A stretch of 64,000 bases of DNA from Planococcus kocurii (GTDB lineage: Bacteria; Bacillota; Bacilli; Bacillales_A; Planococcaceae), in contig NZ_CP013661.2 in NCBI RefSeq assembly GCF_001465835.2, positions 2,534,501 to 2,598,500 of the forward strand, read 5' to 3'. A program made the translations under genes and the position numbers. The notes beneath the pieces were generated by a model. That model had not been told where the DNA came from. It saw only the letters and a program-made list of their open reading frames with translations, and did no database searches. Shown here one piece after another: positions 1-64,000 of this stretch. Within the stretch, counting starts at the first letter, position 1. Each line of letters opens with the position of its first letter.

Positions 1-1
1 A

Positions 2-1225
2 ACATATGCCTGGACTGACATCGCACCTGAATACAACAAAGACGGTGGGCAACCAGGTGGCAACATCCGTGTCGGGTATTTGTATAATCCTGAACGCGTA
101 ACCTTGTCAGAAGGAACAAAAGGCACTGCAACTCAAGACAACTCGTGGGTAGACGGCGAACTGGCTTTGAATCCAGGACGCGTTCAACCAATCGCAATGC
201 CAAACACCCGTAAACCAATTGCTGCACAATTTGACTTCCAAGGTGAGCAGGTCGTCGTTATTGGCGCTCACTTAAACTCAAAAGGTGGAGACCAGCCACT
301 ATTCGGCAAAAACCAGCCGCCTGTTCTTGGCTCTGTTGCAGAGCGCATTGAACTGGCAACAGCGATTAACGGCTTTATCGCGGATGGACTTAAACAAAAT
401 CCAGACTTGAACGTGATCGTTGCAGGAGACATGAATGATTTCGAATTTACGCCTGCGCTAGCCGCATTAAAAGGCGATATTTTAACGAATAAAGTCGAAG
501 ATGTGCCAGTAGAAGATCGCTTTTCGTATTATTACCAAGGAAATTCACAAGTACTCGATCACTTGCTTGTGACGAACAACTTGGCACAACGTACAGAACT
601 GGATATGGTCCACATTAACGCGATGTTCATGGAACAACAGGGCCGCGCATCAGATCATGATCCGCTACTAGCACAAATTGCCTTCGAAAAACCATCAGTT
701 CCGGGCGAACAACAAGCAAATCCTGACTTTTCAGGTGACCAGGCTGTCGTTACAGCGGGCGAACCGAATAAAGATGGAGAACTTGCCATTACATTTACTG
801 AAAGAAATCTAGTTGAACTGCTGAAGAGCGGCAAAGACTTACGGGTCGACATGCCGACAGCAGCTGTCAGCTTTTCAGCTGAAAACATTCAGCAAATTGT
901 CTCAGCTGCAGGATCTGCATTTGTATTAGAGCTAGTAGTGGCAGACGCAAAAGAAGTCGACAAACGCCCAACTCTTACGAAACAAATCGACTTGTCGGTA
1001 ACGGATGCAGCAGGAAAAGACCTTGCTTTGACATTCACTTCACCGGTGACACTGGCATTTGACACAACGAAAGACGTGAAAATCCAGTTTGGTGCGCGTG
1101 AAGATCGTAAAGGCAAGTGGAAAATCATGCAAGGAACATTAAAAGGGTCAACGTTTACTCTTCATGTGAACGAGTTAGGAAACTACACAGTCGTTACAAA
1201 TAAAGGCCAAATAAAGAAAAAATAA
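2..1225 (+). CDS. Secreted endonuclease/exonuclease/phosphatase-family nuclease, 3' part
   Basis: The frame is open from the window edge, so the 5' end, including any signal peptide, lies outside. Visible are the metal-site segment VAGDMNDFE (about 418-447) and the terminal SDHDP motif (about 651-665), both diagnostic of the EEP (DNase I-like) fold. The GGQPGGNIRVGYLYNPERV stretch before residue 35 is typical of large extracellular nucleases of the ExeM/NucH type. After the catalytic domain there is a ~170-residue beta-rich C-terminal domain that I cannot name, and a basic tail (KGQIKKK). It probably degrades extracellular DNA/RNA for nutrients or biofilm turnover. A strong terminator follows. 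Family call is firm; substrate is inferred. Confidence 0.85.
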   Translation, partial: TYAWTDIAPEYNKDGGQPGGNIRVGYLYNPERVTLSEGTKGTATQDNSWVDGELALNPGRVQPIAMPNTRKPIAAQFDFQGEQVVVIGAHLNSKGGDQPLFGKNQPPVLGSVAERIELATAINGFIADGLKQNPDLNVIVAGDMNDFEFTPALAALKGDILTNKVEDVPVEDRFSYYYQGNSQVLDHLLVTNNLAQRTELDMVHINAMFMEQQGRASDHDPLLAQIAFEKPSVPGEQQANPDFSGDQAVVTAGEPNKDGELAITFTERNLVELLKSGKDLRVDMPTAAVSFSAENIQQIVSAAGSAFVLELVVADAKEVDKRPTLTKQIDLSVTDAAGKDLALTFTSPVTLAFDTTKDVKIQFGAREDRKGKWKIMQGTLKGSTFTLHVNELGNYTVVTNKGQIKKK

Positions 1226-1234
1226 TACCCAAAC

Positions 1235-1288
1235 AAGCATCCCGTTTGAATCGTGCCTAAAAAGCACGGTTTAACGGGATGCTTTTTC
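1235..1288 (+). terminator. Rho-independent terminator of the nuclease gene
   Basis: A 12-bp stem AAGCATCCCGTT / AACGGGATGCTT encloses a second small stem (CGTGC/GCACG) and ends in a T-rich tract. Confidence 0.85.
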
Positions 1289-1322
1289 TTTGCGCGCACA
1301 AGACCTTTTATCAGCGAGTTGA

Positions 1323-1328
1323 TATAAT
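1323..1328 (+). promoter_or_regulatory. Candidate -10 box for the lipoprotein protease
   Basis: A perfect TATAAT lies 28 bases before the preferred ATG. No convincing -35 hexamer is seen 16-18 bp upstream, so the assignment rests on the -10 alone. Confidence 0.4.
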
Positions 1329-1355
1329 GAACACAAAAAGAAGCGAGTGAACACG

Positions 1356-2462
1356 ATGAATCAACTCTCGAGCTATAAAAAAATACGGCCAGTTCTTTTA
1401 TTTTTTGTTGTTGTCATGAGTGCCTGTCAAGCACCAAAAGAGGACACGCGACCAGTTCCAGAAGAAACTGAAATGGTAGAGCAAAGCCAAGCAACGATGA
1501 TCGCCCATGCTAAAACGCATGTCTACACACTGTATACCGATCTTGAACAAGGTTCGGGTTTTTTGATTAACAACAAAGGGGACATCTTGACCAATGCCCA
1601 CGTCGTTTTAGATGCATCCTACATCACCGTCAAAAATAGCGACGGTCAAGAGTTTAATGGCAACGTGATCGGTATATCTGAAACGGAGGATCTTGCCATT
1701 GTTCGTGTCGCTGAACTGGCGGGGAAAGAGCCGTTAGCGATTAAAATGGAGCCCGTGGAAATCGGTACGCCAGTCGTCGCAATCGGCAGTCCAAACGACC
1801 AAAGCAACACCGCAACAACCGGTGAAATCACAGCAACCGATCTCGATTTTTCGGATCAATACCAATACACAGACCTTTACGAAATGACCGCAGAAATCGC
1901 CCAAGGATCGAGTGGTGGGCCGCTCATCGCAGCAGATACAGGAGAAATTCTTGGCATCAACTCGATTATTCTCGAAGAAAAACCAGGATCTGGCTACAGC
2001 ATTCCGCTCTATACAGTCTGGGATCAACTAAGCGAATGGATCGAAAACCCACTGGTTACCGAAGAACAGGAAATCGTCTTGCAAGATGTTAAAGATGCTT
2101 ATTTTGCTGAAGATTTGCTGGAAAGTTTTATATCCGCCTACTACGAATTACTGCCTTATTCATTAAACGACGCTGACTCGGCTTATTACTTGTCCTACGT
2201 GTTGCCAGGCAGTCAAGCGGAGCAGGAAGCGTCCCGTTTGATTGGAGAGTATAGCGGGAAAAATCGCATGTACGATACGGTTCAACCGACAATTACGCGT
2301 ATTGAGATTAACGAAGAAAGTGCAGTAGTCACTGCTGAAGCAGAGTTTACTTACTACGAAGAAACTGGCGACAAATCAACAACTGTGTCACACGCAGGTG
2401 TTTATACGGTGGTGATTGATGAGTACGGAGATTATCAAATTACGGATATTGTGAATAAATGA
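1356..2462 (+). CDS. Membrane-anchored trypsin-like serine protease (HtrA/S1C type), lipoprotein
   Basis: The product starts with a positively charged, hydrophobic signal and the lipobox-like VMSAC, so it is probably lipidated and anchored outside the cell. Catalytic residues (numbered from the alternative GTG at 1347) are His ~84 in TNAHVV, Asp ~115 in TEDLAIV and Ser ~188 in AQGSSGGPL. The trypsin-like domain covers about residues 50-235; no PDZ domain follows. Instead a ~130-residue C-terminal region is NTF2-like or unknown. A GTG at 1347 is an alternative start; neither has a strong ribosome site. It likely degrades misfolded or surface proteins. A wobble-rich terminator follows (2465-2493). 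Confidence 0.8.
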   Translation: MNQLSSYKKIRPVLLFFVVVMSACQAPKEDTRPVPEETEMVEQSQATMIAHAKTHVYTLYTDLEQGSGFLINNKGDILTNAHVVLDASYITVKNSDGQEFNGNVIGISETEDLAIVRVAELAGKEPLAIKMEPVEIGTPVVAIGSPNDQSNTATTGEITATDLDFSDQYQYTDLYEMTAEIAQGSSGGPLIAADTGEILGINSIILEEKPGSGYSIPLYTVWDQLSEWIENPLVTEEQEIVLQDVKDAYFAEDLLESFISAYYELLPYSLNDADSAYYLSYVLPGSQAEQEASRLIGEYSGKNRMYDTVQPTITRIEINEESAVVTAEAEFTYYEETGDKSTTVSHAGVYTVVIDEYGDYQITDIVNK

Positions 2463-2464
2463 CG

Positions 2465-2493
2465 AGCAGGCTCTTGAAGGGGTCTGTTTTTTC
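2465..2493 (+). terminator. Weak terminator after the protease gene
   Basis: CAGGCTCT and GGGGTCTG can pair with several G-U pairs around a TGAA loop, followed by a run of six T. Confidence 0.5.
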
Positions 2494-2496
2494 ATA

Positions 2497-2695
2497 GGTT
2501 CTATACACCGCTTCGGTCGCTTTGGGCATGGCTCTCACACTAAGCCGAGAAAAGCACTCGTCTTAGTGCTTCGCCTAGCCCGCGACGCGCCTCAGCTAGG
2601 GAGTGGTGGATGCATAAATGCACCTATTTTTATGTGGAGTAGATGGGTGTAAGGTTCTGGAGTCGCTTGGCCGCGGTGGTGCACGCGCCTTCGCT
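2497..2695 (+). repeat. Repeat family A, copy 1
   Basis: Starts with GGTTCTATACACC and ends with the conserved GTTCTGGAGTCGCTTGGC...GGTGCACGCGCC block. It carries the core hairpin (ACACTAAG / CTTAGTGC around CCGAG...CTCG). The part between CTCAGCTAGGG and the 3' block differs from other copies. It is part of a 1.7-kb gene-free stretch (2463-4133) made almost wholly of family A and B copies. Confidence 0.8.
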
Positions 2696-2730
2696 AAGTA
2701 AGATTGAACTGGGATAATAAGTTTTTTTAG

Positions 2731-2932
2731 GGTTCTATACACCGCTTCGAGCGCTTGGGGCATGGCTCCCGCACCAAGCCGAGAAAAGCACTCGTCTTAG
2801 TGCTTCGCCTAGCCCTTGGCGCGCCTCGGCTGGTGTTGGGGGAGACTCAGCGGACATACTTTGTTTGGGTGTGGGAGTGGGGGTGAAGTTCTGGAGTCGC
2901 TTGGCGGCGGAAGTGCACGCGCCGTCGCTTTT
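2731..2932 (+). repeat. Repeat family A, copy 2
   Basis: Close to the consensus: 5' block, core hairpin with GCACCAAG / CTTAGTGC (one mismatch), CCTAGCC...GGCTGG and AGCCGAG...CTCGGCT alternative pairings, GGGGGAGACTCAGCG, then the GTGCACGCGCC 3' block. Confidence 0.85.
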
Positions 2933-2959
2933 ATTGTGAGACTGGTTTCATGTTCACTA

Positions 2960-3115
2960 GGGGCTAGACACAAATGTTCTGCAATTTGTGTCTAGCCCGT
3001 TGTCGTCCCTGGGTCGGACTCAAATGTTCCTTAATTTGTGGCCGACCCAAGGACGTGCTCCCAAGCCAAGGTTCTGCACAACACTTTCAAAAAAGAGTGC
3101 ATGTAGTTTTTGTGG
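2960..3115 (+). repeat. Repeat family B (double hairpin), copy 1
   Basis: The first hairpin has a perfect 15-bp stem (2961-2975 with 2984-2998) around the 8-base loop GTTCTGCA. The second (3005-3054) pairs GTCCCTGGGTCGG with CCGACCCAAGGAC (one mismatch) plus CAAAT/ATTTG. A conserved tail CAACACTTTCAAAAAAGAG leads into the next family A copy. Confidence 0.85.
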
Positions 3116-3318
3116 GGTTCTGGAAGTCGCCTTCGAGCGCTTGGGGCATGGCTCTCGCACTAAGCCGAGAAAAGCACTCGTCTTAGTGCTTCGCCTAGCC
3201 CTTGGCGCGCCTCGGCTGGTGTTGGGGGAGACTCAGCGGACATACTTTGTTTGGGTGTGGGAGTGGGGGTGAAGTTCTGGAGTCGCTTGGCGGCGGAAGT
3301 GCACGCGCCGTCGCTTTT
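3116..3318 (+). repeat. Repeat family A, copy 3
   Basis: Full unit. The core hairpin is perfectly complementary in its outer stem (GCACTAAG / CTTAGTGC) and inner stem (CGAG / CTCG). Confidence 0.85.
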
Positions 3319-3334
3319 AGGGTGATGATTGCCT

Positions 3335-3395
3335 GGGGCTAGACACAAATGTTCTGCACAACACTTTCAAAAAAGAGTGCATGTAGTTTTTGTGG
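3335..3395 (+). repeat. Repeat family B, internally deleted copy 2
   Basis: Identical to copy 1 at both ends, but everything between the two GTTCTGCA octamers of the full unit is missing, with one octamer left. Both hairpins are lost. Confidence 0.8.
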
Positions 3396-3599
3396 GGTTC
3401 TGGAAGTCGCCTTCGAGCGCTTGGGGCATGGCTCTCGCACTAAGCCGAGAAAAGCACTCGTCTTAGTGCTTCGCCTAGCCCGCGACGCGCCTCAGCTGGG
3501 TGTTGGGGGAGACTCAGCACAAATACTTTGTTTGGGTATGGGAGTGGGGGTGAAGTTCTGGAGTCGCTTGGCGGCGGAAGTGCACGCGCCGTCGCTTTT
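3396..3599 (+). repeat. Repeat family A, copy 4
   Basis: Full unit with GCACTAAG / CTTAGTGC perfect outer stem. The downstream CTCAGCT breaks the alternative AGCCGAG/CTCGGCT pairing. Confidence 0.85.
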
Positions 3600-3615
3600 A
3601 GGGTGATGATTGCCT

Positions 3616-3771
3616 GGGGCTAGACACAAATGTTCTGCAATTTGTGTCTAGCCCGTTGTCGTCCCTGGGTCGGACTCAAATGTTCCTTAATTTGTGGCCG
3701 ACCCAGGGACGTGCTCCCAAGCCAAGGTTCTGCACAACACTTTCAAAAAAGAATGCTTGTAGTTTTTGTGG
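3616..3771 (+). repeat. Repeat family B, copy 3
   Basis: Both hairpins intact; the second has the fully complementary GTCCCTGGGTCGG / CCGACCCAGGGAC arms. Confidence 0.85.
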
Positions 3772-4025
3772 GGTTCTGGAAGTCGCCTTCGAGCGCTTTG
3801 GGTAGAGCAAAGATGATTGCTCCTGCGCAAGCTCGTCGCAAATGAGGTCCCAGGAACACCTGGTCCCTCATTGGCTCCCGCACCAAGCCGAGAAGAGCAC
3901 TCGTCTTCGTGCTTCGCCTAGCCCTTGGCGCGCCTCAGTTGGTGTTGGGGGAGACTCAGCGAACTTACTTTTTTGGGTGTGGGGTTCTGGAATCGCTTGG
4001 CCGCGGAAGTGCACGCGCTGTCGCT
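3772..4025 (+). repeat. Repeat family A, copy 5 with extra hairpin module
   Basis: After CGCTTTGGG the usual CATGGCT is interrupted by about 70 bases that contain a GAGCAA/TTGCTC hairpin and a second hairpin (AATGAGG, CCAGG / CCTGG, CCTCATT). The consensus then resumes at TTGGCTCCCGCACC. A related insert start (TAGAGCAAA...TTGCTCC) occurs on the other strand at 28985-29010. Confidence 0.75.
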
Positions 4026-4133
4026 AGAGGTGAAGGAAGAGTTGAAGAGGTAAATTTCCACATAAAAAAAGAGGACCAGCAAAGGCCTGCTATCAGCAGA
4101 CGTTCGGGTCACTCTTTTGAGTATCTGATTGGA

Positions 4134-4874
4134 TTAGAAACGTTTGAAGCTGTGGAATTTTTTGCCCCAGTAAGGATCGTTCATGCTTTTGACTTCTGAT
4201 TTTGCTCCGCCTGCATGGACGAACTTGTTGTTACCGATGTAAATCCCGACGTGTGAGATTCCAGCGCGGTACGTGTTCGCAAAGAAAACCAAATCGCCTG
4301 GCTGTGGGCTGCTGACTTTGTAAGTCTCAGCATATTGTGAAAGCGTTGTGCGTGACACGCTTTTGCCTGCTTGTTTAAATGCGTATTGGATAAATGCGCT
4401 GCAGTCGAATCCAGCAGTAGTTGTGCCGCCAAATTTGTAAGGAATGCCTTGAAGTTCTAGCGCTTCTGACACCACTGATGAAGATGAAGATGTTTTCACT
4501 GAAGCTTTTTTCACGGTAGTTGAAGTAAGCAACGTGCTTAGTACCCAACCAGATTTGCCGTTAACTTTTACTTTGTACCAAGTCGATTTGCCGACTTTCT
4601 TTTGGTGAGTAGCCGTTGCGATTGAGCCTTTTTTAGCCATCGTCACAACTTTGTATTTGGTTCCTGCATCAGCACGAACGTTTGAGTTGTATTTCATTTT
4701 AAATGTACCTGATTTTGCAGTTGCTTTGCTGGCAGCAACTTGCTCTATGGATAAATCCGTAGTTACCTGAGATGAAGCGTCGTTTTGGATAGGCTGAGTT
4801 GCCTGTGCGTCTGTGGCTGAGTTAGCAAATAGCAATGATCCTGCTGTAAGTAGCGTAAAGAAAAGTTTTTTCAT
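4134..4874 (-). CDS. NlpC/P60 cell-wall endopeptidase with SH3 domain
   Basis: The product cleaves peptidoglycan stem peptides outside the cell. It has a signal peptide (MKKLFFTLLTAGSLLFA), one bacterial SH3 domain (about residues 55-115; NVRADAGTKYKVV ... GWV), a Ser-rich linker, and a C-terminal NlpC/P60 domain with Cys in FDCSAF, His in SHVGIYIG and a third His in FVHAGG. The ATG at 4874 is chosen because TTGGAGG precedes it; an upstream in-frame ATG at 4913 lacks such a site. It is convergent with the repeat cluster and divergent from the patatin gene. Function is confident; physiological role (growth or autolysis) is not determined. Confidence 0.9.
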   Translation of the reverse strand: MKKLFFTLLTAGSLLFANSATDAQATQPIQNDASSQVTTDLSIEQVAASKATAKSGTFKMKYNSNVRADAGTKYKVVTMAKKGSIATATHQKKVGKSTWYKVKVNGKSGWVLSTLLTSTTVKKASVKTSSSSSVVSEALELQGIPYKFGGTTTAGFDCSAFIQYAFKQAGKSVSRTTLSQYAETYKVSSPQPGDLVFFANTYRAGISHVGIYIGNNKFVHAGGAKSEVKSMNDPYWGKKFHSFKRF

Positions 4875-5328
4875 TGTTGTTGGTTCCTCCAAGTTTTTAT
4901 TATTCACATTCATGAATTAATAATATTTTGCTCTGTCATTTACTATATAGAGAGAACAACTTAAAAACAACGTCAATTCAATTGCAGTTATATTACAGTT
5001 GTATAACAAAATGAAAACGCTTTGGAAACCTTGATATAGAGGGATTTTGAATGGCAATAAAAAACGAAAAAAAGGTTTAATTCTCTGAAAAAGAGCTTTT
5101 CATGTCTCGATATAGTTGCTTTGTAACAATTAACATCCTAATAAATCCAAAATTAAAAGTCCTGCCAGCTCTATTTTAGCTACACAAAGCCAAAAAAATA
5201 CAAGGGAATCTTAGACGAATAGTCTTTTTTTCATCTACTAATACAATACTCAAAATAGCATAAAGAAATAATATTACTATCTCAATAGTGTGAAAAATGA
5301 GATTGGACAACTAAATTTGGAACCAATT
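4875..5328. other. AT-rich intergenic region between divergent genes
   Basis: About 450 bases with no supported gene. It separates the NlpC/P60 gene (minus) and the patatin gene (plus). I see no strong hairpin or repeat; ATGAAAACGCTTTGG at 5011 resembles a CcpA site only partly. Confidence 0.5.
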
Positions 5329-5357
5329 TTGACAACATTCGAAAGGCTTCTTACAAT
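5329..5357 (+). promoter_or_regulatory. Sigma-A-type promoter for the patatin gene
   Basis: TTGACA (5329-5334), exactly 17 bases, then TACAAT (5352-5357); the gene's GAGGGGGGG ribosome site and GTG start follow within 36 bases. Confidence 0.75.
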
Positions 5358-5392
5358 TAGATTAATCAGAAAATTAGAGGGGGGGCACTAGC

Positions 5393-6358
5393 GTGAAAAA
5401 AGTTTTAGCGATCGATGGAGGCGGTGTGCGTGGCATTATTCCTGCAATGCTACTCGCCGAATTAGAAGCAGAAAGTGGAAAACCCATTTCTGAGTTGTTC
5501 GATTTGATTGTCGGGGCATCGACGGGTGGGATTTTGGCACTCGGACTTGTCGCACCAGATCTGCAAGATGCTAGAAAACCGCGCTATTCGGCACAGCAAT
5601 TTCTTGGATTTTATATAGAAGAATCTCAAGAAATATTTGATAAAAGTTTTTTTTACAAAGTTACGCGCGGCATCTTCACGAGCCGTTACCATGCACGTAC
5701 ACTTGAAAAAGTGCTGAAAAAGTATTTTGGACGCACGATGCTCTCAGAAGCGATCAAACCTGTCGTCGTTCCGAGCTATGAACTCCGCGGCCGGTTTACT
5801 GCCTTTTTCAAAAGTCGTGACGTCCATACAAAGAAAATCGAAAAAGATGTATTGATGCGGGATGTAGCACGGGCAGGATCGGCAGCTCCCACTTACTTTA
5901 CGCCCAAAAAAATAAAGGCCTATCCAGGTGCCAGCTTTATTGACGGTGGGGTGTTTGCCAACAATCCAGCGATGTGTGCCTATGCGGAAGCAAAAGAAAT
6001 TTTTCCGGACGATGAAGATCTACTCGTTGTGTCACTCGGAACAGGAAATCCACAGCTGACCATCGAATTTGAAAATTACCGTACATGGGGCCTGCTTAGA
6101 TGGGCACGTCCACTTTGGTATATCCTAATGGACGGCAGCTCAGATGTGGTTCATTATCAATTGAATTATGTGTTACCGGAACGAGAAAAAAACAAGCGCT
6201 ACTACCGCTTTCAAATTGAATTGTTGCAAGATGGCAGGGAAAAACTAGACGATGGTTCTCCGGAAAATATCCAGGCCTTGGTTAAACTTGGACAAGAGTT
6301 AGTCGACACACGAAAAGAAGAAATCCGAAAGCTGTGCCGACAATTAGTGGAATCCTAA
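5393..6358 (+). CDS. Patatin-like phospholipase
   Basis: A Ser-Asp dyad lipid acyl hydrolase. Motifs are the oxyanion-hole GGGVRG (residues ~8-13), nucleophile GASTG (~42-46) and the Asp in FIDGGVFANNP (~195). Length (321 aa) fits CapV/patatin-like single-domain enzymes. It has no signal peptide or transmembrane segment, so it is probably cytosolic. GTG start with a strong GAGGGGG ribosome site. Patatins sometimes serve as effectors of CBASS antiphage systems, but no cyclase (CD-NTase) gene lies next to it, so that role is not supported here; membrane lipid turnover is the default inference. Confidence 0.88.
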   Translation: MKKVLAIDGGGVRGIIPAMLLAELEAESGKPISELFDLIVGASTGGILALGLVAPDLQDARKPRYSAQQFLGFYIEESQEIFDKSFFYKVTRGIFTSRYHARTLEKVLKKYFGRTMLSEAIKPVVVPSYELRGRFTAFFKSRDVHTKKIEKDVLMRDVARAGSAAPTYFTPKKIKAYPGASFIDGGVFANNPAMCAYAEAKEIFPDDEDLLVVSLGTGNPQLTIEFENYRTWGLLRWARPLWYILMDGSSDVVHYQLNYVLPEREKNKRYYRFQIELLQDGREKLDDGSPENIQALVKLGQELVDTRKEEIRKLCRQLVES

Positions 6359-6528
6359 TTTGTCATCAAAATGTATTGGTTCAAAGCTCTGCAACAAGCT
6401 AAGATGATAAAGGGAACAAAAAGTGGTGAAACTCTTTCTTCTATAATAGAAGGAGTCGAACTTGTTCAAGTGATTTTCAGTGACAATGAATACGTATCCA
6501 ATTTAGTTCGAAAAAGGAGATACCCGAA

Positions 6529-7554
6529 ATGGCCAGAAGATACGACTATATGGATTGGCTGCGGGTCTTGTCGATTTTTGTTGTGGTCGGCATCCATGTA
6601 GTATCAAAAATTATTAACAATGCTACGACAGATGAATGGATTTGGCATTTTGCCAACGCCTTTGACGCAGGGTTGCGTTGGTGTGTACCTATTTTCTTCA
6701 TGCTTAGTGGGGCGTTGCTCCTGACGCGCGGCAAAGAAGAAAGTGTCTGGCAATTTCTCCAGAAACGATTGGCAAAAGTTGTTATTCCGTTGTTATTTTG
6801 GAGCTTGGTGTACACGCTATACAATATTTACATACTGGATGAATCGTATAGCGCTTATGAAATTTTGGTGCAGTTTTTAACCGATGATATTTATTACCAC
6901 TTGTGGTTTTTATACACCATCACGGGTCTTTACTTGATGGCGCCTTTTTTGAAGCTGCTCGTCATGCATATGGACAAGAAGACGTTTCAAGCCTTTTTGC
7001 TGTTTTGGATTTTCTTTTCTAGCTTTTTACCATTCTTGCCAAAGTTCTTTGACTTTGAACTTGCTTTTGCTGCGGGCTTGTTTGAACCGTATATTGGGTA
7101 TTTTTTGCTCGGTGCGTATCTCGTGCTTTACCCGGTACCGAAGAAATACTTGCCAACACTTGGCATACTCGCAGCAGTCAGTTATGTGGTGACGGTGTGG
7201 GGGACTTATTATTTAAATGTCGGATTGCCGGCGGGCGAATTTGATGAATTTTTTTATGAGCATTACCGGCCGAATAATTTGTTGATTACGCTGTTTATTT
7301 TTATTGGCTTTCAGCATAGGGCGAAACGAATCAAACCAAATGCGTTGATCACCCGCATCAGTACAGCGACGTTCGGCATTTACATCATTCACCCGCTTAT
7401 TCAAGTTTTTTTGAATAGAAGCTTTGGTTTAAATGAAACAACGTTTAATCCACTGATTAGTGTGCCGCTTGTTTGGATCTTAATCTTTGTTATTTCGTTC
7501 GGCATCATTTTGGCGATGCAAAAGTTACCGGTTGTTAACCGACTGGTGCCATAG
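6529..7554 (+). CDS. Acyltransferase-3 family membrane protein
   Basis: A polytopic protein (about ten hydrophobic segments) that starts with RRYDYMDWLRVLSIFVVVGIHV, in which the conserved Arg and the later catalytic His of the acyltransferase-3 family are present. Such enzymes O-acylate surface sugars or peptidoglycan using cytosolic acyl donors; WecH is a close architectural match since there is no extra SGNH domain. AAGGAG lies 8 bases before the ATG. It is separated by 170 bases from the patatin gene and is followed by a terminator, so it may be its own unit. The acceptor is unknown. Confidence 0.85.
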   Translation: MARRYDYMDWLRVLSIFVVVGIHVVSKIINNATTDEWIWHFANAFDAGLRWCVPIFFMLSGALLLTRGKEESVWQFLQKRLAKVVIPLLFWSLVYTLYNIYILDESYSAYEILVQFLTDDIYYHLWFLYTITGLYLMAPFLKLLVMHMDKKTFQAFLLFWIFFSSFLPFLPKFFDFELAFAAGLFEPYIGYFLLGAYLVLYPVPKKYLPTLGILAAVSYVVTVWGTYYLNVGLPAGEFDEFFYEHYRPNNLLITLFIFIGFQHRAKRIKPNALITRISTATFGIYIIHPLIQVFLNRSFGLNETTFNPLISVPLVWILIFVISFGIILAMQKLPVVNRLVP

Positions 7555-7558
7555 AACC

Positions 7559-7594
7559 GAGCCAGCCTTTCTGTTGAGGGGCTGGCTTTTAATT
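7559..7594 (+). terminator. Terminator after the acyltransferase gene
   Basis: GAGCCAGCC pairs with GGCTGGC(T), followed by TTTTAATTTTT. Confidence 0.75.
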
Positions 7595-7656
7595 TTTGTG
7601 GGGTTCTGGAGTTGCTTAGAGATGGAAGGAACGCGAAATCTTGATAGGTTTGGTGA

Positions 7657-7857
7657 GGTTCTGAAAGTCGCCTTCGGACGCTTTGGGCATGGCTTTCGCA
7701 CAAAGCCGAGAAGAGCACTCGTCTTCGTGCTTCGCCTAGCCCTTGTCGCGCCTCGGCTAGGTGTTGGGGGAGACGCAGCGAACTTACTTTGTTTGGGGTA
7801 GGTAGTAGGTGTGGGGTTCTGGAGTCGCTTGGCGACGGTGGTGCACGCGCCTGCGCT
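7657..7857 (+). repeat. Repeat family A, copy 6
   Basis: Full unit; core outer stem GCACAAAG / CTTCGTGC (one mismatch), AGCCGAG / CTCGGCT and CCTAGCC / GGCTAGG alternative pairings perfect. It lies in the gene-free stretch 7555-8919; a fragment (GGGGTTCTGGAGTTGCTTAG, 7601-7620) precedes it and another (GGGGTTCTGGACATTGCC, about 7897-7914) follows it. Confidence 0.85.
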
Positions 7858-7978
7858 AGGAGTGGGTAATTTGGGTCCGAGTTTTTAGTTTTTGAGGGGT
7901 TCTGGACATTGCCTTCAAGCGCTTGGTGTTGTGTTGGAAGTTGGCCACTGTTTTTTTTTAGGGGAATAGCGAGTGTGA

Positions 7979-8183
7979 GGTTCTGAAAGTCGCCTTCGAG
8001 CGCTTGGGGCATGGCTTTCGCACAAAGCCGAGAAGAGCACTCGTCTTCGTGCTTCGCCTAGCCCTTGTCGCGCCTCGGCTAGGTGTTGGGGGAGACGCAG
8101 CGAACTTACTTTGTTTGGGGTAGGTAGTAGGTGTGGGGTTCTGGAGTCGCTTGGCGACGGTGGTGCACGCGCCTGCGCTTTTT
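7979..8183 (+). repeat. Repeat family A, copy 7
   Basis: Nearly identical to copy 6 through its core, which suggests recent duplication. Confidence 0.85.
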
Positions 8184-8218
8184 GTGTTCAGATTCGGGAT
8201 TGGTGGAGGAGTTTTTGT

Positions 8219-8424
8219 GGGATTTTAGAAGTCGCCTGCGGACGCTTTGGGCATGGCTCTCGCACAAAGCCGAGAAGAGCACTCATCTTTGTGCTTCGCC
8301 TAGCCCTTGACGCGCCTCGGCTGGGTGTTGGGGGAGACGCAGCGAACTTACTTTGTTTGGGTTAGGTAGTAGGTGTTGGGTTCTGGAATCGCTTGGCGGC
8401 GGTGGTGCACGCGCCGGCGCTTTT
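8219..8424 (+). repeat. Repeat family A, copy 8
   Basis: Core outer stem GCACAAAG / CTTTGTGC is perfect. The 3' block GTGGTGCACGCGCCGGCGCTTTT carries two nested palindromes (GTGCAC and GCGCCGGCGC). Confidence 0.85.
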
Positions 8425-8451
8425 ATCGTGAGGCTGGTTTCATGTTCACTT

Positions 8452-8606
8452 GGGGCTAGACACAAATGTTCTCCAATTTGTGTCTGGCCCGTTGTCGTCC
8501 CTGAGTCGGACTCAAATGTTTCTCAATTTGTGGCCGACTCAGGGACGTGCTCCCAAGCCAAGATTCTGCACAACACTTTCAAAAAAGAATACTTGTAGTT
8601 TTTTTG
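8452..8606 (+). repeat. Repeat family B, copy 4
   Basis: The second hairpin reads CTGAGTCGG / CCGACTCAG instead of CTGGGTCGG / CCGACCCAG, a compensated base-pair change. A 26-base piece of a family A 3' end follows (8607-8632). Confidence 0.8.
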
Positions 8607-8632
8607 GGTGGTGCATGCGCCGGCGCTTGCAG

Positions 8633-8919
8633 GGTGATGATTTTTACTTTTGACATTTTAGATTTAGGGGGGACGTGGGTTGTTTTCTAGATATAATGGA
8701 AATTTATTTATTCTGATATCTTTTTTTGAAAAGAGCTTTCTATCTTTGCTGGAAGTGCGTACAATACAAGTAACTAAACACTGGATACAATTGGCTTTGA
8801 CGCGTATGCGGACATCTTATATACTGAAATTGGAAACGGATTTATATGTATGTTAAATATTTCTTTTATTTTTGGAAAATTAAACAAATTCAATTGGTTT
8901 AGCAAAGGGGGGGTTTTTA
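8633..8919. other. AT-rich leader before the SLH subtilase
   Basis: No gene or clear repeat. TACAAT at 8760-8765 could be a -10 box, but no good -35 is visible. Confidence 0.4.
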
Positions 8920-10830
8920 TTGAGAATAGTTTATGGCGTGTTGAGCGCGTTACTTTTGTTCGCAGCAATGGGACAACTAACGGTTTCCGCACAAGATCAG
9001 GATGAAAAACGCATGATTATCGTTTATGAAAAAGAGCAAAAGAGCTTTTCAATCGCTAAAAAGACCGAAAATTCTGGTGGTTCTGATGTAGAGGTTTATG
9101 ATGAAGTGGCGATTGCGTCTGCTATGATGACAGACGCAGAAGCGCAGGAACTTTTAAAAGATCCATCAGTTCGGACAATTGAGGAAGATATTGTGTTTTC
9201 GCTTAGTGCGCAAACAGAAGGCTGGGGAATTCCTCAAATAAAAGCACCCGTAGCTTGGAATTCAGGATTTACCGGAAAAGGTGTGAAAATTGCTGTCATT
9301 GATTCGGGGATTTCTCCGCATAATGATTTGGTGATTAAAGGCGGGATTTCAACTGCCGACTATACAACTTCCTATTCAGATGATCAGGGACATGGAACGC
9401 ATGTTGCCGGAATCATTGGTGCCCGCAATAATGGCATTGGCATAAAAGGGGTGGCGTATGACGCTGATATTTATTCTGTAAAAGCTTTTGACTGGGAAGG
9501 CAATGCTTATTTGTCGGATTTGATTGAAGGTGTGGAATGGTCAATCGCGAACAAGATGAACATTATTAATCTTAGTGGAGGTTCTGCGGAAAATTCCAAC
9601 GCCTTTAAAGCCGTTTTTGACCGAGCATATGCGAAAGGGTTATTGATCGTAGCGGCCGCTGGAAATGTCGGTACTTTAAGTGGAAAAGAGGATAATGTGG
9701 AATTTCCTGCTCGCTATTCGTCTGTTATTGCAGTCGGCGCATTGGATCAAGATGCTAAACGTGCAGAATTTTCTTCAACAGGACCCGCTGTTGAAGTGAT
9801 GGCACCCGGCGCATATGTTTTCAGTACGATGACCAGCAATCGGTACGAGTATTTATCAGGAACTTCTATGGCCACGCCTTATGTAGCTGGCCAATTGGCT
9901 TTGCTAAAGCAAGCTTATCCAAAATTAACAAATAAGGATTTACGTGCGATTATAGCGGAAGAAGCAAAAGATTTAGGCAAAGTGGGCAGAGATCCGCTAT
10001 ATGGTCATGGCTTGATTCAAATTTCTTCCTATAAAGCACCGAGAGTATCGGAAACGAACAATCCGTTACTTAGTTTACGTCCGGACAAATCGTCAATTAC
10101 GAGTACAGTCGGCAATTCGGTTCAACTGGCGTTAACGGCTTCGTACACAAAGGGGGAAGTCATCAATGCAGCAGAAACCGCAAAATGGGTTTCTGCAGAT
10201 CCCGCGATTGCAACGGTATCCAAAGGGAAAGTGACGATGAAAGCAGTTGGCAGTACGACGGTAAAAGCGACTGTAGGAAGCAAAACGGTATCGCTGAAAG
10301 TAGAGGTTGTGCAAACAGCTAGATTGTTTACGGATGTTTCTGAAAAGTATTTCCCAGCCGTTGATTATTTGGTGAAAAGAGGACTTACTAAAGGTGAGCG
10401 TTCGACGCGATTTGGCATTCAAAGCCCGATCCTGCGTGTAGATGCAGCGATTTGGCTGGCAAAAGAGTTGGAATTAGATTTAATAGCAGCGCCAGCTTCT
10501 AAATTTACCGATGTCCCGGAACGTGCTGTAGCGTCCGTTAATGCGTTAAAACATGCGGGCTATATTGATGGCAAGACGGAGACATTATTTGGTGCTGCGC
10601 AAAGTATGACGCGAGGTGAAATCGCATTAATTTTGCAAAATAGTTATGCTTTGCAGCCAACTGCCGAAAAATTGCCATTTACAGATGTCTCTCCACGCTA
10701 TGAAGAAGCGGTCAATGCACTCGTAGCGAACGGAGTTACGAATGGCGTAACCGCTACACAATTTGGCGTGAGTCAAAATGTAACGCGAGGTCAGCTGGCA
10801 ATCTTTGTTTATCAACTATCTCTTAAATAA
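8920..10830 (+). CDS. Secreted subtilisin-like protease with Ig-like and three SLH domains
   Basis: A cell-wall-bound S8 protease of 636 aa. Order: signal peptide (~1-24), I9-like propeptide (~30-95), catalytic domain with Asp ~128 (VIDSG), His ~158 (GHGTHVAG) and Ser ~316 (GTSMATP), a BIG2-type Ig-like domain (~385-465), then three SLH repeats, each starting FTDV and containing a TR(G/A/D)-type element (~470-636). SLH domains bind pyruvylated secondary cell-wall polysaccharide, so the enzyme is displayed on the surface. TTG start with AAAGGGGGGG just upstream. The last 100 bases before it contain no other gene. Likely a nutritional or surface-processing protease. Confidence 0.93.
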   Translation: MRIVYGVLSALLLFAAMGQLTVSAQDQDEKRMIIVYEKEQKSFSIAKKTENSGGSDVEVYDEVAIASAMMTDAEAQELLKDPSVRTIEEDIVFSLSAQTEGWGIPQIKAPVAWNSGFTGKGVKIAVIDSGISPHNDLVIKGGISTADYTTSYSDDQGHGTHVAGIIGARNNGIGIKGVAYDADIYSVKAFDWEGNAYLSDLIEGVEWSIANKMNIINLSGGSAENSNAFKAVFDRAYAKGLLIVAAAGNVGTLSGKEDNVEFPARYSSVIAVGALDQDAKRAEFSSTGPAVEVMAPGAYVFSTMTSNRYEYLSGTSMATPYVAGQLALLKQAYPKLTNKDLRAIIAEEAKDLGKVGRDPLYGHGLIQISSYKAPRVSETNNPLLSLRPDKSSITSTVGNSVQLALTASYTKGEVINAAETAKWVSADPAIATVSKGKVTMKAVGSTTVKATVGSKTVSLKVEVVQTARLFTDVSEKYFPAVDYLVKRGLTKGERSTRFGIQSPILRVDAAIWLAKELELDLIAAPASKFTDVPERAVASVNALKHAGYIDGKTETLFGAAQSMTRGEIALILQNSYALQPTAEKLPFTDVSPRYEEAVNALVANGVTNGVTATQFGVSQNVTRGQLAIFVYQLSLK

Positions 10831-10854
10831 GATGAAGTTTGATTGGTTGCTTAG

Positions 10855-10886
10855 AAATCGTCTGCCTATGGGTAGGCGATTTTTTG
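10855..10886 (+). terminator. Imperfect terminator after the SLH subtilase
   Basis: AATCG...CCTA pairs with TAGG CGATT around a short loop, followed by TTTTTT. Confidence 0.65.
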
Positions 10887-11043
10887 TTGTCTACATCAGA
10901 GTAATTTAACTACTTCTGTAACAATTGTAACGTAAACGTAATATATATTTGACAAAAGAATAGTGGCAAGAGTGTTTTAATATGGTAAATTTAAACTGTC
11001 TTTTAGTTTGAAAATTCCGTTAGTTAAACAAGGGGGAGAAAGA

Positions 11044-14000
11044 TTGGGGAAGATACGTTCGATTTTATTGATGGCGTTGGTGTTTTTAGTCGCTTTTGGT
11101 TCGTTTTCGGCAGGTATACCGGATGTTTCAGCAGCACCGAACAAAACAGGTGCCGGCAACGAAGAATTGCAGCTCAAAAAATCAGCAGTTAAAATACCAG
11201 AAACGCTGAAGAACCCGAAAAATCCGAAAAAACAAGTTCGGATTATCGTGGAATTAGAAAGTGATCCAACGATCGAAAACGCAACACGTAAAGGGGTACT
11301 TTACAAAGACTTACCTAAGAAACAAAAAGAATCATTAGAAGCAACAGTAAGCACTGAACAAAATTCAATTCAATCGACTATTTCAGAACTTGCTCCAGAG
11401 ATTACCTATTTAGAAAATTTCACGACGGTTTTTAACGGCTTTTCTGCTGAAGTCGAAGCAGGAAAAGTAAAAGAAATTGCCTCACAAACAGGTGTAAAAG
11501 CAGTTTATGAGTCAACCGAATACAAACGTCCGGAAATCAAACCGGAAATGAAATACTCAAAAGAACTTGTGCAAGCGCAACAAGTTTGGAACGATTATAA
11601 GTATAAAGGCGAAGGCATGGTCGTCGGCGTGATTGATACCGGCATCGACCCAAGCCATAAAGATATGGTATTAACAGATGACACATCAGGTGAAATTACA
11701 AAAGCCGAAGTCGGTGCATTGCTCGGCGACCAATCCATTGAAGGCGGTCAATTTTTCACTTCTAAAGTGCCATTTGGCTATAATTACATGGACGGCAACA
11801 ACGAAATTTTAGACCTTGGACCTGAAGCTTCAATGCACGGCATGCACGTAGCCGGCACAGTGGGAGCAAACGGCAATGAGGAAAATGGCGGCATTAAAGG
11901 CGTAGCGCCAGAAGCACAATTACTGGCATTAAAAGTGTTCGGCAACGATCCGTTGTATCCGTCAACTTACGGAGATATTTACATTAAAGCGATTGATGAC
12001 TCGATCAAATTAGGAGCAGACGTCATTAATATGTCACTTGGATCTGTTTCAGGATTTGTGGATTCTCAAAACCCGGAACAACAAGCAGTAGAGCGCGCGA
12101 CGAATAGCGGTATTCTCGTGTCCATTTCAGCTGGAAACTCGGATATGCTGGGATCGGGTTATTTCTATCCTTACGCAGAAAACCAAGATTACGGCTTAAC
12201 AGGTTCACCAAGTGTTTCATTTGACTCGTTTGGTGTAGCATCATTTGAAAACGATATCATTACAGCTATGAGTTTTGCTTATCAAGCGGACGGTGCAGAA
12301 GCTGGACGCGCGATGTACTTATTGGCAAACGATAAAGACCCGCGTGAGTTGCCAGCAGCTTCTTATGAAGTGGCAAGTGCAGGATTTGGTACAGCGGCTG
12401 ACTTTGCTGGAACCGATTTTACCGGCAAATTTGCGCTTATTTCACGCGGCAGCATTGCCTTTGTTGAAAAAGCAACCAATGCGCAAGCAGCAGGAGCAGT
12501 AGGAGTTATTATTTACAACAACACAACAGGTACCATCAATATGGCATCAGACCCAGCAGTTACGATTCCTTATATGTCGACTCTTCAAACAGATGGCGTC
12601 GCGATGAAGGCGTTAATCGATGCTGGCAAAAAGGTTACGGTTAACTTTGATGGGCAATATTTAGAAACGAAAAGCCCGACAGCTGGCCAAATGAGCAATT
12701 TCACTTCTTGGGGACCAACGCCAAACTTGGACTTCAAACCTGAAATTACAGCGCCAGGTGGCAACATTTTCTCGACTTTAAACAACGATGAGTACGGCTT
12801 AATGAGCGGAACGTCTATGGCAGCACCGCATGTTTCAGGCGGAACGGCATTGATCTTCCAACGACTAGATGAACTCGGCCTAGACGGCGAAGAACGTGTT
12901 CAGTTTGCGAAAAACCTGATGATGAATACAGCCAACCCAGTAGAATTGATTGCGGGTGAGTTTGTTTCACCACGCCGCCAAGGAGCAGGGTTGATGCAAT
13001 TGCATGATGCGCTATCGACAGATGTGACGGTAGTTGAGAAATCAACAGGCGAATCCAAAGTAGCGTTAAAAGAAATCCAAGACGATAAATTTACATTTAC
13101 GGTCGTTGCAGAGAATTTCTCTGACCAACCGGCAAATTATCAAGTAGCTGTAAATGTTCAAACCGATAAAGTGTTAAAAGCAAGCGGCGTCGACGTAACG
13201 GCACCAAACGTTGCAGGATCGAACGTAGTGACAGAACAAGTGGTGATTGACGCGCCTAAAACGGTCGCAGTTCCGGCAAATGACAGCAAAGAAATCACCG
13301 TGTCAGTGGATGTATCGGCACTGGAAAAAGATGCAGCTTATCAAGCCTTTACAAATGGCTTTTTCGTGGACGGGTTCTTAACATTAACGGACGTGAACGA
13401 AGAAGTGACAGGCAACACACCATTAGTCGTACCTTACTTCGGCTTTAACGGCGGATGGGACGATGCAAATATTTTTGATTACGTGGCATGGAATCCATCC
13501 ACTTATTACGGCACGACGTTCTTAGCAGATGAAAAAGGCAAAACCATTACAGGTGGAACGCATCAACCAGACTTTGTGCCAAGCCAATTCGCCTTTTCAC
13601 CAAACGGCGATGGTGTCATGGACAAAGTAGTTCCGGTGTATTCATTGCTCAGAAATGCCAAAGAATTTGAAGTGAAGGTATTGGACGCGGCAGGCAAAAC
13701 CTTGCGGACGATACGCACAGAAGATGAATTGGTAAAAAATTACGCATCAACTGAATCGTATAATTTCAATCCAGCAAATGGCTGGGACGGAAAAGTGCTT
13801 GAAAAAGCAGTAGCAGATGGCAACTACCAAATTCAATTGCGCGCGGTCATCGATTATGAAAATGCGGAATGGCAGTCATTTGAATTCCCAGTTAAAGTCG
13901 ATACGGTCGCACCAGTAGCGGTCGCAAGCTATAACGCGGCAGCCAAATTAGTAGAAGTTGCAAGCTTTACCGATAACCCACAAGGAGCGGGCCCAGATCG

Positions 14001-14799
14001 TTGGGAAGTGTTCTTAAACGGTAAAGAACTAACCGAAGATGCAGCAACACCGAAAGACGACTCATTAGCTCCTGGCGTTAAGAGCTATGCAGTGTCAGCT
14101 GAGCTAAAAGCCGGTGACAAACTAAGTGCTGTATTCTACGACACAGGAGGCAACAAACAAGTAGTTGACTTAGCAACCGCGACGCCAGAAAAAGTCAAAC
14201 CGGTCGTCTTTATCGATAAGCCGGACGTCTTATCCGTACACAAAACAAAAGAAGTGGCGATCGCTGGACGAGTAGAAGACGATTCGAAAATTGTCTCAGT
14301 GACCGTTAACGGCGAACCGGCAAAAGAATTTGACGGCAAAACCTTTAGCCACAGCCTGACATTAGCGGACGGTTCTCATTACGTTAACGTCAAAGCGATT
14401 GACGAATTCGGCAACGAAATGGAAATTCGCCGTCAAGTGTTAGTAGACACGAAGCCTGCGGTAATCACATTAGTAGACGTACCGAAAAAAGTCGGTTCTG
14501 ACCAAGACGAAGTGGAAATCACGTTTAACGTCAAAGACAATTTCGACGAAATTAGTGCGTATTACTACGACGATGAGATTTTCGCACAAAAACTAACAGC
14601 ACCATACGAACTGAAAAACTTCAGTAAAAACATTACGACAACTGTACCTGTACTAACCGATGGCGCAAACGAGATCAAACTCAAAGTCGTTGATCTGGCT
14701 GGACATGTTACAGAAAAAACGTTCACCATCACGAAAAAAGCGGGCAAACCCGACAAGCCGGGTAAGCCTGACAAACCAGGAAAACCGAATAAGAACTAA
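11044..14799 (+). CDS. Large secreted subtilase with PA domain (C5a-peptidase/Vpr-like)
   Basis: A 1251-aa S8 protease. Order: signal peptide (to about ...DVSAA), I9 propeptide (~50-155), catalytic domain with Asp ~198 (VIDTGID), His ~265 (MHGMHVAG), an inserted protease-associated domain (~410-550) and Ser ~591 (GTSMAAPH), an Fn3-like domain, a FlgD-like Ig domain (SPNGDGVMDK), further beta domains, and a Pro/Lys/Gly-rich tail of KPDKPG repeats. The HGMHVAG variant of the His motif is usual in C5a-peptidase and lactocepin relatives. TTG at 11044 is chosen because AAGGGGGAG precedes it; an upstream in-frame start at 11008 has no site. There is no SLH or LPXTG, so wall retention, if any, may rely on the basic tail. 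Confidence 0.92.
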   Translation: MGKIRSILLMALVFLVAFGSFSAGIPDVSAAPNKTGAGNEELQLKKSAVKIPETLKNPKNPKKQVRIIVELESDPTIENATRKGVLYKDLPKKQKESLEATVSTEQNSIQSTISELAPEITYLENFTTVFNGFSAEVEAGKVKEIASQTGVKAVYESTEYKRPEIKPEMKYSKELVQAQQVWNDYKYKGEGMVVGVIDTGIDPSHKDMVLTDDTSGEITKAEVGALLGDQSIEGGQFFTSKVPFGYNYMDGNNEILDLGPEASMHGMHVAGTVGANGNEENGGIKGVAPEAQLLALKVFGNDPLYPSTYGDIYIKAIDDSIKLGADVINMSLGSVSGFVDSQNPEQQAVERATNSGILVSISAGNSDMLGSGYFYPYAENQDYGLTGSPSVSFDSFGVASFENDIITAMSFAYQADGAEAGRAMYLLANDKDPRELPAASYEVASAGFGTAADFAGTDFTGKFALISRGSIAFVEKATNAQAAGAVGVIIYNNTTGTINMASDPAVTIPYMSTLQTDGVAMKALIDAGKKVTVNFDGQYLETKSPTAGQMSNFTSWGPTPNLDFKPEITAPGGNIFSTLNNDEYGLMSGTSMAAPHVSGGTALIFQRLDELGLDGEERVQFAKNLMMNTANPVELIAGEFVSPRRQGAGLMQLHDALSTDVTVVEKSTGESKVALKEIQDDKFTFTVVAENFSDQPANYQVAVNVQTDKVLKASGVDVTAPNVAGSNVVTEQVVIDAPKTVAVPANDSKEITVSVDVSALEKDAAYQAFTNGFFVDGFLTLTDVNEEVTGNTPLVVPYFGFNGGWDDANIFDYVAWNPSTYYGTTFLADEKGKTITGGTHQPDFVPSQFAFSPNGDGVMDKVVPVYSLLRNAKEFEVKVLDAAGKTLRTIRTEDELVKNYASTESYNFNPANGWDGKVLEKAVADGNYQIQLRAVIDYENAEWQSFEFPVKVDTVAPVAVASYNAAAKLVEVASFTDNPQGAGPDRWEVFLNGKELTEDAATPKDDSLAPGVKSYAVSAELKAGDKLSAVFYDTGGNKQVVDLATATPEKVKPVVFIDKPDVLSVHKTKEVAIAGRVEDDSKIVSVTVNGEPAKEFDGKTFSHSLTLADGSHYVNVKAIDEFGNEMEIRRQVLVDTKPAVITLVDVPKKVGSDQDEVEITFNVKDNFDEISAYYYDDEIFAQKLTAPYELKNFSKNITTTVPVLTDGANEIKLKVVDLAGHVTEKTFTITKKAGKPDKPGKPDKPGKPNKN

Positions 14800-14803
14800 A
14801 TAG

Positions 14804-14840
14804 AAAAAAGCCGGAAGCTTTGCTGCTTCCGGCTTTTTTC
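14804..14840 (+). terminator. Terminator after the large subtilase, probably bidirectional
   Basis: AAAAAAGCCGGAAGC and GCTTCCGGCTTTTTT flank a 6-base loop; A and T tracts on both sides allow it to act also for the convergent SLH gene. Confidence 0.9.
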
Positions 14841-14852
14841 TATTGAATTGCA

Positions 14853-14884
14853 TGAGAATTGTTTGGGTGCCAGGCACCAATTAC
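14853..14884 (+). repeat. Palindrome family D (GTGCCAGGCAC), copy 1
   Basis: GAGAATTGTTTGGGTGCC then AGGCACCAATTAC. Its last bases contain the TAA stop codon (minus strand, 14881-14883) of the adjacent SLH gene. An identical 30-base copy lies at 16073-16103 on the other side of that gene. Confidence 0.85.
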
Positions 14885-15972
14885 TGGATTTTTATCAGTT
14901 CGTAGAAAACTTTACCATCAAGATCGACTGTTTTAACATTGCCGAATCCTTCGACCATGTAATATTTGTAGCCCGTGTCGTGTTTAACTGAAGGATCAAC
15001 TGGGACGGTAACTTCAGTAGCATTAGTAAACGTTTTGTAGCCGGTCTTGACGGTTACATTTACACCAGTAATTTTACTTTTAGGTGCGAAAGGATTGTCG
15101 ATGTTGAATACTTTCCCTTTTTGGATGGGGTAAACCAATTCAACTACATATTCAGAGTACGGATAGCCAATAGCATACATGTCGTCGGTTTCGTTTTCTG
15201 TATAGAAGATGTCATCCTCGTCTTTAGTGTAGTTTTCCCAAAGAAACCCGAGTGATTCGCCAGTTGCTGCGAGCTTAGAATCTTCCGTATAGCGAGAATT
15301 TAATGTCGTGCCATCGTCTAAACGGTATGAATAAATCTTCGTTTTATCACGCAAGTAAGAGTTTTCCATATGCGTATCATTTTTGAAGACAGGCTCTAAT
15401 CCACGCGCAAGAAATGCAGAAAACTGACCGCGAGTCACAGCATCTAAAGAACGGAACGTTTTGTCAGGATAGCCGACGGCGATATTGTAACTAACGATTT
15501 TGTTGATCGACTCAAATGCCTTCATGTTGCTTGAAACATCTTTAAAATTCAATTCAGTTGAAAGAGGTGTCGTGAAAACATTCCCAAGGACAATCGCCAT
15601 ATCGCCGCGAGTCATTTTTGCGTCGGGACGGAACGTTTTATCTGGATAACCGTTCAAGTAACCGGCTTTTTGCGCAGCGGCAATATACCCGCTCGCTTTA
15701 CTGCTTTTACTCACATCGGTAAATTGAGTCGCTTTTTGAGTGCCATCCAACCCTTTTAGCTTGCCAATCATAATCGCCGCTTCGGCGCGAGTGACAACGT
15801 TATCGGGACGGAATGTGTTGTCATCATAGCCCGTGATTACTTTCTTGCCAATCAGGTAATCGATCTCGTCGTGAAAGCGGTAGTTTTCTGGCACGTCAGA
15901 TGCAGCCAAAGCAGGTGTAGCGATCAAACTCAAAGCCAGTACAGTGCTACATAAAAACAAAGTTTTCTTCAA
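14881..15972 (-). CDS. Secreted protein with three N-terminal SLH domains
   Basis: A 363-aa surface protein: signal peptide ending ALAA, three SLH domains (~28-205) with motifs such as GYDDNTFRPD, GYPDKTFRPD and VTRGQ, then a ~155-residue C-terminal region with no recognised domain. SLH repeats anchor it to secondary cell-wall polysaccharide. The TTG at 15972 is chosen because GGGAGG lies 9 bases upstream. It is the only minus-strand gene among plus-strand neighbours and is bracketed by two copies of palindrome D. The role of the C-terminal part is unknown. Confidence 0.88.
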   Translation of the reverse strand: MKKTLFLCSTVLALSLIATPALAASDVPENYRFHDEIDYLIGKKVITGYDDNTFRPDNVVTRAEAAIMIGKLKGLDGTQKATQFTDVSKSSKASGYIAAAQKAGYLNGYPDKTFRPDAKMTRGDMAIVLGNVFTTPLSTELNFKDVSSNMKAFESINKIVSYNIAVGYPDKTFRSLDAVTRGQFSAFLARGLEPVFKNDTHMENSYLRDKTKIYSYRLDDGTTLNSRYTEDSKLAATGESLGFLWENYTKDEDDIFYTENETDDMYAIGYPYSEYVVELVYPIQKGKVFNIDNPFAPKSKITGVNVTVKTGYKTFTNATEVTVPVDPSVKHDTGYKYYMVEGFGNVKTVDLDGKVFYELIKIQ

Positions 15973-16070
15973 AGTTATCCAACCTCCCAAGATCTATAGT
16001 TAATTCCATTTATAGTATACCCACTAAATGTCCTTAAATGGATTTTTTTATGAAAAAAATTTAGAGTAGT

Positions 16071-16103
16071 GTGAGAATTGTTTGGGTGCCAGGCACCAAT
16101 TAC
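16071..16103 (+). repeat. Palindrome family D, copy 2
   Basis: Same 30-base string as copy 1, in the same orientation, about 100 bases upstream of the SLH gene's start. Confidence 0.85.
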
Positions 16104-16187
16104 GCTATTTTTACTCATTCAAACAAAAATCCATCACCCTGCATTGTGAAATTTTTGTAAATACCTCCTATTATTTCGGTTGTCGTA

Positions 16188-16193
16188 TATAAT
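16188..16193 (+). promoter_or_regulatory. Candidate -10 box for the 5'-nucleotidase
   Basis: TATAAT 38 bases before the ATG; the -35 is not obvious. Confidence 0.4.
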
Positions 16194-16231
16194 GGAGTTG
16201 TTCGACTATTCGATTAAAGGGAGATGGAGAA

Positions 16232-18592
16232 ATGACGTTTGGCAGAAAAGCTTCTATGATTCTGGTGGCACTCGTTCTGGTGCTTAGCGGATTTTTCACT
16301 GCGAGTCCTAAGGCAGCGGCAGCGAACGAAGTGACGAGAGGCGAGTTTATTCAGCATTTGGTAACTTCTTTAAAAGTAGAGTTAGGAGACGGTTCGACGA
16401 TCAGCTTTAAGGATGTCGATAAAAAACTCGCTCCCTACGTGGAAGCGGCATACAACTTAAAGCTCACAAGCGGCAAGTCGAAGACCGTGTTTGCACCAAA
16501 CGAAAAATTGTCTCGTGAGCAAGCATTTTCAATCGCTTCACGTGCAGTGATAACCGATAAAGTATATTCAACGGGATTGCTTGGTGGGTTTAAAGATCGC
16601 CATTACTTCAGTCAAAGTCTGTTAAAAGACTTGGCAAAAGGAGTGGGCATCGGTTTACTGGTCGGATACGGAGACGGTACCGTAAAGCCATCCAAACCTG
16701 TTTCTCCGGGCGAAATGCGGGCCATTGTTCAGCGTTTGCTGAAAGAATATCAGCCAGCAGGCAGTAAGAACGTCACATTGCGCATTTTGGGAACATCTGA
16801 TTTACACACGAACTTTGTCAATTACGATTATTACCGAGACCAGCCATCAAACAGTTTAGGTTTAGCTAAAACAGGGGTCTTAATCGAACAAGCACGCGCA
16901 GAAAACAGCAACTCGCTGTTATTTGATAACGGGGACTTGATTCAAGGAACGCCATTTGGCGGGTATAAAGTATCCGTCGACCCCATCGAAAAAGGAGAGC
17001 TGCACCCTGCTTACGCAGCACTCAAATCACTTGATTTCGATGCTTCAACTTTAGGCAATCACGAGTTTAACTTTGGATTGGATTATTTGGACGAAGCACT
17101 AGACGATGCACCGTTTCCTGTCTTGAATGCCAACGTCTACGATGCCAAGACAAACAAAAACCGCTACAAGCCGTACACCATTATCGACAAACAAGTCGTC
17201 GATGGAAAAGGCAAAAAGCACACCATTCAAGTAGGCGTCATCGGAGTTGTTGCTCCGCAAATTATGAAATGGGACCGCGCACATCTTGAAGGGGAAGTTA
17301 CGGCAAAAGATGCAGTCGAGTCAGTAAAAAAATTCCTTCCTGAAGTGGAAAAAGCGGGAGCAGATGTAGTCGTTGTGTTATCCCACTCTGGAATGGGGGA
17401 TGAAAAATACGACATCGGTGAAGAAGACATCACCTATCAACTTTCTGAAATTGATGGCATCGATGCCATCGTCACAGGTCATAATCATGACGTATTCCCT
17501 GGATCTTACGGGGACTTGAAGAACGTCAATCAACAACAAGGAACGATTAACGGGACACCTGTTGTGATGCCAGGTAACTTTGGTAGCCATTTAGGCGTTA
17601 TCGATTTACAGCTTTCTCCAAAAGGAAAAGACTGGAACGTTGCATCCGGAAAAGCGCAATTGCGCAAAATTGATACTGAATCAGACATCGTTTCACAGCA
17701 AGTGATTGATGCAGTCAAAGAAACACACGAAGCAACCATCGACTATGTGCGCAGCCCAGTCGGTAAAACCACAGCACCCATTAACAGCTATTTCTCATTG
17801 GTCAAAGACGACCCATCTGTTCAAATTGTCAACAACGCACAGAGCTGGTACGTCAAACAGCAAGTAGCAGGAACAGCCAACGCAGACTTGCCAATTTTGT
17901 CTGCAGCAGCACCGTTTAAAGCAGGCGGACGAAACGGCGGAAATTATTACACCGATATCAAGACAGGCGAAATCGCCATTAAAAACGTCGCCGATTTATA
18001 CGTCTTCGACAACACCATTTATGCCTTGAAACTAACCGGTAAAGAAGTGAAAGAATGGCTAGAAATGGCGGCAGGGCAATTCCAACAAATCAACCCGTCA
18101 GCAACAACAGAACAACCGTTGATCAACACAGACTTCCGTACCTATAATTTTGATGTATTGGACGGCGTCACGTACGAAATCGACGTCACGATCCCTGCAA
18201 AATACGATGCAGAAGCGGCACTCGTCAATCCAACTTCGAACCGCATCAAAAAGCTTTCTTATAACGGAGCACCTGTAACCGATACACAGGAATTTTTAGT
18301 CGTCACAAACAATTACCGCGCAACAGGCAACTTCCCAGGCGTTACCGATGCCAAAGAAGTGATCGACTATGCCTATGAAAATCGCCAAGTCATCATCGAC
18401 TACATGCTTGAAGTCGGAACAATCGACCCAGCAGCCGATGATAACTGGAAATTCGCACCAATTGCCGGTAACCCAAACATCACCTTTGAAACGTCAGCTA
18501 ACGCACAAAGCCTCATACCAGAAGCGAGCGGCATCACTTACGTCGCACCATCTGCCAATGATTTCGGCAAATACCGCATCGACATTAAGTAA
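16232..18592 (+). CDS. SLH-anchored 5'-nucleotidase / 2',3'-cyclic-nucleotide phosphodiesterase
   Basis: A 786-aa extracellular phosphoesterase. It has a signal peptide (ending ...AAA), two to three SLH domains (~33-170), a metallophosphoesterase domain with metal ligands in GTSDLHTN, NGDLIQG, LGNHEF, SHSGMG and TGHNHD (~185-440), and a C-terminal 5'-nucleotidase domain (~480-786, with NNYRATGNFPG). It likely releases phosphate and nucleosides from extracellular nucleotides, in line with the secreted nuclease at the window start. GGGAGATGGAG precedes the ATG. Strong terminator follows. Confidence 0.93.
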   Translation: MTFGRKASMILVALVLVLSGFFTASPKAAAANEVTRGEFIQHLVTSLKVELGDGSTISFKDVDKKLAPYVEAAYNLKLTSGKSKTVFAPNEKLSREQAFSIASRAVITDKVYSTGLLGGFKDRHYFSQSLLKDLAKGVGIGLLVGYGDGTVKPSKPVSPGEMRAIVQRLLKEYQPAGSKNVTLRILGTSDLHTNFVNYDYYRDQPSNSLGLAKTGVLIEQARAENSNSLLFDNGDLIQGTPFGGYKVSVDPIEKGELHPAYAALKSLDFDASTLGNHEFNFGLDYLDEALDDAPFPVLNANVYDAKTNKNRYKPYTIIDKQVVDGKGKKHTIQVGVIGVVAPQIMKWDRAHLEGEVTAKDAVESVKKFLPEVEKAGADVVVVLSHSGMGDEKYDIGEEDITYQLSEIDGIDAIVTGHNHDVFPGSYGDLKNVNQQQGTINGTPVVMPGNFGSHLGVIDLQLSPKGKDWNVASGKAQLRKIDTESDIVSQQVIDAVKETHEATIDYVRSPVGKTTAPINSYFSLVKDDPSVQIVNNAQSWYVKQQVAGTANADLPILSAAAPFKAGGRNGGNYYTDIKTGEIAIKNVADLYVFDNTIYALKLTGKEVKEWLEMAAGQFQQINPSATTEQPLINTDFRTYNFDVLDGVTYEIDVTIPAKYDAEAALVNPTSNRIKKLSYNGAPVTDTQEFLVVTNNYRATGNFPGVTDAKEVIDYAYENRQVIIDYMLEVGTIDPAADDNWKFAPIAGNPNITFETSANAQSLIPEASGITYVAPSANDFGKYRIDIK

Positions 18593-18595
18593 CAT

Positions 18596-18630
18596 AAAAA
18601 AGCTTTCCGCGACTCGCGGAAAGCTTTTTT
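18596..18630 (+). terminator. Bidirectional terminator between convergent genes
   Basis: AAAAAGCTTTCCGCGA / TCGCGGAAAGCTTTTT perfect stem, serving the nucleotidase and possibly the opposing SGNH-MBOAT unit. Confidence 0.9.
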
Positions 18631-18646
18631 GAATTGTTTGAGAGTT

Positions 18647-18669
18647 GTTTGGGTGCCTGGCACCCAAAC
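18647..18669 (+). repeat. Palindrome family D, copy 3
   Basis: Perfect palindrome GTTTGGGTGCC-T-GGCACCCAAAC, ending one base before the stop codon of the minus-strand SGNH gene. Confidence 0.9.
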
Positions 18670-19713
18670 TCATTCTAGCTCGGCCGCTAACTTTCGAACC
18701 ATCGCCATATGCTCTTCGATATTATCTTCTGTCACCCACACACCAAAATCTTCCGGCACATCGGCATTTTCACCTTGTTCCAAACGCTCGGAAATCAGTT
18801 TGCCGATTTCTGGATAAAAATGGTGGCCGTCGTAATAATTCAAAATGTCATTCGTTACACTATTGGGGTACATGAAATTCCAGACACCACCGTATACAGC
18901 GACCAAGTCACGGAGCCACATTTCGTATTCGTCCAGTAAGCCGGTTCCGACCAGCGACTTGAACAACTCTGTTGAAATCGGTGTCGTGTAGACAATTTTT
19001 TCAGCTTCTGGGTGTGTATCGTGAACTTTTTGCATGATTTCTTTGTAGCGCGAATAATAAACATAATGATCGCCGTAAAACGTATTTTCAAAACGCGTAA
19101 TTTTAGCTGCCGTGTCGCGTTTGGTTTCTTCTGCCGTCAGCTTTTTCGCAAACGCATCGCCTTGTCGATTGTACAAACGGTCCGCCGTAATGTCGTCCGC
19201 TGCCGATAATTTTAAATTATCAACTGCAAAACCGAATGTATCAAAGGACAGCAAATTCTTCGCCCGGTAAAAAGGCTCTTGCACTTTTGTTTCATAGCCC
19301 GTAATCGCACGGGCATCTTTTGCCTGTTCTTCACTCGATTTGAAAAAATCGACACCAATCAAAACCCGCTCATAATCCGGATGTTGATCAAAGGCATAAA
19401 GCAACATCGTATAATATTCGCGCATCGATAAATTGGCAACGGCGTAATTATAAACGGTCCATTTTTCAAACCCTGACGGCTGAACATACGTGCTACGGCT
19501 ACTGCCAAGCAACAACGTATCAGCGTCTGTCGGGTCATAAAGCTGTTGTGCGGTTTTTTGTTCCCGCTCGTCCGCGACAATTTGCACATCATTCAACCCA
19601 TGCGCATGACCATAATGCCATAAAGGATCTATCCAAAAGTTAAAAGCAGCAACAGCAAACGTCAGTGAGGCGAAAATCGCCATGACGGCAAAGCTAAATT
19701 TTTTATCGTTCAT
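18670..19713 (-). CDS. SGNH/DltD-AlgX-like partner of a membrane O-acyltransferase
   Basis: A 347-aa protein with one N-terminal membrane anchor and an extracytoplasmic SGNH-type domain: LLLGSSRS (block I Ser, ~70) and a C-terminal DGHHFYPE that supplies the Asp/His pair. In known systems (PatB, DltD, AlgX) this partner completes acyl transfer to a sugar after an MBOAT protein moves the acyl group across the membrane. It lies 11 bases downstream of the MBOAT gene on the same strand, so the two form one operon. Given three SLH proteins in the preceding 10 kb, O-acetylation of the SLH-binding wall polysaccharide, as by PatA/PatB of Bacillus anthracis, is a reasonable inference. Confidence 0.82.
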   Translation of the reverse strand: MNDKKFSFAVMAIFASLTFAVAAFNFWIDPLWHYGHAHGLNDVQIVADEREQKTAQQLYDPTDADTLLLGSSRSTYVQPSGFEKWTVYNYAVANLSMREYYTMLLYAFDQHPDYERVLIGVDFFKSSEEQAKDARAITGYETKVQEPFYRAKNLLSFDTFGFAVDNLKLSAADDITADRLYNRQGDAFAKKLTAEETKRDTAAKITRFENTFYGDHYVYYSRYKEIMQKVHDTHPEAEKIVYTTPISTELFKSLVGTGLLDEYEMWLRDLVAVYGGVWNFMYPNSVTNDILNYYDGHHFYPEIGKLISERLEQGENADVPEDFGVWVTEDNIEEHMAMVRKLAAELE

Positions 19714-19724
19714 GGGATCATCTC

Positions 19725-21167
19725 CTAAAAGTTAAAGTACAAGAATTCACTAACTTGTTGCAGCTGCATCACGCTATAGAAAAGCAGAACAGCAATAAAA
19801 ACAGCCATGCGCGTATTGCGTTGCTTTTGCTCCATAATTTCAACAGAATTTTTCGCAAAGAACGCCAGCGCCAACCCAATCGCTAAAGTTAACGCAACTT
19901 CGATAGAAGACGCAGAAAACGGCAGCTTCAGCAGCCAATTTTCATCAATCGATGGCACGAGCGAAGCCAATCCACTTGGCAAGTAAAAGCCGTTAAATCC
20001 GAACATCGCCTTTAAAACCGTCAACGCATCAGCCAAGGTCAATGCACGGAAAAAGACCCAAGCAAGATGGACAAACAAGAACGTCACAATCCAAGCGGAC
20101 ACGTTATTCATACGGTGCCCGGTGCCTTTCCACCAACGGCAAATGACACTGGCAAAGCCGTGCAGCGCCCCCCAAATCAGAAACGTCCATCCAGCACCGT
20201 GCCAAATCCCACTAATAAAGAAAATAATCAGGATATGTAAATACGTGCGAGTAGGTCCTTTTCGATTGCCTCCAAGCGGGATGTAAATATACGTCGTCAA
20301 GAAATGAGACAAAGTAATGTGCCAGCGTCTCCAGAAATCTTGAATATCCAATGCTTTATAAGGCGAATTGAAATTCAGCGGCAAGCGAATGTTAAACAAC
20401 AACGCCAGCCCAATCGCCATATCCGAGTACCCACTAAAATCGAAATACAATTGCAACGTATAAGACAACGTCGTGAACCAACTATCCACAAAAGTCAGCG
20501 AACCGACATTGCCATAGCCTTGATTGGCCCATTCCGCAAACTGATCGGCAATCGCCACTTTCTTAAAAAGCCCAATCGCAAAAATCAGCAAGCCTTTGGA
20601 AATATTCTCATAAACGATGCGGTAAGAATCCTTAGACGAAAACTGAGACATCACTTGACGGTGATGAACAATCGGTCCCGCGATCAATTGCGGGAAAAAC
20701 GACACAAACAACCCGTAATTCAAAAAATTATATTCTTTCGTTTCCAACCGGTACGAATCCACCAAATACGCAATTTGCTGGAACGTATAAAAACTAATCG
20801 CCAGTGGCAACAAAATATTCTTCAAAACCAAATCTTCACCAAAAACCACATTGATGTTTTCAACAAAAAAGTCGTAATACTTATAATAACCGAGCAGCAA
20901 CACATTAAACAAAATCCCGGCAGTTAAAATGCCTCTCCGGTAAACGCCACCCCGATCACGCCCAAGAAAAGCCCCAATCGCATAATTGAGCAGCATCGAA
21001 ATCAAAATCAGCGGCAAATAAGCAGGATTCCAATACCCATAGAAAAACAAAGAAGCAACCAGCAACCAAGTCTTCGCAAACGGAATATGGATGCGCCCAA
21101 GAACATAATACAAAATCCAAACAATCGGCAAAAACAAAAAGATAAACTCAAAAGAATTGAAAATCAT
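19725..21167 (-). CDS. MBOAT-family O-acyltransferase (AlgI/PatA type)
   Basis: A 480-aa membrane protein with about ten or more hydrophobic segments. MBOAT motifs visible: LYFDFSGYSDMAIG (~240-255), FWRRWHITLS (~280-290) and the catalytic His in GIWHGAGWTF (~320). It transfers acyl groups (usually acetyl) across the membrane to an exported polymer. AAGGTG lies upstream of the ATG at 21167. It heads a two-gene unit with the SGNH protein; the unit is bracketed by palindrome D at 18647 and 21377. Confidence 0.92.
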   Translation of the reverse strand: MIFNSFEFIFLFLPIVWILYYVLGRIHIPFAKTWLLVASLFFYGYWNPAYLPLILISMLLNYAIGAFLGRDRGGVYRRGILTAGILFNVLLLGYYKYYDFFVENINVVFGEDLVLKNILLPLAISFYTFQQIAYLVDSYRLETKEYNFLNYGLFVSFFPQLIAGPIVHHRQVMSQFSSKDSYRIVYENISKGLLIFAIGLFKKVAIADQFAEWANQGYGNVGSLTFVDSWFTTLSYTLQLYFDFSGYSDMAIGLALLFNIRLPLNFNSPYKALDIQDFWRRWHITLSHFLTTYIYIPLGGNRKGPTRTYLHILIIFFISGIWHGAGWTFLIWGALHGFASVICRWWKGTGHRMNNVSAWIVTFLFVHLAWVFFRALTLADALTVLKAMFGFNGFYLPSGLASLVPSIDENWLLKLPFSASSIEVALTLAIGLALAFFAKNSVEIMEQKQRNTRMAVFIAVLLFYSVMQLQQVSEFLYFNF

Positions 21168-21376
21168 GTCCAGACACCTTCACAATACTAGAATTAATCG
21201 CTTAAAGTACGCTCAAAACGTAAAAAAACTTTCAAAAAAGCGAGAAGCAAAAACCCCGAACAACCTCTTCGCCAAACTCACCCAGCCCAACAGAAACGCG
21301 ATCACCATTCCGCAGCAACCAAGTAAAGTTTCATAACCCATCTATTATAACGTGAGAAAAATCTATTGTCATGAAA

Positions 21377-21401
21377 TTGTTTGGGTGCCTGGCACGAATT
21401 A
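21377..21401 (+). repeat. Palindrome family D, copy 4
   Basis: TTGTTTGGGTGCCTGGCAC followed by GAATTACC; about 210 bases upstream of the MBOAT start, same orientation as copy 3. Confidence 0.8.
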
Positions 21402-21487
21402 CCACATTTGTACTACCCAACACAAGAAAATATCATCAAAAAACAGATGTAACGAATCTCAAAAAAACAAAACCATCTCCACACCCA

Positions 21488-21683
21488 GCGCCGGTGCGTG
21501 CACCACCGCTGCCAAGCGACACCAGAACCCGACGCTCACTCCCAACCCAACACCAGTAGGCTCATGAAGTATCCCCCAACACCCAGCCAAGGCGCGTCAA
21601 GGGCTAGGCGAAGCACAAAGACGAGTCCACTTCTCGGCTTTGTGCGAAAGCCATGCCCAAGCGCTCGAAGGCGACTAATAGAA
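21488..21683 (-). repeat. Repeat family A, copy 9
   Basis: Read on the minus strand: core outer stem GCACAAAG / CTTTGTGC perfect, inner CGAG / CTCG perfect. With copy 10 it fills most of the 0.9-kb gap 21168-22088 between divergent transcription units. Confidence 0.85.
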
Positions 21684-21726
21684 TGCCTCAAAAACTCCTC
21701 CACTAATCCCGAATCTGAACACAAAA

Positions 21727-21928
21727 AGCGTCGGCGCGTGCACCACCGCCGCCAAGCGACACCAGAACCCGACGCTCACTCCCAACCCAACACCAGTAGG
21801 CTCATGAAGTATTCCCACAACACCCAGCCAAGGCGCGTCAAGGGCTAGGCGAAGCACGAAGACGAGTGTACTTCTCGGCTTTGTGCGAAAGCCATGCCCA
21901 AGCGCCCGCAGGCGACTTCCAGAACCCC
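21727..21928 (-). repeat. Repeat family A, copy 10
   Basis: Minus-strand unit, GCACAAAG / CTTCGTGC (one mismatch). Its spacing from copy 9 (about 240 bases) equals the period of the tandem array at 29.2-30.1 kb. Confidence 0.85.
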
Positions 21929-22088
21929 ACAAAACGAACTCCACAAGAACCCCACAAAAAGAACTCCACCAAAACTCAACATTCAAAAAACTCCCACATA
22001 ACCCCAAAACAGAAAGCCGTTTCACTAAATCTGGGAATCATGATATGATAGCTTAGTTAATGTTTAAAATCAAAAGGAGAAAATGTCT

Positions 22089-23030
22089 ATGAAAATTGCA
22101 GTATTACTGCCTTGCTACAACGAAGAAATGACCATCGGCAAAGTGATAGATGACTTTAAAAGAGAACTTCCAGAATCGACAATATACGTCTATGACAACA
22201 ACTCGAAAGACAAAACCACAGAAGTCGCGTTGGCCCACGGTGCAGTCGTTCGCCAAGAACCTCGCCAAGGAAAAGGCAACGTCGTGCGTTCCATGTTCCG
22301 AGAAATCGATGCAGACGTTTACGTCATGGCAGATGGCGACGATACATACCCAGCTGAATTCGTCCACAACATCATCAAGCCCGTCATCGACGGAGAAGCC
22401 AACCTCGTCATCGGCGACCGGTTATCCAATGGGACGTATTTCAATGAAAACAAACGAAAATTCCACGGCTTCGGCAACACACTTGTCAAAAACCTGATCA
22501 ACGGCTTATACAAAAGCAACATCACCGACATCATGACAGGCTATCGTGCATTTGACCGCTTGTTCGTCAAATCACTGCCAGTCACAAGCCCGGGTTTTGA
22601 AATCGAAACCGAAATGAGTATTCACGCACTGGACAACAACTTCTTGATCAAAGAAGTGGCAATCGATTACCGCGACCGTCCAGAAGGCAGCGAATCAAAA
22701 CTGAATACCGTACAAGACGGCATCAAAGTACTGCGAATGATTTTCACCTTATTCAAAGACTACAAGCCGTTACTATTCTTCTCGTGCTGGGCTGCCTTGT
22801 TCTTTATCTTGGGACTAGCTGCGGGAATTCCTGTAATCGTCGAGTACGTTCAAACTGACTTTGTGACGCGCGTACCGTCCGCGATTTTAGCAGTCGGCTT
22901 AATGCTGTTGTCTATGTTGGCATTTGCTTGTGGCCTCATACTCGATACCGTAGCGGGCACGCATCGCAAGCAATACGAACTCGAATTAATTCGAATTAGC
23001 GACCGCATCAAAAGCGAGAAAACTTTATGA
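22089..23030 (+). CDS. Polyprenyl-phosphate glycosyltransferase, GT2 (DPM1/ArnC-like)
   Basis: Likely makes a polyprenyl-phosphate-linked monosaccharide at the inner membrane face. N-terminal GT2 domain: VLLPCYNEEMTIGKVI (start), VYDNNSKDKT, and the DXD-type VMADGDDTYPAE (~80-90), followed by a YRAF segment; two C-terminal transmembrane segments (~230-295). AAGGAG sits 9 bases before the ATG at 22089; the in-frame ATG at 22083 is only 3 bases from it. First gene of a four-gene operon with overlapping ends (GT2, DUF6020-like, two SMR proteins). The sugar is unknown. Confidence 0.88.
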   Translation: MKIAVLLPCYNEEMTIGKVIDDFKRELPESTIYVYDNNSKDKTTEVALAHGAVVRQEPRQGKGNVVRSMFREIDADVYVMADGDDTYPAEFVHNIIKPVIDGEANLVIGDRLSNGTYFNENKRKFHGFGNTLVKNLINGLYKSNITDIMTGYRAFDRLFVKSLPVTSPGFEIETEMSIHALDNNFLIKEVAIDYRDRPEGSESKLNTVQDGIKVLRMIFTLFKDYKPLLFFSCWAALFFILGLAAGIPVIVEYVQTDFVTRVPSAILAVGLMLLSMLAFACGLILDTVAGTHRKQYELELIRISDRIKSEKTL

Positions 23031-24766
23031 AAAAAACGTACCTACTAGGTGCTGCATCTTTTGTTGCAGCACTTTTCCTTGCTTTTACTGCCATTTTTTA
23101 CTTCCAGCCAATCCGGAATGCACATCCTTTACTCATTGTTTTCATCACGCTCGTGCTGTTTGGCTTACTCGTATACAGTCGGTCGTTCGTGCACACAGTC
23201 AACGGGTGGACGCGCGCTAAAAAAATCAGCTTAGCCATTTTCATGCCGCTGTTCACGGTGCTAGCAGGACTCAGCTTACTTGGCGACCAGCAATACTTAG
23301 CCGACAACCACTGGCTCGTTAAAACCGCTGTTTATCTCGGTTTGTTTTTAACGATCGCACTCGTCGTGCTGTCCATCATCAAGCTCTTGCTCAGCATTCA
23401 AACGCCAGCAGGTGAACAAAAAGTATCGCCGTTTTATGTGTTGCTTTACATGTTGCCGATGCTCGGTGCGTCACTGGTCATGTTTATCGCCTTTTATCCC
23501 GCTGCCATGACGCCCGATTCGTTATCGCAATGGGAGCAGTCCGAAACGAAAGAATTCACCAACTGGCATCCCGTCATGTTCACATGGCTCATTATGTTCT
23601 TACGAAAAATCTGGGATAGCCCCGGCATCATTGCGTTGTTCCAAGTCGTTGCGTTGGCACTGACGATGGGCTATATGGGTTATCTAATGAAACGCTTTAA
23701 AGTCAACACCTGGATCCTTTGGGTGGTGCTAATTGTCGCGGCGATTGTTCCCGTCAATTCCATCATGTCGATCATTATTTGGAAAGACGTCTTATACAGC
23801 ACGTCGTTGTTGTTCTTTTCTTTATTAATTTTACTGCTCGTGAAAACAAAAGGACTGGAAACGAAAAAAGTTTCGTTCGTCTTGTTATTCCTGTTAGGCT
23901 CGTTTATGTTGGTGTTTTTCCGCCATAACGGGTTTCCGGTATTCGTCATCACCATGATCGCGGCACTCATTATGTACCGCCGCATGTGGAAGCAATTGCT
24001 GCCGATGACACTTGGCATCATCATCATTCACCAAGTCATTACCGGTCCCGTCTATACCAAACTTGACGTGGTCGATTCCGATCCGCAAGAAGCGCTCAGC
24101 ATCCCAACGCAGCAAATCGCCAACATCGTCACCAAAAATGGCGACATGACCGAAGAGCAGCGCGAATACATCAATCGCCTTATGCCGCTCGAACTGTGGC
24201 CTGAGAAATACAACCCGTCTAGCGTGGACCCGATCAAATTTTCATGGGGCGAATACGATCGCTGGGTCATTTACGACGATCCGGCGCAATACGCCAAGCA
24301 CTGGGCGCAGCTGGTCCTTCAAAATCCAGGACTTGCCGTCGAAGCCTTTCTCGATGAAACGTCCTTAGTGTGGCAGATGCGACTCGAAGAAGACGGTCAC
24401 ATGAATCGCTTTGTCACCAACATCTATTATGGCAATGAATTCAATCTACTCAATCAAGTCATTTACCCAAAAGTGACCTATAGCGCGCAATTGTATTTGA
24501 AAGTCGACACAGAAGCAGAAGAATTCTTGTGGCGCCCGGCCGTGTACTTGTTCTTCATCACCTTGTTCCTGTATGTTGCGTATTTACGCAACAATTGGCG
24601 CATTTGGTTGATCTTGTTGCCAATCGCCTTAAACACAGCGGCCGTCATGGCAACCATGCCCGCTCAAGATTTCCGTTATTTGTTCAATGCGTCGCTCTTT
24701 TTCTACGCCGCCTTGCTAATCAGCTTGCTCAATTTCGACGACAAGGGTGGGTCTCTGCGTGAATAA
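23027..24766 (+). CDS. Polytopic membrane protein, DUF6020-like, possible GT-C glycosyltransferase
   Basis: A 579-aa protein with about 12 hydrophobic segments. It carries a loop after the fifth or so segment with YPAAMTPDSLSQWEQ and NWHPVMFTW, characteristic of DUF6020 proteins, whose layout resembles lipid-sugar-dependent (GT-C) glycosyltransferases with an acidic residue in the first outer loop. The start codon overlaps the GT2 stop by 4 bases (ATGA). Being between a polyprenyl-sugar synthase and SMR-type flippase halves supports a role in transferring the flipped sugar to a surface acceptor. Family name from recall; function inferred. Confidence 0.7.
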   Translation: MKKTYLLGAASFVAALFLAFTAIFYFQPIRNAHPLLIVFITLVLFGLLVYSRSFVHTVNGWTRAKKISLAIFMPLFTVLAGLSLLGDQQYLADNHWLVKTAVYLGLFLTIALVVLSIIKLLLSIQTPAGEQKVSPFYVLLYMLPMLGASLVMFIAFYPAAMTPDSLSQWEQSETKEFTNWHPVMFTWLIMFLRKIWDSPGIIALFQVVALALTMGYMGYLMKRFKVNTWILWVVLIVAAIVPVNSIMSIIIWKDVLYSTSLLFFSLLILLLVKTKGLETKKVSFVLLFLLGSFMLVFFRHNGFPVFVITMIAALIMYRRMWKQLLPMTLGIIIIHQVITGPVYTKLDVVDSDPQEALSIPTQQIANIVTKNGDMTEEQREYINRLMPLELWPEKYNPSSVDPIKFSWGEYDRWVIYDDPAQYAKHWAQLVLQNPGLAVEAFLDETSLVWQMRLEEDGHMNRFVTNIYYGNEFNLLNQVIYPKVTYSAQLYLKVDTEAEEFLWRPAVYLFFITLFLYVAYLRNNWRIWLILLPIALNTAAVMATMPAQDFRYLFNASLFFYAALLISLLNFDDKGGSLRE

Positions 24767-25097
24767 ACCCGAAAAAACGGCTCCCATCGGCATCTTGTTG
24801 ATGATCTTTGCCGCCATTTCCACAGCAACGGGTCAATTGCTATGGAAACTGTCTGACGCGATACTGGACGTGCACATGCTCGGCGGTTTCGTCTTGTACG
24901 GCATGGGCGCTGTGCTCATGACCGCGGCATTCCGTTTTGGCAAGCTGTCCGTGCTGCATCCATTACTCAGTCTCGGTTACGTCATCGCCATTTTTTACGG
25001 AACGTTGTTTTTAGACGAAGCCATCACGTTTAATATCTCGATGGGCACTTTGCTCATTTTGATCGGGGTTATCGTCATAGGGGGTGACAGCGATTAA
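24759..25097 (+). CDS. SMR/EamA-type small membrane protein, flippase half 1
   Basis: A 112-aa protein with four hydrophobic segments of the EmrE/ArnE class (KPEKTAPIGILLMIFAA ... GQLLWK). GTG at 24759 preceded by AAGGGTGG is preferred to GTG 24747. It overlaps the end of the DUF6020-like gene and the start of a second, similar gene. Such pairs (ArnE/ArnF) flip polyprenyl-phosphate sugars. Confidence 0.8.
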   Translation: MNKPEKTAPIGILLMIFAAISTATGQLLWKLSDAILDVHMLGGFVLYGMGAVLMTAAFRFGKLSVLHPLLSLGYVIAIFYGTLFLDEAITFNISMGTLLILIGVIVIGGDSD

Positions 25098-25428
25098 TCT
25101 GTTATTGGTCTTGTTGTTAGTCGTCATGACGTGGGTCGGCGCATTTGGCGGCTTTTTCCTAAAAAAAGCGTCGTCGTTCAATATCAACATGGAGCGCAAA
25201 GCATTTATGCTGCGCTTGCTGTTTGGGGTTTTCCTCTACGGCGTCAGCGCCATTTTGAACATTGTGGCGTTGAAGTTCTTGCCGTATACCATCGTGTTCC
25301 CGTTGACGGCGATTACGTACATTTGGACGATGCTGATTTCTTATTTCCTCTTAAAAGAACACATCGGCAAACGCAAAATTCTAGGTGTGTTGCTCATTGT
25401 GACGGGGGCATTCGTGCTTGTCAGTTAA
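25084..25428 (+). CDS. SMR/EamA-type small membrane protein, flippase half 2
   Basis: A 114-aa, four-segment paralogue of the preceding protein (GGFFLKKASSF, FPLTAITYIWTMLISYFLLKE). GTG start overlaps the upstream gene by 14 bases; the ribosome site (ATAGGGG) abuts the GTG, so translational coupling is likely. It ends the operon; a terminator follows. Confidence 0.8.
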   Translation: MTAINLLLVLLLVVMTWVGAFGGFFLKKASSFNINMERKAFMLRLLFGVFLYGVSAILNIVALKFLPYTIVFPLTAITYIWTMLISYFLLKEHIGKRKILGVLLIVTGAFVLVS

Positions 25429-25434
25429 GAAATA

Positions 25435-25482
25435 AAAGCTGCAGAAAGACTTGGCATTGCCGAGTTTTCTGTAGCTTTTTTT
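25435..25482 (+). terminator. Terminator of the GT2-SMR operon
   Basis: AGCTGCAGAAA and TTTCTGTAGCT arms, an inner ACT.GGC/GCC.AGT stem, and a T7 tract. Confidence 0.85.
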
Positions 25483-25525
25483 GTTTGGAAGGGGGAGTGG
25501 GAGCGAGTGCTTATCGTTTTTTAGG

Positions 25526-25725
25526 GGTTCTGGAAGTCGCCTTCGAGCGCTTTGGGCTTGGCTCCCGCACTAAGCCAAGAAGTGCACTTGTCTTATTGCT
25601 TCGCCTAGCCCTTGTCGCGCCTTGGCTGGTGTCGGGGAGACTCAGCGAACTTACTTTGTTTGGGTTAGGTAGTGGGTGTGGGGTTCTGGAGTCGCTTGGC
25701 GTGATGGCGCACGCGCCGGCGCTTT
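25526..25725 (+). repeat. Repeat family A, copy 11
   Basis: Divergent copy. Inner stem is CAAG / CTTG where others have CGAG / CTCG, and the alternative pairing is AGCCAAG / CTTGGCT where others have AGCCGAG / CTCGGCT, both fully compensated. Outer stem GCACTAAG / CTTATTGC has one mismatch. Confidence 0.85.
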
Positions 25726-25730
25726 TATCG

Positions 25731-25810
25731 TGAGGATGGTTTCATGTTCACGTGCTCCCAAGCCAAGGTTCTGCACAACACTTTCAAAAAAGAGTGTCTA
25801 CAGTTTTTGT
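25731..25810 (+). repeat. Repeat family B, internally deleted copy 5
   Basis: The upstream linker (GGTTTCATGTTCAC) is joined directly to GTGCTCCCAAGCC...CAACACTTTCAAAAAAGAG; both hairpins are gone. The rest of the gap to 26273 is AT-rich and without recognised features. Confidence 0.75.
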
Positions 25811-26273
25811 AAGGTGCTGAACATTGCATTCGTGCATCCAGAGCAATAAGGCGCTTCCCATATATAACACTTTTAACCAATGCCAATAGTATTTTTTTGA
25901 CACCTGACCACATGAAAACACAATTTCTACAACAAATCCTCGGTTTTGAAGATAGTCTACAAGAACCAAAAAACAATACATCATTCTAATCAATCTCGTT
26001 TTAAAGGAAAACACATCAAATAAATTCCATTTTAATAAATATTCCTGACTAATTAAAATTTAAACATGTCTATAGACTAACTTTTTTTTCGTTTAATGAT
26101 GCAAAGTATCTAATTACATTGTATAATGATTAAATATTTAGAAAATAATATCTTTTAACCTACTTTTAACACGGATGTCATAACATTGGAAGTATAACTG
26201 GTACGAAAGAAGGGTTGGTTAGGCTTAATTGCTTAGGCGAGGCCTGATTTCAGTAATTGAGTAGGAGAGGTGG

Positions 26274-27198
26274 ATGGCAGTGAATACGAAGACCTTGCTT
26301 GTGACAGGTGGCCACGGATTTATCGGCTCCCATATCATCCATTATTATTTAAACAAATACCCAGATTACCAAATCGTTAATATCGATTACAATACACAAG
26401 CTGGCTGCATAGAAACTCTCTCAAAACATACAGCGCGCTATGCCTATCACCGCGTCGATATTCGCAATGCGCACGCCATCAATCACTTGTTTGAGCTTTA
26501 TGACATAACAGACATCCTTCATTTCGCAGCAGAAACGCGCAGCATGGACTGTGTCGGGGAAATTCGGCTTTATGAACAAACCAATGTTTTCGGAACGATG
26601 AACCTTTTGTATGCTGCACAAAGTACGTGGATGCTAGATGCTCATCAGCCTAACCCCAACTACGCGGCGTCCCGTTTTCATCACTTGTCACTGGCAGATA
26701 CGAAACAAGAAACTTTATATAGCGAAAGCAAAGAAAAAGCCGACGTCATGATCCAAAATTTTCATGAGCAGTACGGCTTGAATATCGTCACTACTGCCAG
26801 TCCAGAAGTTTTCGGACCTATGCCGCAAGAGGACAAACTGACTGGGAGCTACTTTCAGCATTCAGTAGAAAGTAAACTCGCCCCCTTAGAAGAATCCACA
26901 GCTGAACTGCGAGGTCGACTGTTTGTTCGTGATCTATGCGAGGCAATCGACACGGTTTTTCGTTTAGGAGAAACGGGTGAGCGCTATGAAATGGGTTTGA
27001 ATGCGCATTTAGGGAACAACGAATTTACTTGGAATATCCCCTCGTTACTAGAGGATCATTTCCCGGGAAATACCCGAGGCAACAGACAACCCAACAGTGG
27101 CTGTGCTCTTGACTAACCAGATGCTACCGTCCACCTTTCAGAATTCGCGCATCATTCAAGCAGGACTTACATATAAGCATAAAACAAGTTATTTCTGA
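26274..27198 (+). pseudogene. NAD-dependent epimerase/dehydratase (RmlB-like), probably frameshifted
   Basis: The N-terminal Rossmann motif GGHGFIGSHI (~12-21), the HFAAETRS segment (~82) and YSESK (catalytic Tyr/Lys, ~151-155) place it in the extended SDR family near dTDP-glucose 4,6-dehydratases. The open frame stops at 27116 after only 280 aa, and its last ~20 residues are not family-like. In the next frame, from about 27060 to the TGA at 27196-27198, there is a protein-like tail ending IIQAGLTYKHKTSYF. One frameshift near the CCCGGG at 27061-27067 would explain both. The STDEVYG motif of RmlB is also degenerate. ATG 26274 has AGGAG 6 bases upstream. Confidence 0.6.
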
Positions 27199-27237
27199 AT
27201 AACTAATAGAAAACAGACTAGTAGATGAGGTGAATTT

Positions 27238-28398
27238 ATGAGTACATTCAGCAATGCCCGTTTGTTTGATTTTGAAAAGCCGGAACGTCCGATCAAATCG
27301 ATTGCACTAATTCATAAAAACATGAAGCCGGGTGGTGTGGAAATGCTTGTCGTCCGCATGGTCAAGTGGCTCAGCGCGAATGACTACAAAGTGACATTGT
27401 TTCTATTTAGTAACGGCGGCCCTTTACTGCACGAACTCGAAGCGATTGAAGGCGTCACAATCGTGGTCGATGAAGACGCGAGCGATCCTTCGGTGAACTT
27501 GTGGCTCGTCACAAAAATGCTGAGCAGGCGCTTAGAACAGAAATTCGACTTGGTGTATTCGTTTGGGCCCATGTCGTTTTTGTTATCTTATCTGTTACCG
27601 GCCAGTAAGCGCATGTCGGGTGTTTACAACCCGAACAGCTATGCACCAAAAGGGCTGCACGGAACGGTCAAAACACTCAAACTAATCGATCCCAAATACT
27701 ATCAAAAATTGCTGTTTATGAATCCGTCTGTCAAAGAAAAAACCGAACAAGTAATTGGCGAACCGTTAGAAAACGCCATTTTCCCACTGCCTCTGGATTT
27801 TTGTGCGCCAACGAAAACCTTTGGAAACTTCCATTCGCGTCGCATCGTTTCTTTCGGTCAACTCGCTGACTTTCGCACGTATAATTACTACATGATCGAG
27901 ATTATGGAAAAGCTGATCCAAATCGACCCGGAATTCACCTACCACATTTACGGAGACGGTCCAGGAGAAGACCACTTACGCAATAAAATCAACAACTCCG
28001 CGGCGCGTGAACACATTTTTATGCACGGCAAGTTTACTTGCGATGACAAGAGACGCGGACTGCCAAACACGTTTTGCTTTATCGGGATGGGGGTTTCACT
28101 GATCGAAGCAGCAGGTTGCGGCATTCCGGGAATCACTACCAAGATCAATGATCCGTTCGGATTGACACAGGGCTTTCTCCACCAACTGCCGCCATACGAA
28201 AGCGGCGATTCGTTCTCAGCAGACAGCGAACTGTACAGCGTCCAAGAGCAAATCGAAAAATTGCTGTCGAGTGAAGCGCATTATGACCAAATCTCCAAAT
28301 ATGGCCGCTTAAAAGCCAACGAATTTGAAAGCAATCACGTCATGGAAAAATTCATCAAAGAAGCAGAAGCCCCAAAATTCTCTTTCCGCTTACATTAG
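27238..28398 (+). CDS. Glycosyltransferase family 4
   Basis: A 386-aa GT-B protein. N-terminal HKNMKPGGVEMLVVRM is the usual acceptor-domain start (GG near the N-terminus), and the C-terminal GVSLIEAAGCGIPGITT (~285-300) is the donor-binding EX7E-like region. It probably adds a hexose or similar sugar to a surface glycan. GAGGTG 8 bases before ATG. It follows the broken epimerase by 40 bases, so the two may once have been co-transcribed. Confidence 0.82.
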   Translation: MSTFSNARLFDFEKPERPIKSIALIHKNMKPGGVEMLVVRMVKWLSANDYKVTLFLFSNGGPLLHELEAIEGVTIVVDEDASDPSVNLWLVTKMLSRRLEQKFDLVYSFGPMSFLLSYLLPASKRMSGVYNPNSYAPKGLHGTVKTLKLIDPKYYQKLLFMNPSVKEKTEQVIGEPLENAIFPLPLDFCAPTKTFGNFHSRRIVSFGQLADFRTYNYYMIEIMEKLIQIDPEFTYHIYGDGPGEDHLRNKINNSAAREHIFMHGKFTCDDKRRGLPNTFCFIGMGVSLIEAAGCGIPGITTKINDPFGLTQGFLHQLPPYESGDSFSADSELYSVQEQIEKLLSSEAHYDQISKYGRLKANEFESNHVMEKFIKEAEAPKFSFRLH

Positions 28399-28594
28399 AA
28401 AAATAGGTATTTTGACTGATAAATTAAAAAAGGCATATGTTCGTCTCTGTAGATAACTTGTTTATCAAAATGTCACAATCGTTAATGCGTCATTTTGACT
28501 AGTAATATCTATACAAAGCCTTTATAATGGTAATATTAGAGAGAGAGAAGTATATAGGACCTATAAAAAAAGTGGGAAGTGAGATGAAGGACTT

Positions 28595-28837
28595 ATGGTG
28601 GACTACGAGTCTTATAAGGAAAAAGTGGAGAAACGCCACAACAAAGCATTAGTAGAAGTCATAAAAGACCTTTACGTCAACGAAGACCTTGGGCCATCAG
28701 TGAGTGCAAAGCAACTTGGAATGCCAAGGCAAGCCTTTCTCCATTTCGTGCAGCATTACGATTTGAAGAAACTCAAATTCGGCGAATCCGAAAAACCAAA
28801 CAATTCAATCGAGACACCAGACCAACCAATAACATAA
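28595..28837 (+). CDS. Small protein with predicted helix-turn-helix
   Basis: 80 aa, not recognised. The middle (VSAKQLGMPRQAFLHFVQHYDL, ~36-57) reads like an HTH, so a small DNA-binding protein is plausible. GAAGGA lies 5 bases before the ATG; GTG three bases on is an alternative. A clear terminator follows, which supports it as a real gene. Confidence 0.6.
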   Translation: MVDYESYKEKVEKRHNKALVEVIKDLYVNEDLGPSVSAKQLGMPRQAFLHFVQHYDLKKLKFGESEKPNNSIETPDQPIT

Positions 28838-28842
28838 TCCAC

Positions 28843-28877
28843 AAACCCCGCCCTTGCATTTCAAGAGCGGGGTTTTG
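28843..28877 (+). terminator. Terminator after the small HTH-like gene
   Basis: AACCCCGC.CTTG / CAAG.GCGGGGTT around a short loop, then TTTGTTG. Confidence 0.75.
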
Positions 28878-28984
28878 TTGGAAGAGAGAAGGTAACATTT
28901 TTCGTGAAAGTCGTGTATAAAAGTAAAAAGAATAGGTAGGAATAGCAAACACCGGGGTTCAAGAGTAGTAAACACGGATAGAAG

Positions 28985-29037
28985 GAGCAACCGTTTTTGC
29001 TCTACCCAAAGCGATCGAAGGCGACATCTAGAACCCC
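28985..29037 (-). repeat. Repeat family A fragment with the variant module
   Basis: Minus-strand 5' part only: GTCGCCTTCGATCGCTTTGGG followed by TAGAGCAAAAACGGTTGCTCC, the same variant seen in copy 5. Confidence 0.7.
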
Positions 29038-29191
29038 ACAAAAACTACAAGTACTCTCTTTTGAAAGTGTTGTGCAGAACCTTGGCTTGGGAACACGTCC
29101 CTGGGTCGGCCACAAATTAAGGAACATTTGAGTCCGACCCAGGGACGACAACGGGCCAGCCACAAATTGAAGAACATTTGTGTCTAGCCCC
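29038..29191 (-). repeat. Repeat family B, copy 6
   Basis: Minus-strand copy with both hairpins; the first stem has CTAGACAC paired with GTGGCTGG through wobbles, the second is perfect. Confidence 0.8.
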
Positions 29192-29220
29192 AAGTGAACA
29201 TGAAACCAGCCTCACGATAA

Positions 29221-29419
29221 AAGCGCCGGCGCGTGCACCACCGCCGCCAAGCGACACCAGAACCCCACACCCACTACTCCCACAAAAAAATATGTTCACG
29301 GACTACCTCAACAACATCAGCCAAGGCGCGACAGGGACTAGGCGAAGCAATAAGACGAGTGTACTTCTCGGCTTATTGCGAGAGCCATGCCCAAGCGTCC
29401 GAAGGCGACTAATAGAACG
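29221..29419 (-). repeat. Repeat family A, copy 12 (tandem array)
   Basis: Core outer stem GCAATAAG / CTTATTGC, a third fully compensated allele. First of four copies in tandem with a 241-base period that fill the 1.4-kb gap 28838-30244. Confidence 0.9.
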
Positions 29420-29461
29420 TCTCAAAAACGCCTCCACCAATCCCGAATCTGAACACAAAAA

Positions 29462-29660
29462 AAGCGCCGGCGCGTGCACCACCGCCGCCAAGCGACACCA
29501 GAACCCCACACCCACTACTCCCACAAAAAAATATGTTCACGGACTACCTCAACAACATCAGCCAAGGCGCGACAGGGACTAGGCGAAGCAATAAGACGAG
29601 TGTACTTCTCGGCTTATTGCGAGAGCCATGCCCAAGCGTCCGAAGGCGACTAATAGAACG
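29462..29660 (-). repeat. Repeat family A, copy 13 (tandem array)
   Basis: Almost identical to copy 12; unit plus linker repeats at exactly 241 bases. Confidence 0.9.
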
Positions 29661-29702
29661 TCTCAAAAACGCCTCCACCAATCCCGAATCTGAACACAAA
29701 AA

Positions 29703-29901
29703 AAGCGCCGGCGCGTGCACCACCGCCGCCAAGCGACACCAGAACCCCACACCCACTACTCCCACAAAAAAATATGTTCACGGACTACCTCAACAACATC
29801 AGCCAAGGCGCGACAGGGACTAGGCGAAGCAATAAGACGAGTGTACTTCTCGGCTTAGTGCGAGAGCCATGCCCAAGCATCCGAAGGCGACTAATAGAAC
29901 G
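29703..29901 (-). repeat. Repeat family A, copy 14 (tandem array)
   Basis: As copies 12-13 but with GCACTAAG opposite CTTATTGC, a one-mismatch intermediate. Confidence 0.9.
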
Positions 29902-29943
29902 TCTCAAAAACGCCTCCACCAATCCCGAATCTGAACACAAAAA

Positions 29944-30142
29944 AAGCGCCGGCGCGTGCACCACCGCCGCCAAGCGACACCAGAACCCACACCTACTACC
30001 CCCACAAAAAAAGTATGTTCGTTGAAATCCCCCACACCACCAGCCGAGGCGCGACAGGGGCTAGGCGAAGCACGAAGACGAGTGCTCTTCTCGGCTTTGT
30101 GCGGGAGCCAAGCCCAAAGCGCCCGAAGGCGACACCAGAACC
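29944..30142 (-). repeat. Repeat family A, copy 15
   Basis: End of the array; diverged from copies 12-14 and closer to copies 6-7 (GCACAAAG / CTTCGTGC). Confidence 0.85.
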
Positions 30143-30244
30143 CTACCAAATTTACCACAACAACCCTCATCAGCTTATAACCTACACAATCCCCAACCAC
30201 AACAAAAAAAGCGCAATCCCACAACAGGACCACGCTCACCAACC

Positions 30245-31168
30245 TTACATATTCAAATGCGCCTTCAACGTCGACTGAATCTCCGCAAGCTCCGCATCAT
30301 CCATAACATAATACCAAATCCCATTAATCGTCTCGCCCGTGCCATCCTCCACCATCAACTGATCAACCGTACCGATCGCATCGCGGTAATTCGACTGCAC
30401 ATCCATCATCTCATCAAACGTCATATTCGTCCGCACATTATCACCAAGCGCCGTGAAAATATCCTGATAATTCAACAAGCTATTCACCGAAGCGCCTTTT
30501 TTCATAATCCCTTGAATCACTTGCTTTTGACGATTCTGACGACCAAAATCACCTTCAGGATCTTGCTTACGCATGCGCACATACCCCAAAGCCTCTTCGC
30601 CATCAAGCGCAATCGTCCCTTTAGCAAACTCATCAAACGCTAACGTGTTATTTACTTCCACACCGCCAACCGCATCGACAATATCTTGGAAACCTTCCAT
30701 GTTCACTTGCATCACATAGTCAATCGGAATATCCAACAAGTTCTCAACCGTCGCCATCGACATTTCAATGCCACCAAACGCATACGCGTGGTTAATCTTA
30801 TCGGTCGTGCCGCGTCCGACAATCTCGGTATACGTATCACGCGGAATCGATACCATTTTCGTCGATTGGTCTGCGGGGTTGATGGTCATAACCACCATCG
30901 TATCCGAGCGCCCACGATCATCTTCGCGTTCGTCAACACCGAGCAGCAACACCGAAAACGGATCTTGATCACTGAGGACAACTTCTTGGTCCGTCGTGCG
31001 CTTGTCGGATGCTTCGCGTTCGATCGGTTCATGAATTTCTTCTAAGGTGTTCGTAAAACTCGTATAAACCGTAAACAAATAAATGCCGAGACCGATTACA
31101 ATGACACCGAGTATGCCGAATACCCATGGCCATTTTTTCTTCTTGTTTTTCTTTTCTCTTCTGCCCAT
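30245..31168 (-). CDS. LytR-CpsA-Psr (LCP) family ligase
   Basis: A 307-aa protein with a short basic N-terminus, one transmembrane anchor (~14-34) and an extracellular LCP domain: LLLGVDERED.RGRSDTMVV (~75-95, pyrophosphate/lipid site), SIPRDTYTEI (~107) and RMRKQDPEGDFGRQNRQKQV (~200-218). LCP enzymes move teichoic acids or capsular polysaccharides from lipid carrier to peptidoglycan. AAAGGAG precedes the ATG. With its upstream GDSL-like gene it is divergent from the polysaccharide cluster and probably attaches that polymer to the wall. Confidence 0.93.
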   Translation of the reverse strand: MGRREKKNKKKKWPWVFGILGVIVIGLGIYLFTVYTSFTNTLEEIHEPIEREASDKRTTDQEVVLSDQDPFSVLLLGVDEREDDRGRSDTMVVMTINPADQSTKMVSIPRDTYTEIVGRGTTDKINHAYAFGGIEMSMATVENLLDIPIDYVMQVNMEGFQDIVDAVGGVEVNNTLAFDEFAKGTIALDGEEALGYVRMRKQDPEGDFGRQNRQKQVIQGIMKKGASVNSLLNYQDIFTALGDNVRTNMTFDEMMDVQSNYRDAIGTVDQLMVEDGTGETINGIWYYVMDDAELAEIQSTLKAHLNM

Positions 31169-31182
31169 CAAACGAATCTCCT

Positions 31183-31968
31183 TTAGTTAGCGATAAAATA
31201 CGCTTCCAGTTCTTGTGCCCATAATGCAGCGCCTTTGTCATTGGGTAACCCGTCTTGCGCCAAATAGTCTTTTAGACCAACATCGTCCGTATCTGGCCAT
31301 GCAGACCAGTGGTCGATATAAGCATAGTCATTTGTTTCAGCAAATTCACTTAACGCTGTAATCTGCGCCAAATAATAACCCGCACCAAAAATCGGTTGAG
31401 AAGGATGGAGTACGATGACGGCATCGTCTACCTCATTCGCAAGTCGCGCATCAAACGCTCGAATGTGTTCGCGTTCTTGTTCAATGGCGACGCGGTCGTT
31501 ATTCATCAAAGTCATGGGTTCAAGAAGTACGACGTCATAACCTGCCGAAAGATCCACCGAGGCAAGTGCTTCAGAAGTTCCTTCCATAGAAGCAACCGCC
31601 ACATCGATAAATTCACCATACGCCTCTTCTAACGAAACAGCGAGTCGCTCTGCGTAACCCGGCTCACCAGACTCCAACGCTGCAGACCCGGCAACGAGTA
31701 GTTTTAAGTCGTCCCCGTTGTCGTTTCGGGTAGTAAAAAGTTGCTGCAACTGTTCGTCCATGTTGGCAGTCAATCGTTCGGTGTTCACAGAATCGACATT
31801 TTTATTGGGGTCTTCTTTGTCTTTCTGTTGATCACTGGCCTCAGCCTCTACACTTTCTGGTTTGACCAACACGTTATCTAGTTTGTCTTGCCACGTTAAA
31901 TAGCTAAAAACTAGCGCAATCACACAAATAATAACAGCTAACACAGCTGCGATTTTATACCATTTCAT
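31183..31968 (-). CDS. Membrane-anchored SGNH/GDSL-like protein
   Basis: 261 aa, one N-terminal transmembrane segment, then an acidic linker and an SGNH-like domain. Block I is LLVAGSAALESG in place of GDS; block V reads DGLPNDKGA and lacks the His of the usual DGLHPN. It may be catalytically impaired or use other residues. AAAGGAG is upstream of the ATG. It precedes the LCP gene by 14 bases and likely acts with it on the exported polymer. Confidence 0.7.
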   Translation of the reverse strand: MKWYKIAAVLAVIICVIALVFSYLTWQDKLDNVLVKPESVEAEASDQQKDKEDPNKNVDSVNTERLTANMDEQLQQLFTTRNDNGDDLKLLVAGSAALESGEPGYAERLAVSLEEAYGEFIDVAVASMEGTSEALASVDLSAGYDVVLLEPMTLMNNDRVAIEQEREHIRAFDARLANEVDDAVIVLHPSQPIFGAGYYLAQITALSEFAETNDYAYIDHWSAWPDTDDVGLKDYLAQDGLPNDKGAALWAQELEAYFIAN

Positions 31969-32080
31969 CTAAATACTCCTTTCAAAAATCACCAATACGT
32001 ATCAATAAACATAGCATAAATCATTCTAATAGCCTATTAAACTTTTTGAAATTGGAAGTTCTTTCTACACTCTCCTATGT

Positions 32081-32086
32081 TATACT
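32081..32086 (+). promoter_or_regulatory. Candidate -10 of the polysaccharide operon
   Basis: TATACT lies 64 bases before the wzz ATG; the -35 is unclear. The 180-base gap also drives the divergent GDSL/LCP pair. Confidence 0.35.
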
Positions 32087-32149
32087 ATTTTATGTTGTTT
32101 ATTGAGCAATAATGATAAGAATTTGAAATTTAAAGGAGATAATTACGAC

Positions 32150-32872
32150 ATGGAAGAAACCATTAGCTTACAAGACCTGTTTAAAACACTAAAAAAACGG
32201 GCTGGATTAATAGCGTTGTTAACCATTTTAGCCATTACGATCGCAGGGGTTGTATCGTTTTTAGTGTTAACTCCAATGTATGAGACTTCCACACAAATCT
32301 TGGTCAACCAAGAAGCAACTGAAGCTTCCCAACTGACCAACCAAAACATCCAAACAGACCTTCAATTGATTAATACATATTCCGTTATTATCAAAAGCCC
32401 AGCGATTCTAGACGAAGTATCTAGTCAGCTTGGTCTTAATATGTCCGTCGAAGCATTAAACAGTAAAATTACTGTGGCAACGGCTGAAAATTCGCAAGTC
32501 GTCAATGTGACCGTACAAGACGAAGACCCGGCACTGGCCGTTGATATTGCCAACACCACGGCAAAAGTGTTTGAAGGCGAGATCAAAGAGTTGATGAACG
32601 TTGACAACGTGTCAATATTGTCACCAGCCGTATTAAAAGAAAATCCGTCACCTGTCGCACCCAACCCGATGCTCAACATGGCAATTGCGGCCGTCATTGG
32701 TTTAATGCTTGGTGTCGGGATCGCATTCTTACTGGAGTATTTGGATACGACGATTAAAACAGAGCAAGACATCGAAGACATTCTAGGCGTTCCATTACTC
32801 GGTGTGATTTCACCAATCAAAGAAGACGCAAAACTAGAGCAACCGACAACATCGAAAAGAAGGGCGGGATAG
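32150..32872 (+). CDS. Wzz/YveK-type chain-length regulator and kinase activator
   Basis: A 240-aa protein with two transmembrane segments (~25-45 and ~180-200) around an extracellular domain; Wzz motifs include SLQDLFKTLKKR at the start and PTSPVAPNP-like ENPSPVAPNP before the second segment. In Gram-positives this membrane half activates the adjacent cytosolic BY-kinase. ATG 32150 is chosen (AAAGGAG upstream); an in-frame TTG at 32102 has none. First gene of the cluster, 3 bases before the kinase. Confidence 0.9.
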   Translation: MEETISLQDLFKTLKKRAGLIALLTILAITIAGVVSFLVLTPMYETSTQILVNQEATEASQLTNQNIQTDLQLINTYSVIIKSPAILDEVSSQLGLNMSVEALNSKITVATAENSQVVNVTVQDEDPALAVDIANTTAKVFEGEIKELMNVDNVSILSPAVLKENPSPVAPNPMLNMAIAAVIGLMLGVGIAFLLEYLDTTIKTEQDIEDILGVPLLGVISPIKEDAKLEQPTTSKRRAG

Positions 32873-32875
32873 ACG

Positions 32876-33577
32876 ATGGCAAGAAAGAAAAAAGTTCTGC
32901 AGGAAACTGCACGTAAACTCATCGCATTTACAACACCACGCTCGTTTGTAGCAGAGCAATTCCGTACACTGCGTACCAACATCAACTTTTCATCACCAGA
33001 CGCAGAAGTCCATACACTAGTCATCACCTCAGCGGCGCCTTCTGAAGGAAAGTCAACGACGGCTGCAAACTTAGCAGTTGTGTTTGCACAAGAAGGCAAA
33101 AAAGTATTGATCGTTGACGGCGATATGCGAAAACCAACGACGCATTATACATTCCGGATGGGGAACACAATTGGTTTATCCAGTGTGTTAACGCGTCAAA
33201 ACACCATTGATGAAGTGATTCGTCCAACAGCGGTTGAACACCTCGACTTGATGACATGTGGTCCGATTCCCCCAAACCCAGCAGAGCTATTAGCGTCAAG
33301 ATCCATGACTACTTTAATCGACCAACTCAAAAACCGGTACGACTTGATCATTTTCGATGCACCGCCTGTGTTGTCCGTAACCGATGGACAAATTTTGGCG
33401 AACAAATGTGAAGGCACGATTCTTGTTGTCAGTTCAGGCAATACCGAAAAAGACATGGCGGTCAAAGCCAAAGAAGCGATTGAATCTTCGAATAGTCGAT
33501 TGATTGGTGCCGTATTGAACAACTTCGCGCTGCCAAAAGACAATTATTATTACCAATACTATGGGACAAAAGAGTAA
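32876..33577 (+). CDS. BY-type tyrosine kinase (CpsD/EpsB type)
   Basis: 233 aa with Walker A SAAPSEGKSTTAAN (~51-64), Walker A' VLIVDGDMRKP (~77-87), Walker B LIIFDAPP (~160) and a C-terminal tyrosine cluster NYYYQYYG, the autophosphorylation sites. It works with the Wzz-like protein to control polymer export. Its end overlaps the open frame upstream of the phosphatase start. Confidence 0.93.
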   Translation: MARKKKVLQETARKLIAFTTPRSFVAEQFRTLRTNINFSSPDAEVHTLVITSAAPSEGKSTTAANLAVVFAQEGKKVLIVDGDMRKPTTHYTFRMGNTIGLSSVLTRQNTIDEVIRPTAVEHLDLMTCGPIPPNPAELLASRSMTTLIDQLKNRYDLIIFDAPPVLSVTDGQILANKCEGTILVVSSGNTEKDMAVKAKEAIESSNSRLIGAVLNNFALPKDNYYYQYYGTKE

Positions 33578-33626
33578 AAAGGACTTCCTTTTTACTTTTT
33601 TTAAAGCACTAAAGGAGGAAGAACGG

Positions 33627-34394
33627 ATGATCGACACGCACGCCCATATCCTGCCTGGACTTGACGACGGGGCAGAAACAATGGAACAAACAAAGCGACT
33701 GCTGGAAAAAGCGGTAGAAGAGCAACTTACCGGCATTATTGCAACGCCGCATGCTTTTCATCCGAATTTCACGACCAATCTCGCGGCTTTAAACAAGCAA
33801 TTAGAGGGGGTCAATAGCTGGATTGCCGAACAGCAATTGCCAATTACCATTTACAGTGGACAAGAATGTCGACTTGGTGAAAAACTTCCTGAAAAACTAG
33901 CTGCAAAAGAAGCCTTAACACTAGCGGGGTCGCGCTACGTGTTGTTGGAGTTGCCGTCTTCTGGTATTCCAGCGTACACGGTGCCCATTATTCAACAGTT
34001 AATCATGAAAAACTACGTACCGATCATTGCCCACGCCGAACGCAACCAAGGCATCATCGAAAAACCAGAGCGCTTGAAAAAGCTCTTGCTTCACGGTGCG
34101 ATGGCGCAAGTGACGGCGGGTTCTGTTGCAGGAAGCTTTGGCAAAGCCATTCAACGCACGGCGATGAGCTTGATCGACGCGAATTTGATCCACGTTTACG
34201 GCTCCGATGTCCATAGCCTCGACAAACGGCCATTCCTCTTTAACGAAGGCCTCGATTACTTGGAGAAAAAAAACCAGCACGACATGGTGGATATTTTCCT
34301 GGAAAACAATGAACGCATTCTATTGGACGAACATTTCCATGTATTAGAGCCTGAAGACATCTCTAAAGGAAAATGGTGGAAACTATTTACTTGA
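33627..34394 (+). CDS. PHP-family protein-tyrosine phosphatase (CpsB/YwqE type)
   Basis: 255 aa; starts with MIDTHAHILPGLDDGA, the metal-binding PHP motif, with further ligands in ATPHAFHPNF, IIAHAERN and YGSDVHS. It dephosphorylates the BY-kinase. AAAGGAGG lies 9 bases before the ATG at 33627. Kinase, Wzz and phosphatase form the usual regulatory trio. Confidence 0.93.
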   Translation: MIDTHAHILPGLDDGAETMEQTKRLLEKAVEEQLTGIIATPHAFHPNFTTNLAALNKQLEGVNSWIAEQQLPITIYSGQECRLGEKLPEKLAAKEALTLAGSRYVLLELPSSGIPAYTVPIIQQLIMKNYVPIIAHAERNQGIIEKPERLKKLLLHGAMAQVTAGSVAGSFGKAIQRTAMSLIDANLIHVYGSDVHSLDKRPFLFNEGLDYLEKKNQHDMVDIFLENNERILLDEHFHVLEPEDISKGKWWKLFT

Positions 34395-34520
34395 TAACTA
34401 ACAAAAAAGTATTATTTTGTTTGAAAAATCCTATCATTTCCATTTAAACGTATGTTAGAATGAGGGAAGATTTTTGCCCAGTTAAGTAGAAAGTACTGGA
34501 TGATGAAAGGAATGACCCTC

Positions 34521-36362
34521 ATGTCACTGAAAAACCGTGTTTCGTTATTACTAATCGTTGACTCGATTATTGTCTTTTTCTCTATTTTTGTCGGTTATTA
34601 TGTGCTTTATCCGTATAACGATGTGTTACAAAATCAATTTTTGCTCGCCAGCGCGTTAACGATTTTTATCGCGCATCACGCCCTAGCGATGTATTACGGC
34701 TTGTACCGGAAAGTATGGGAATACGCGTCCATCGGTGAGTTGACGTCGATTTTCAAAGCGGTCACGTGGTCCATCGTAGTCATTGGCCTCGTCCAATTGG
34801 TTTACAGAGGCGATGTGTTATTCCGCGCGTTACTCATTACGTGGATGCTGCATTTGTTGTTAATCGGCGGATCGCGGTTGTCTTGGCGCTTGTTTCGAGA
34901 CAATACGATGAATCCGAAAACAACAGACTTGAAACGCACCTTAATCGTCGGTGCCGGAAAAGCAGGCAGCTTAGTATCCCGTCAATTACTGGCCAATCCT
35001 GAAAATGGCTTGCTGCCGGTTCTGTACGTAGATGACGACAAAAACAAGCAAGGCTTGGACATTTACGGCGTCCGCGTTGTACACGGCACGACCCAAAACA
35101 TTGCCGACATCGCGTTAGATAACAAAATTGACATCATCATTATCGCCATCCCGTCACTCGGCAAACAAGAAACAGCCGAGCTGATCAAGACCTGCATGGA
35201 CTCAGGTGTCCGTACACAAACCATTCCACTTATTGAAGACATTATGACCGGTAAAGTGTCAGTGACGGATATTCAAGACGTTAAAATTGAAGACTTGCTA
35301 GGACGCGACGAAGTCAAGCTGGATATGGACAAAATCGCGGGTCAACTGACGAGTAAAACCATTCTCGTCACAGGCGCGGGTGGTTCCATTGGTTCTGAAA
35401 TCTCGCGTCAAATCGCGCGTTTCGGTCCGAAAAAGCTCCTGCTTCTCGGACACGGCGAAAACTCGATTTACTTGATCGACATGGAGCTGCGTCAAACCGT
35501 AGCACCGGATACTGAAATCATTCCCATTATCGCGGACGTCCAAGACCGCGAACGTATTTTAGACATCATGAATACATACAAACCGGATGTGGTGTACCAC
35601 GCAGCGGCACATAAACACGTCCCGCTGATGGAAAGCAATCCGATGGAAGCGGTCAAAAACAATGTCTACGGCACAAAAAACGTCGCAGAAGCCGCACACA
35701 TGAGCGGCGTTGGTAATTTCGTCATGGTGTCAACGGACAAAGCCGTCAACCCACCGAACGTCATGGGCGCAACGAAACGTTTTGCCGAAATGATTGTGCA
35801 AAACTTAGCAAAACGTAGTGATACGAAATTTGCGGCTGTACGCTTTGGTAATGTACTCGGCTCTCGCGGCTCGGTCATTCCACTTTTTAAAAAACAAATC
35901 GCAGCAGGTGGCCCGGTTACGGTAACCGACCCACGCATGACCCGTTATTTCATGACCATTCCAGAAGCATCGCGTTTAGTGATTCAAGCGGGAACACTCG
36001 CTGAAGGTGGCGAAGTGTTTGTCCTCGATATGGGCGAACCGGTGAAAATTGTCGATCTTGCGCAAAATTTAATCCGCTTGTCGGGTTACGCAGAAGGCGA
36101 AATTGGCATTAACTTTTCTGGGATTCGTCCAGGCGAGAAGTTGTTTGAGGAATTGTTGAATGACAACGAGATTCAGACAGAGCAAGTGTTTCCGAAGATT
36201 TATATTGGAAAAGCGAATCCGGTTAGTGAGGGTGAGTTGACTTATTTGTTGGAGAAGTTGCCTGATATGCGGAATGATGAGGTTAAGGATGTTTTGGTTT
36301 CTTTAGCAAATAGAAAGAATATCGACTTGAAAGATAAAGAACTACTTAATGTTAGCAATTAA
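34521..36362 (+). CDS. Membrane UDP-GlcNAc 4,6-dehydratase (PglF/EpsC/CapD type)
   Basis: 613 aa: four N-terminal transmembrane segments (~1-115), a CoA-binding-like Rossmann domain (LIVGAGKAGS, ~135) and the SDR domain (VTGAGGSIGSE, ~278). The active site has the retaining-dehydratase SMK pattern: Ser in VSTDKAVNPP and MGATK, with Met where most SDRs have Tyr. It converts UDP-GlcNAc to the 4-keto-6-deoxy sugar. AAAGGA upstream of ATG 34521. Base composition turns AT-rich from about 36.12 kb, near the gene's 3' end, where a transfer junction may lie. Confidence 0.9.
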   Translation: MSLKNRVSLLLIVDSIIVFFSIFVGYYVLYPYNDVLQNQFLLASALTIFIAHHALAMYYGLYRKVWEYASIGELTSIFKAVTWSIVVIGLVQLVYRGDVLFRALLITWMLHLLLIGGSRLSWRLFRDNTMNPKTTDLKRTLIVGAGKAGSLVSRQLLANPENGLLPVLYVDDDKNKQGLDIYGVRVVHGTTQNIADIALDNKIDIIIIAIPSLGKQETAELIKTCMDSGVRTQTIPLIEDIMTGKVSVTDIQDVKIEDLLGRDEVKLDMDKIAGQLTSKTILVTGAGGSIGSEISRQIARFGPKKLLLLGHGENSIYLIDMELRQTVAPDTEIIPIIADVQDRERILDIMNTYKPDVVYHAAAHKHVPLMESNPMEAVKNNVYGTKNVAEAAHMSGVGNFVMVSTDKAVNPPNVMGATKRFAEMIVQNLAKRSDTKFAAVRFGNVLGSRGSVIPLFKKQIAAGGPVTVTDPRMTRYFMTIPEASRLVIQAGTLAEGGEVFVLDMGEPVKIVDLAQNLIRLSGYAEGEIGINFSGIRPGEKLFEELLNDNEIQTEQVFPKIYIGKANPVSEGELTYLLEKLPDMRNDEVKDVLVSLANRKNIDLKDKELLNVSN

Positions 36363-36403
36363 GCTAGCGTAGATATTAGCAAGTCAAGGAAGGATGCAAG
36401 AAA

Positions 36404-37516
36404 ATGGCAGAACGAATTTTACTTTCATCACCTCACATGAGCGATGAAGGCTACGAGCAACAATTTGTGAAAGAAGCATTCGATACCAATTGGATTGCGC
36501 CACTTGGATCAAACGTCAATGGATTTGAAGATGAGTTAGCAGCGAAGGTTGGTTCGAAAGCTGCAGCAGCGTTATCATCTGGTACTGCAGCGATTCATCT
36601 TGCACTAATTGCGGCCGGAGTGAAAAAAGACGATATTGTTTTTTGTTCAACGTTAACATTCTCTGCAACAGCAAACCCAATCATTTATCAAAATGCGATT
36701 CCGGTATTTATCGATAGTGATTACGAAACGTGGAACATGTCTCCGAAAGCGTTAGAAGAGGCTCTTGTAAAATATCCACAAGTGAAAGCTGTCCTATTAG
36801 TTCACCTATATGGACTATCTGCAGATATGGATCAGATTGTAGCACTTTGTAAAAAATACAATGTTGCATTGATTGAAGATGCAGCAGAATCTTTAGGAAC
36901 GTATTATAAAGGTCAACACACAGGCACTTTTGGTGATTATGGAATTTTTTCTTTTAACGGAAACAAAATTATCACCACTTCTGGTGGTGGCATGCTTGTC
37001 TCTAACAACGAAGAGCGCATTGCAAAAACAAGATTTTGGGCTACGCAATCTAGAGATCAAGCTAGACATTATCAGCACAGTGAATTAGGTTTTAACTATC
37101 GCATGAGCAACGTGGTTGCTGGAATTGGTCGAGGACAGCTCAAAGTTCTTGATGATCGAGTGGCGAAGAAAAATTACATATACAATTTTTATAAAAACAA
37201 TCTAAGTGATCTTGAAGGCATAGAATTTATGCCAGATAACGAGTGGGACAAGCCGAACCATTGGTTAAGTGCTATGACGTTGACTGGAAAGATTCGACCG
37301 ATTGAAGTAATGGAAGCGTTAGAAAAAGAAAACATTGAGTCTCGTCCTGTTTGGAAGCCAATGCACATGCAGCCTTATTTTGAGAAGTATGATTTTGTTG
37401 GAACGGATGTTTCGGAGAGCTTGTTTGAGAATGGGATTTGCTTGCCTAGTGATACGAAGATTACTGATGTGCAGTTAGAGAGAGTAGTGAAGATTATTCG
37501 AGGGTTGTGGGAATAA
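36404..37516 (+). CDS. Sugar aminotransferase (PglE/EpsN type, DegT family)
   Basis: 370-aa PLP enzyme. SSGTAAIHLALIAAG (PLP-phosphate site, ~57-71), EDAAESLGTYYKG (~157-169) and the Schiff-base Lys in SFNGNKIITTSGGG (~185-198). It follows the PglF-type dehydratase and precedes PglC- and PglD-type genes, so it most likely aminates the 4-keto sugar to give UDP-4-amino-FucNAc/QuiNAc. AAGGAAGG before ATG. Confidence 0.92.
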   Translation: MAERILLSSPHMSDEGYEQQFVKEAFDTNWIAPLGSNVNGFEDELAAKVGSKAAAALSSGTAAIHLALIAAGVKKDDIVFCSTLTFSATANPIIYQNAIPVFIDSDYETWNMSPKALEEALVKYPQVKAVLLVHLYGLSADMDQIVALCKKYNVALIEDAAESLGTYYKGQHTGTFGDYGIFSFNGNKIITTSGGGMLVSNNEERIAKTRFWATQSRDQARHYQHSELGFNYRMSNVVAGIGRGQLKVLDDRVAKKNYIYNFYKNNLSDLEGIEFMPDNEWDKPNHWLSAMTLTGKIRPIEVMEALEKENIESRPVWKPMHMQPYFEKYDFVGTDVSESLFENGICLPSDTKITDVQLERVVKIIRGLWE

Positions 37517-37518
37517 GT

Positions 37519-38157
37519 ATGAACCGATCAAAAGGTGGGATATACAAACGATTTTTGAAACGTCCAATGGATTTTATTCTTTCTTTGATAGCAATTATTG
37601 CTCTTAGCCCAGTGTTCTTGATTGTGACGTTTCTTGTTCGGACAAAATTAGGAAGTCCAGTACTTTTTAAACAAGAAAGACCTGGATTAAATGAGGAAAT
37701 CTTTTCAATATATAAGTTCCGATCTATGACTGATGATAGGGATTCAAGTGGTAACTTATTACCCGACCATGTACGATTGACCAATTTTGGTAAGTTCTTA
37801 AGATCAGCCTCTTTAGATGAACTGCCGGGACTTTTGAATATTTTAAAAGGTGATATGTCTATTATCGGACCTAGACCCTTACTGGTTCAGTATTTACCTT
37901 TATACAATGAGTATCAAAAACATCGTCATAATGTTAGACCAGGTTTATCAGGGCTAGCTCAGGTAAACGGTAGAAATGCTATTAGCTGGGAAGAGAAATT
38001 TAAACTTGATGTGGAATACATAGAAAAAGTTAGCTTTTTAGGTGATTGCAAAATCATCTTACTAACATTAAAAAAAGTCTTTGTTCGAGAAGGAATCAAT
38101 TCTGAAACTGCTGCTACTATGGAATATTTTGAAGGAAGTAAAAAGACGGAGGAGTGA
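37519..38157 (+). CDS. Initiating phosphoglycosyltransferase (PglC/EpsL type)
   Basis: 212-aa monotopic bacterial sugar transferase: one re-entrant hydrophobic helix (~14-38), then KQERPGLNEEIFSIYKFRSM, LDELPGLLNILKGDMSIIGPRPLL (catalytic Asp-Glu dyad) and RPGLSGLAQVNGRN. It moves the phospho-sugar from UDP-sugar to undecaprenyl phosphate and starts the repeat unit. ATG 37519 is preferred over GTG 37507, which would overlap the aminotransferase. Confidence 0.92.
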   Translation: MNRSKGGIYKRFLKRPMDFILSLIAIIALSPVFLIVTFLVRTKLGSPVLFKQERPGLNEEIFSIYKFRSMTDDRDSSGNLLPDHVRLTNFGKFLRSASLDELPGLLNILKGDMSIIGPRPLLVQYLPLYNEYQKHRHNVRPGLSGLAQVNGRNAISWEEKFKLDVEYIEKVSFLGDCKIILLTLKKVFVREGINSETAATMEYFEGSKKTEE

Positions 38158-38161
38158 TAGC

Positions 38162-38818
38162 ATGAAACAAATAGTAATTATTGGCGCAGGCGGCTTTGGA
38201 AGAGAAGTTGCATGGTTAGTTGAAAGAATTAACCAGGTTAAAGAAGAATGGGATCTCATAGGTTTTGTAGATGATGAAGAAGAAATTCAAGGTAAAGAAG
38301 TTAATGGCTATAAAGTAGTCGGTAATATTGAATGGCTAATGACACAAGAATTGTATGTTGTAAATGCAATCGGTGATCCATTAGTTAAAAAGAAAGTTAT
38401 ACAAAGATTAAAAGGAAGTAAGAATACTTACCCAGTTTTAATTGACCCAAGTGTAATTTACTCTAGCAGCGTATCTTTTGGTGAAGGAGCTATTATTTGT
38501 GCTGCAAATATTCTAACCACAAATATCAAAGTTGGGAATCATGTAATCATAAATTTAGATTGTACTATTGGCCATGATGCAAATCTTGGTGACTATACAA
38601 CGGTATTGCCGAGTGTGAACATATCTGGTTTTGTTGAGACTGCTGAATGTGTAAGTATTGGTACAGGAACAGCAGTTATTCAAGGCGTGAAAATTGGAGC
38701 AAATACTGTTGTCGGAGCTGGAGCAGTTGTAGTGAAAGAATTACCTGCTAATTGTGTGGCTGTTGGCGCACCGGCTAAGCCGATAAAATTCAATATTGAT
38801 AAAGTAGAAGATCTTTAA
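38162..38818 (+). CDS. Sugar O/N-acetyltransferase (PglD/EpsM/NeuD family)
   Basis: 218 aa: N-terminal Rossmann-like substrate domain (IVIIGAGGFGREVAWLV, ~3-20) and a left-handed beta-helix of hexapeptide repeats (~95-205) with the catalytic His in TIGHDANLGDYTTVLP. It likely acetylates the 4-amino sugar to UDP-N,N'-diacetylbacillosamine. GGAGGAG lies just before the ATG at 38162; it is 4 bases from the PglC-like gene. Confidence 0.9.
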   Translation: MKQIVIIGAGGFGREVAWLVERINQVKEEWDLIGFVDDEEEIQGKEVNGYKVVGNIEWLMTQELYVVNAIGDPLVKKKVIQRLKGSKNTYPVLIDPSVIYSSSVSFGEGAIICAANILTTNIKVGNHVIINLDCTIGHDANLGDYTTVLPSVNISGFVETAECVSIGTGTAVIQGVKIGANTVVGAGAVVVKELPANCVAVGAPAKPIKFNIDKVEDL

Positions 38819-38853
38819 TTTTGAATGAGGCAAATTAATTAAGGGGCAAATAA

Positions 38854-40113
38854 ATGAAGAAAAATATATGGATATTGAATCATTATGCAACTAACACATT
38901 TAAAGACCAAGCCGGTCGCCATTATTGGTTTGCTGAAAACTTGATCAAAGAGGGATATAACCCTACTATTTTTTGTGCATCTACTATACATAATTCTGAT
39001 GAAAGTATAGATACTGGAAATCATCAGTATTTGAGTGAGAATTCGGGAAGTATACCTTTTGTTTTTGTTAACACGCCTAAATACGGGGATAATGGGAAAA
39101 AAAGAATTATCAATATGCTCGTTTTTTACAAAAAACTTTTCTCAGTTACAAGAGATTATGCCGAAAAATATGGTAAGCCTGATATTATCTTGGCTTCAAG
39201 TGTCCATCCTTTAACTATGGTAGCGGGTATAAAAATTGCTAAGAAGTTTGGAATAACTTGTATTTGTGAAGTTAGAGACTTATGGCCCGAAAGTATAGTC
39301 GCTTATGGAGTAGGGAGTAAAAAAAATCCTTTAATTAAAACTTTATATCATGGGGAAAGGTGGATTTACAGAAATGCGGACAAGTTAATTTTTACAATTG
39401 AAGGTGGAAAAGATTATATTATCGATAGAGGATGGAGTAATGTTGATAAAAACACTGTTGATCTCAACAAGGTTTATCATATTAACAACGGTGTTGACTT
39501 AGAAACTTTTAACAATAATAAAAAAACTATTTCTGTAAACGACAAAGATTTAGAAAATCCAGATACCTTTAAAGTGGTGTATACCGGTTCTATAAGAAAA
39601 GTGAATAACGTTAGAAAGATTGTTAAGGTAGCTGAATTGTTCAAAGAAAAAGAAATCAAAAATATTAAATTTTTGATTTATGGAGATGGAACTGATAAAC
39701 CCATACTAGAAAAATACTGTTCGGATAATAACTTAGAAAATGTAGTTTTTAAAGGGAAGGTTGATAAAAATAAAATCCCTTATATTTTAAGCAATTCTGA
39801 TTTGAATATTATTCATTTTCAAGATAATGATATTAAGAAATATGGTGCAAGTTTAAATAAGCTGTTTGAGTATTTTGCTAGCGGAAAACCAACTATTTCA
39901 GATTGTGAGTTTGGGTACGATTTAATAAAAAAATATAAAGCTGGATTAGTATTTAACAATGGTGATGTTGAGCAACTAGGGGCAGGAATTTTAGAATTTT
40001 ATGAAATGCCGGTAGATACCTATAATTTGTACTCTGATAATGCATTTAAAGCAGCTAAAGACTATGACTTTAAAAAATTAACTTTAGATTTAATTAATGT
40101 AATAGAGAATTAG
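38854..40113 (+). CDS. Glycosyltransferase family 4 (WbuB-like)
   Basis: 419 aa GT-B enzyme: NHYATNTFKDQAGRHYWFAENL (acceptor domain start), CEVRDLWPES (~147-157), VYTGSIRKVNNV (~242), and LFEYFASGKPTISD (~340-352, donor site). It would add the second sugar to the lipid-linked diNAcBac. AT-rich (about one-third GC by eye), unlike the operon's first genes. Confidence 0.88.
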   Translation: MKKNIWILNHYATNTFKDQAGRHYWFAENLIKEGYNPTIFCASTIHNSDESIDTGNHQYLSENSGSIPFVFVNTPKYGDNGKKRIINMLVFYKKLFSVTRDYAEKYGKPDIILASSVHPLTMVAGIKIAKKFGITCICEVRDLWPESIVAYGVGSKKNPLIKTLYHGERWIYRNADKLIFTIEGGKDYIIDRGWSNVDKNTVDLNKVYHINNGVDLETFNNNKKTISVNDKDLENPDTFKVVYTGSIRKVNNVRKIVKVAELFKEKEIKNIKFLIYGDGTDKPILEKYCSDNNLENVVFKGKVDKNKIPYILSNSDLNIIHFQDNDIKKYGASLNKLFEYFASGKPTISDCEFGYDLIKKYKAGLVFNNGDVEQLGAGILEFYEMPVDTYNLYSDNAFKAAKDYDFKKLTLDLINVIEN

Positions 40114-40124
40114 GAAATGAGTGG

Positions 40125-41141
40125 ATGATATTGAACTTTGCCATAATAGGTTGTGGATTCATCGCAAGAAAACATGCATTGGCAATAGAAAAAATTGATA
40201 ATGCAAATTTAATAGCGGTGTGTGATAGAATACCGAAAATGATGAGTTTTTATTCAGAAAATTACAATGTTAAAACGTATACAGATTCAGACGAAATGCT
40301 AAAAAACCCTTTAATTGATATAGTTTGCATTTGTACTCCAAGTGGTTTACATGCGGATATTGCTGAAAAAGTAGCTGCTGCTAAAAAACATATTGTAATG
40401 GAAAAACCAATTGCAATGACAATCGAAGAAACAGACCGAATAATAAATGCTTCCGAATCAAATGGAGTGAAACTTACCATTGTTCATCCAAACCGATTTA
40501 GAACAGTTGTTCAAGAAACAAAAAAAATACTTGATCAAAAACTTTTAGGGAAGATAAGTCATGCTAATTGTCTGGTTAATTGGAATAGAGGCCAGGAATA
40601 TTATGATCAAGCCTCATGGCGAGGAACGAAGGCGCATGATGGTGGTGTTTTAATGAACCAAGCTATCCACAATTTAGATTTACTTCTATGGTTTATGGGG
40701 AAACCCACTGAAGTGTTTAGTTTAGAAGCTACACGCTTACGTGATATTGAAGCTGAAGATGTATCTGCAGGGATTATTCGATTTGAAAATGGGTCTTTGG
40801 CTAATGTTCAAGCTTCTACTACTGTTTATCCTAAAAATTTCGAAGAATCCATAACAATTTTTGGGGAAAAAGGAACAATTAAAATTGGGGGAACTAATGC
40901 ATTACATTTTGAAAAATTAGAAGTTCAAAATCTTGATAATCCTGCCATTCAAAATATAGTTAACCGCGTAGAAGAAGATCCGTGGGGGACTCCAGGACAT
41001 CAAAGAATCATTGAAGAAATCATATTTGCGATACAAAATAATGCAGAGCCAGCAGTAACTGGAGAAGATGGCAAAAGAGCTTTGAAATTAGTGTTAGCAT
41101 TCTATGAATCTGCCGCATCAAAAACACTTGTATATATCTAA
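40125..41141 (+). CDS. UDP-GlcNAcA 3-dehydrogenase (WbpB/WlbA type, Gfo/Idh/MocA)
   Basis: 338-aa NAD-dependent oxidoreductase: AIIGCGFIARKHALAI (Rossmann, ~6-21), EKPIAMTIEE (~95-104, catalytic Lys) and DGGVLMNQAIHNLDLL (~170-185). Context (next to WbpA-, WbpD- and WbpE-type genes) points to oxidation of the C3 hydroxyl of UDP-GlcNAc uronic acid. Confidence 0.88.
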   Translation: MILNFAIIGCGFIARKHALAIEKIDNANLIAVCDRIPKMMSFYSENYNVKTYTDSDEMLKNPLIDIVCICTPSGLHADIAEKVAAAKKHIVMEKPIAMTIEETDRIINASESNGVKLTIVHPNRFRTVVQETKKILDQKLLGKISHANCLVNWNRGQEYYDQASWRGTKAHDGGVLMNQAIHNLDLLLWFMGKPTEVFSLEATRLRDIEAEDVSAGIIRFENGSLANVQASTTVYPKNFEESITIFGEKGTIKIGGTNALHFEKLEVQNLDNPAIQNIVNRVEEDPWGTPGHQRIIEEIIFAIQNNAEPAVTGEDGKRALKLVLAFYESAASKTLVYI

Positions 41142-41164
41142 GTGGAAAAAAGAGGAGTTTGTAA

Positions 41165-42487
41165 ATGAATAAATTAGAGGAACTAGAAGCATTACTTATA
41201 AGCAAACTGAATAATAAAAATGCAACAATCGGAGTTGTAGGACTTGGTTATGTTGGTTTACCACTCGCTGTTGAAAAAGCTAAAGCAGGCTTCAATATAA
41301 TCGGTTTCGATATACAAGAAGAAAAAGTTAAAAGTGTAAATAATGGCATTAATTATATTGGAGATGTATTACCTGCAGATTTGGAGTCCTTAGTATCAGC
41401 AGGGAAGCTAAAAGCAACTTCTGATTATTCTTTTATTAAAGAAGTGGACGCAGTAGCGATTTGTGTTCCAACGCCATTAGATATTTATAAACAACCTAAT
41501 ATGTCATACGTAGAAAGTTCTGCTAGAGCAATTGCTGCTAATTTCACTAAAGGAACATTAATTGTTTTAGAAAGCACTACATATCCAGGGACTACGGAAG
41601 AACTGATTAAACCCATTTTAGAAGAGTCGGGAATGATTTGTGGGGAAGACTTTTTCTTAGCTTACTCGCCGGAACGTGTTGATCCTGGTAATAAAGATTT
41701 TAATACAAAGAACACGCCTAAAGTAGTAGGCGGAATAACTACTAATTGTACGAAGGTAGCGGCTGCCATGTATAGAGCAGTCCTTGATGGCGACGTACAT
41801 GAAGTATCAAGTCCAGCTGTTGCGGAAATGGAAAAATTATTAGAAAACACTTTTAGAAATATTAACGTAGCACTGGCAAATGAAATGGCGATACTATGTC
41901 ATAAGATGGGCATAGACGTATGGGAAGTAATTGATGCGGCAGCTACTAAACCATACGGCTTTATGCCTTTTTATCCTGGCCCAGGATTAGGTGGGCATTG
42001 TATTCCTATTGATCCTTGGTACTTAACTTGGAAAGCGCGTGAATATAATTATCATACCAAATTAATTGAAACTGCCGGTGAAATTAATGATAGTATGCCT
42101 GATTTTGTTGTCCAGCGTTGTGCAGAAATATTAAACATTCAAGGGAAGGCTTTAAATGGGTCAAAAATTATAGTTCTAGGAGTAGCTTACAAAAAAGATA
42201 TTGATGATTATAGAGAATCCCCGGTATTACCAATTTTAGATAGACTTACAAACTCTGGCTCGAATTGGGAAGTTGTAGATCCGTGTATTCCTAATTTTAA
42301 GCTACACGGAAATATAATTAATACAATAGATTTAAATAAAGATAATATAAAAGACGCAGATTTAATATTAATTGCTACAAATCATAGTGATTTCAATTAT
42401 GAACGAATCTTATCTTTGAATATTCCTCTCTTAGATACAAGAAACTCTTATGATAATTTAATTAAAGACCAATATTATAAATTGTGA
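41165..42487 (+). CDS. UDP-N-acetylglucosamine 6-dehydrogenase (WbpA type)
   Basis: 440-aa nucleotide-sugar dehydrogenase with the NAD site [15 protein letters not shown] (~23-37), [17 protein letters not shown], the Lys-containing [18 protein letters not shown], and catalytic Cys in [16 protein letters not shown] (~272-287). It makes the uronic acid that the neighbouring enzymes modify at C3. UDP-ManNAc dehydrogenase (WecC) is the alternative; the WbpB/D/E neighbours favour WbpA. Confidence 0.92.
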
Positions 42488-42512
42488 CATTGATATGAAA
42501 AGGAATGTGATT

Positions 42513-43073
42513 ATGGATCCGTTTATTCATGAAAGTAGTTATATAGATAGTAATGTTCAAATAGGTAAGGATACAAAAGTTTGGCATTTTAGTCATATTC
42601 ATAGTGGGGCTAAAATAGGTGGAAATTGCTCAATAGGTCAAAACGTAAATATTTCAAATAACGTTTTGATTGGTACCGGAGTAAAAATTCAAAATAATGT
42701 TTCGGTGTATGAAGGCGTTGAATTAGAAGATTACGTTTTTTGCGGTCCTTCAATGGTTTTTACAAATGACTTAACACCTAGATCTAAATATCCTAAAGGA
42801 AAAGAAGGTTATAAACAGACTTTAGTTAAATATGGGGCATCTATCGGAGCAAATGCAACTATAGTCTGCGGCAACGTGATTGGTAAATGGGCAATGGTCG
42901 CATCTGGCGCTGTAGTGACTAAACATGTCCTTGATCATGCTCTAATGGCTGGTATACCTGCAAAAAAAATAGGTTGGGTATGTGAATGCGGTAATGTACT
43001 GAAAAAAGATTTGTCATGTCTTGAATGCAAGAGAGAGTATAAAATTTCGGAAAATGGGTTAATAGAACTTTAG
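42513..43073 (+). CDS. 3-amino sugar-uronate N-acetyltransferase (WbpD/WlbB type)
   Basis: 186 aa, left-handed beta-helix with hexapeptide repeats ([26 protein letters not shown]...), [13 protein letters not shown] and VAAGAVVTK-like signatures of WlbB. A C-terminal Cys4 zinc-ribbon-like end (CECGN ... CLECK) is present. ATG 42513 is chosen (AAAAGGA upstream); ATG 42495 has no ribosome site. It acetylates the C3 amino group. Confidence 0.9.
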
Positions 43074-43094
43074 AAACGTAACGGGGTGAACAAA

Positions 43095-44234
43095 ATGGAG
43101 TTTAGAGATTTAAAAAGTCAGTATAAAAGATACAAAACTGAAATCGATAATGCTGTTCAAAATGTATTAAACACTGGGAACTTTATTGGCGGTTCTGAAA
43201 TTGAGGAACTAGAAACTAAATTAAGTGAATATGTGGGAGTAAAACATTGTATAACATGTGCTAACGGCACTGAGGCTATGACATTATTGCTAATGGCATG
43301 GGATATAAAAGAAGGTGACGCAGTGTTTGTGCCTGATTTCACCTTTTTCTCTACAGGAGAGATAGTTTCATTTAAAGGAGCTACTCCAATATTTGTTGAT
43401 GTTGAAAGAGATACATTTAATATGGATCCTCGGAAGTTGGAGCAATCGATTCAAAAAGTACTTAATGAAGGTATACTAATACCTAAAGTAATTATTCCGG
43501 TTGATTTGTTTGGATTACCTGCTAATTATTTAGAGATAATGAACATCGCTGAAAAGTACAAACTCAAAGTACTTGAAGATGGAGCGCAAGGCTTTGGTGG
43601 TAGTATTGAAGGGAGAAAAGCCTGCAGTTTTGGTGATGCCGCAACAACTTCATTCTTTCCGGCAAAACCTCTTGGCTGCTATGGTGATGGTGGAGCAATT
43701 TTTACTAGCGATGATAATTTAGCCAGGCTGCTCAAATCACTCAAGGTACATGGTAAAGGAGAAGATAAGTACGATAATGTAAGGATAGGATTAAATTCAA
43801 GATTAGATACTGTTCAAGCAGCTATATTATTAGTTAAATTAAAAGCATTTGAAGAGCATGAAGTAGAAGATGTTAATAGAGTTGCTAAAATATTTAATGA
43901 AAATCTTAACAAAGTAGTAGAGATACCTATTATTCCAGATGGTTATTATTCAAGTTATGCCCAATATACAATTAAGCTAAAGAATAAAAATCAACGCGAT
44001 GGTTTACAAGAATTATTAAAAGAAAATGAAATACCTAGCATGGTATATTATGCAAAACCTATGCATAAACAAGGCGCATTTTCTACCTTAAATTACAGAG
44101 ATACTGAATTTGAAATTTCGAATAGTCTATGTGAAACTGTATTGTCTCTACCCATGCATCCTTATTTAAGAGAAGACGAAGTTACAAACATTTGTAAATT
44201 TATAAAAGAATATATTGGTAATATTTCAAGATAA
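43095..44234 (+). CDS. UDP-sugar 3-aminotransferase (WbpE/WlbC type)
   Basis: 379-aa DegT-family PLP enzyme: CANGTEAMTLLLMAWD, EDGAQGFGG and the Schiff-base Lys in FFPAKPLGCYGDGGAIF. Acts between WbpB and WbpD on the 3-keto uronic acid. ATG 43095 has GGGGTG 6 bases upstream; GTG 43086 lies inside that site. After it 113 AT-rich bases separate the wzx gene. Confidence 0.92.
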   Translation: MEFRDLKSQYKRYKTEIDNAVQNVLNTGNFIGGSEIEELETKLSEYVGVKHCITCANGTEAMTLLLMAWDIKEGDAVFVPDFTFFSTGEIVSFKGATPIFVDVERDTFNMDPRKLEQSIQKVLNEGILIPKVIIPVDLFGLPANYLEIMNIAEKYKLKVLEDGAQGFGGSIEGRKACSFGDAATTSFFPAKPLGCYGDGGAIFTSDDNLARLLKSLKVHGKGEDKYDNVRIGLNSRLDTVQAAILLVKLKAFEEHEVEDVNRVAKIFNENLNKVVEIPIIPDGYYSSYAQYTIKLKNKNQRDGLQELLKENEIPSMVYYAKPMHKQGAFSTLNYRDTEFEISNSLCETVLSLPMHPYLREDEVTNICKFIKEYIGNISR

Positions 44235-44347
44235 AATAAAGTAAATTATACATCTGCTCTTTATTTTAAGATTGAATAAATTAAATTTTTTACTATTTAA
44301 AAAATTAGAAGAATTACAAATTCATTACAGAAAAAGGTCATGATTTA

Positions 44348-45580
44348 ATGAAGAAATTATTAATAAAAAACTTTTCATGGAGTTTTTTGGGAAGTCTAAT
44401 ATACGCTTTGACTCAATGGTTTTTAATAATTATTATTGCTAAATTGGGTAGTCCTACAGACGCAGGGGTGTATTCGTTAGGGTTGGCTATTTCTGCACCA
44501 ATAATTATGTTTATAAATTTAAATCTTAGAGCTATTCAATCTACAGATTTGTCTATAGAATTAGGGTTTTCTACATTTAAGTTTACTAGAATATTGGGTT
44601 TAATTTTGTTTGTTTTGACCTTTCTCACTATAATAATTGTAGCTAACTACAGTTTTGAAATCACAATAATATTATTATTAATTGCACTAAATAAAATTAT
44701 TGAATCGTATTCAGATTTATATTATGGACTATTTCAATACCATGAAAGATTAGACCTAGTTTCTAAATCATATATATATCGTGGAATAATAGGAACAATA
44801 TTTTTTGGCATTAGTTATTATTTATTCAAAGAGCTTAAAATAGCATTAGTATTCATGTTTACTATTTGGCTACTTGTGTTAATTATATATGATGTAAAAA
44901 ATGGGAAAAAGTTTTTAATAAATACACCTAAGATAGTCGAAAAAAATAAAATGCTAGTTTTAGTTAAATTAGGTTTGCCTCTTGGATTGGTAGGACTAAT
45001 TGCCTCGTTAAACGTAAATATACCAAGGATCACTATAGAACGGTATCTGACATTAGAAGATTTAGGCTATTTTTCTGTGATTTTTTACCTGGTTTTAATT
45101 ATTGGGAAATTTATGACTTCAGTTTCAAGTGCTGTATTACCAAGAATGGCTAATTTGTATCAAAATGGGAATAAAATTGCTTTTATGAAAATTTTGAATA
45201 TCGTTTTTTGTCTGTTAACTTTATTTTCCGTTGTATTAATATTATCTTCATACTATTTTGGGAGTGAAATTTTAGAAATAGCATATGGAGCTGAGTATTC
45301 TTCCTTCAAGATGCTTTTAGTTTACATTATGATTTACGGTTTATTTGAATATTTAGGTTTTGTATTTGAAGTTGCTTTAAATGCTATTAAGTATTATAAA
45401 CATAGGCTTAGTATAGAAATTTTAGCAATGATCTTTATGATTTTAAGTTCTATTATCTTAATACCAGAAGCAGGATTAAAGGGAGCTGCTATAGCTTTAA
45501 TAATTTCTGCAGTTTTAAAGTTTTTATTACTTGGCTTTCTTTTTACAAAAATATATTCAAATGAGCAGAGGGGTGTTTAA
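44348..45580 (+). CDS. wzx: Wzx-type lipid-linked oligosaccharide flippase
   Basis: 410-aa polytopic protein with about 12 segments of the polysaccharide transporter family (NFSWSFLGSLIYALTQWFLIIIIAKLG start; LEDLGYFSVIFYLV and SSAVLPRMANLYQ mid-regions). It flips the undecaprenyl-linked repeat unit. Very AT-rich. Confidence 0.88.
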   Translation: MKKLLIKNFSWSFLGSLIYALTQWFLIIIIAKLGSPTDAGVYSLGLAISAPIIMFINLNLRAIQSTDLSIELGFSTFKFTRILGLILFVLTFLTIIIVANYSFEITIILLLIALNKIIESYSDLYYGLFQYHERLDLVSKSYIYRGIIGTIFFGISYYLFKELKIALVFMFTIWLLVLIIYDVKNGKKFLINTPKIVEKNKMLVLVKLGLPLGLVGLIASLNVNIPRITIERYLTLEDLGYFSVIFYLVLIIGKFMTSVSSAVLPRMANLYQNGNKIAFMKILNIVFCLLTLFSVVLILSSYYFGSEILEIAYGAEYSSFKMLLVYIMIYGLFEYLGFVFEVALNAIKYYKHRLSIEILAMIFMILSSIILIPEAGLKGAAIALIISAVLKFLLLGFLFTKIYSNEQRGV

Positions 45581-46823
45581 AATTAACCGAAAGGAATGCT
45601 CATCTTTATTAATCGCTTTCTCATTCTTTCAATTCGGGATAATGCAACCCATTGCTATATTCTTAAATTCTCAAATTATAATAGCCATCTCTACTCTTAT
45701 AATTTTCATGAGTTTGCTTATTATTTTTAAATTTAATATCAAAAAATATGTATATTTCATTTTAGTTAGTATAACCTTATTATTTCTACTGAATTATTTT
45801 TTATTCAATAGTAGAGAAGTAATACTATTTATATTTGGAGAATTTTTTCTTAAAAGTTTTTCGCTATTTTTAATAGGTAGTTTTTTATTTACAACAGAGT
45901 ATCTAAAGAAATATTTTTATATTTTTTCTTTAATAAATTTAATTTCACTTTCCACTATACTTGTTCTTGGCTACATTGATCCTCTCGATTACATGCGTTT
46001 TGGTTATGCTTTGTTACCCACCCTGTTAACTTCACTCTATGCTTTAAGAGATGATAAAAATAAGGTATTTTGGTTAATTATTGCTTCTATTAGTTTTATG
46101 ATAATTTTATTTTATGGTAGTAGAGGTCCGCTCATTGGTTTTTTATTATTTATTCTTATAATAATTTTTACTGATTCAAAACTGCATATTCTAAAAAAAA
46201 CTTTTGCAGTGTTGAGCATAGTCAGTGGATATATCTATTTAATAATTTTTAATGGAGTTTTAAAAATTTTGGATTATATCTATGAAGCTTTAAACATACA
46301 GACCTATTCTATAATTAAATTTAAAATGATGTTTGAAGAAGGAATTGCAGTATCAAGTTCAGGAAGGGATTTCCTCTTTGAAAATTTCATTGATCAAATA
46401 AAAATAAGTCCTATTTGGGGTAATGGAATTGGTATTACTCAAGAGTTGTGGGAAGTAAGTGCTCATAATCTTTTTTTACAGATATTGATTGAGTTCGGAG
46501 TTATAGGGATCAGTATTTTCGGTATTCTAAGCTTTGGGATACTCATTTTGTTAATTAAAGTTAGAAAAATGGACAACGAATTATTTTTACTTCTCTCTAT
46601 TATTTTTTCAGCATCATTTAGCAGGTTATTAGTGAGTTCAGACATATGGCTTCGACAAGAACTATGGTTATTCATATCTTTACTTATTAATGCATATTTA
46701 ATGACTCACTTTAATAAAAAAAGTAAAAAAATAGAAATTAGTAAAAAGCTATTAAAAGACACTGTATACGATCTTAAAAGGGTTAAAAAGGAGAACAATC
46801 ATGATAAAACAAGTTTGTACTAG
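45561..46823 (+). CDS. wzy: Wzy-type O-antigen/EPS polymerase
   Basis: About 420 aa, 10-12 hydrophobic segments, with a long outer loop (~270-290) and an O-antigen-ligase-like region (GRDFLFENFIDQI, GNGIGITQELWEVSAHNLFLQILIEFG). Such His-containing HN(L/I)F motifs are typical of Wzy/WaaL. It overlaps wzx by 20 bases; no ribosome site is visible, so coupling is likely. Polymerises the repeat unit outside the membrane. Confidence 0.85.
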   Translation: MSRGVFKINRKECSSLLIAFSFFQFGIMQPIAIFLNSQIIIAISTLIIFMSLLIIFKFNIKKYVYFILVSITLLFLLNYFLFNSREVILFIFGEFFLKSFSLFLIGSFLFTTEYLKKYFYIFSLINLISLSTILVLGYIDPLDYMRFGYALLPTLLTSLYALRDDKNKVFWLIIASISFMIILFYGSRGPLIGFLLFILIIIFTDSKLHILKKTFAVLSIVSGYIYLIIFNGVLKILDYIYEALNIQTYSIIKFKMMFEEGIAVSSSGRDFLFENFIDQIKISPIWGNGIGITQELWEVSAHNLFLQILIEFGVIGISIFGILSFGILILLIKVRKMDNELFLLLSIIFSASFSRLLVSSDIWLRQELWLFISLLINAYLMTHFNKKSKKIEISKKLLKDTVYDLKRVKKENNHDKTSLY

Positions 46824-47919
46824 ATGTGTAATGGATAATACTTCGGATAAAACTATAAATTTCCAAAATGATGGAACTTGTAATTACTGTAATTATTCAT
46901 TGATGAGAAAAGATGATTTTTATTTTCCTAATGAAAAAGGTAATAACAAACTAAATGAAATGATTAGGTTACTAAAAAAAGATGGTGTTGGAAAAGAATA
47001 TGACTGTATGATGGGCATTTCTGGTGGTCTAGACTCTTCGTATTTGGCTTATTTAGGAGCCAAAGAATGGGGACTTAGAATACTTGCGGTCCATATAGAT
47101 GATGGTTTTGATACACTGATTGCAAAAAAAAATATTACTAACATATGCAATAAATACAATATTAAGCTTATTGATGAGAGTCCGAATTCAGAGGAATATT
47201 TTGATCTTATAAAATCATTTATTAAGTCAGGTGTGCCAGGTATTGCTATACCCCAAGATAACGTGCTTCAAGCTTATTTAAATTTTTATGCTAAAAAGTA
47301 CAATATTAAATATTTTTTATCAGGAGCAAATTTCTCTTTAGAATCTATACTTGAAAGAGGAGACGAACCACCAGCAGCAGATGGAAGACACCTAAAAGCA
47401 ATTCAAAAACAATTTGGTGAGGTAAAATTAAAAAGTTTACAAACTATTAGCTTATTTGAACGTTATATTTCTCAAAAGTTTATAAGTAAAATTGTAACTA
47501 TAAAACCATTAGATTTTATTGAGTATAATAGAGAAAATGCAATAAATGAATTGAAAGAAAATGCTGATTTTAATTACTATGGCGGTAAGCATTATGAGTC
47601 AGTTTATACGAAGTTTGTTCAAGCCTATTATTTACCGAAAAAATTTAATAAAGATAAAAGAAAATCTCATTATTCAAGCTTAATTATAACGAACCAAATG
47701 ACAAGAGAAGAAGCCCTCATAAAATTAAAAGAACCATTGTACGATGAGGCTACAATGGAAAGTGAAATAAATTTTATACTTAATAAAATTAAAATGGATA
47801 AAAAAGAGTTTATGGAAATTATGAAAAAACCTGGACACTTTCATACAGAATATAAAACTTCAAAATTGAATAATTTTAAAAAACAGGCTACTAAATTCAG
47901 AAAAATATTAGGAGAATAG
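46801..47919 (+). CDS. N-acetyl sugar amidotransferase (WbpG/PseA family)
   Basis: 372-aa enzyme: N-terminal zinc-binding Cys motifs (CTRCVMDNTSD ... CNYCNY) and an ATP-PPase P-loop MGISGGLDSSYLAY (~72-85). WbpG-type enzymes turn a sugar acetamido or carboxyl group into an acetamidino or amide group, using ammonia from HisH/HisF-like partners. Those partners are absent: the next DNA is repeats and IS elements. AAGGAG before ATG, overlapping wzy by 23 bases. Confidence 0.88.
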   Translation: MIKQVCTRCVMDNTSDKTINFQNDGTCNYCNYSLMRKDDFYFPNEKGNNKLNEMIRLLKKDGVGKEYDCMMGISGGLDSSYLAYLGAKEWGLRILAVHIDDGFDTLIAKKNITNICNKYNIKLIDESPNSEEYFDLIKSFIKSGVPGIAIPQDNVLQAYLNFYAKKYNIKYFLSGANFSLESILERGDEPPAADGRHLKAIQKQFGEVKLKSLQTISLFERYISQKFISKIVTIKPLDFIEYNRENAINELKENADFNYYGGKHYESVYTKFVQAYYLPKKFNKDKRKSHYSSLIITNQMTREEALIKLKEPLYDEATMESEINFILNKIKMDKKEFMEIMKKPGHFHTEYKTSKLNNFKKQATKFRKILGE

Positions 47920-47932
47920 TCATTTTAGAAAA

Positions 47933-48010
47933 TTGTGCCCATGTGTCAGACACAACTCAGTTTACTCACCACAATTGCATACAAAAGAATCTGCATCCAG
48001 TAACCCAACG
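47933..48010 (+). repeat. Repeat family C, truncated copy 1
   Basis: GTGCCCATGTGTCAGACACAACTCAG..., closest to copy 4 at 52102 and lost after the CCAACGGT loop region. Confidence 0.6.
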
Positions 48011-48117
48011 GTGTTATTGACGCTTGATTTTGACTAGAAATTGACGGTTCTTTTTGTCCCAAACCTGACGGGTTTGTTGTCCGGTAAATAGAGAAAAACG
48101 AGGGAGAACTAGGCCAG

Positions 48118-48318
48118 TGTTTATAGCCCTAGAATAATACCACCTCTGCCATATTTCAGTACCACTTGAGACAAAAAATAATACCACCTGTGCCATACGA
48201 GTACCACTCCTATATAATTAGTTTGCGGAATATTCCGCAAATAAATTGTGGAGGAGTTTTTCTATGGTCAAATATCGTGAGATCCTTCGACTCCATTCCC
48301 AGGGAATCTCTAAGAGAA
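48118..48318 (+). mobile_element. IS21-family left end, truncated copy
   Basis: Nearly identical to 49090-49290: the same TGTTTATAGCCC terminus, TACCAC-type transposase sites, GAGGAG and the first ~19 codons of istA. It then joins GGTAAGCGTCCAATA, a string that also occurs at 51749-51763 downstream of the full IS21. Confidence 0.85.
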
Positions 48319-48333
48319 GGTAAGCGTCCAATA

Positions 48334-48785
48334 GGTTCTTTCCAACGTTAGTTGAATTTGCGGGCTTCTAGTAATAGAAGCTTATTTCGTAGAAGAGCGA
48401 AACTATTGCGGCCATACATGATTCGCTTGATGGTTTTCAACTTATTGACACTGCCCTCAGCTAATCCGTTACTATAGGGAAGTGTACAGGCATTTTCAAC
48501 TGCCTTGATATCTTTTTTCATTCCATTTAGGAAACTTTTCAATTCAGCTAATTCTAGGCTTTCCGTCTCTGCAATCCATGTATGGAGGATCTCTTTCTTA
48601 CCTGATTTAAGAATCTTTTTGAAATCCCAAATTAGATCGAGTAATGTACCGATCAATGGATACTGCTGAATACTATTTTCAACTTGTTCAAAAGAAATAT
48701 CTTTCACTTTGTCAAGTGGCTTGTAGAGTAACTTTATTAGCCACTTTCTCTCAATAACCTCTGTGGCATCAGTAGAAATCAAAAT
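48334..48785 (-). pseudogene. ISL3-family transposase, C-terminal remnant
   Basis: The minus-strand product (stop at 48348) matches the C-terminal third of ISL3 transposases, with the signature YSNGLAEGSVNKLKTIKR and MYGRNSFALLR. The N-terminal two-thirds are missing; the break coincides with the start of repeat C copy 2. The outer end begins with GGTTCTTT at 48334, typical of ISL3 termini. Confidence 0.82.
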
Positions 48786-48932
48786 CGCGCCCCTGTGAGC
48801 GAAACAATTCCGTCTATACAAAGAAGTTGAATAACGAAAATGCCATCTTCAATGAAATCAATCGATTTCGAAGATGGCATTCGTATATTTATTGAGGTTG
48901 ATAAATAGTCATAATTGAACCGTGCACAGGGA
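48786..48932 (+). repeat. Repeat family C, copy 2
   Basis: 147 bases; ends CCCCTGTG ... CACAGGGA, central hairpin ATGCCATCTTC / GAAGATGGCAT with inner GAAATC/GATTTC. Abuts the ISL3 break. Followed by GGGAAC...GTTCCC. Confidence 0.85.
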
Positions 48933-49007
48933 CTATTTGGGAACTGCTGGAAAAAAGAAAACGTTCCCTCTTATAAATAAAAACCAAATCTGGTGTGTCA
49001 CCCTGAG

Positions 49008-49036
49008 TTGGAAACGATGCTTCGAACCTGTACACT
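49008..49036 (+). promoter_or_regulatory. Promoter of the IS21-disrupted gene
   Basis: TTGGAA, 17 bases, TACACT, 36 bases before an ATG with a GGAGTGG ribosome site. Confidence 0.6.
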
Positions 49037-49235
49037 AAAATAAAACAGAACCGACAGGAACGGAGTGGGAACATGGATAGTAAAACCTGTGTTTATAGCC
49101 CTAGAATAATACCACCTCTGCCATATTTCAGTACCACTTGAGACAAAAAATAATACCACCTGTGCCATACGAGTACCACTCCTATATAATTAGTTTGCGG
49201 AATATTCCGCAAATAAATTGTAGAGGAGTTTTTCT

Positions 49236-50774
49236 ATGGTCAAATATCGTGAGATCCTTCGGCTCCATTCTCAGGGAATCTCTAAGAGAAGTATCGCATC
49301 AAGTTGTAGATGTTCACGCGTCACTATCAATGAAGTTCTTGAACGAACTGAGCAACATGGGCTTAGTTGGCCGTTGCCTGACGACCTGGATGATACACAG
49401 ATCCAAAAGCTGATGTTTCCAGAGAAGTTCATATCTGAAGAAAGGAATTTACCAGATATGGACTATATCCATAAAGAGATGGCAAAGTCTGGCGTGACAC
49501 TATCTCTGCTTTGGAGTGAGTATGTATACAAATGCCGCAGCGAAGGAACGATTCCGTACAGCTACCGCCAGTTCTGTCGAGCGTATAGTGGATTTGCGAT
49601 GACTAACAAAGCGACGATGCGCATTCGCAGAAAGCCTGGGGAAATTTTAGAAGTGGATTGGGCGGGTGATACGATGCGGGTTGTCGATAGGGAAACAGGC
49701 GAATACCATAAGGTATCGCTATTTGTAGCATCGCTCTCCTGTAGTTCATACTCTTATGCGGAAGGGTTTTTTTCGATGGATTCTTTGAGCTGGGTGACGG
49801 CACATATTCATGCGTTCGAGTACATGGGAGGAGTCGCTAGGACACTTGTGCCAGATAATTTACGGACCGGAGTTGACAAGTCCTCTAGATATGACCCGGT
49901 CATTAACAAGACCTATCAAGAATTAGCCGAGCACTATCAGACCGTTGTCATCCCTGCACGTGTCAGCCACCCAAAAGACAAACCGAATGTGGAGAGAAAC
50001 GTAGGAATTATCGCAACCTGGATTATCGCATCTCTAAGAAACGAGCGTTTCTTCTCGCTGGATGAGTTGAATCAAGCAGTAAGGGTAAAGCTCGATGAAT
50101 TCAATGCAAGACCTTTTCAAAAAAGAAAAGGAAGCCGATTAGATGCTTTTCAAGAGGAAGAAAAGTTTTCACTGATTGGTCTGCCGGCTTCCCGATACGA
50201 GATGGCTTTGTGGAAGAAAGCCACTGTACAACTAGATTATCACATCTGTATCGATGAGATGTTCTATTCTGTCCCTTATGAATATATCAAACATAAAGTC
50301 GAAATACGTCTCACTCGAACGATGGTGGAGGTCCATTACAACAATTTCCGGATCGCCAGTCACAAAAGATTATTCGGTAAAGCTGGCCAAACCTCGACTG
50401 TGCATGAACATATGCCACCTAAACATCAGCAGTTCGTGACCTTCACACCGCAGCACTTTAAAGACTGGGGAGGGTCCGTCGGACCATTTACAGAGAAGGT
50501 CATCCAGACGGTATTGAAAGATTCCACAAACGAGAAACAGGCATTGAAACTCTGTCTGGGAATCTCAAAATTAGGCGATGTTTATAGCTTAAAGGAGCTT
50601 GAACAAGCTTGTGAAAAATCCTTGTCTGTCTCTCCACGGGTGAGTCTCAACAATCTGAAAACAATTTTAAAGACTGAGAGAGAGCTGCCTAGCAAAGTTG
50701 TAAAACCAAAAATTAAAAAACTATCAGAGCAGCACGGTTTTGTCCGTGGCGCTGATTATTTCAGGGGGAAATAA
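49236..50774 (+). CDS. istA: IS21 transposase IstA
   Basis: 512-aa DDE integrase: N-terminal HTH (LRLHSQGISKRSIASSCRCSRVTINEVL), then catalytic core with first Asp in LEVDWAGD (~130), second in LVPDNLRT, and Glu in KPNVERNVG. GAGGAG 7 bases before ATG. Confidence 0.95.
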   Translation: MVKYREILRLHSQGISKRSIASSCRCSRVTINEVLERTEQHGLSWPLPDDLDDTQIQKLMFPEKFISEERNLPDMDYIHKEMAKSGVTLSLLWSEYVYKCRSEGTIPYSYRQFCRAYSGFAMTNKATMRIRRKPGEILEVDWAGDTMRVVDRETGEYHKVSLFVASLSCSSYSYAEGFFSMDSLSWVTAHIHAFEYMGGVARTLVPDNLRTGVDKSSRYDPVINKTYQELAEHYQTVVIPARVSHPKDKPNVERNVGIIATWIIASLRNERFFSLDELNQAVRVKLDEFNARPFQKRKGSRLDAFQEEEKFSLIGLPASRYEMALWKKATVQLDYHICIDEMFYSVPYEYIKHKVEIRLTRTMVEVHYNNFRIASHKRLFGKAGQTSTVHEHMPPKHQQFVTFTPQHFKDWGGSVGPFTEKVIQTVLKDSTNEKQALKLCLGISKLGDVYSLKELEQACEKSLSVSPRVSLNNLKTILKTERELPSKVVKPKIKKLSEQHGFVRGADYFRGK

Positions 50775-50776
50775 AA

Positions 50777-51520
50777 TTGACAGTGGAATCTACTTTACAG
50801 AAACTCAATGAACTCAAGCTCTACTCGATGGAAAAGATGTATATGGATCAGATGAGCGATCCTGCTTTCAAAGACCTGTCTTTTGACGATCGTCTATCGT
50901 TGATGATCGACGGAGAGTGGCTAAGACGGCAGAATTCTCGACTCCATCGGCTGATGACAAATGCGCAGTTCAAAATGAGCCAGGCCTGCGTGGAAGATTT
51001 ACTCTATTACGATGATAGAAAGCTTGATAAAGCATTTATCACAAAACTATCAACTTGTAACTTTGTGGGTGAAAACCAGAACGTCATCATTAAAGGCGCT
51101 TCTGGTAATGGGAAATCGTATCTTGCCTGCGCCCTAGGCGTCAGTGCATGTCGAAATAATTATAGCGTCCGATATGTACGACTTCCCGAACTATTGGATG
51201 AGTTGGCTGTAGCTAGGTTAAATGGTACCTTTCAGAAGACGATGAAAATCTACCGGAAAATCAAACTGTTGATCTTGGACGAATGGCTTCTCGTATCTTT
51301 AGATGAAATGCAAGCCCGCGACCTCTTAGAGATCGTCGAGAGCCGTCATATGACGAGTTCCACCATATTCTGTTCGCAATTCGATACCGCTGGCTGGTAT
51401 GAACAGATCGGAGAGTCCACTCTAGCAGATGCGATCATCGATCGAATTATCCATAGTTCGCATAATATTTTAGTCGATGGCAAGATTTCGATGCGTGAAC
51501 GATTAGGTCTCCATTCCTGA
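50777..51520 (+). CDS. istB: IS21 helper ATPase IstB
   Basis: 247-aa DnaC-like AAA+ protein; Walker A GASGNGKSYLAC (~112-123), Walker B LLILDEW. TTG start, 2 bases after istA, with AGGGGG upstream. It loads IstA on target DNA. Confidence 0.95.
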   Translation: MTVESTLQKLNELKLYSMEKMYMDQMSDPAFKDLSFDDRLSLMIDGEWLRRQNSRLHRLMTNAQFKMSQACVEDLLYYDDRKLDKAFITKLSTCNFVGENQNVIIKGASGNGKSYLACALGVSACRNNYSVRYVRLPELLDELAVARLNGTFQKTMKIYRKIKLLILDEWLLVSLDEMQARDLLEIVESRHMTSSTIFCSQFDTAGWYEQIGESTLADAIIDRIIHSSHNILVDGKISMRERLGLHS

Positions 51521-51566
51521 CCAGTGAAAGGCCGCCAATCTGGCGGCCTTTCACTGGTCAGGAATG
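51512..51566 (+). terminator. 26-bp perfect inverted repeat at the istB stop
   Basis: Arms 51512-51537 and 51541-51566 are exact reverse complements around ATC and include the last istB codons and stop. No T-run follows, so it may act as a transcription block or transcript-protecting structure rather than a classic terminator. Confidence 0.7.
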
Positions 51567-51786
51567 AACTGGTACTGCAATGGCAGAGGTGGTACTAAAA
51601 TCTGTCCGAAGTGGTATTATTTTTTGTCCGAAGTGGTATTCTGTCATGTCTTTATACACCTGGGTGGATTATATCTCAGCGATGGTTAATTTGTATGGCA
51701 TTGTACCCTTTGAGCAAGTGGCGAAGGTGATTTCAAGCCAAAACAAAGGTAAGCGTCCAATATCGAACACCTGGTTTCTTAGATAA

Positions 51787-51833
51787 GAAAATGCCCTTCC
51801 GACTTTTTGTCGGAAGGGCATTTTTCATTTTTT
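51787..51833 (+). terminator. Terminator, duplicated at 57224
   Basis: AAATGCCCTTCCGAC / GTCGGAAGGGCATTT around a T5 loop, followed by T-rich DNA. The same hairpin recurs at 57224-57267. Confidence 0.85.
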
Positions 51834-51909
51834 CTTTTGAATGTAACAGTCTTTCGGAAGTTCTTTCGACCAAGGCATCAGATGATCAATTTGCAGCTCT
51901 TAAGAAAAA

Positions 51910-52056
51910 CGCGCCCCTGTGAGCGGAATAATTCAGTCTATACAAAGAAGTTGAATAGAGAAAATGCCATCTTCAATGAAATCAACAGATTTCGAAGATG
52001 GCATTCGTATATTTATTGAGGTTGATAAATAGTCATAATTGAACCGTGCACAGGGA
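51910..52056 (+). repeat. Repeat family C, copy 3
   Basis: Very similar to copy 2, with ATGCCATCTTC / GAAGATGGCAT. The extension GGGAAC...GTTCCC follows (52061-52092). Confidence 0.85.
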
Positions 52057-52101
52057 ACATTTGGGAACTGCTGGAAAAAAGAAAACGTTCCCTCTTAAAA
52101 A

Positions 52102-52248
52102 CGCGCCCCTGTGACAGACGCAATTCAGTTTATTCACGACAATTGTATTCGAAAGAAGCTGTCTTCAGAAACCCCAACGGTTTTCAAAGGCAGCTTTCCT
52201 ATTTTTATTGAGGATCGTAAATAGTTATAATTGAACCGGACACAGGGA
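52102..52248 (+). repeat. Repeat family C, copy 4 (diverged subtype)
   Basis: Same ends and same length (147 bases) as copies 2-3, but the central stem is AAGCTGTCTT / AAGGCAGCTT with GAAACC/GGTTTTC inside: a different sequence with the same fold. Confidence 0.8.
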
Positions 52249-52320
52249 TCATCTGGGAACTGCTAGGAATTCAATGTGTGCACCGATTTTGTTCGGCCGA
52301 TTGTCTAGCCATGGGATAAC

Positions 52321-52719
52321 TTATGGGATGAAGGTATTCTGTTCTAATAGTGCAGCAATCTCATCCAGAGAATATCGATGGTTCACCACATCTACTATGA
52401 AATCTTCTTCTACTTGAGGAGACGAAAACCGCATGTGGTAGCCATTGTATCGAAAAAAAACGGCAGTGCACATAAGTGCGGTTCGTTTATTGGCATTATG
52501 AAACGCGTGATTTTGAGCGAGTGATTCCAGCAAAGCAGCCGCTTTCCCATAAATGGAAGGGGAAGCGTCTTCGCCAAACAACGATTGTTGCGGTCTTTTT
52601 AACGCTGAATCCAGTAAAGTATGATCTTTCACGCCTGTTTGTTCATCTGCGGAATGTTCCAATATGACTTTATGATTAATGAGAATCGCCATTTCAGCAG
52701 TAAGAAAAAAAGGACTCAT
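52321..52719 (-). CDS. Doc-type (Fic fold) toxin
   Basis: 132 aa; the core motif HAFHNANKRTAL (~69-80) matches the Doc subset (HxFxNANKR). Doc toxins phosphorylate EF-Tu and halt translation. The start overlaps the antitoxin stop by 4 bases (ATGA), typical of a type II toxin-antitoxin operon. Confidence 0.9.
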   Translation of the reverse strand: MSPFFLTAEMAILINHKVILEHSADEQTGVKDHTLLDSALKRPQQSLFGEDASPSIYGKAAALLESLAQNHAFHNANKRTALMCTAVFFRYNGYHMRFSSPQVEEDFIVDVVNHRYSLDEIAALLEQNTFIP

Positions 52720-52970
52720 CGATCAACGAGTCCTTTCAATGCTTTGTGATGAGCTTCCATCTCTTCTTCAAGCAAAGTGAAAAAATCGTTGGGGATGCCA
52801 TCCGGCAACTCAATCATTTGAGGAACCTTTTTAATAATCACCTGATTGCCAACCAATTTGATCTGTACTTCATCACCTTTTTTTACGTTCAAAGCCTTTA
52901 ATGTTTCATGCGGAAGCGTCAGACCCAGTGAGTTGCCGATTTGTGTGATACGTCTTTCTGTAACAGTCAT
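52716..52970 (-). CDS. AbrB/MazE-type antitoxin for the Doc-like toxin
   Basis: 84 aa with an N-terminal swapped-hairpin AbrB domain (ITQIGNSLGLTLPHETLKALNVKKGDEV) and a C-terminal acidic tail expected to bind the toxin. AAGGA before the ATG. It probably represses its own promoter. Confidence 0.9.
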   Translation of the reverse strand: MTVTERRITQIGNSLGLTLPHETLKALNVKKGDEVQIKLVGNQVIIKKVPQMIELPDGIPNDFFTLLEEEMEAHHKALKGLVDR

Positions 52971-53074
52971 TAGAAGTCCTTCTCACATTTTTAATCAATA
53001 GTTATAACTAATTCTATTTATTATAACGATAATAACGATTTTTCAGCTCTTTAACAAGCAATTACCCTCAAAAT

Positions 53075-53221
53075 CGCGCCCTTGTGAGCGAAACAATTCA
53101 GTCTATACAAAGAAATTGGATAGAGAAACTGCCATCTTCAATGAAATCAATAGATTTCGAAGATGGCATTTGCATATTTAGTGAGGTGGATAAATAGTCA
53201 TAACTGAGCCGTACACAGGGA
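53075..53221 (+). repeat. Repeat family C, copy 5, beside the RAYT gene
   Basis: 147 bases, GCCATCTTC / GAAGATGGC intact. It lies 53 bases from the end of the RAYT gene, the place where RAYT-associated repeats are usually found. Confidence 0.85.
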
Positions 53222-53273
53222 GTAAATGGAGAATGTTTTCCAGTAAATCCGCCGGAAGAGCAACTGATCAACG

Positions 53274-53879
53274 CTACATCACCGGCGGCTCCATATCCTC
53301 CACATGCGGATCTTCTTCTGCGTTCTGCGCATAAGTCAGGCAGTACATACAATAGGCTGTATTGTTTTTCTCGAACGGCTCCGGCAGCAATCCCTTCAAC
53401 AGCTCACGGTCTAAAAAAGCCGGAGCCGGAAGCGACTCGTCCCAATACAATGGAAACGAACTATATGGATACATCTCCAATCGCTCCACCATCGGCTTTT
53501 TGGTTTGAATCGGATTGCGGTGGATATAACTACTGACCGTGAGAAGGCCAAGACGCGAATCGACTTCTTTCGCAAAATAGCGCTTTTGGTAAATGCGTCC
53601 AATGTGGCGATAACGCTTGGCATAGGACATGGAATACCGGCGATTGACCAGACCCATGATTTTATAGAGAGGATCATGCTCGGCTTTGATCAAAATGTGA
53701 TAATGATTCGTCATAAAACAATAAGCCAGAATCTTAAACGGGTAATCTACATAAATGTGCTGAAAGGCGCGTTTCAGTTCGAACATGTCTTCCTTCGTTT
53801 TAAAAATCGGTTGCCGGTTATTGCCGCGCATGATGACGTGGTAATAAGAATGAGGATTAAATTCTCGTTTTCGTGTCAT
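53274..53879 (-). CDS. REP-associated tyrosine transposase (RAYT, Y1 family)
   Basis: 201 aa with the IS200-like fold: HUH motif in TNHYHILIKA (~58-67), YHVIMRGNN start (~13-21), and the catalytic Tyr region YMHRNP-like SYIHRNP (~117-123). RAYTs are single-copy transposases that act on short hairpin repeats. It starts 3 bases after comM/yifB on the same strand. No IS200-type ends are obvious, as usual for RAYTs. Confidence 0.88.
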   Translation of the reverse strand: MTRKREFNPHSYYHVIMRGNNRQPIFKTKEDMFELKRAFQHIYVDYPFKILAYCFMTNHYHILIKAEHDPLYKIMGLVNRRYSMSYAKRYRHIGRIYQKRYFAKEVDSRLGLLTVSSYIHRNPIQTKKPMVERLEMYPYSSFPLYWDESLPAPAFLDRELLKGLLPEPFEKNNTAYCMYCLTYAQNAEEDPHVEDMEPPVM

Positions 53880-53882
53880 GAC

Positions 53883-55388
53883 TCACCTCATCAGCGAACT
53901 GTGGGTGCGCGAAGCACTGATTTTCCATTGCAGCGCTTCATCGACCGCTGTGTCTGTGACCTGATCATCGCCTGCGACATCCGAAATCGTCCGCGCCAGC
54001 CGCAAAATTTTTATCGTGGAGCGGCTGCTCAGCTTTTCCTGGAAACTGACCGTTTCGATTTTTGCCAGTTGGGCAGAGGTGAAATGGGTCTTTTCCTCAA
54101 ACAGCTTAATCGGCACAATGGCATTCGTGTAATTGGCCCCGTAGCGGATTCGCTGCCGGTCGCGTGCAGCCGCTGTCAGCTCCCTCAGTTCTTCGGACGT
54201 AGTAGCGGTTGACTGCGCCAACACGCCTTGGTTTTTCATCTCCAGCACAAAATCCACCCGATCGATGATGGGGCCGGTGATTTTCTGCATGTACTTCAAC
54301 CGTACTTTGTCCCCGCAGGTGCAATACTTTTCGTGAGAGCCGTAATAACCGCACGGACATGGATTTGTCGCGGCAATCAAGTTGATGGTTGCCGGAAACT
54401 GGTCGGAGCCTTCGACGCGGTTGACCACAGCGAAGCCCGATTCCAGAGGCTGACGCAACGTATCAATAACGCGCCGCGGAAAATGGCCCAGCTCATCCAG
54501 GAACAAGACGCCGCGATGCGCCAGTGATATTTCGCCCGGCTTTGGATAGCGCCCGCCGCCGATAATGGCACCTTCCGAAGAAGAATGGTGCGGACTGCGA
54601 AACGGTGGACGTTCGGACAGGGATCGCGCCTGCTTGGCCATCTGGTAGATACTGTAGACTTCCAGGATTTCGTCATGCGCCAAATCGGGCAGAATCGTAT
54701 GGAAGGCATTCGCCAGCAGACTTTTGCCGCAGCCCGGCGGACCGCTCATCAGCACGTGGTGACCACCAGCTGCAGCAAGCAGCAATGCGCGTTTCGCTTC
54801 TTCGTGGCCGCGAATGGCGGAGAAACACACATGCGGGATCTTTTCGGTGTCTTCGTAGAGAATTTCGGGTTGCAAAAGGGTAAGGTCGTCGTCAAAAAGG
54901 GAAGTCTTTCCGGCTAAGTGGGAAAGCAGAGAGGGCATATCCGGCATACGGATCAATTCGACATCCGCAGCTTGCGCAAAAAGGGAAATTTCAATTGGTG
55001 GAATATAGATGCGTTTAAAGCCCAGCAAGATCGCCTGGTGGATGGTGGGAATCATGCTGTGGAACGTCGTCAGTTCACCGTTCAAGGTCAGCGCAGCAAT
55101 AAAGCAGGTCTTGTCCGGTATCTCCAACGGTTTTTTCGCCATCGCCTGCAACACCGCGAGCAGCATCGCTGCGTCATAAGAAGTGCCTTGCTTTTTGACA
55201 TCCGCAGGCGACAGGTGGATAGTGATTTTCTTCATATCGATGTCTTCTTTCAGCGCGTGAAGGCAATTCAGAATCCGATCCCGCGACTCCTTGATCGACA
55301 CATCCGGCAAGCCGATGATGATGCATTGTTCTTTGTCTTCTCGCACGGTCGCCTCGACCCGGATCACTTGGCCCGAGAGCCCGCTCAT
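53883..55388 (-). CDS. comM: ComM/YifB-family AAA+ ATPase
   Basis: About 501 aa from the ATG: N-terminal ChlI/Lon-S5-like domain (IGLPDVSIKESRDRI), Mg-chelatase-type AAA core with Walker A GPPGCGKSLLA (~217-227), Walker B GVLFLDELG (~292) and the C-rich ATNPCPCGYYG, C-terminal Mg_chelatase_C. ComM is a hexameric helicase promoting branch migration in natural transformation. Family members usually begin with an extra ~14 residues; the in-frame sequence upstream (ISNYIYSVG) supplies them but without an ATG/GTG/TTG, see findings. GC-richer than its surroundings. Confidence 0.9.
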   Translation of the reverse strand: MSGLSGQVIRVEATVREDKEQCIIIGLPDVSIKESRDRILNCLHALKEDIDMKKITIHLSPADVKKQGTSYDAAMLLAVLQAMAKKPLEIPDKTCFIAALTLNGELTTFHSMIPTIHQAILLGFKRIYIPPIEISLFAQAADVELIRMPDMPSLLSHLAGKTSLFDDDLTLLQPEILYEDTEKIPHVCFSAIRGHEEAKRALLLAAAGGHHVLMSGPPGCGKSLLANAFHTILPDLAHDEILEVYSIYQMAKQARSLSERPPFRSPHHSSSEGAIIGGGRYPKPGEISLAHRGVLFLDELGHFPRRVIDTLRQPLESGFAVVNRVEGSDQFPATINLIAATNPCPCGYYGSHEKYCTCGDKVRLKYMQKITGPIIDRVDFVLEMKNQGVLAQSTATTSEELRELTAAARDRQRIRYGANYTNAIVPIKLFEEKTHFTSAQLAKIETVSFQEKLSSRSTIKILRLARTISDVAGDDQVTDTAVDEALQWKISASRTHSSLMR

Positions 55389-55502
55389 GCCGACACTGTA
55401 GATATAGTTTGATATAAAAATCCCTCTTTTCTATTTAATTTGGTTGTTCCTTTTCATTGTAGGGGATGTGTCTAATATTGTCGAAATATTTCTTTAACTT
55501 GA

Positions 55503-56087
55503 ATGAGTATAGATGGTGCTTCCGTATATCCATCAGATGGAGGAGAAATACTAATCGGAATTGAAGATGACGGTACAGTGGTTGGCTTGACAAACGCCCA
55601 AAAAGACGTGGAAACCGTCAGCAATATCTTGAGGGACAGCATAAAGCCGGATATTTTGGTGCATAGCTCCGCTGAAATCTTGGTCATTGATGGCAAGGAA
55701 GTAGTGAAAATTGAAATTACACGCGGGTCGAGAAGACCTTATCATCTTGGAAGTAAAGGGATGAAGCCTTCCAGTGTTTTTGTTCGGCACGGCACATCAG
55801 CCAGTGCGGCATCAGATGAAGCGATTCGTCAAATGATCATAGTGTCAGATGGTACTCAATATGAGAACATGCGATGCCTCAATCAATCCTTAACTTTTCA
55901 TGAAACGACTCAATTGTTTAAAGCTGAAGGGCTGGCCTTTGGCGCAATACAGCAAAGATCACTGGGAATCATTAATTCTGATAATTATTATACAAACTTG
56001 GGACAGCTGTTGTCGGAGCAGTACGAACACTCCATTAAAGCCGCTCGCTATAAAGGGATGACCAAGTTGGATTTTCAGGATCGATAG
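55503..56087 (+). pseudogene. AlbA_2/Schlafen-type ATP-binding protein fragment
   Basis: Contains the AlbA_2 core SDGGEILIGIEDDGTVVG and IKIEITRGSRRPYH-like strand (residues ~12-75). Full proteins start earlier and run to 400-500 aa; both ends are missing here. Its 3' end joins, in opposite orientation, a piece of a second comM copy at 56088. Confidence 0.75.
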
Positions 56088-56460
56088 GGCTTGGTGGATC
56101 GTTGGGATCTTACTGTGAAACGTCGTCAGTTCACCATTCAACGTCAATGCGGCGATAAAGCAAGTCTTCTCAGGGATGTCCAACGGCTTTTTCGTCATCG
56201 CTTGCAAAACGGCTAGTAGCATCGCCGCGTCGTACAAAGTCCCTTGCTTTTCACATCGGCAGGGGACAAGTGAATGGTGATCGATGTCTTTTTTGACTGC
56301 GTGAAGGCAATTCAGGATCCGCTCCCGCGACTCCTTGATCGACACATCGGGCAAGCCGATGATGATGTATTGTTCTTTTTCTTCTTGCACGGTCGCCTCG
56401 ACCCAGATCACTTGGCCGGAGAGGCCGCTCATGCCGACACTGTAGATATAGTTACTTATA
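56075..56460 (-). pseudogene. Second comM/yifB copy, N-terminal fragment
   Basis: The minus strand encodes ~125 residues closely matching the start of the intact ComM (SVGMSGLSGQVIWVEATV, IIGLPDVSIKESRERILN, AALTLNGELTTFHSKIPTIHQA). It has an internal disruption (DHHSLVPCRCEKQGT versus MKKITIHLSPADVKKQGT) and stops at the AlbA_2 fragment. It retains the same ATG-less upstream extension (ISNYIYSVG). Confidence 0.85.
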
Positions 56461-56623
56461 AGAATCCCTCTTTTTTTTGAAATAGTTGCATACCGGTTCA
56501 GTATAAGGGGAGATAGTTGTCTAAATAATCTGGAATTTAGAAAGGGGCTCCACAACAATCCATTCCTTTATCCAGAAAATATGCTATTCTGAAATGAACA
56601 TAGAAGAAAATGAGGTGCGTTGC

Positions 56624-57097
56624 ATGAAGAAACTAAAAGAGAATCCGGATTTTATTCCTTATATAGCAGTTGAAGGGGACGAGATGCTTGGTGGCTTTCC
56701 GTTCAACTGGCATGTCACTCGTGCCATTGAATGGATTCAAGCAAATCTGGATCAGGTTGAACGGTCTGTTGTACAGATTGGTCCACCGGGGACGGGAGCG
56801 GATTCGTCGAATCTGGACGAAGAGTTTTTGCCAACAGCGGACCTGACCCGGCCAATTATCATGGTCCGCATGCGTCCGGAATTTTTCCGGCTGATCGACG
56901 GCAACCACCGCGTCGCAAAAGCGAGACGTACGGGAATAAAGGAACTGCCGGCCTATTACTTAACGCAAGAACAACACCGCCAGTTTTTCACCTCCACGGA
57001 TATGGACAAGCGCTACGTGGAGTATTGGAACGGCAAGCTGAAAGATTTTAAAAAAGACAAAGGCCGCTGGGGAGTTGTCGGAGAAGTTCGGGTGTGA
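56624..57097 (+). CDS. ParB/Srx-fold-like protein
   Basis: 157 aa, soluble. DGNHRVAKARRTGIKELPAYYL (~92-113) is the ParB N-domain-like motif for nucleotide or partner binding; no HTH of full ParB is present. GAGGTG 6 bases before ATG 56624 decides the start over ATG 56594. Function unknown; similar small proteins occur in phage and accessory regions. Confidence 0.65.
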   Translation: MKKLKENPDFIPYIAVEGDEMLGGFPFNWHVTRAIEWIQANLDQVERSVVQIGPPGTGADSSNLDEEFLPTADLTRPIIMVRMRPEFFRLIDGNHRVAKARRTGIKELPAYYLTQEQHRQFFTSTDMDKRYVEYWNGKLKDFKKDKGRWGVVGEVRV

Positions 57098-57223
57098 GTG
57101 GGTGAACGCGGATGGAATGCAGCCTGATTGTAAGAGATGGTGTCCTAGGAAAGGAACAATTCTATACAATGCTGAATGGTGCGGTTCGTTCAGAGCATGA
57201 AATACAGTAGACACGAAATAAAA

Positions 57224-57267
57224 GAAAATGCCCTTCCGATTTTTGTCGGAAGGGCATTCTCTTTTTT
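57224..57267 (+). terminator. Terminator after the ParB-like gene
   Basis: ATGCCCTTCCGA / TCGGAAGGGCAT, then TTTTTTT; a near-copy of the one at 51787. Confidence 0.85.
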
Positions 57268-57848
57268 TGATCAACGAAAGAGGATGGCGATTGTTGAGCG
57301 GAAAATCTGTAACGATTTAAGTAAAAATCTGAGTAGGAGTAACAAATAGTAAAATAGCACCAAAAACTTATTAAAATAATATTTAAAATAGTTAGACTTT
57401 TAAATAGGCATAAATGTATAATAAAGTAAATGAAAAACAGGAGTAAAGACATGTAGGTAGCAATGGAGTAGCAGCGACAATCAACGGATCTCCTATAATC
57501 AGTTGGGGAAGAGAAATTATCCGCGCGTAATGATGAACGGAGTTGTTACGAATGAACAGCCTCTCGTCTGTTAGCCAATAAACGAATAACGGCAAGAGAA
57601 AAACAGTGTCAAGTCACTCAGTGTCTGTAATTTATGCAGCAGGACTACAATAGGACAGCCATGTTTGGCTGCAACTCGAAGGAGGTGAGGAAGATGTGAG
57701 TGAGCAAATGACGGCAATAGAAAACCCCCGGGTGTGACAGTCTGGACAACGGTCACCCGAGGGAGAATAGCTGGAGTATACCAACTACTTGTTAGTATAC
57801 TCCAAATAACTTTAAATTTTAAGGGTTAAATTAAAAGGGGGACTACGA
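57268..57848. other. Leader region before comK
   Basis: No supported gene. It holds a hairpin GGGTGTGAC / GTCACCCGAGGG (57728-57763) and an inverted repeat GGAGTATACCAAC / GTTAGTATACTCC (57773-57803), then AT-rich DNA. The second repeat is a possible operator for comK. Confidence 0.5.
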
Positions 57849-58430
57849 GTGAGACAGAAAACAATTAAAAACAGTGAAATGAAACAGGAGTATGGCATCA
57901 GTTCCGAGACGATTGTCATCTTGCCAGACTTTGATGAAAATGGATTTTTGAACGCATTGATTTGCAAAAAAGACGAAATTACGAAGGCGGGCTTGAGTCC
58001 TTATGACCTGATTGATATGAATTTACGGTTTCGTGGTTCTAGCATGAGAGGGGCATTGGATGGCGCCAGGACCCTCCTGGATAAAAGGTATATGAACCCG
58101 GTGATCCTCGACAAAGAACGCGACATTATTTTGTTTCCGAGCAGGTCGCCGTTCCGGGAAGACTGTGTTTGGCTGTCGCTCCGGCACGTCAGGAGTTACA
58201 GGCGTTCAGGAACGAGTCATACCCTAGTCGAACTGAGCAACAACAGCACCATTCGTCTCGATGTCAGCTTCCACACGTTCAACAAGAGAATCCAGCGAGC
58301 CTACGAACTGCGCTACAAAATGCAGGCGCAGATGATCCGGTTTGAATCGCAAGTTGTGGAGTCGGGTGCTGGGTATCATTTGAAAAAGAGCAAAAAAGGA
58401 TTGAATTATGTCGGGGTGGAAGAAACGTAA
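57849..58430 (+). CDS. comK: Competence transcription factor ComK
   Basis: 193 aa, the length of Bacillus ComK (192 aa). Landmarks: RFRGSSMRGALDGA (ComK CRFFGSSYAG), NPVILDKERDIILFPSRSPFREDCVWLSLRHV (ComK PPIMVDPSNQIFLFPTLSS...CGWISHVHV), and NNSTIRLDVSFHTFNKRIQRA. It would activate DNA-uptake genes. GTG start with AAGGGGG 8 bases upstream. Terminator follows. The C-terminal degradation tail of B. subtilis ComK is not conserved. Confidence 0.85.
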   Translation: MRQKTIKNSEMKQEYGISSETIVILPDFDENGFLNALICKKDEITKAGLSPYDLIDMNLRFRGSSMRGALDGARTLLDKRYMNPVILDKERDIILFPSRSPFREDCVWLSLRHVRSYRRSGTSHTLVELSNNSTIRLDVSFHTFNKRIQRAYELRYKMQAQMIRFESQVVESGAGYHLKKSKKGLNYVGVEET

Positions 58431-58520
58431 GCGATCAGAATACCTCTTTTTTAGCGAAGCCGTTCAGGCGAATGGCGACCTATGTCAAAGATAACGCAAG
58501 TGTTGGCTAACAACCTTATG

Positions 58521-58564
58521 CAAAAAAAGCCGTATCCGGAAATTCAGCGGAACGGTTTTTTTGT
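58521..58564 (+). terminator. Terminator after comK
   Basis: AAAAAAGCCGT..CCG / CGG.ACGGTTTTTTT. The remaining gap to 58800 shows nothing recognisable. Confidence 0.75.
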
Positions 58565-58800
58565 GTTTAGGTGAGTGCTTAAATAGGCTAGACATAGAGG
58601 GGAGGCTGATAAAGTGCTGGCTTAAAGACTGCTAAACTGTTTTGCTCGATTGAAAGTTTCATCACGAATGAGCAGCGGGAGAACCTGCAGAGTGAATCAA
58701 GGAAAGTATCATGAAATTATGACAAAATAAGTGAAAAGGTAATCAGTTAGGCAAAAAGAAAAGATGAGTCTGGATGTGTAAAATGGAAACGAATAAATAA

Positions 58801-59022
58801 TTATATTGTTCCGTTTTGTTTTCCATATTCCTTTTCAAACATCAGAAGGATTTTTGTCTCATCTTTAGAGCGAGGGCGTTGTCTACCCGTCTTTAAATCA
58901 GAAACAATTTCTCCTGTTCTCTCTTCTACCGTTTTCAGGAAATCATCTGGCAGAGTCGACTTAGAATTTCGACGCTCCTTCATAGCAATACGTGCAATTT
59001 CCAGTTTGCGTTTAGACTCCAT
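58801..59022 (-). CDS. Small hypothetical protein next to Fic
   Basis: 73 aa, charged and mostly helical by eye, not recognised. AGAGGTG 7 bases before the ATG supports translation. It lies 150 bases after the Fic gene on the same strand; a partner role is possible but unproven. Confidence 0.55.
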   Translation of the reverse strand: MESKRKLEIARIAMKERRNSKSTLPDDFLKTVEERTGEIVSDLKTGRQRPRSKDETKILLMFEKEYGKQNGTI

Positions 59023-59068
59023 TGTCGATCACCTCTTTTCCGCATACTAGCAAATTTTGTGGCAATCC

Positions 59069-59110
59069 ATATAATCATAGCTCACAGGGACCATTTGAGA
59101 AATTTGGAGG
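59069..59110 (+). repeat. Repeat family C, 3' end fragment
   Basis: ATAATCATAGCTCACAGGGACCATTTGAGAA matches only the last ~40 bases of family C plus its extension. Confidence 0.5.
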
Positions 59111-59170
59111 ATAAAAAGAGAACAAGGCCCCAATTTCTCAATATGGGAAGGAGAGTCTTTACGTTGCCAG

Positions 59171-60274
59171 TTACTCTTTCATGATCGCGATTAAGTCATA
59201 GAGATAATAACGTCGATTCCGTTGACGATCGTTTCCGAATACCAAATTTTGCTGAACTAGCTGCTTTAGGCTTTGGCGTATCGTGACAGGTGCAAGGCCT
59301 GTCAGCACCTCCAATTGTTTAACGTCCGCAATCGGTGAATGGAACATGGCGCGCCAAACTTTTTGTGTAGAGGGTTGCGTTAACCTCGCTAATCCGGACT
59401 GGTAAAGTTCTTCTGCCTGATTTAGTTTATCATACTGGTGGCCGGCCATTTTGATGGTGGCATCTAGGAAAAAACTGATCCAGGACTTCCAATCGGGAAC
59501 CGGTTTGTCGATGCCACGGACACCGTTTAATAACGCGTAGTACTTGAATTTTTCTCGTTCCAACTCTTCGCTCAAGAAAAAATAAGGCGTTTCAATCAGT
59601 TTGCTCTGCAATAAATAAAGAACGATTAAGATTCGACCCAATCGGCCATTCCCGTCCAAAAAAGGATGAATCGATTCAAATTGGGCGTGTATGATGGCTG
59701 ATTTAATTAGTGAATGCAGCTCGTCCGACGGTTCTTCTGCATAGGGATTGCCATTGATGAACCGTTCCAGATTCGTCATATACTGATCCATCAATTGCGG
59801 TTCTGGAGGGATATAGGCCGCATCTTTCAACTGGTTAGTGGGACCGATGAAATTTTGGACACGCCGGTAGTTGCCAGAGGCACCCGAAGAACCTCTTGCG
59901 TTTTTCATGAGGACTTCATGAATCTGCCGGATTAATCGTTCGGATAAGGGATAGCCAGCTTGCACCGCTTCGATTCCAATGGCCAATGCTTCCTGATAGT
60001 TTCTCACTTCAGTCTTTTCCCAGTCGTCCTGGTGATCCAATTGATCCTCCAACATATCGTGGAATGTCACTTGCGTCCCTTCAATTCTTGTCGATTGCAC
60101 AGACTCCATCAATGTAATCAATTCCAAAAAGGATTGATTGACTACGGAATAACGCAATTTCTCCTTTAACTTCTCCAACTTGGCCGAGGCTGTCACGACT
60201 TTCTTATAGAAAAACAATTCAGTTTCACTATCAAACTCAATAGGGAGGAAGGGCAAAGAATACGGTTGCTTCAA
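59171..60274 (-). CDS. Fic-family AMP-transferase with C-terminal winged helix
   Basis: 367 aa. Fic motif HPFLDGNGRLGR (~207-218) is complete, so AMP transfer is likely. An inhibitory helix motif STRIEGT (~60-66) is present in cis (class II Fic). C-terminal ~60 residues form a winged HTH (TGLAPVTIRQSLKQLV). TTG at 60274 has AGAGGTGAT upstream; the ATG at 60304 has no site. Distinct from the Doc-type toxin at 52.3 kb. Confidence 0.9.
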   Translation of the reverse strand: MKQPYSLPFLPIEFDSETELFFYKKVVTASAKLEKLKEKLRYSVVNQSFLELITLMESVQSTRIEGTQVTFHDMLEDQLDHQDDWEKTEVRNYQEALAIGIEAVQAGYPLSERLIRQIHEVLMKNARGSSGASGNYRRVQNFIGPTNQLKDAAYIPPEPQLMDQYMTNLERFINGNPYAEEPSDELHSLIKSAIIHAQFESIHPFLDGNGRLGRILIVLYLLQSKLIETPYFFLSEELEREKFKYYALLNGVRGIDKPVPDWKSWISFFLDATIKMAGHQYDKLNQAEELYQSGLARLTQPSTQKVWRAMFHSPIADVKQLEVLTGLAPVTIRQSLKQLVQQNLVFGNDRQRNRRYYLYDLIAIMKE

Positions 60275-60466
60275 ATGATCACCTCTAACATAATTAATAT
60301 TCATATTTTTATTTTAACACATTTTATATCAGTGTAGCGATATTTTTTGTTCGTTTTATAACGTAAGTATGTGTGTTAACTCAGATTCTATCAGTGAAAA
60401 AATCACGCCAGAACATCACCCATGTCGAGGAAATGGAATCAGCGGGATAACCAGTAGTTCACAGCG

Positions 60467-60923
60467 TTGGAAGCGATTTTCCCTCCTTATTTAATTAGTG
60501 ATTTGTCTTTTGAGAGTTATGCCTATATAGAAAACCGTGATGTATGGGTGGCGTTTGTGAAGCGCGAACTGAAAAACAATCATCAGACTGGCGTAACAAG
60601 AGTGCTTGAAGCATGGCTGCACCCGCTATGGATCCTGGCGGAAGTGCTTCGTGAAAAGGATGGGGTGCTAGAAGTTAAAGACTAGAAGAGCGGGATTGTT
60701 TAGACGATTAAATCTCAGGGCAAACAGTAAAGAAGGGGATTGGCTGTTCGGCATCGCTTTTTATAATTCGGATGCAGCGGACAACCGTTTGGAGATCACG
60801 AAAGGCTTGCTGTTTATCCTTCAACACCGTAAAGATGTAATGGAAGCGGTTTATGCTAAACTGAGCGATTTCGATAACGACTCGCTCGGGCTTTATTGTT
60901 CTTTTGAAAAATTGCATGAGTAA
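60467..60923 (+). pseudogene. Relic of an unrecognised gene
   Basis: Two adjacent plus-strand open frames (60467-60685 and 60696-60923) read as plausible protein (SDLSFESYAYIENRDVWVAF; GIAFYNSDAADNRLEITKGL; SLGLYCSFEKLHE) but neither has a ribosome site and they are in different frames. They could be pieces of one or two decayed genes. Confidence 0.4.
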
Positions 60924-60942
60924 GATTAAGTAGACAAGAAAA

Positions 60943-61046
60943 CGCGTCCTTTTGAGCGGAACAATTCCGTCTAGACAAAGAAATGGGATAGAGAAAATGC
61001 CACCTTCAGTGAAATCAATCGATTTCGAAGGTGGCATTGTTTAGTT
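60943..61046 (+). repeat. Repeat family C, copy 6 (5' part)
   Basis: Central stem GCCACCTTC / GAAGGTGGC, a compensated change from GCCATCTTC / GAAGATGGC. Truncated after the hairpin. Confidence 0.8.
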
Positions 61047-61156
61047 AGAAATCCTGTTAACGACATTCGGAGAATCGCTGATCACCGGAAGTATTCATAT
61101 GTCGTTGGATTACATAGACAAATATGCGGTTCCTAACTAGAGACGAGCATGCATTG

Positions 61157-61354
61157 TTAGTTTGTTTTTTTATCAAGTCGTCGCCGGAGTGTTAGCGCTG
61201 AAATCGCAAGGACAACGAAAGCCATTGCTGAACCGGCCGTAAGAATCTTCCATACAGTGTCGGATGAAGGGTAGAATAACTGAGCAACCGATAGGATGAG
61301 GACAGCACCCGTTACGCCCATTCCTAAAATTGCCGACGCCAAAATTTTGTTCAT
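61157..61354 (-). CDS. Small two-segment membrane protein
   Basis: 65 aa, two hydrophobic segments and a basic tail (LRRRLDKKTN); not recognised. GAAAGG precedes ATG 61354; upstream in-frame ATGs lack a site. Confidence 0.55.
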   Translation of the reverse strand: MNKILASAILGMGVTGAVLILSVAQLFYPSSDTVWKILTAGSAMAFVVLAISALTLRRRLDKKTN

Positions 61355-61893
61355 GTTCTTACAACCTTTCGCTAAAGTAAAAAAAGCTACTCCTGTCATC
61401 ATACCAGCGCTATGTGCCATTGCAATCACGGACTGCCAGATATCTAAGACTAGGGAGGAGGGTAAAAGGGAATTGTTGACTTGCGGAAACTCCTTTTACC
61501 AAGACGGGCGATTCTAAAAATAGAGGTGAAGAGGATCGGTCTGCCTGAGCAGCACCGGCCACTTTTTACTTCTATAAGATAGGCAAGAACGCTATGTGGC
61601 GCATGGGAATGACAACTTTACGAAAGCCAAAGGTCGGTGGGCGTTTTGGAAAAGTGGAAGGTTAACGCACGGAGTGGGAAATTGTATGTCTAAAGCGGGG
61701 TGATCGGGTAGCTGTAAAGAACTAATCATAATTTTTATATTAAATTATTTTAATATTTTGATAATTGGAGTGATGCAAAGTGTCTCTATATAAATTTCTC
61801 CTATTTTGTTGGAAAATTTCCTGATTTAAGTTTATTCCTATTTTGATTAGGGAAAAAATCTATATCTTGAAATAGTATTGAGGGGGAAATTCG
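61355..61893. other. Intergenic region before the symporter
   Basis: No supported gene or repeat. TTGGAG (61765-61770), 16 bases, TATATA (61787-61792) is a possible weak promoter. Confidence 0.35.
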
Positions 61894-63291
61894 TTGGAGC
61901 ATTTTTTGCAGGGGGTTGCTGATTTTTCAGCTTGGTTATGGGGAGTTCCACTCATCACCGTGTTGCTCATATCAGGTCTTTACATGACAGTGAAACTTGG
62001 CTTTTTTCAATTTCGTTATTTTGGTTACATCGTTGGGCAAACTTTTGGCAGTGTCTTTAAAAAACCAAAAGGAGAAGGAACGGTTACGCCTTTTCAGGCA
62101 TTAACATCGGCTCTTTCTTCAACAATTGGAGCGGCTAACATTGTCGGGGTGCCGGCCGCGATTATGTTTGGTGGACCGGGTGCTGTTTTTTGGATGTGGG
62201 TCATTGCGCTGATCGGGATGGCGCTGAAGTTTTCGGAAAGCGTACTTGCTGTTGAGTACCGTGAGAAAAACAGCGTGGGCGAATTTGTCGGCGGGCCGAT
62301 GTATTACATGACCAAAGGATTGAATATGAAATGGTTGGGGATTTGGTTTTCATTCGCGTTGATGATTGAATTGATCCCGAGCATCATGGTGCAAGGAAAC
62401 TCCATCGCGACGACAGTCGAAGCGACATTCGCTATTCCAGCGTTGTGGACGGGCATTGCGACAGCGATCCTGGTGTCGATTGTGGTCTTTGGCGGCATTA
62501 AGCGTATTGGAAAAGTGACGGAAATTTTTGTGCCGTTTATGGCCTTGGTTTATGTCGGAGGGGCTTTGGTCATTTTGCTGATGAATGTCAGTGCTCTTCC
62601 GGAATTCTTTATGCTGATTTTCAGCAATGCCTTTTCGCCTGCGCCGGTGATGGGTGGCTTTGCTGGTGCAGCGATTGTGGAAGTGATTCGCTGGGGATTT
62701 GCCCGCGGCCTGTATTCAAACGAGGCGGGACTCGGTACGGCACCTATCGCTCACGCAGCGGCGATGACCGATCATCCTGTGCGTCAAGGATTCTGGGCGG
62801 TCATTGGGGTAGTCGTCGATACGCTAATTGTGTGTACGGCAACGGCTTTTGTGGTGCTGTCCTCAGGTGTCTGGACAGAAGAAGGCGCAATGGAGAACTC
62901 CTCGGCGCTAACGAGTCTTGCTTTTGAATCGTATTTCGGCCAATTTGGTGCCGTTCTTGTTACGATTTGTTTGATTTTCTTTGTGTTGTCAACGATTTTG
63001 GTCGTTGTGTTTTACGGGGCTAAGCAGGCGGAGTTCTTGTTCGGTTTGAAGGCTTCTTACGGCATGCAGGTCGTTTACATTTTGGCGGTTGTGTTAGGAG
63101 CGGTTGGTGCAGCAGAAGTGATTTGGGGCTTCCTAGACATTATGCTCGCAGCCATTCTGATTCCGAACGTTTTCGCTATTTTGCTGTTGAGTAAGAAGGT
63201 AAAGGCGCTGACGGTCGAGTTTTTCACAGCGGATCCGTATTACAAAAAAGACCAACGAGAGAAAAAAGAGAAGAAAGCAGCAGGCGTGTAA
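61894..63291 (+). CDS. Sodium:alanine symporter (AGCS family)
   Basis: 465 aa, about 11 transmembrane segments. AGCS signatures: TPFQALTSALSSTIGAANIVGVPAAI (~66-91), GGPMYYMTKGL (~133) and RGLYSNEAGLGTAPIAHAAA (~269-288). Imports alanine or glycine with Na+. TTG start with GAGGGGG upstream. Wobble terminator follows. Confidence 0.93.
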   Translation: MEHFLQGVADFSAWLWGVPLITVLLISGLYMTVKLGFFQFRYFGYIVGQTFGSVFKKPKGEGTVTPFQALTSALSSTIGAANIVGVPAAIMFGGPGAVFWMWVIALIGMALKFSESVLAVEYREKNSVGEFVGGPMYYMTKGLNMKWLGIWFSFALMIELIPSIMVQGNSIATTVEATFAIPALWTGIATAILVSIVVFGGIKRIGKVTEIFVPFMALVYVGGALVILLMNVSALPEFFMLIFSNAFSPAPVMGGFAGAAIVEVIRWGFARGLYSNEAGLGTAPIAHAAAMTDHPVRQGFWAVIGVVVDTLIVCTATAFVVLSSGVWTEEGAMENSSALTSLAFESYFGQFGAVLVTICLIFFVLSTILVVVFYGAKQAEFLFGLKASYGMQVVYILAVVLGAVGAAEVIWGFLDIMLAAILIPNVFAILLLSKKVKALTVEFFTADPYYKKDQREKKEKKAAGV

Positions 63292-63340
63292 ATCTGTGTT
63301 TTGGCGAGTAAGTTTGCGGAATTAGGTAATGTAAGTTGTG

Positions 63341-63388
63341 AAAGCTCTATTGCTGAGGACTTCGTGTTCTTGGGAATGGGGCTTTTTT
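63341..63388 (+). terminator. Terminator after the symporter
   Basis: AAGCTCTATT / AATGGGGCTT with wobbles and an inner GAGGAC-TTCG stem, then TTTTTT. Confidence 0.6.
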
Positions 63389-63591
63389 GTAGAAAAGAAA
63401 AAAGACGACGAGTTCCACATGATTTTATTAAATAGCTCTACATAAAAATTATTTATTTGAGGCTATAGTCTTAGGCTTAACTAACTGGTACACTAAGTGA
63501 GTTAACAATATTTGGATGACTTTTTTTGTCGCGAGTAAAGACGGCGGCGGAAAATTTCAGCGCAAATAATTGCGAAGAGGAGGAAACAATA

Positions 63592-63867
63592 ATGAAGAAA
63601 ATCGGTTTTGCAATCATGTCATTGATGGTGGTTATTAGTTTTACACTCAGCGCAGCTCCTACGCCAGTAGACGCTGCAGGCGTAAAAGCGAAGACCTATG
63701 CCAACTGCACCGAAATCAACAAAAAGTATAAAGGCGGCATTGCTCGTTCTTCCAAAGTGAAAAACAAAGGCGGCGTAACGAAACACAAGCCGTTTGTTTC
63801 CCAAGCGTTGTATGACGCCAACAAAAAGAGTGATCGTGATAAAGATTTGATTGCTTGCGAGAAGTAA
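63592..63867 (+). CDS. Secreted Excalibur-domain protein
   Basis: 91 aa: signal peptide (ending VDAAG), then a ~60-residue Excalibur domain with the DRDKDLIACE calcium-binding end and two Cys (NCTE, ACE). GAGGAGG lies 8 bases before ATG 63592. Such small proteins are exported; role unknown, often linked with nucleases. Confidence 0.88.
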   Translation: MKKIGFAIMSLMVVISFTLSAAPTPVDAAGVKAKTYANCTEINKKYKGGIARSSKVKNKGGVTKHKPFVSQALYDANKKSDRDKDLIACEK

Positions 63868-63904
63868 GCGTTTGGTATGACTTGTGTGGAAGATGCATTG
63901 CATG

Positions 63905-63952
63905 AAAAAACCGGTGCCAGGAATCACTCAGATTCCTGACACCGGTTTTTTT
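63905..63952 (+). terminator. Terminator after the Excalibur gene
   Basis: AAAACCGGTG.CAGGAA / TTCCTG.CACCGGTTTT plus T-run. Confidence 0.85.
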
Positions 63953-63966
63953 GTGGGAATTGTTTG

Positions 63967-63999
63967 GAAGTTGTGTGGGTGCCTGGCACCCACACAACT
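63967..63999 (+). repeat. Palindrome family D, copy 5
   Basis: AGTTGTGTGGGTGCC-T-GGCACCCACACAACT: perfect 15-base arms around the same core as copies 1-4. Confidence 0.85.
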
Positions 64000-64000
64000 G

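Follow-up and report, generated by a model that had tools for sequence, protein, structure and literature searches.

A family of intergenic hairpin repeats with compensated stem changes in Planococcus and related genera

Family A is an interspersed, non-coding repeat that forms a hairpin and occurs in Planococcus and some related genera; we encountered it in a 64-kb (64,000-nucleotide) stretch of Planococcus kocurii DNA that we refer to as the window. It is a real hairpin family, present in no library that we searched and in all 46 Planococcus genomes examined. Our best reading is that it constitutes a new REP/BIME/ERIC-like hairpin family that acts as single-stranded DNA (ssDNA) or, less likely, as RNA. 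Dozens of hairpin alleles per genome, together with a strand signature and orthologous copies, make the DNA-versus-RNA question testable. The repeats also mark a surface-glycan locus, which they may help to reshuffle, and the covariance models R1 or R2 could enter a repeat or RNA library.

Results

The core pattern of family A (35 letters, 30 of them specified, with at most three mismatches) matched the window 15 times and gave no matches in 100 shuffles. Covariance model R1 recovered the same 15 copies, 14 complete and one with its 5′ arm replaced, which bears out both the number and the placement of the roughly 15 intergenic copies reported in the initial annotation of this DNA. Strands are given here in the orientation of that annotation (the reader's strand); the favoured fold lies on the opposite strand in every copy. 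Five copies lie at 2.5–3.9 kb (copies 1–5, all +: 2507..2597, R1 score 104.1 bits; 2741..2831, 103.3 bits; 3126..3217, 105.6 bits; 3406..3497, 103.7 bits; 3855..3940, 53.3 bits), forming an array at 2497..4026 (+) between a trypsin-like and an NlpC/P60 gene. Three more are found at 7.7–8.3 kb (copies 6–8, all +: 7667..7758, 103.4 bits; 7989..8080, 100.8 bits; 8231..8322, 100 bits), two at 21.6–21.9 kb (copies 9 and 10, both −: 21585..21675, 95.8 bits; 21826..21916, 94.2 bits), one at 25.5 kb (copy 11, +: 25536..25627, 97.9 bits) and four at 29.3–30.1 kb (copies 12–15, all −: 29319..29409, 97.9 bits; 29560..29650, 97.9 bits; 29801..29891, 91 bits; 30042..30133, 100.8 bits). Fourteen copies thus score 91–106 bits, and the 53 bits of the copy at 3855–3940 are explained by the exchange of its 5′ arm for other sequence. 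Three additional weak R1 matches (18–24 bits) fall on the strand opposite to copies listed above. All window copies are intergenic with respect to genes having Pfam matches.

The repeating unit measures about 241 bp in the regular arrays of the window, and its linker differs from species to species. Four such units at 241 bp spacing make up a tandem array at 29213..30229 (−, repeat family D2), where units 2 and 3 are 99% identical to unit 1 and unit 4 is 62% identical. The unit also contains a second, shorter hairpin (for example 2880..2930, +, repeat family D10), the ends of which resemble, by eye, the core ends with the middle missing. A separate double-hairpin family (D6 and inverted partners) adjoins the arrays at 2950–3090, 3626–3760, 8440–8600 and 29030–29200.

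Searches of the whole window against Rfam 15 yielded no matches, and the region 2400–4100 gave only weak miRNA matches far below gathering. Of six chance ORFs that overlap copies and were compared to Pfam, none matched at E ≤ 0.1, and the three compared to NCBIfam showed no match at E ≤ 0.01. Given this lack of domain matches, we rejected a coding gene or insertion sequence (IS) remnant as the origin of the repeat. Decayed pieces of this sort, which the initial annotation had named as one finding that would count against it, are not borne out by the six ORFs without a Pfam match. Family A is not described in the parts searched of the literature, including PMC4666352, PMC2267715, PMC6006769 and PMC3733652, and within Rfam 15 and those parts the earlier view that it fits no named family stands. 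Carriage on plasmids or phages was rejected on zero matches to one 205-nt unit (E ≤ 1e-5) in both the plasmid and the phage collection.

The 92-nt core folds into a hairpin built of a terminal stem, the stems GGGC/GCCC and GGC/GCC, and an upper stem closed by a loop of usually 7 nt. Within the upper stem, an invariant AAG/CTT is combined with variable pairs. The outer and inner stems that had been taken as the core represent the upper part of this hairpin, to which the GGGC/GCCC, GGC/GCC and basal stems belong as well. All stem alleles named in the initial annotation were recovered, including the CAAG/CTTG inner stem of copy 11 at 25.5 kb.

The stems of the core change fast, yet these changes are compensated. 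RNAalifold alone recovered the hairpin from 47 cores (alignment A1, from which 4 of 51 distinct cores were dropped), and both partners had changed at 9 of its 20 pairs. Covariation counts for the 47 cores, set against shuffles and slid partners, agreed in four measures out of five; for the remaining one (further pair types), 41 of 500 shuffles attained the same value. In a larger alignment made by sequence only (A5, 96 copies, 44 of them from the single genome G009), 94.9% of stem cells were paired. Double changes filled 320 cells compared to 100 in shuffles and were found at 16 of 25 pairs, and the covariation score was 0.377 versus 0.145 for shuffled sequences. Helices 3 and 4 were paired in 99.0% and 98.5% of cells in these 96 sequences. 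The basal stem was weaker (74.9% of cells paired), partly because its register differs among subfamilies. To arrive at A5, sequences longer than 96 nt and near-duplicates were taken out (212 distinct sequences reduced to 107), then one more (106) and ten by hand (96); the ten were mostly degenerate or badly aligned and included the window copy at 3855, and removing degenerate rows by hand favours structure. With some exceptions, the sequence-only alignments of 47 and 96 copies and the orthologous copies described below sustain the earlier proposal that the paired changes reflect selection for a folded molecule. Overall, the fold of family A seems to matter, as paired mutations keep mainly one strand foldable.

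The strand in question is the reverse complement of the one read in the initial annotation. Its fold was the more stable one in 80 of 93 distinct copies, drawn from an alignment (A2) of the best 150 of 217 matches in which 57 of 150 rows were duplicates. Mean energy favoured this strand in 27 of 32 genomes, the reader's strand being slightly better in 5 of 32, and the consensus fold of 107 sequences reached −29.1 kcal/mol on the favoured strand versus −23.0 kcal/mol. Mismatches were likewise unequal. Counted once per genome, pair and type, A.C exceeded G.T mismatches on the reader's strand by 30:8 (p = 5e-4, uncorrected for kinship), A.C mismatches there being G.U-like on the favoured strand. 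Raw mismatch cells stood at 40:9 in A2 (best 150 of 217 matches) and upper-stem mismatch cells at 36:6 in A5, where a sign test per column pair gave 8:2 (p = 0.11, kinship uncorrected). Finally, the 50 + 50 nt flanking the fold on the favoured strand held less G than C in 84 of 96 copies and more in 11. At 200–300 nt this G shortage was gone in a mixed set (22:21), weak in the window genome (6:2) and persistent in G009 (33:11).

A single strand, whether RNA or ssDNA, fits these three strand asymmetries better than a two-stranded cruciform. The asymmetry speaks against a cruciform, in which the two strands would be equally exposed and no strand should stand out, and we rejected it as the main reading. 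The original suggestion of a folded RNA or a DNA cruciform therefore survives as far as a single folded strand is concerned, and its cruciform half does not.

The initial annotation had envisaged a covariance model run across relatives; model R1, once built, found the core in 46 of 46 Planococcus genomes searched, with 2 to at least 92 matches per genome, the highest counts being minimum values (up to 93 candidates were scored per genome). The window genome held 33 R1 matches at E ≤ 0.001, 18 of them outside the window; with the other 15 inside, the window is a hot spot. Among genomes drawn from the family, R1 matched 54 of 200 and 5 of 19 genera. With the wider model R2, a search of 261 genomes of the order gave matches at E ≤ 1e-4 in 95. 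These, too, fall into 5 of 19 genera, each belonging to the family of the window genome; E-values of both models are rough. An exact 34-base pattern proved too strict, returning one record, from Planococcus chinensis, in a scan of named genomes.

Orientation to flanking genes was near random: 85 loci, with arrays not collapsed, were distributed as 30 (++), 26 (−−), 19 (+−) and 10 (−+), and the 43 arrays of G009 comprised 13 sense, 11 antisense, 14 convergent and 5 divergent. The region 2400–4130 of the window contained no promoter-like site and one terminator-like site, versus 2.3 expected. Upstream of the folded strand, the promoter scores of 96 copies did not exceed those of shuffled sequence (6.17 versus 6.40), and a T5 run within 30 nt downstream of the folded strand was present in 3 copies only. 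With neither signal enriched in 2400–4130 or at the 96 copies, an own promoter or terminator was rejected.

Replication direction was considered with ter taken as opposite dnaA, itself located from the contig start or by search. The folded strand lay on the lagging-strand template at 29 of 41 loci in G009, 22 of 31 in G022 and 29 of 41 in G019 (80 of 113 in total). These three genomes are related and may share copies, and they are thus not three independent tests. The bias was absent in G014 (13 of 28), leaned the other way in G000 (5 of 18) and did not appear among the loci listed for five more genomes (2 of 9, 5 of 13, 5 of 9, 2 of 5 and 2 of 3). A general lagging-strand bias was therefore rejected, and the signal belongs to one clade at most.

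By Pfam matches, the window carries a surface locus encoding LCP, glycosyltransferases, an epimerase, patatin, NlpC/P60, trypsin-like, subtilase and SLH proteins, which is syntenic in large part in G012, G014, G028, G030 and G031. Among the six species, chosen for showing clusters, the LCP|GT4 gap held copies in 6 of 6, in one orientation, and the NlpC|trypsin gap in 5 of 6 (4 of 5 besides that of the window). Nearest relatives outside the own array were determined for 67 copies, 5 of 72 having no assigned gap. For 42 of the 67 the relative sat in the same species but in a different gap, for 18 it came from a different gap of another species, and for 7 from the corresponding gap of another species; without G012 (44 copies), the corresponding numbers were 19, 18 and 7. 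The gaps thus look old as sites of the repeat, but the sequence of a copy does not follow its gap.

Three solitary loci (fadA|acyl-CoA dehydrogenase, L107 and L106) have orthologous copies that keep the upper hairpin while their stem letters differ. Exceptions were seen at L107, where the inner stem is broken in G002, the G015 copy folds better on the opposite strand and the lower half refolds in prediction in G000, and at fadA, where the G035 copy has a different inner stem. The fadA gap of G031, G002 and G028 holds another long-hairpin family, and that of G030 is without either core. At L203, L204 and L205 (the fadA gap) and in the L057 flanks, family A is accompanied or supplanted in the same gap by two other long-hairpin repeat families, one with CAGGCGGACGCTTTCC and one with GGAGACTCCCGCGGGATAGCG. 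No clean empty site was found at the two loci where G030 is without a copy; the gaps look like deletions, and no movement was seen.

Discussion

We put the probability at roughly 0.5 that family A is a passenger whose hairpin is read on one strand by a putative trans-acting factor, with ssDNA more likely than RNA as the form that is read. Like REP/BIME/MITE repeats, it would multiply as a passenger. The putative factor would recognise the hairpin of one strand whenever that strand is single, and the structure may be kept for this reason. The single-stranded state would most likely be ssDNA at replication or repair and less likely RNA. Tandem growth, along with gene conversion among copies, could keep the copies of one genome alike. 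Near-random orientation and the lack of promoter enrichment suit a DNA element. Counting against the passenger reading are the deletion-like gaps of G030, the limits of the lagging-strand bias and the upkeep of the fold at one place across species, which exceeds what a passenger requires.

For REP hairpins, roles at the DNA level and at the RNA level have each been put forward. In PMC3733652, REPs are 20–40 bp imperfect palindromes with a GTAG or CGTC tag, predominantly in Proteobacteria. REP/BIME repeats as portrayed there and family A are alike in being mostly intergenic hairpins of many copies, in forming clusters or mosaics and in being rarer between divergent genes (PMC3733652). In contrast to REPs so defined, family A has a 92-nt core and conserves neither GTAG nor CGTC at the core ends, and it flanks no RAYT gene examined. 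It has the BIME-like features of hairpin clusters with linkers and a second hairpin (by eye), intergenic position and many copies. As regards a MITE, the observations are a basal stem that pairs the ends in 74.9% of cells, no clean empty site and no parent transposase found. The repeats bcr1, ERIC, NEMIS and RUP are short, non-coding, foldable, situated beside genes and limited to a species group. By description, family A is like them in each of these respects. These four, bcr1 being from the Bacillus cereus group, are named as MITE-type repeats in PMC3733652. We could show no target duplication for family A. Integron attC sites, too, act as one folded strand, keep their structure while the sequence varies and occur in arrays. 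Family A would resemble attC in these three respects, and its units of about 150–250 bp seem too short for gene cassettes.

Foremost among the alternatives is a structured RNA element, which we regard as possible and rather doubtful. Here the hairpin would work in transcripts, affecting mRNA stability, termination or protein binding, by way of transcription reaching the gap. Compensated change at orthologous places is consistent with this, as are the one-sided excess of G.U-like wobble and the lower RNA energy of that strand, the purine-rich internal loops and conserved unpaired letters of the favoured strand (by eye), and G-poor flanks, which would stay open. However, near-random orientation to neighbouring genes and the absence of promoter or terminator enrichment at the copies lower the odds of a conventional RNA gene or UTR element, and the tandem arrays and the lack of an Rfam match also argue against it.

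A further reading, which we judge unlikely, is that family A represents a new class of site-keeping single-strand elements and more than transposon relics. As folded ssDNA or RNA, the hairpins would then serve a function at set positions between genes, above all along the surface-glycan and S-layer locus, with tandem amplification and conversion continually rewriting their letters.

Mobilisation of a REP-like element by a RAYT/Y1 transposase of the same genome appears quite improbable and is kept weakly. Of the 46 genomes, 29 have Y1_Tnp matches, some of which lie in the surface region described above, and 28 have an intact Y1 gene. Copy number is lower in genomes lacking an intact Y1 gene, and all six genomes with six or fewer R1 matches are among these (Fisher p = 0.002, Mann-Whitney p = 0.014, uncorrected for descent); one of these six assemblies comprises 350 contigs, and the Y1 of G006, a fragment with a stop, was counted as not intact. 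The clade-limited lagging-strand bias would also suit a RAYT. Yet no copy flanks a Y1 gene in the 23 examined of 39 Y1 matches listed, 18 of 20 Y1 regions are without a copy at E ≤ 0.1, and the nearest copy is more than 3.5 kb away in the other two and more than 20 kb from the window's own Y1 gene. Genomes without a Y1 match hold up to at least 92 copies (G025), and the palindrome 170 bp from one Y1 gene of the window genome belongs to another family. As for the tag, 15 of 96 copies carry GTAG in the 12 nt at the hairpin 5′ end of the reader's strand (GTGG in 1, CGTC in 1), compared to 5 of 96 in one control stretch and 2 in another. It sits on the non-favoured strand, however, the favoured strand having no tag and GTAG in 0 of 96; found on a minority of copies, GTAG is therefore not a conserved tag.

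Slightly less probable still are neutral relics of an old transposon whose pairing is kept solely by gene-conversion overwriting among copies: nearest relatives in another gap of the same species (42 of 67) rather than in the same gap of another species (7 of 67) fit overwriting, but solitary orthologous copies carry private paired changes, and the upper stems are about 99% paired across very different alleles (10 of 106 copies having been removed by hand). Reverse transcription of a retro-copied RNA element was rejected, RVT_1 being present in 11 of 46 carrier genomes only.

Several other elements of the window genome deserve mention. The RAYT-like gene at 53274–53879 (−) scores 67.8 bits against NF047646 (cut-off 80) and lies above the Pfam cut-off for Y1_Tnp. 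Repeats of 100–197 nt (D5, D9) surround it at 48781, 51905, 52097, 53070 and 60939 and are possibly its own. The palindrome GGGTGCC / GGCACC (L150, 13289–13317) is situated about 170 bp from the second Y1 gene of this genome; similar palindromes (D17) at 14853, 16072 and 21371 of the window are perhaps repeats of that second Y1 transposase. At 55033–56483, the window contains two duplicated stretches about 1 kb apart (D15, 90%; D16, 82%).
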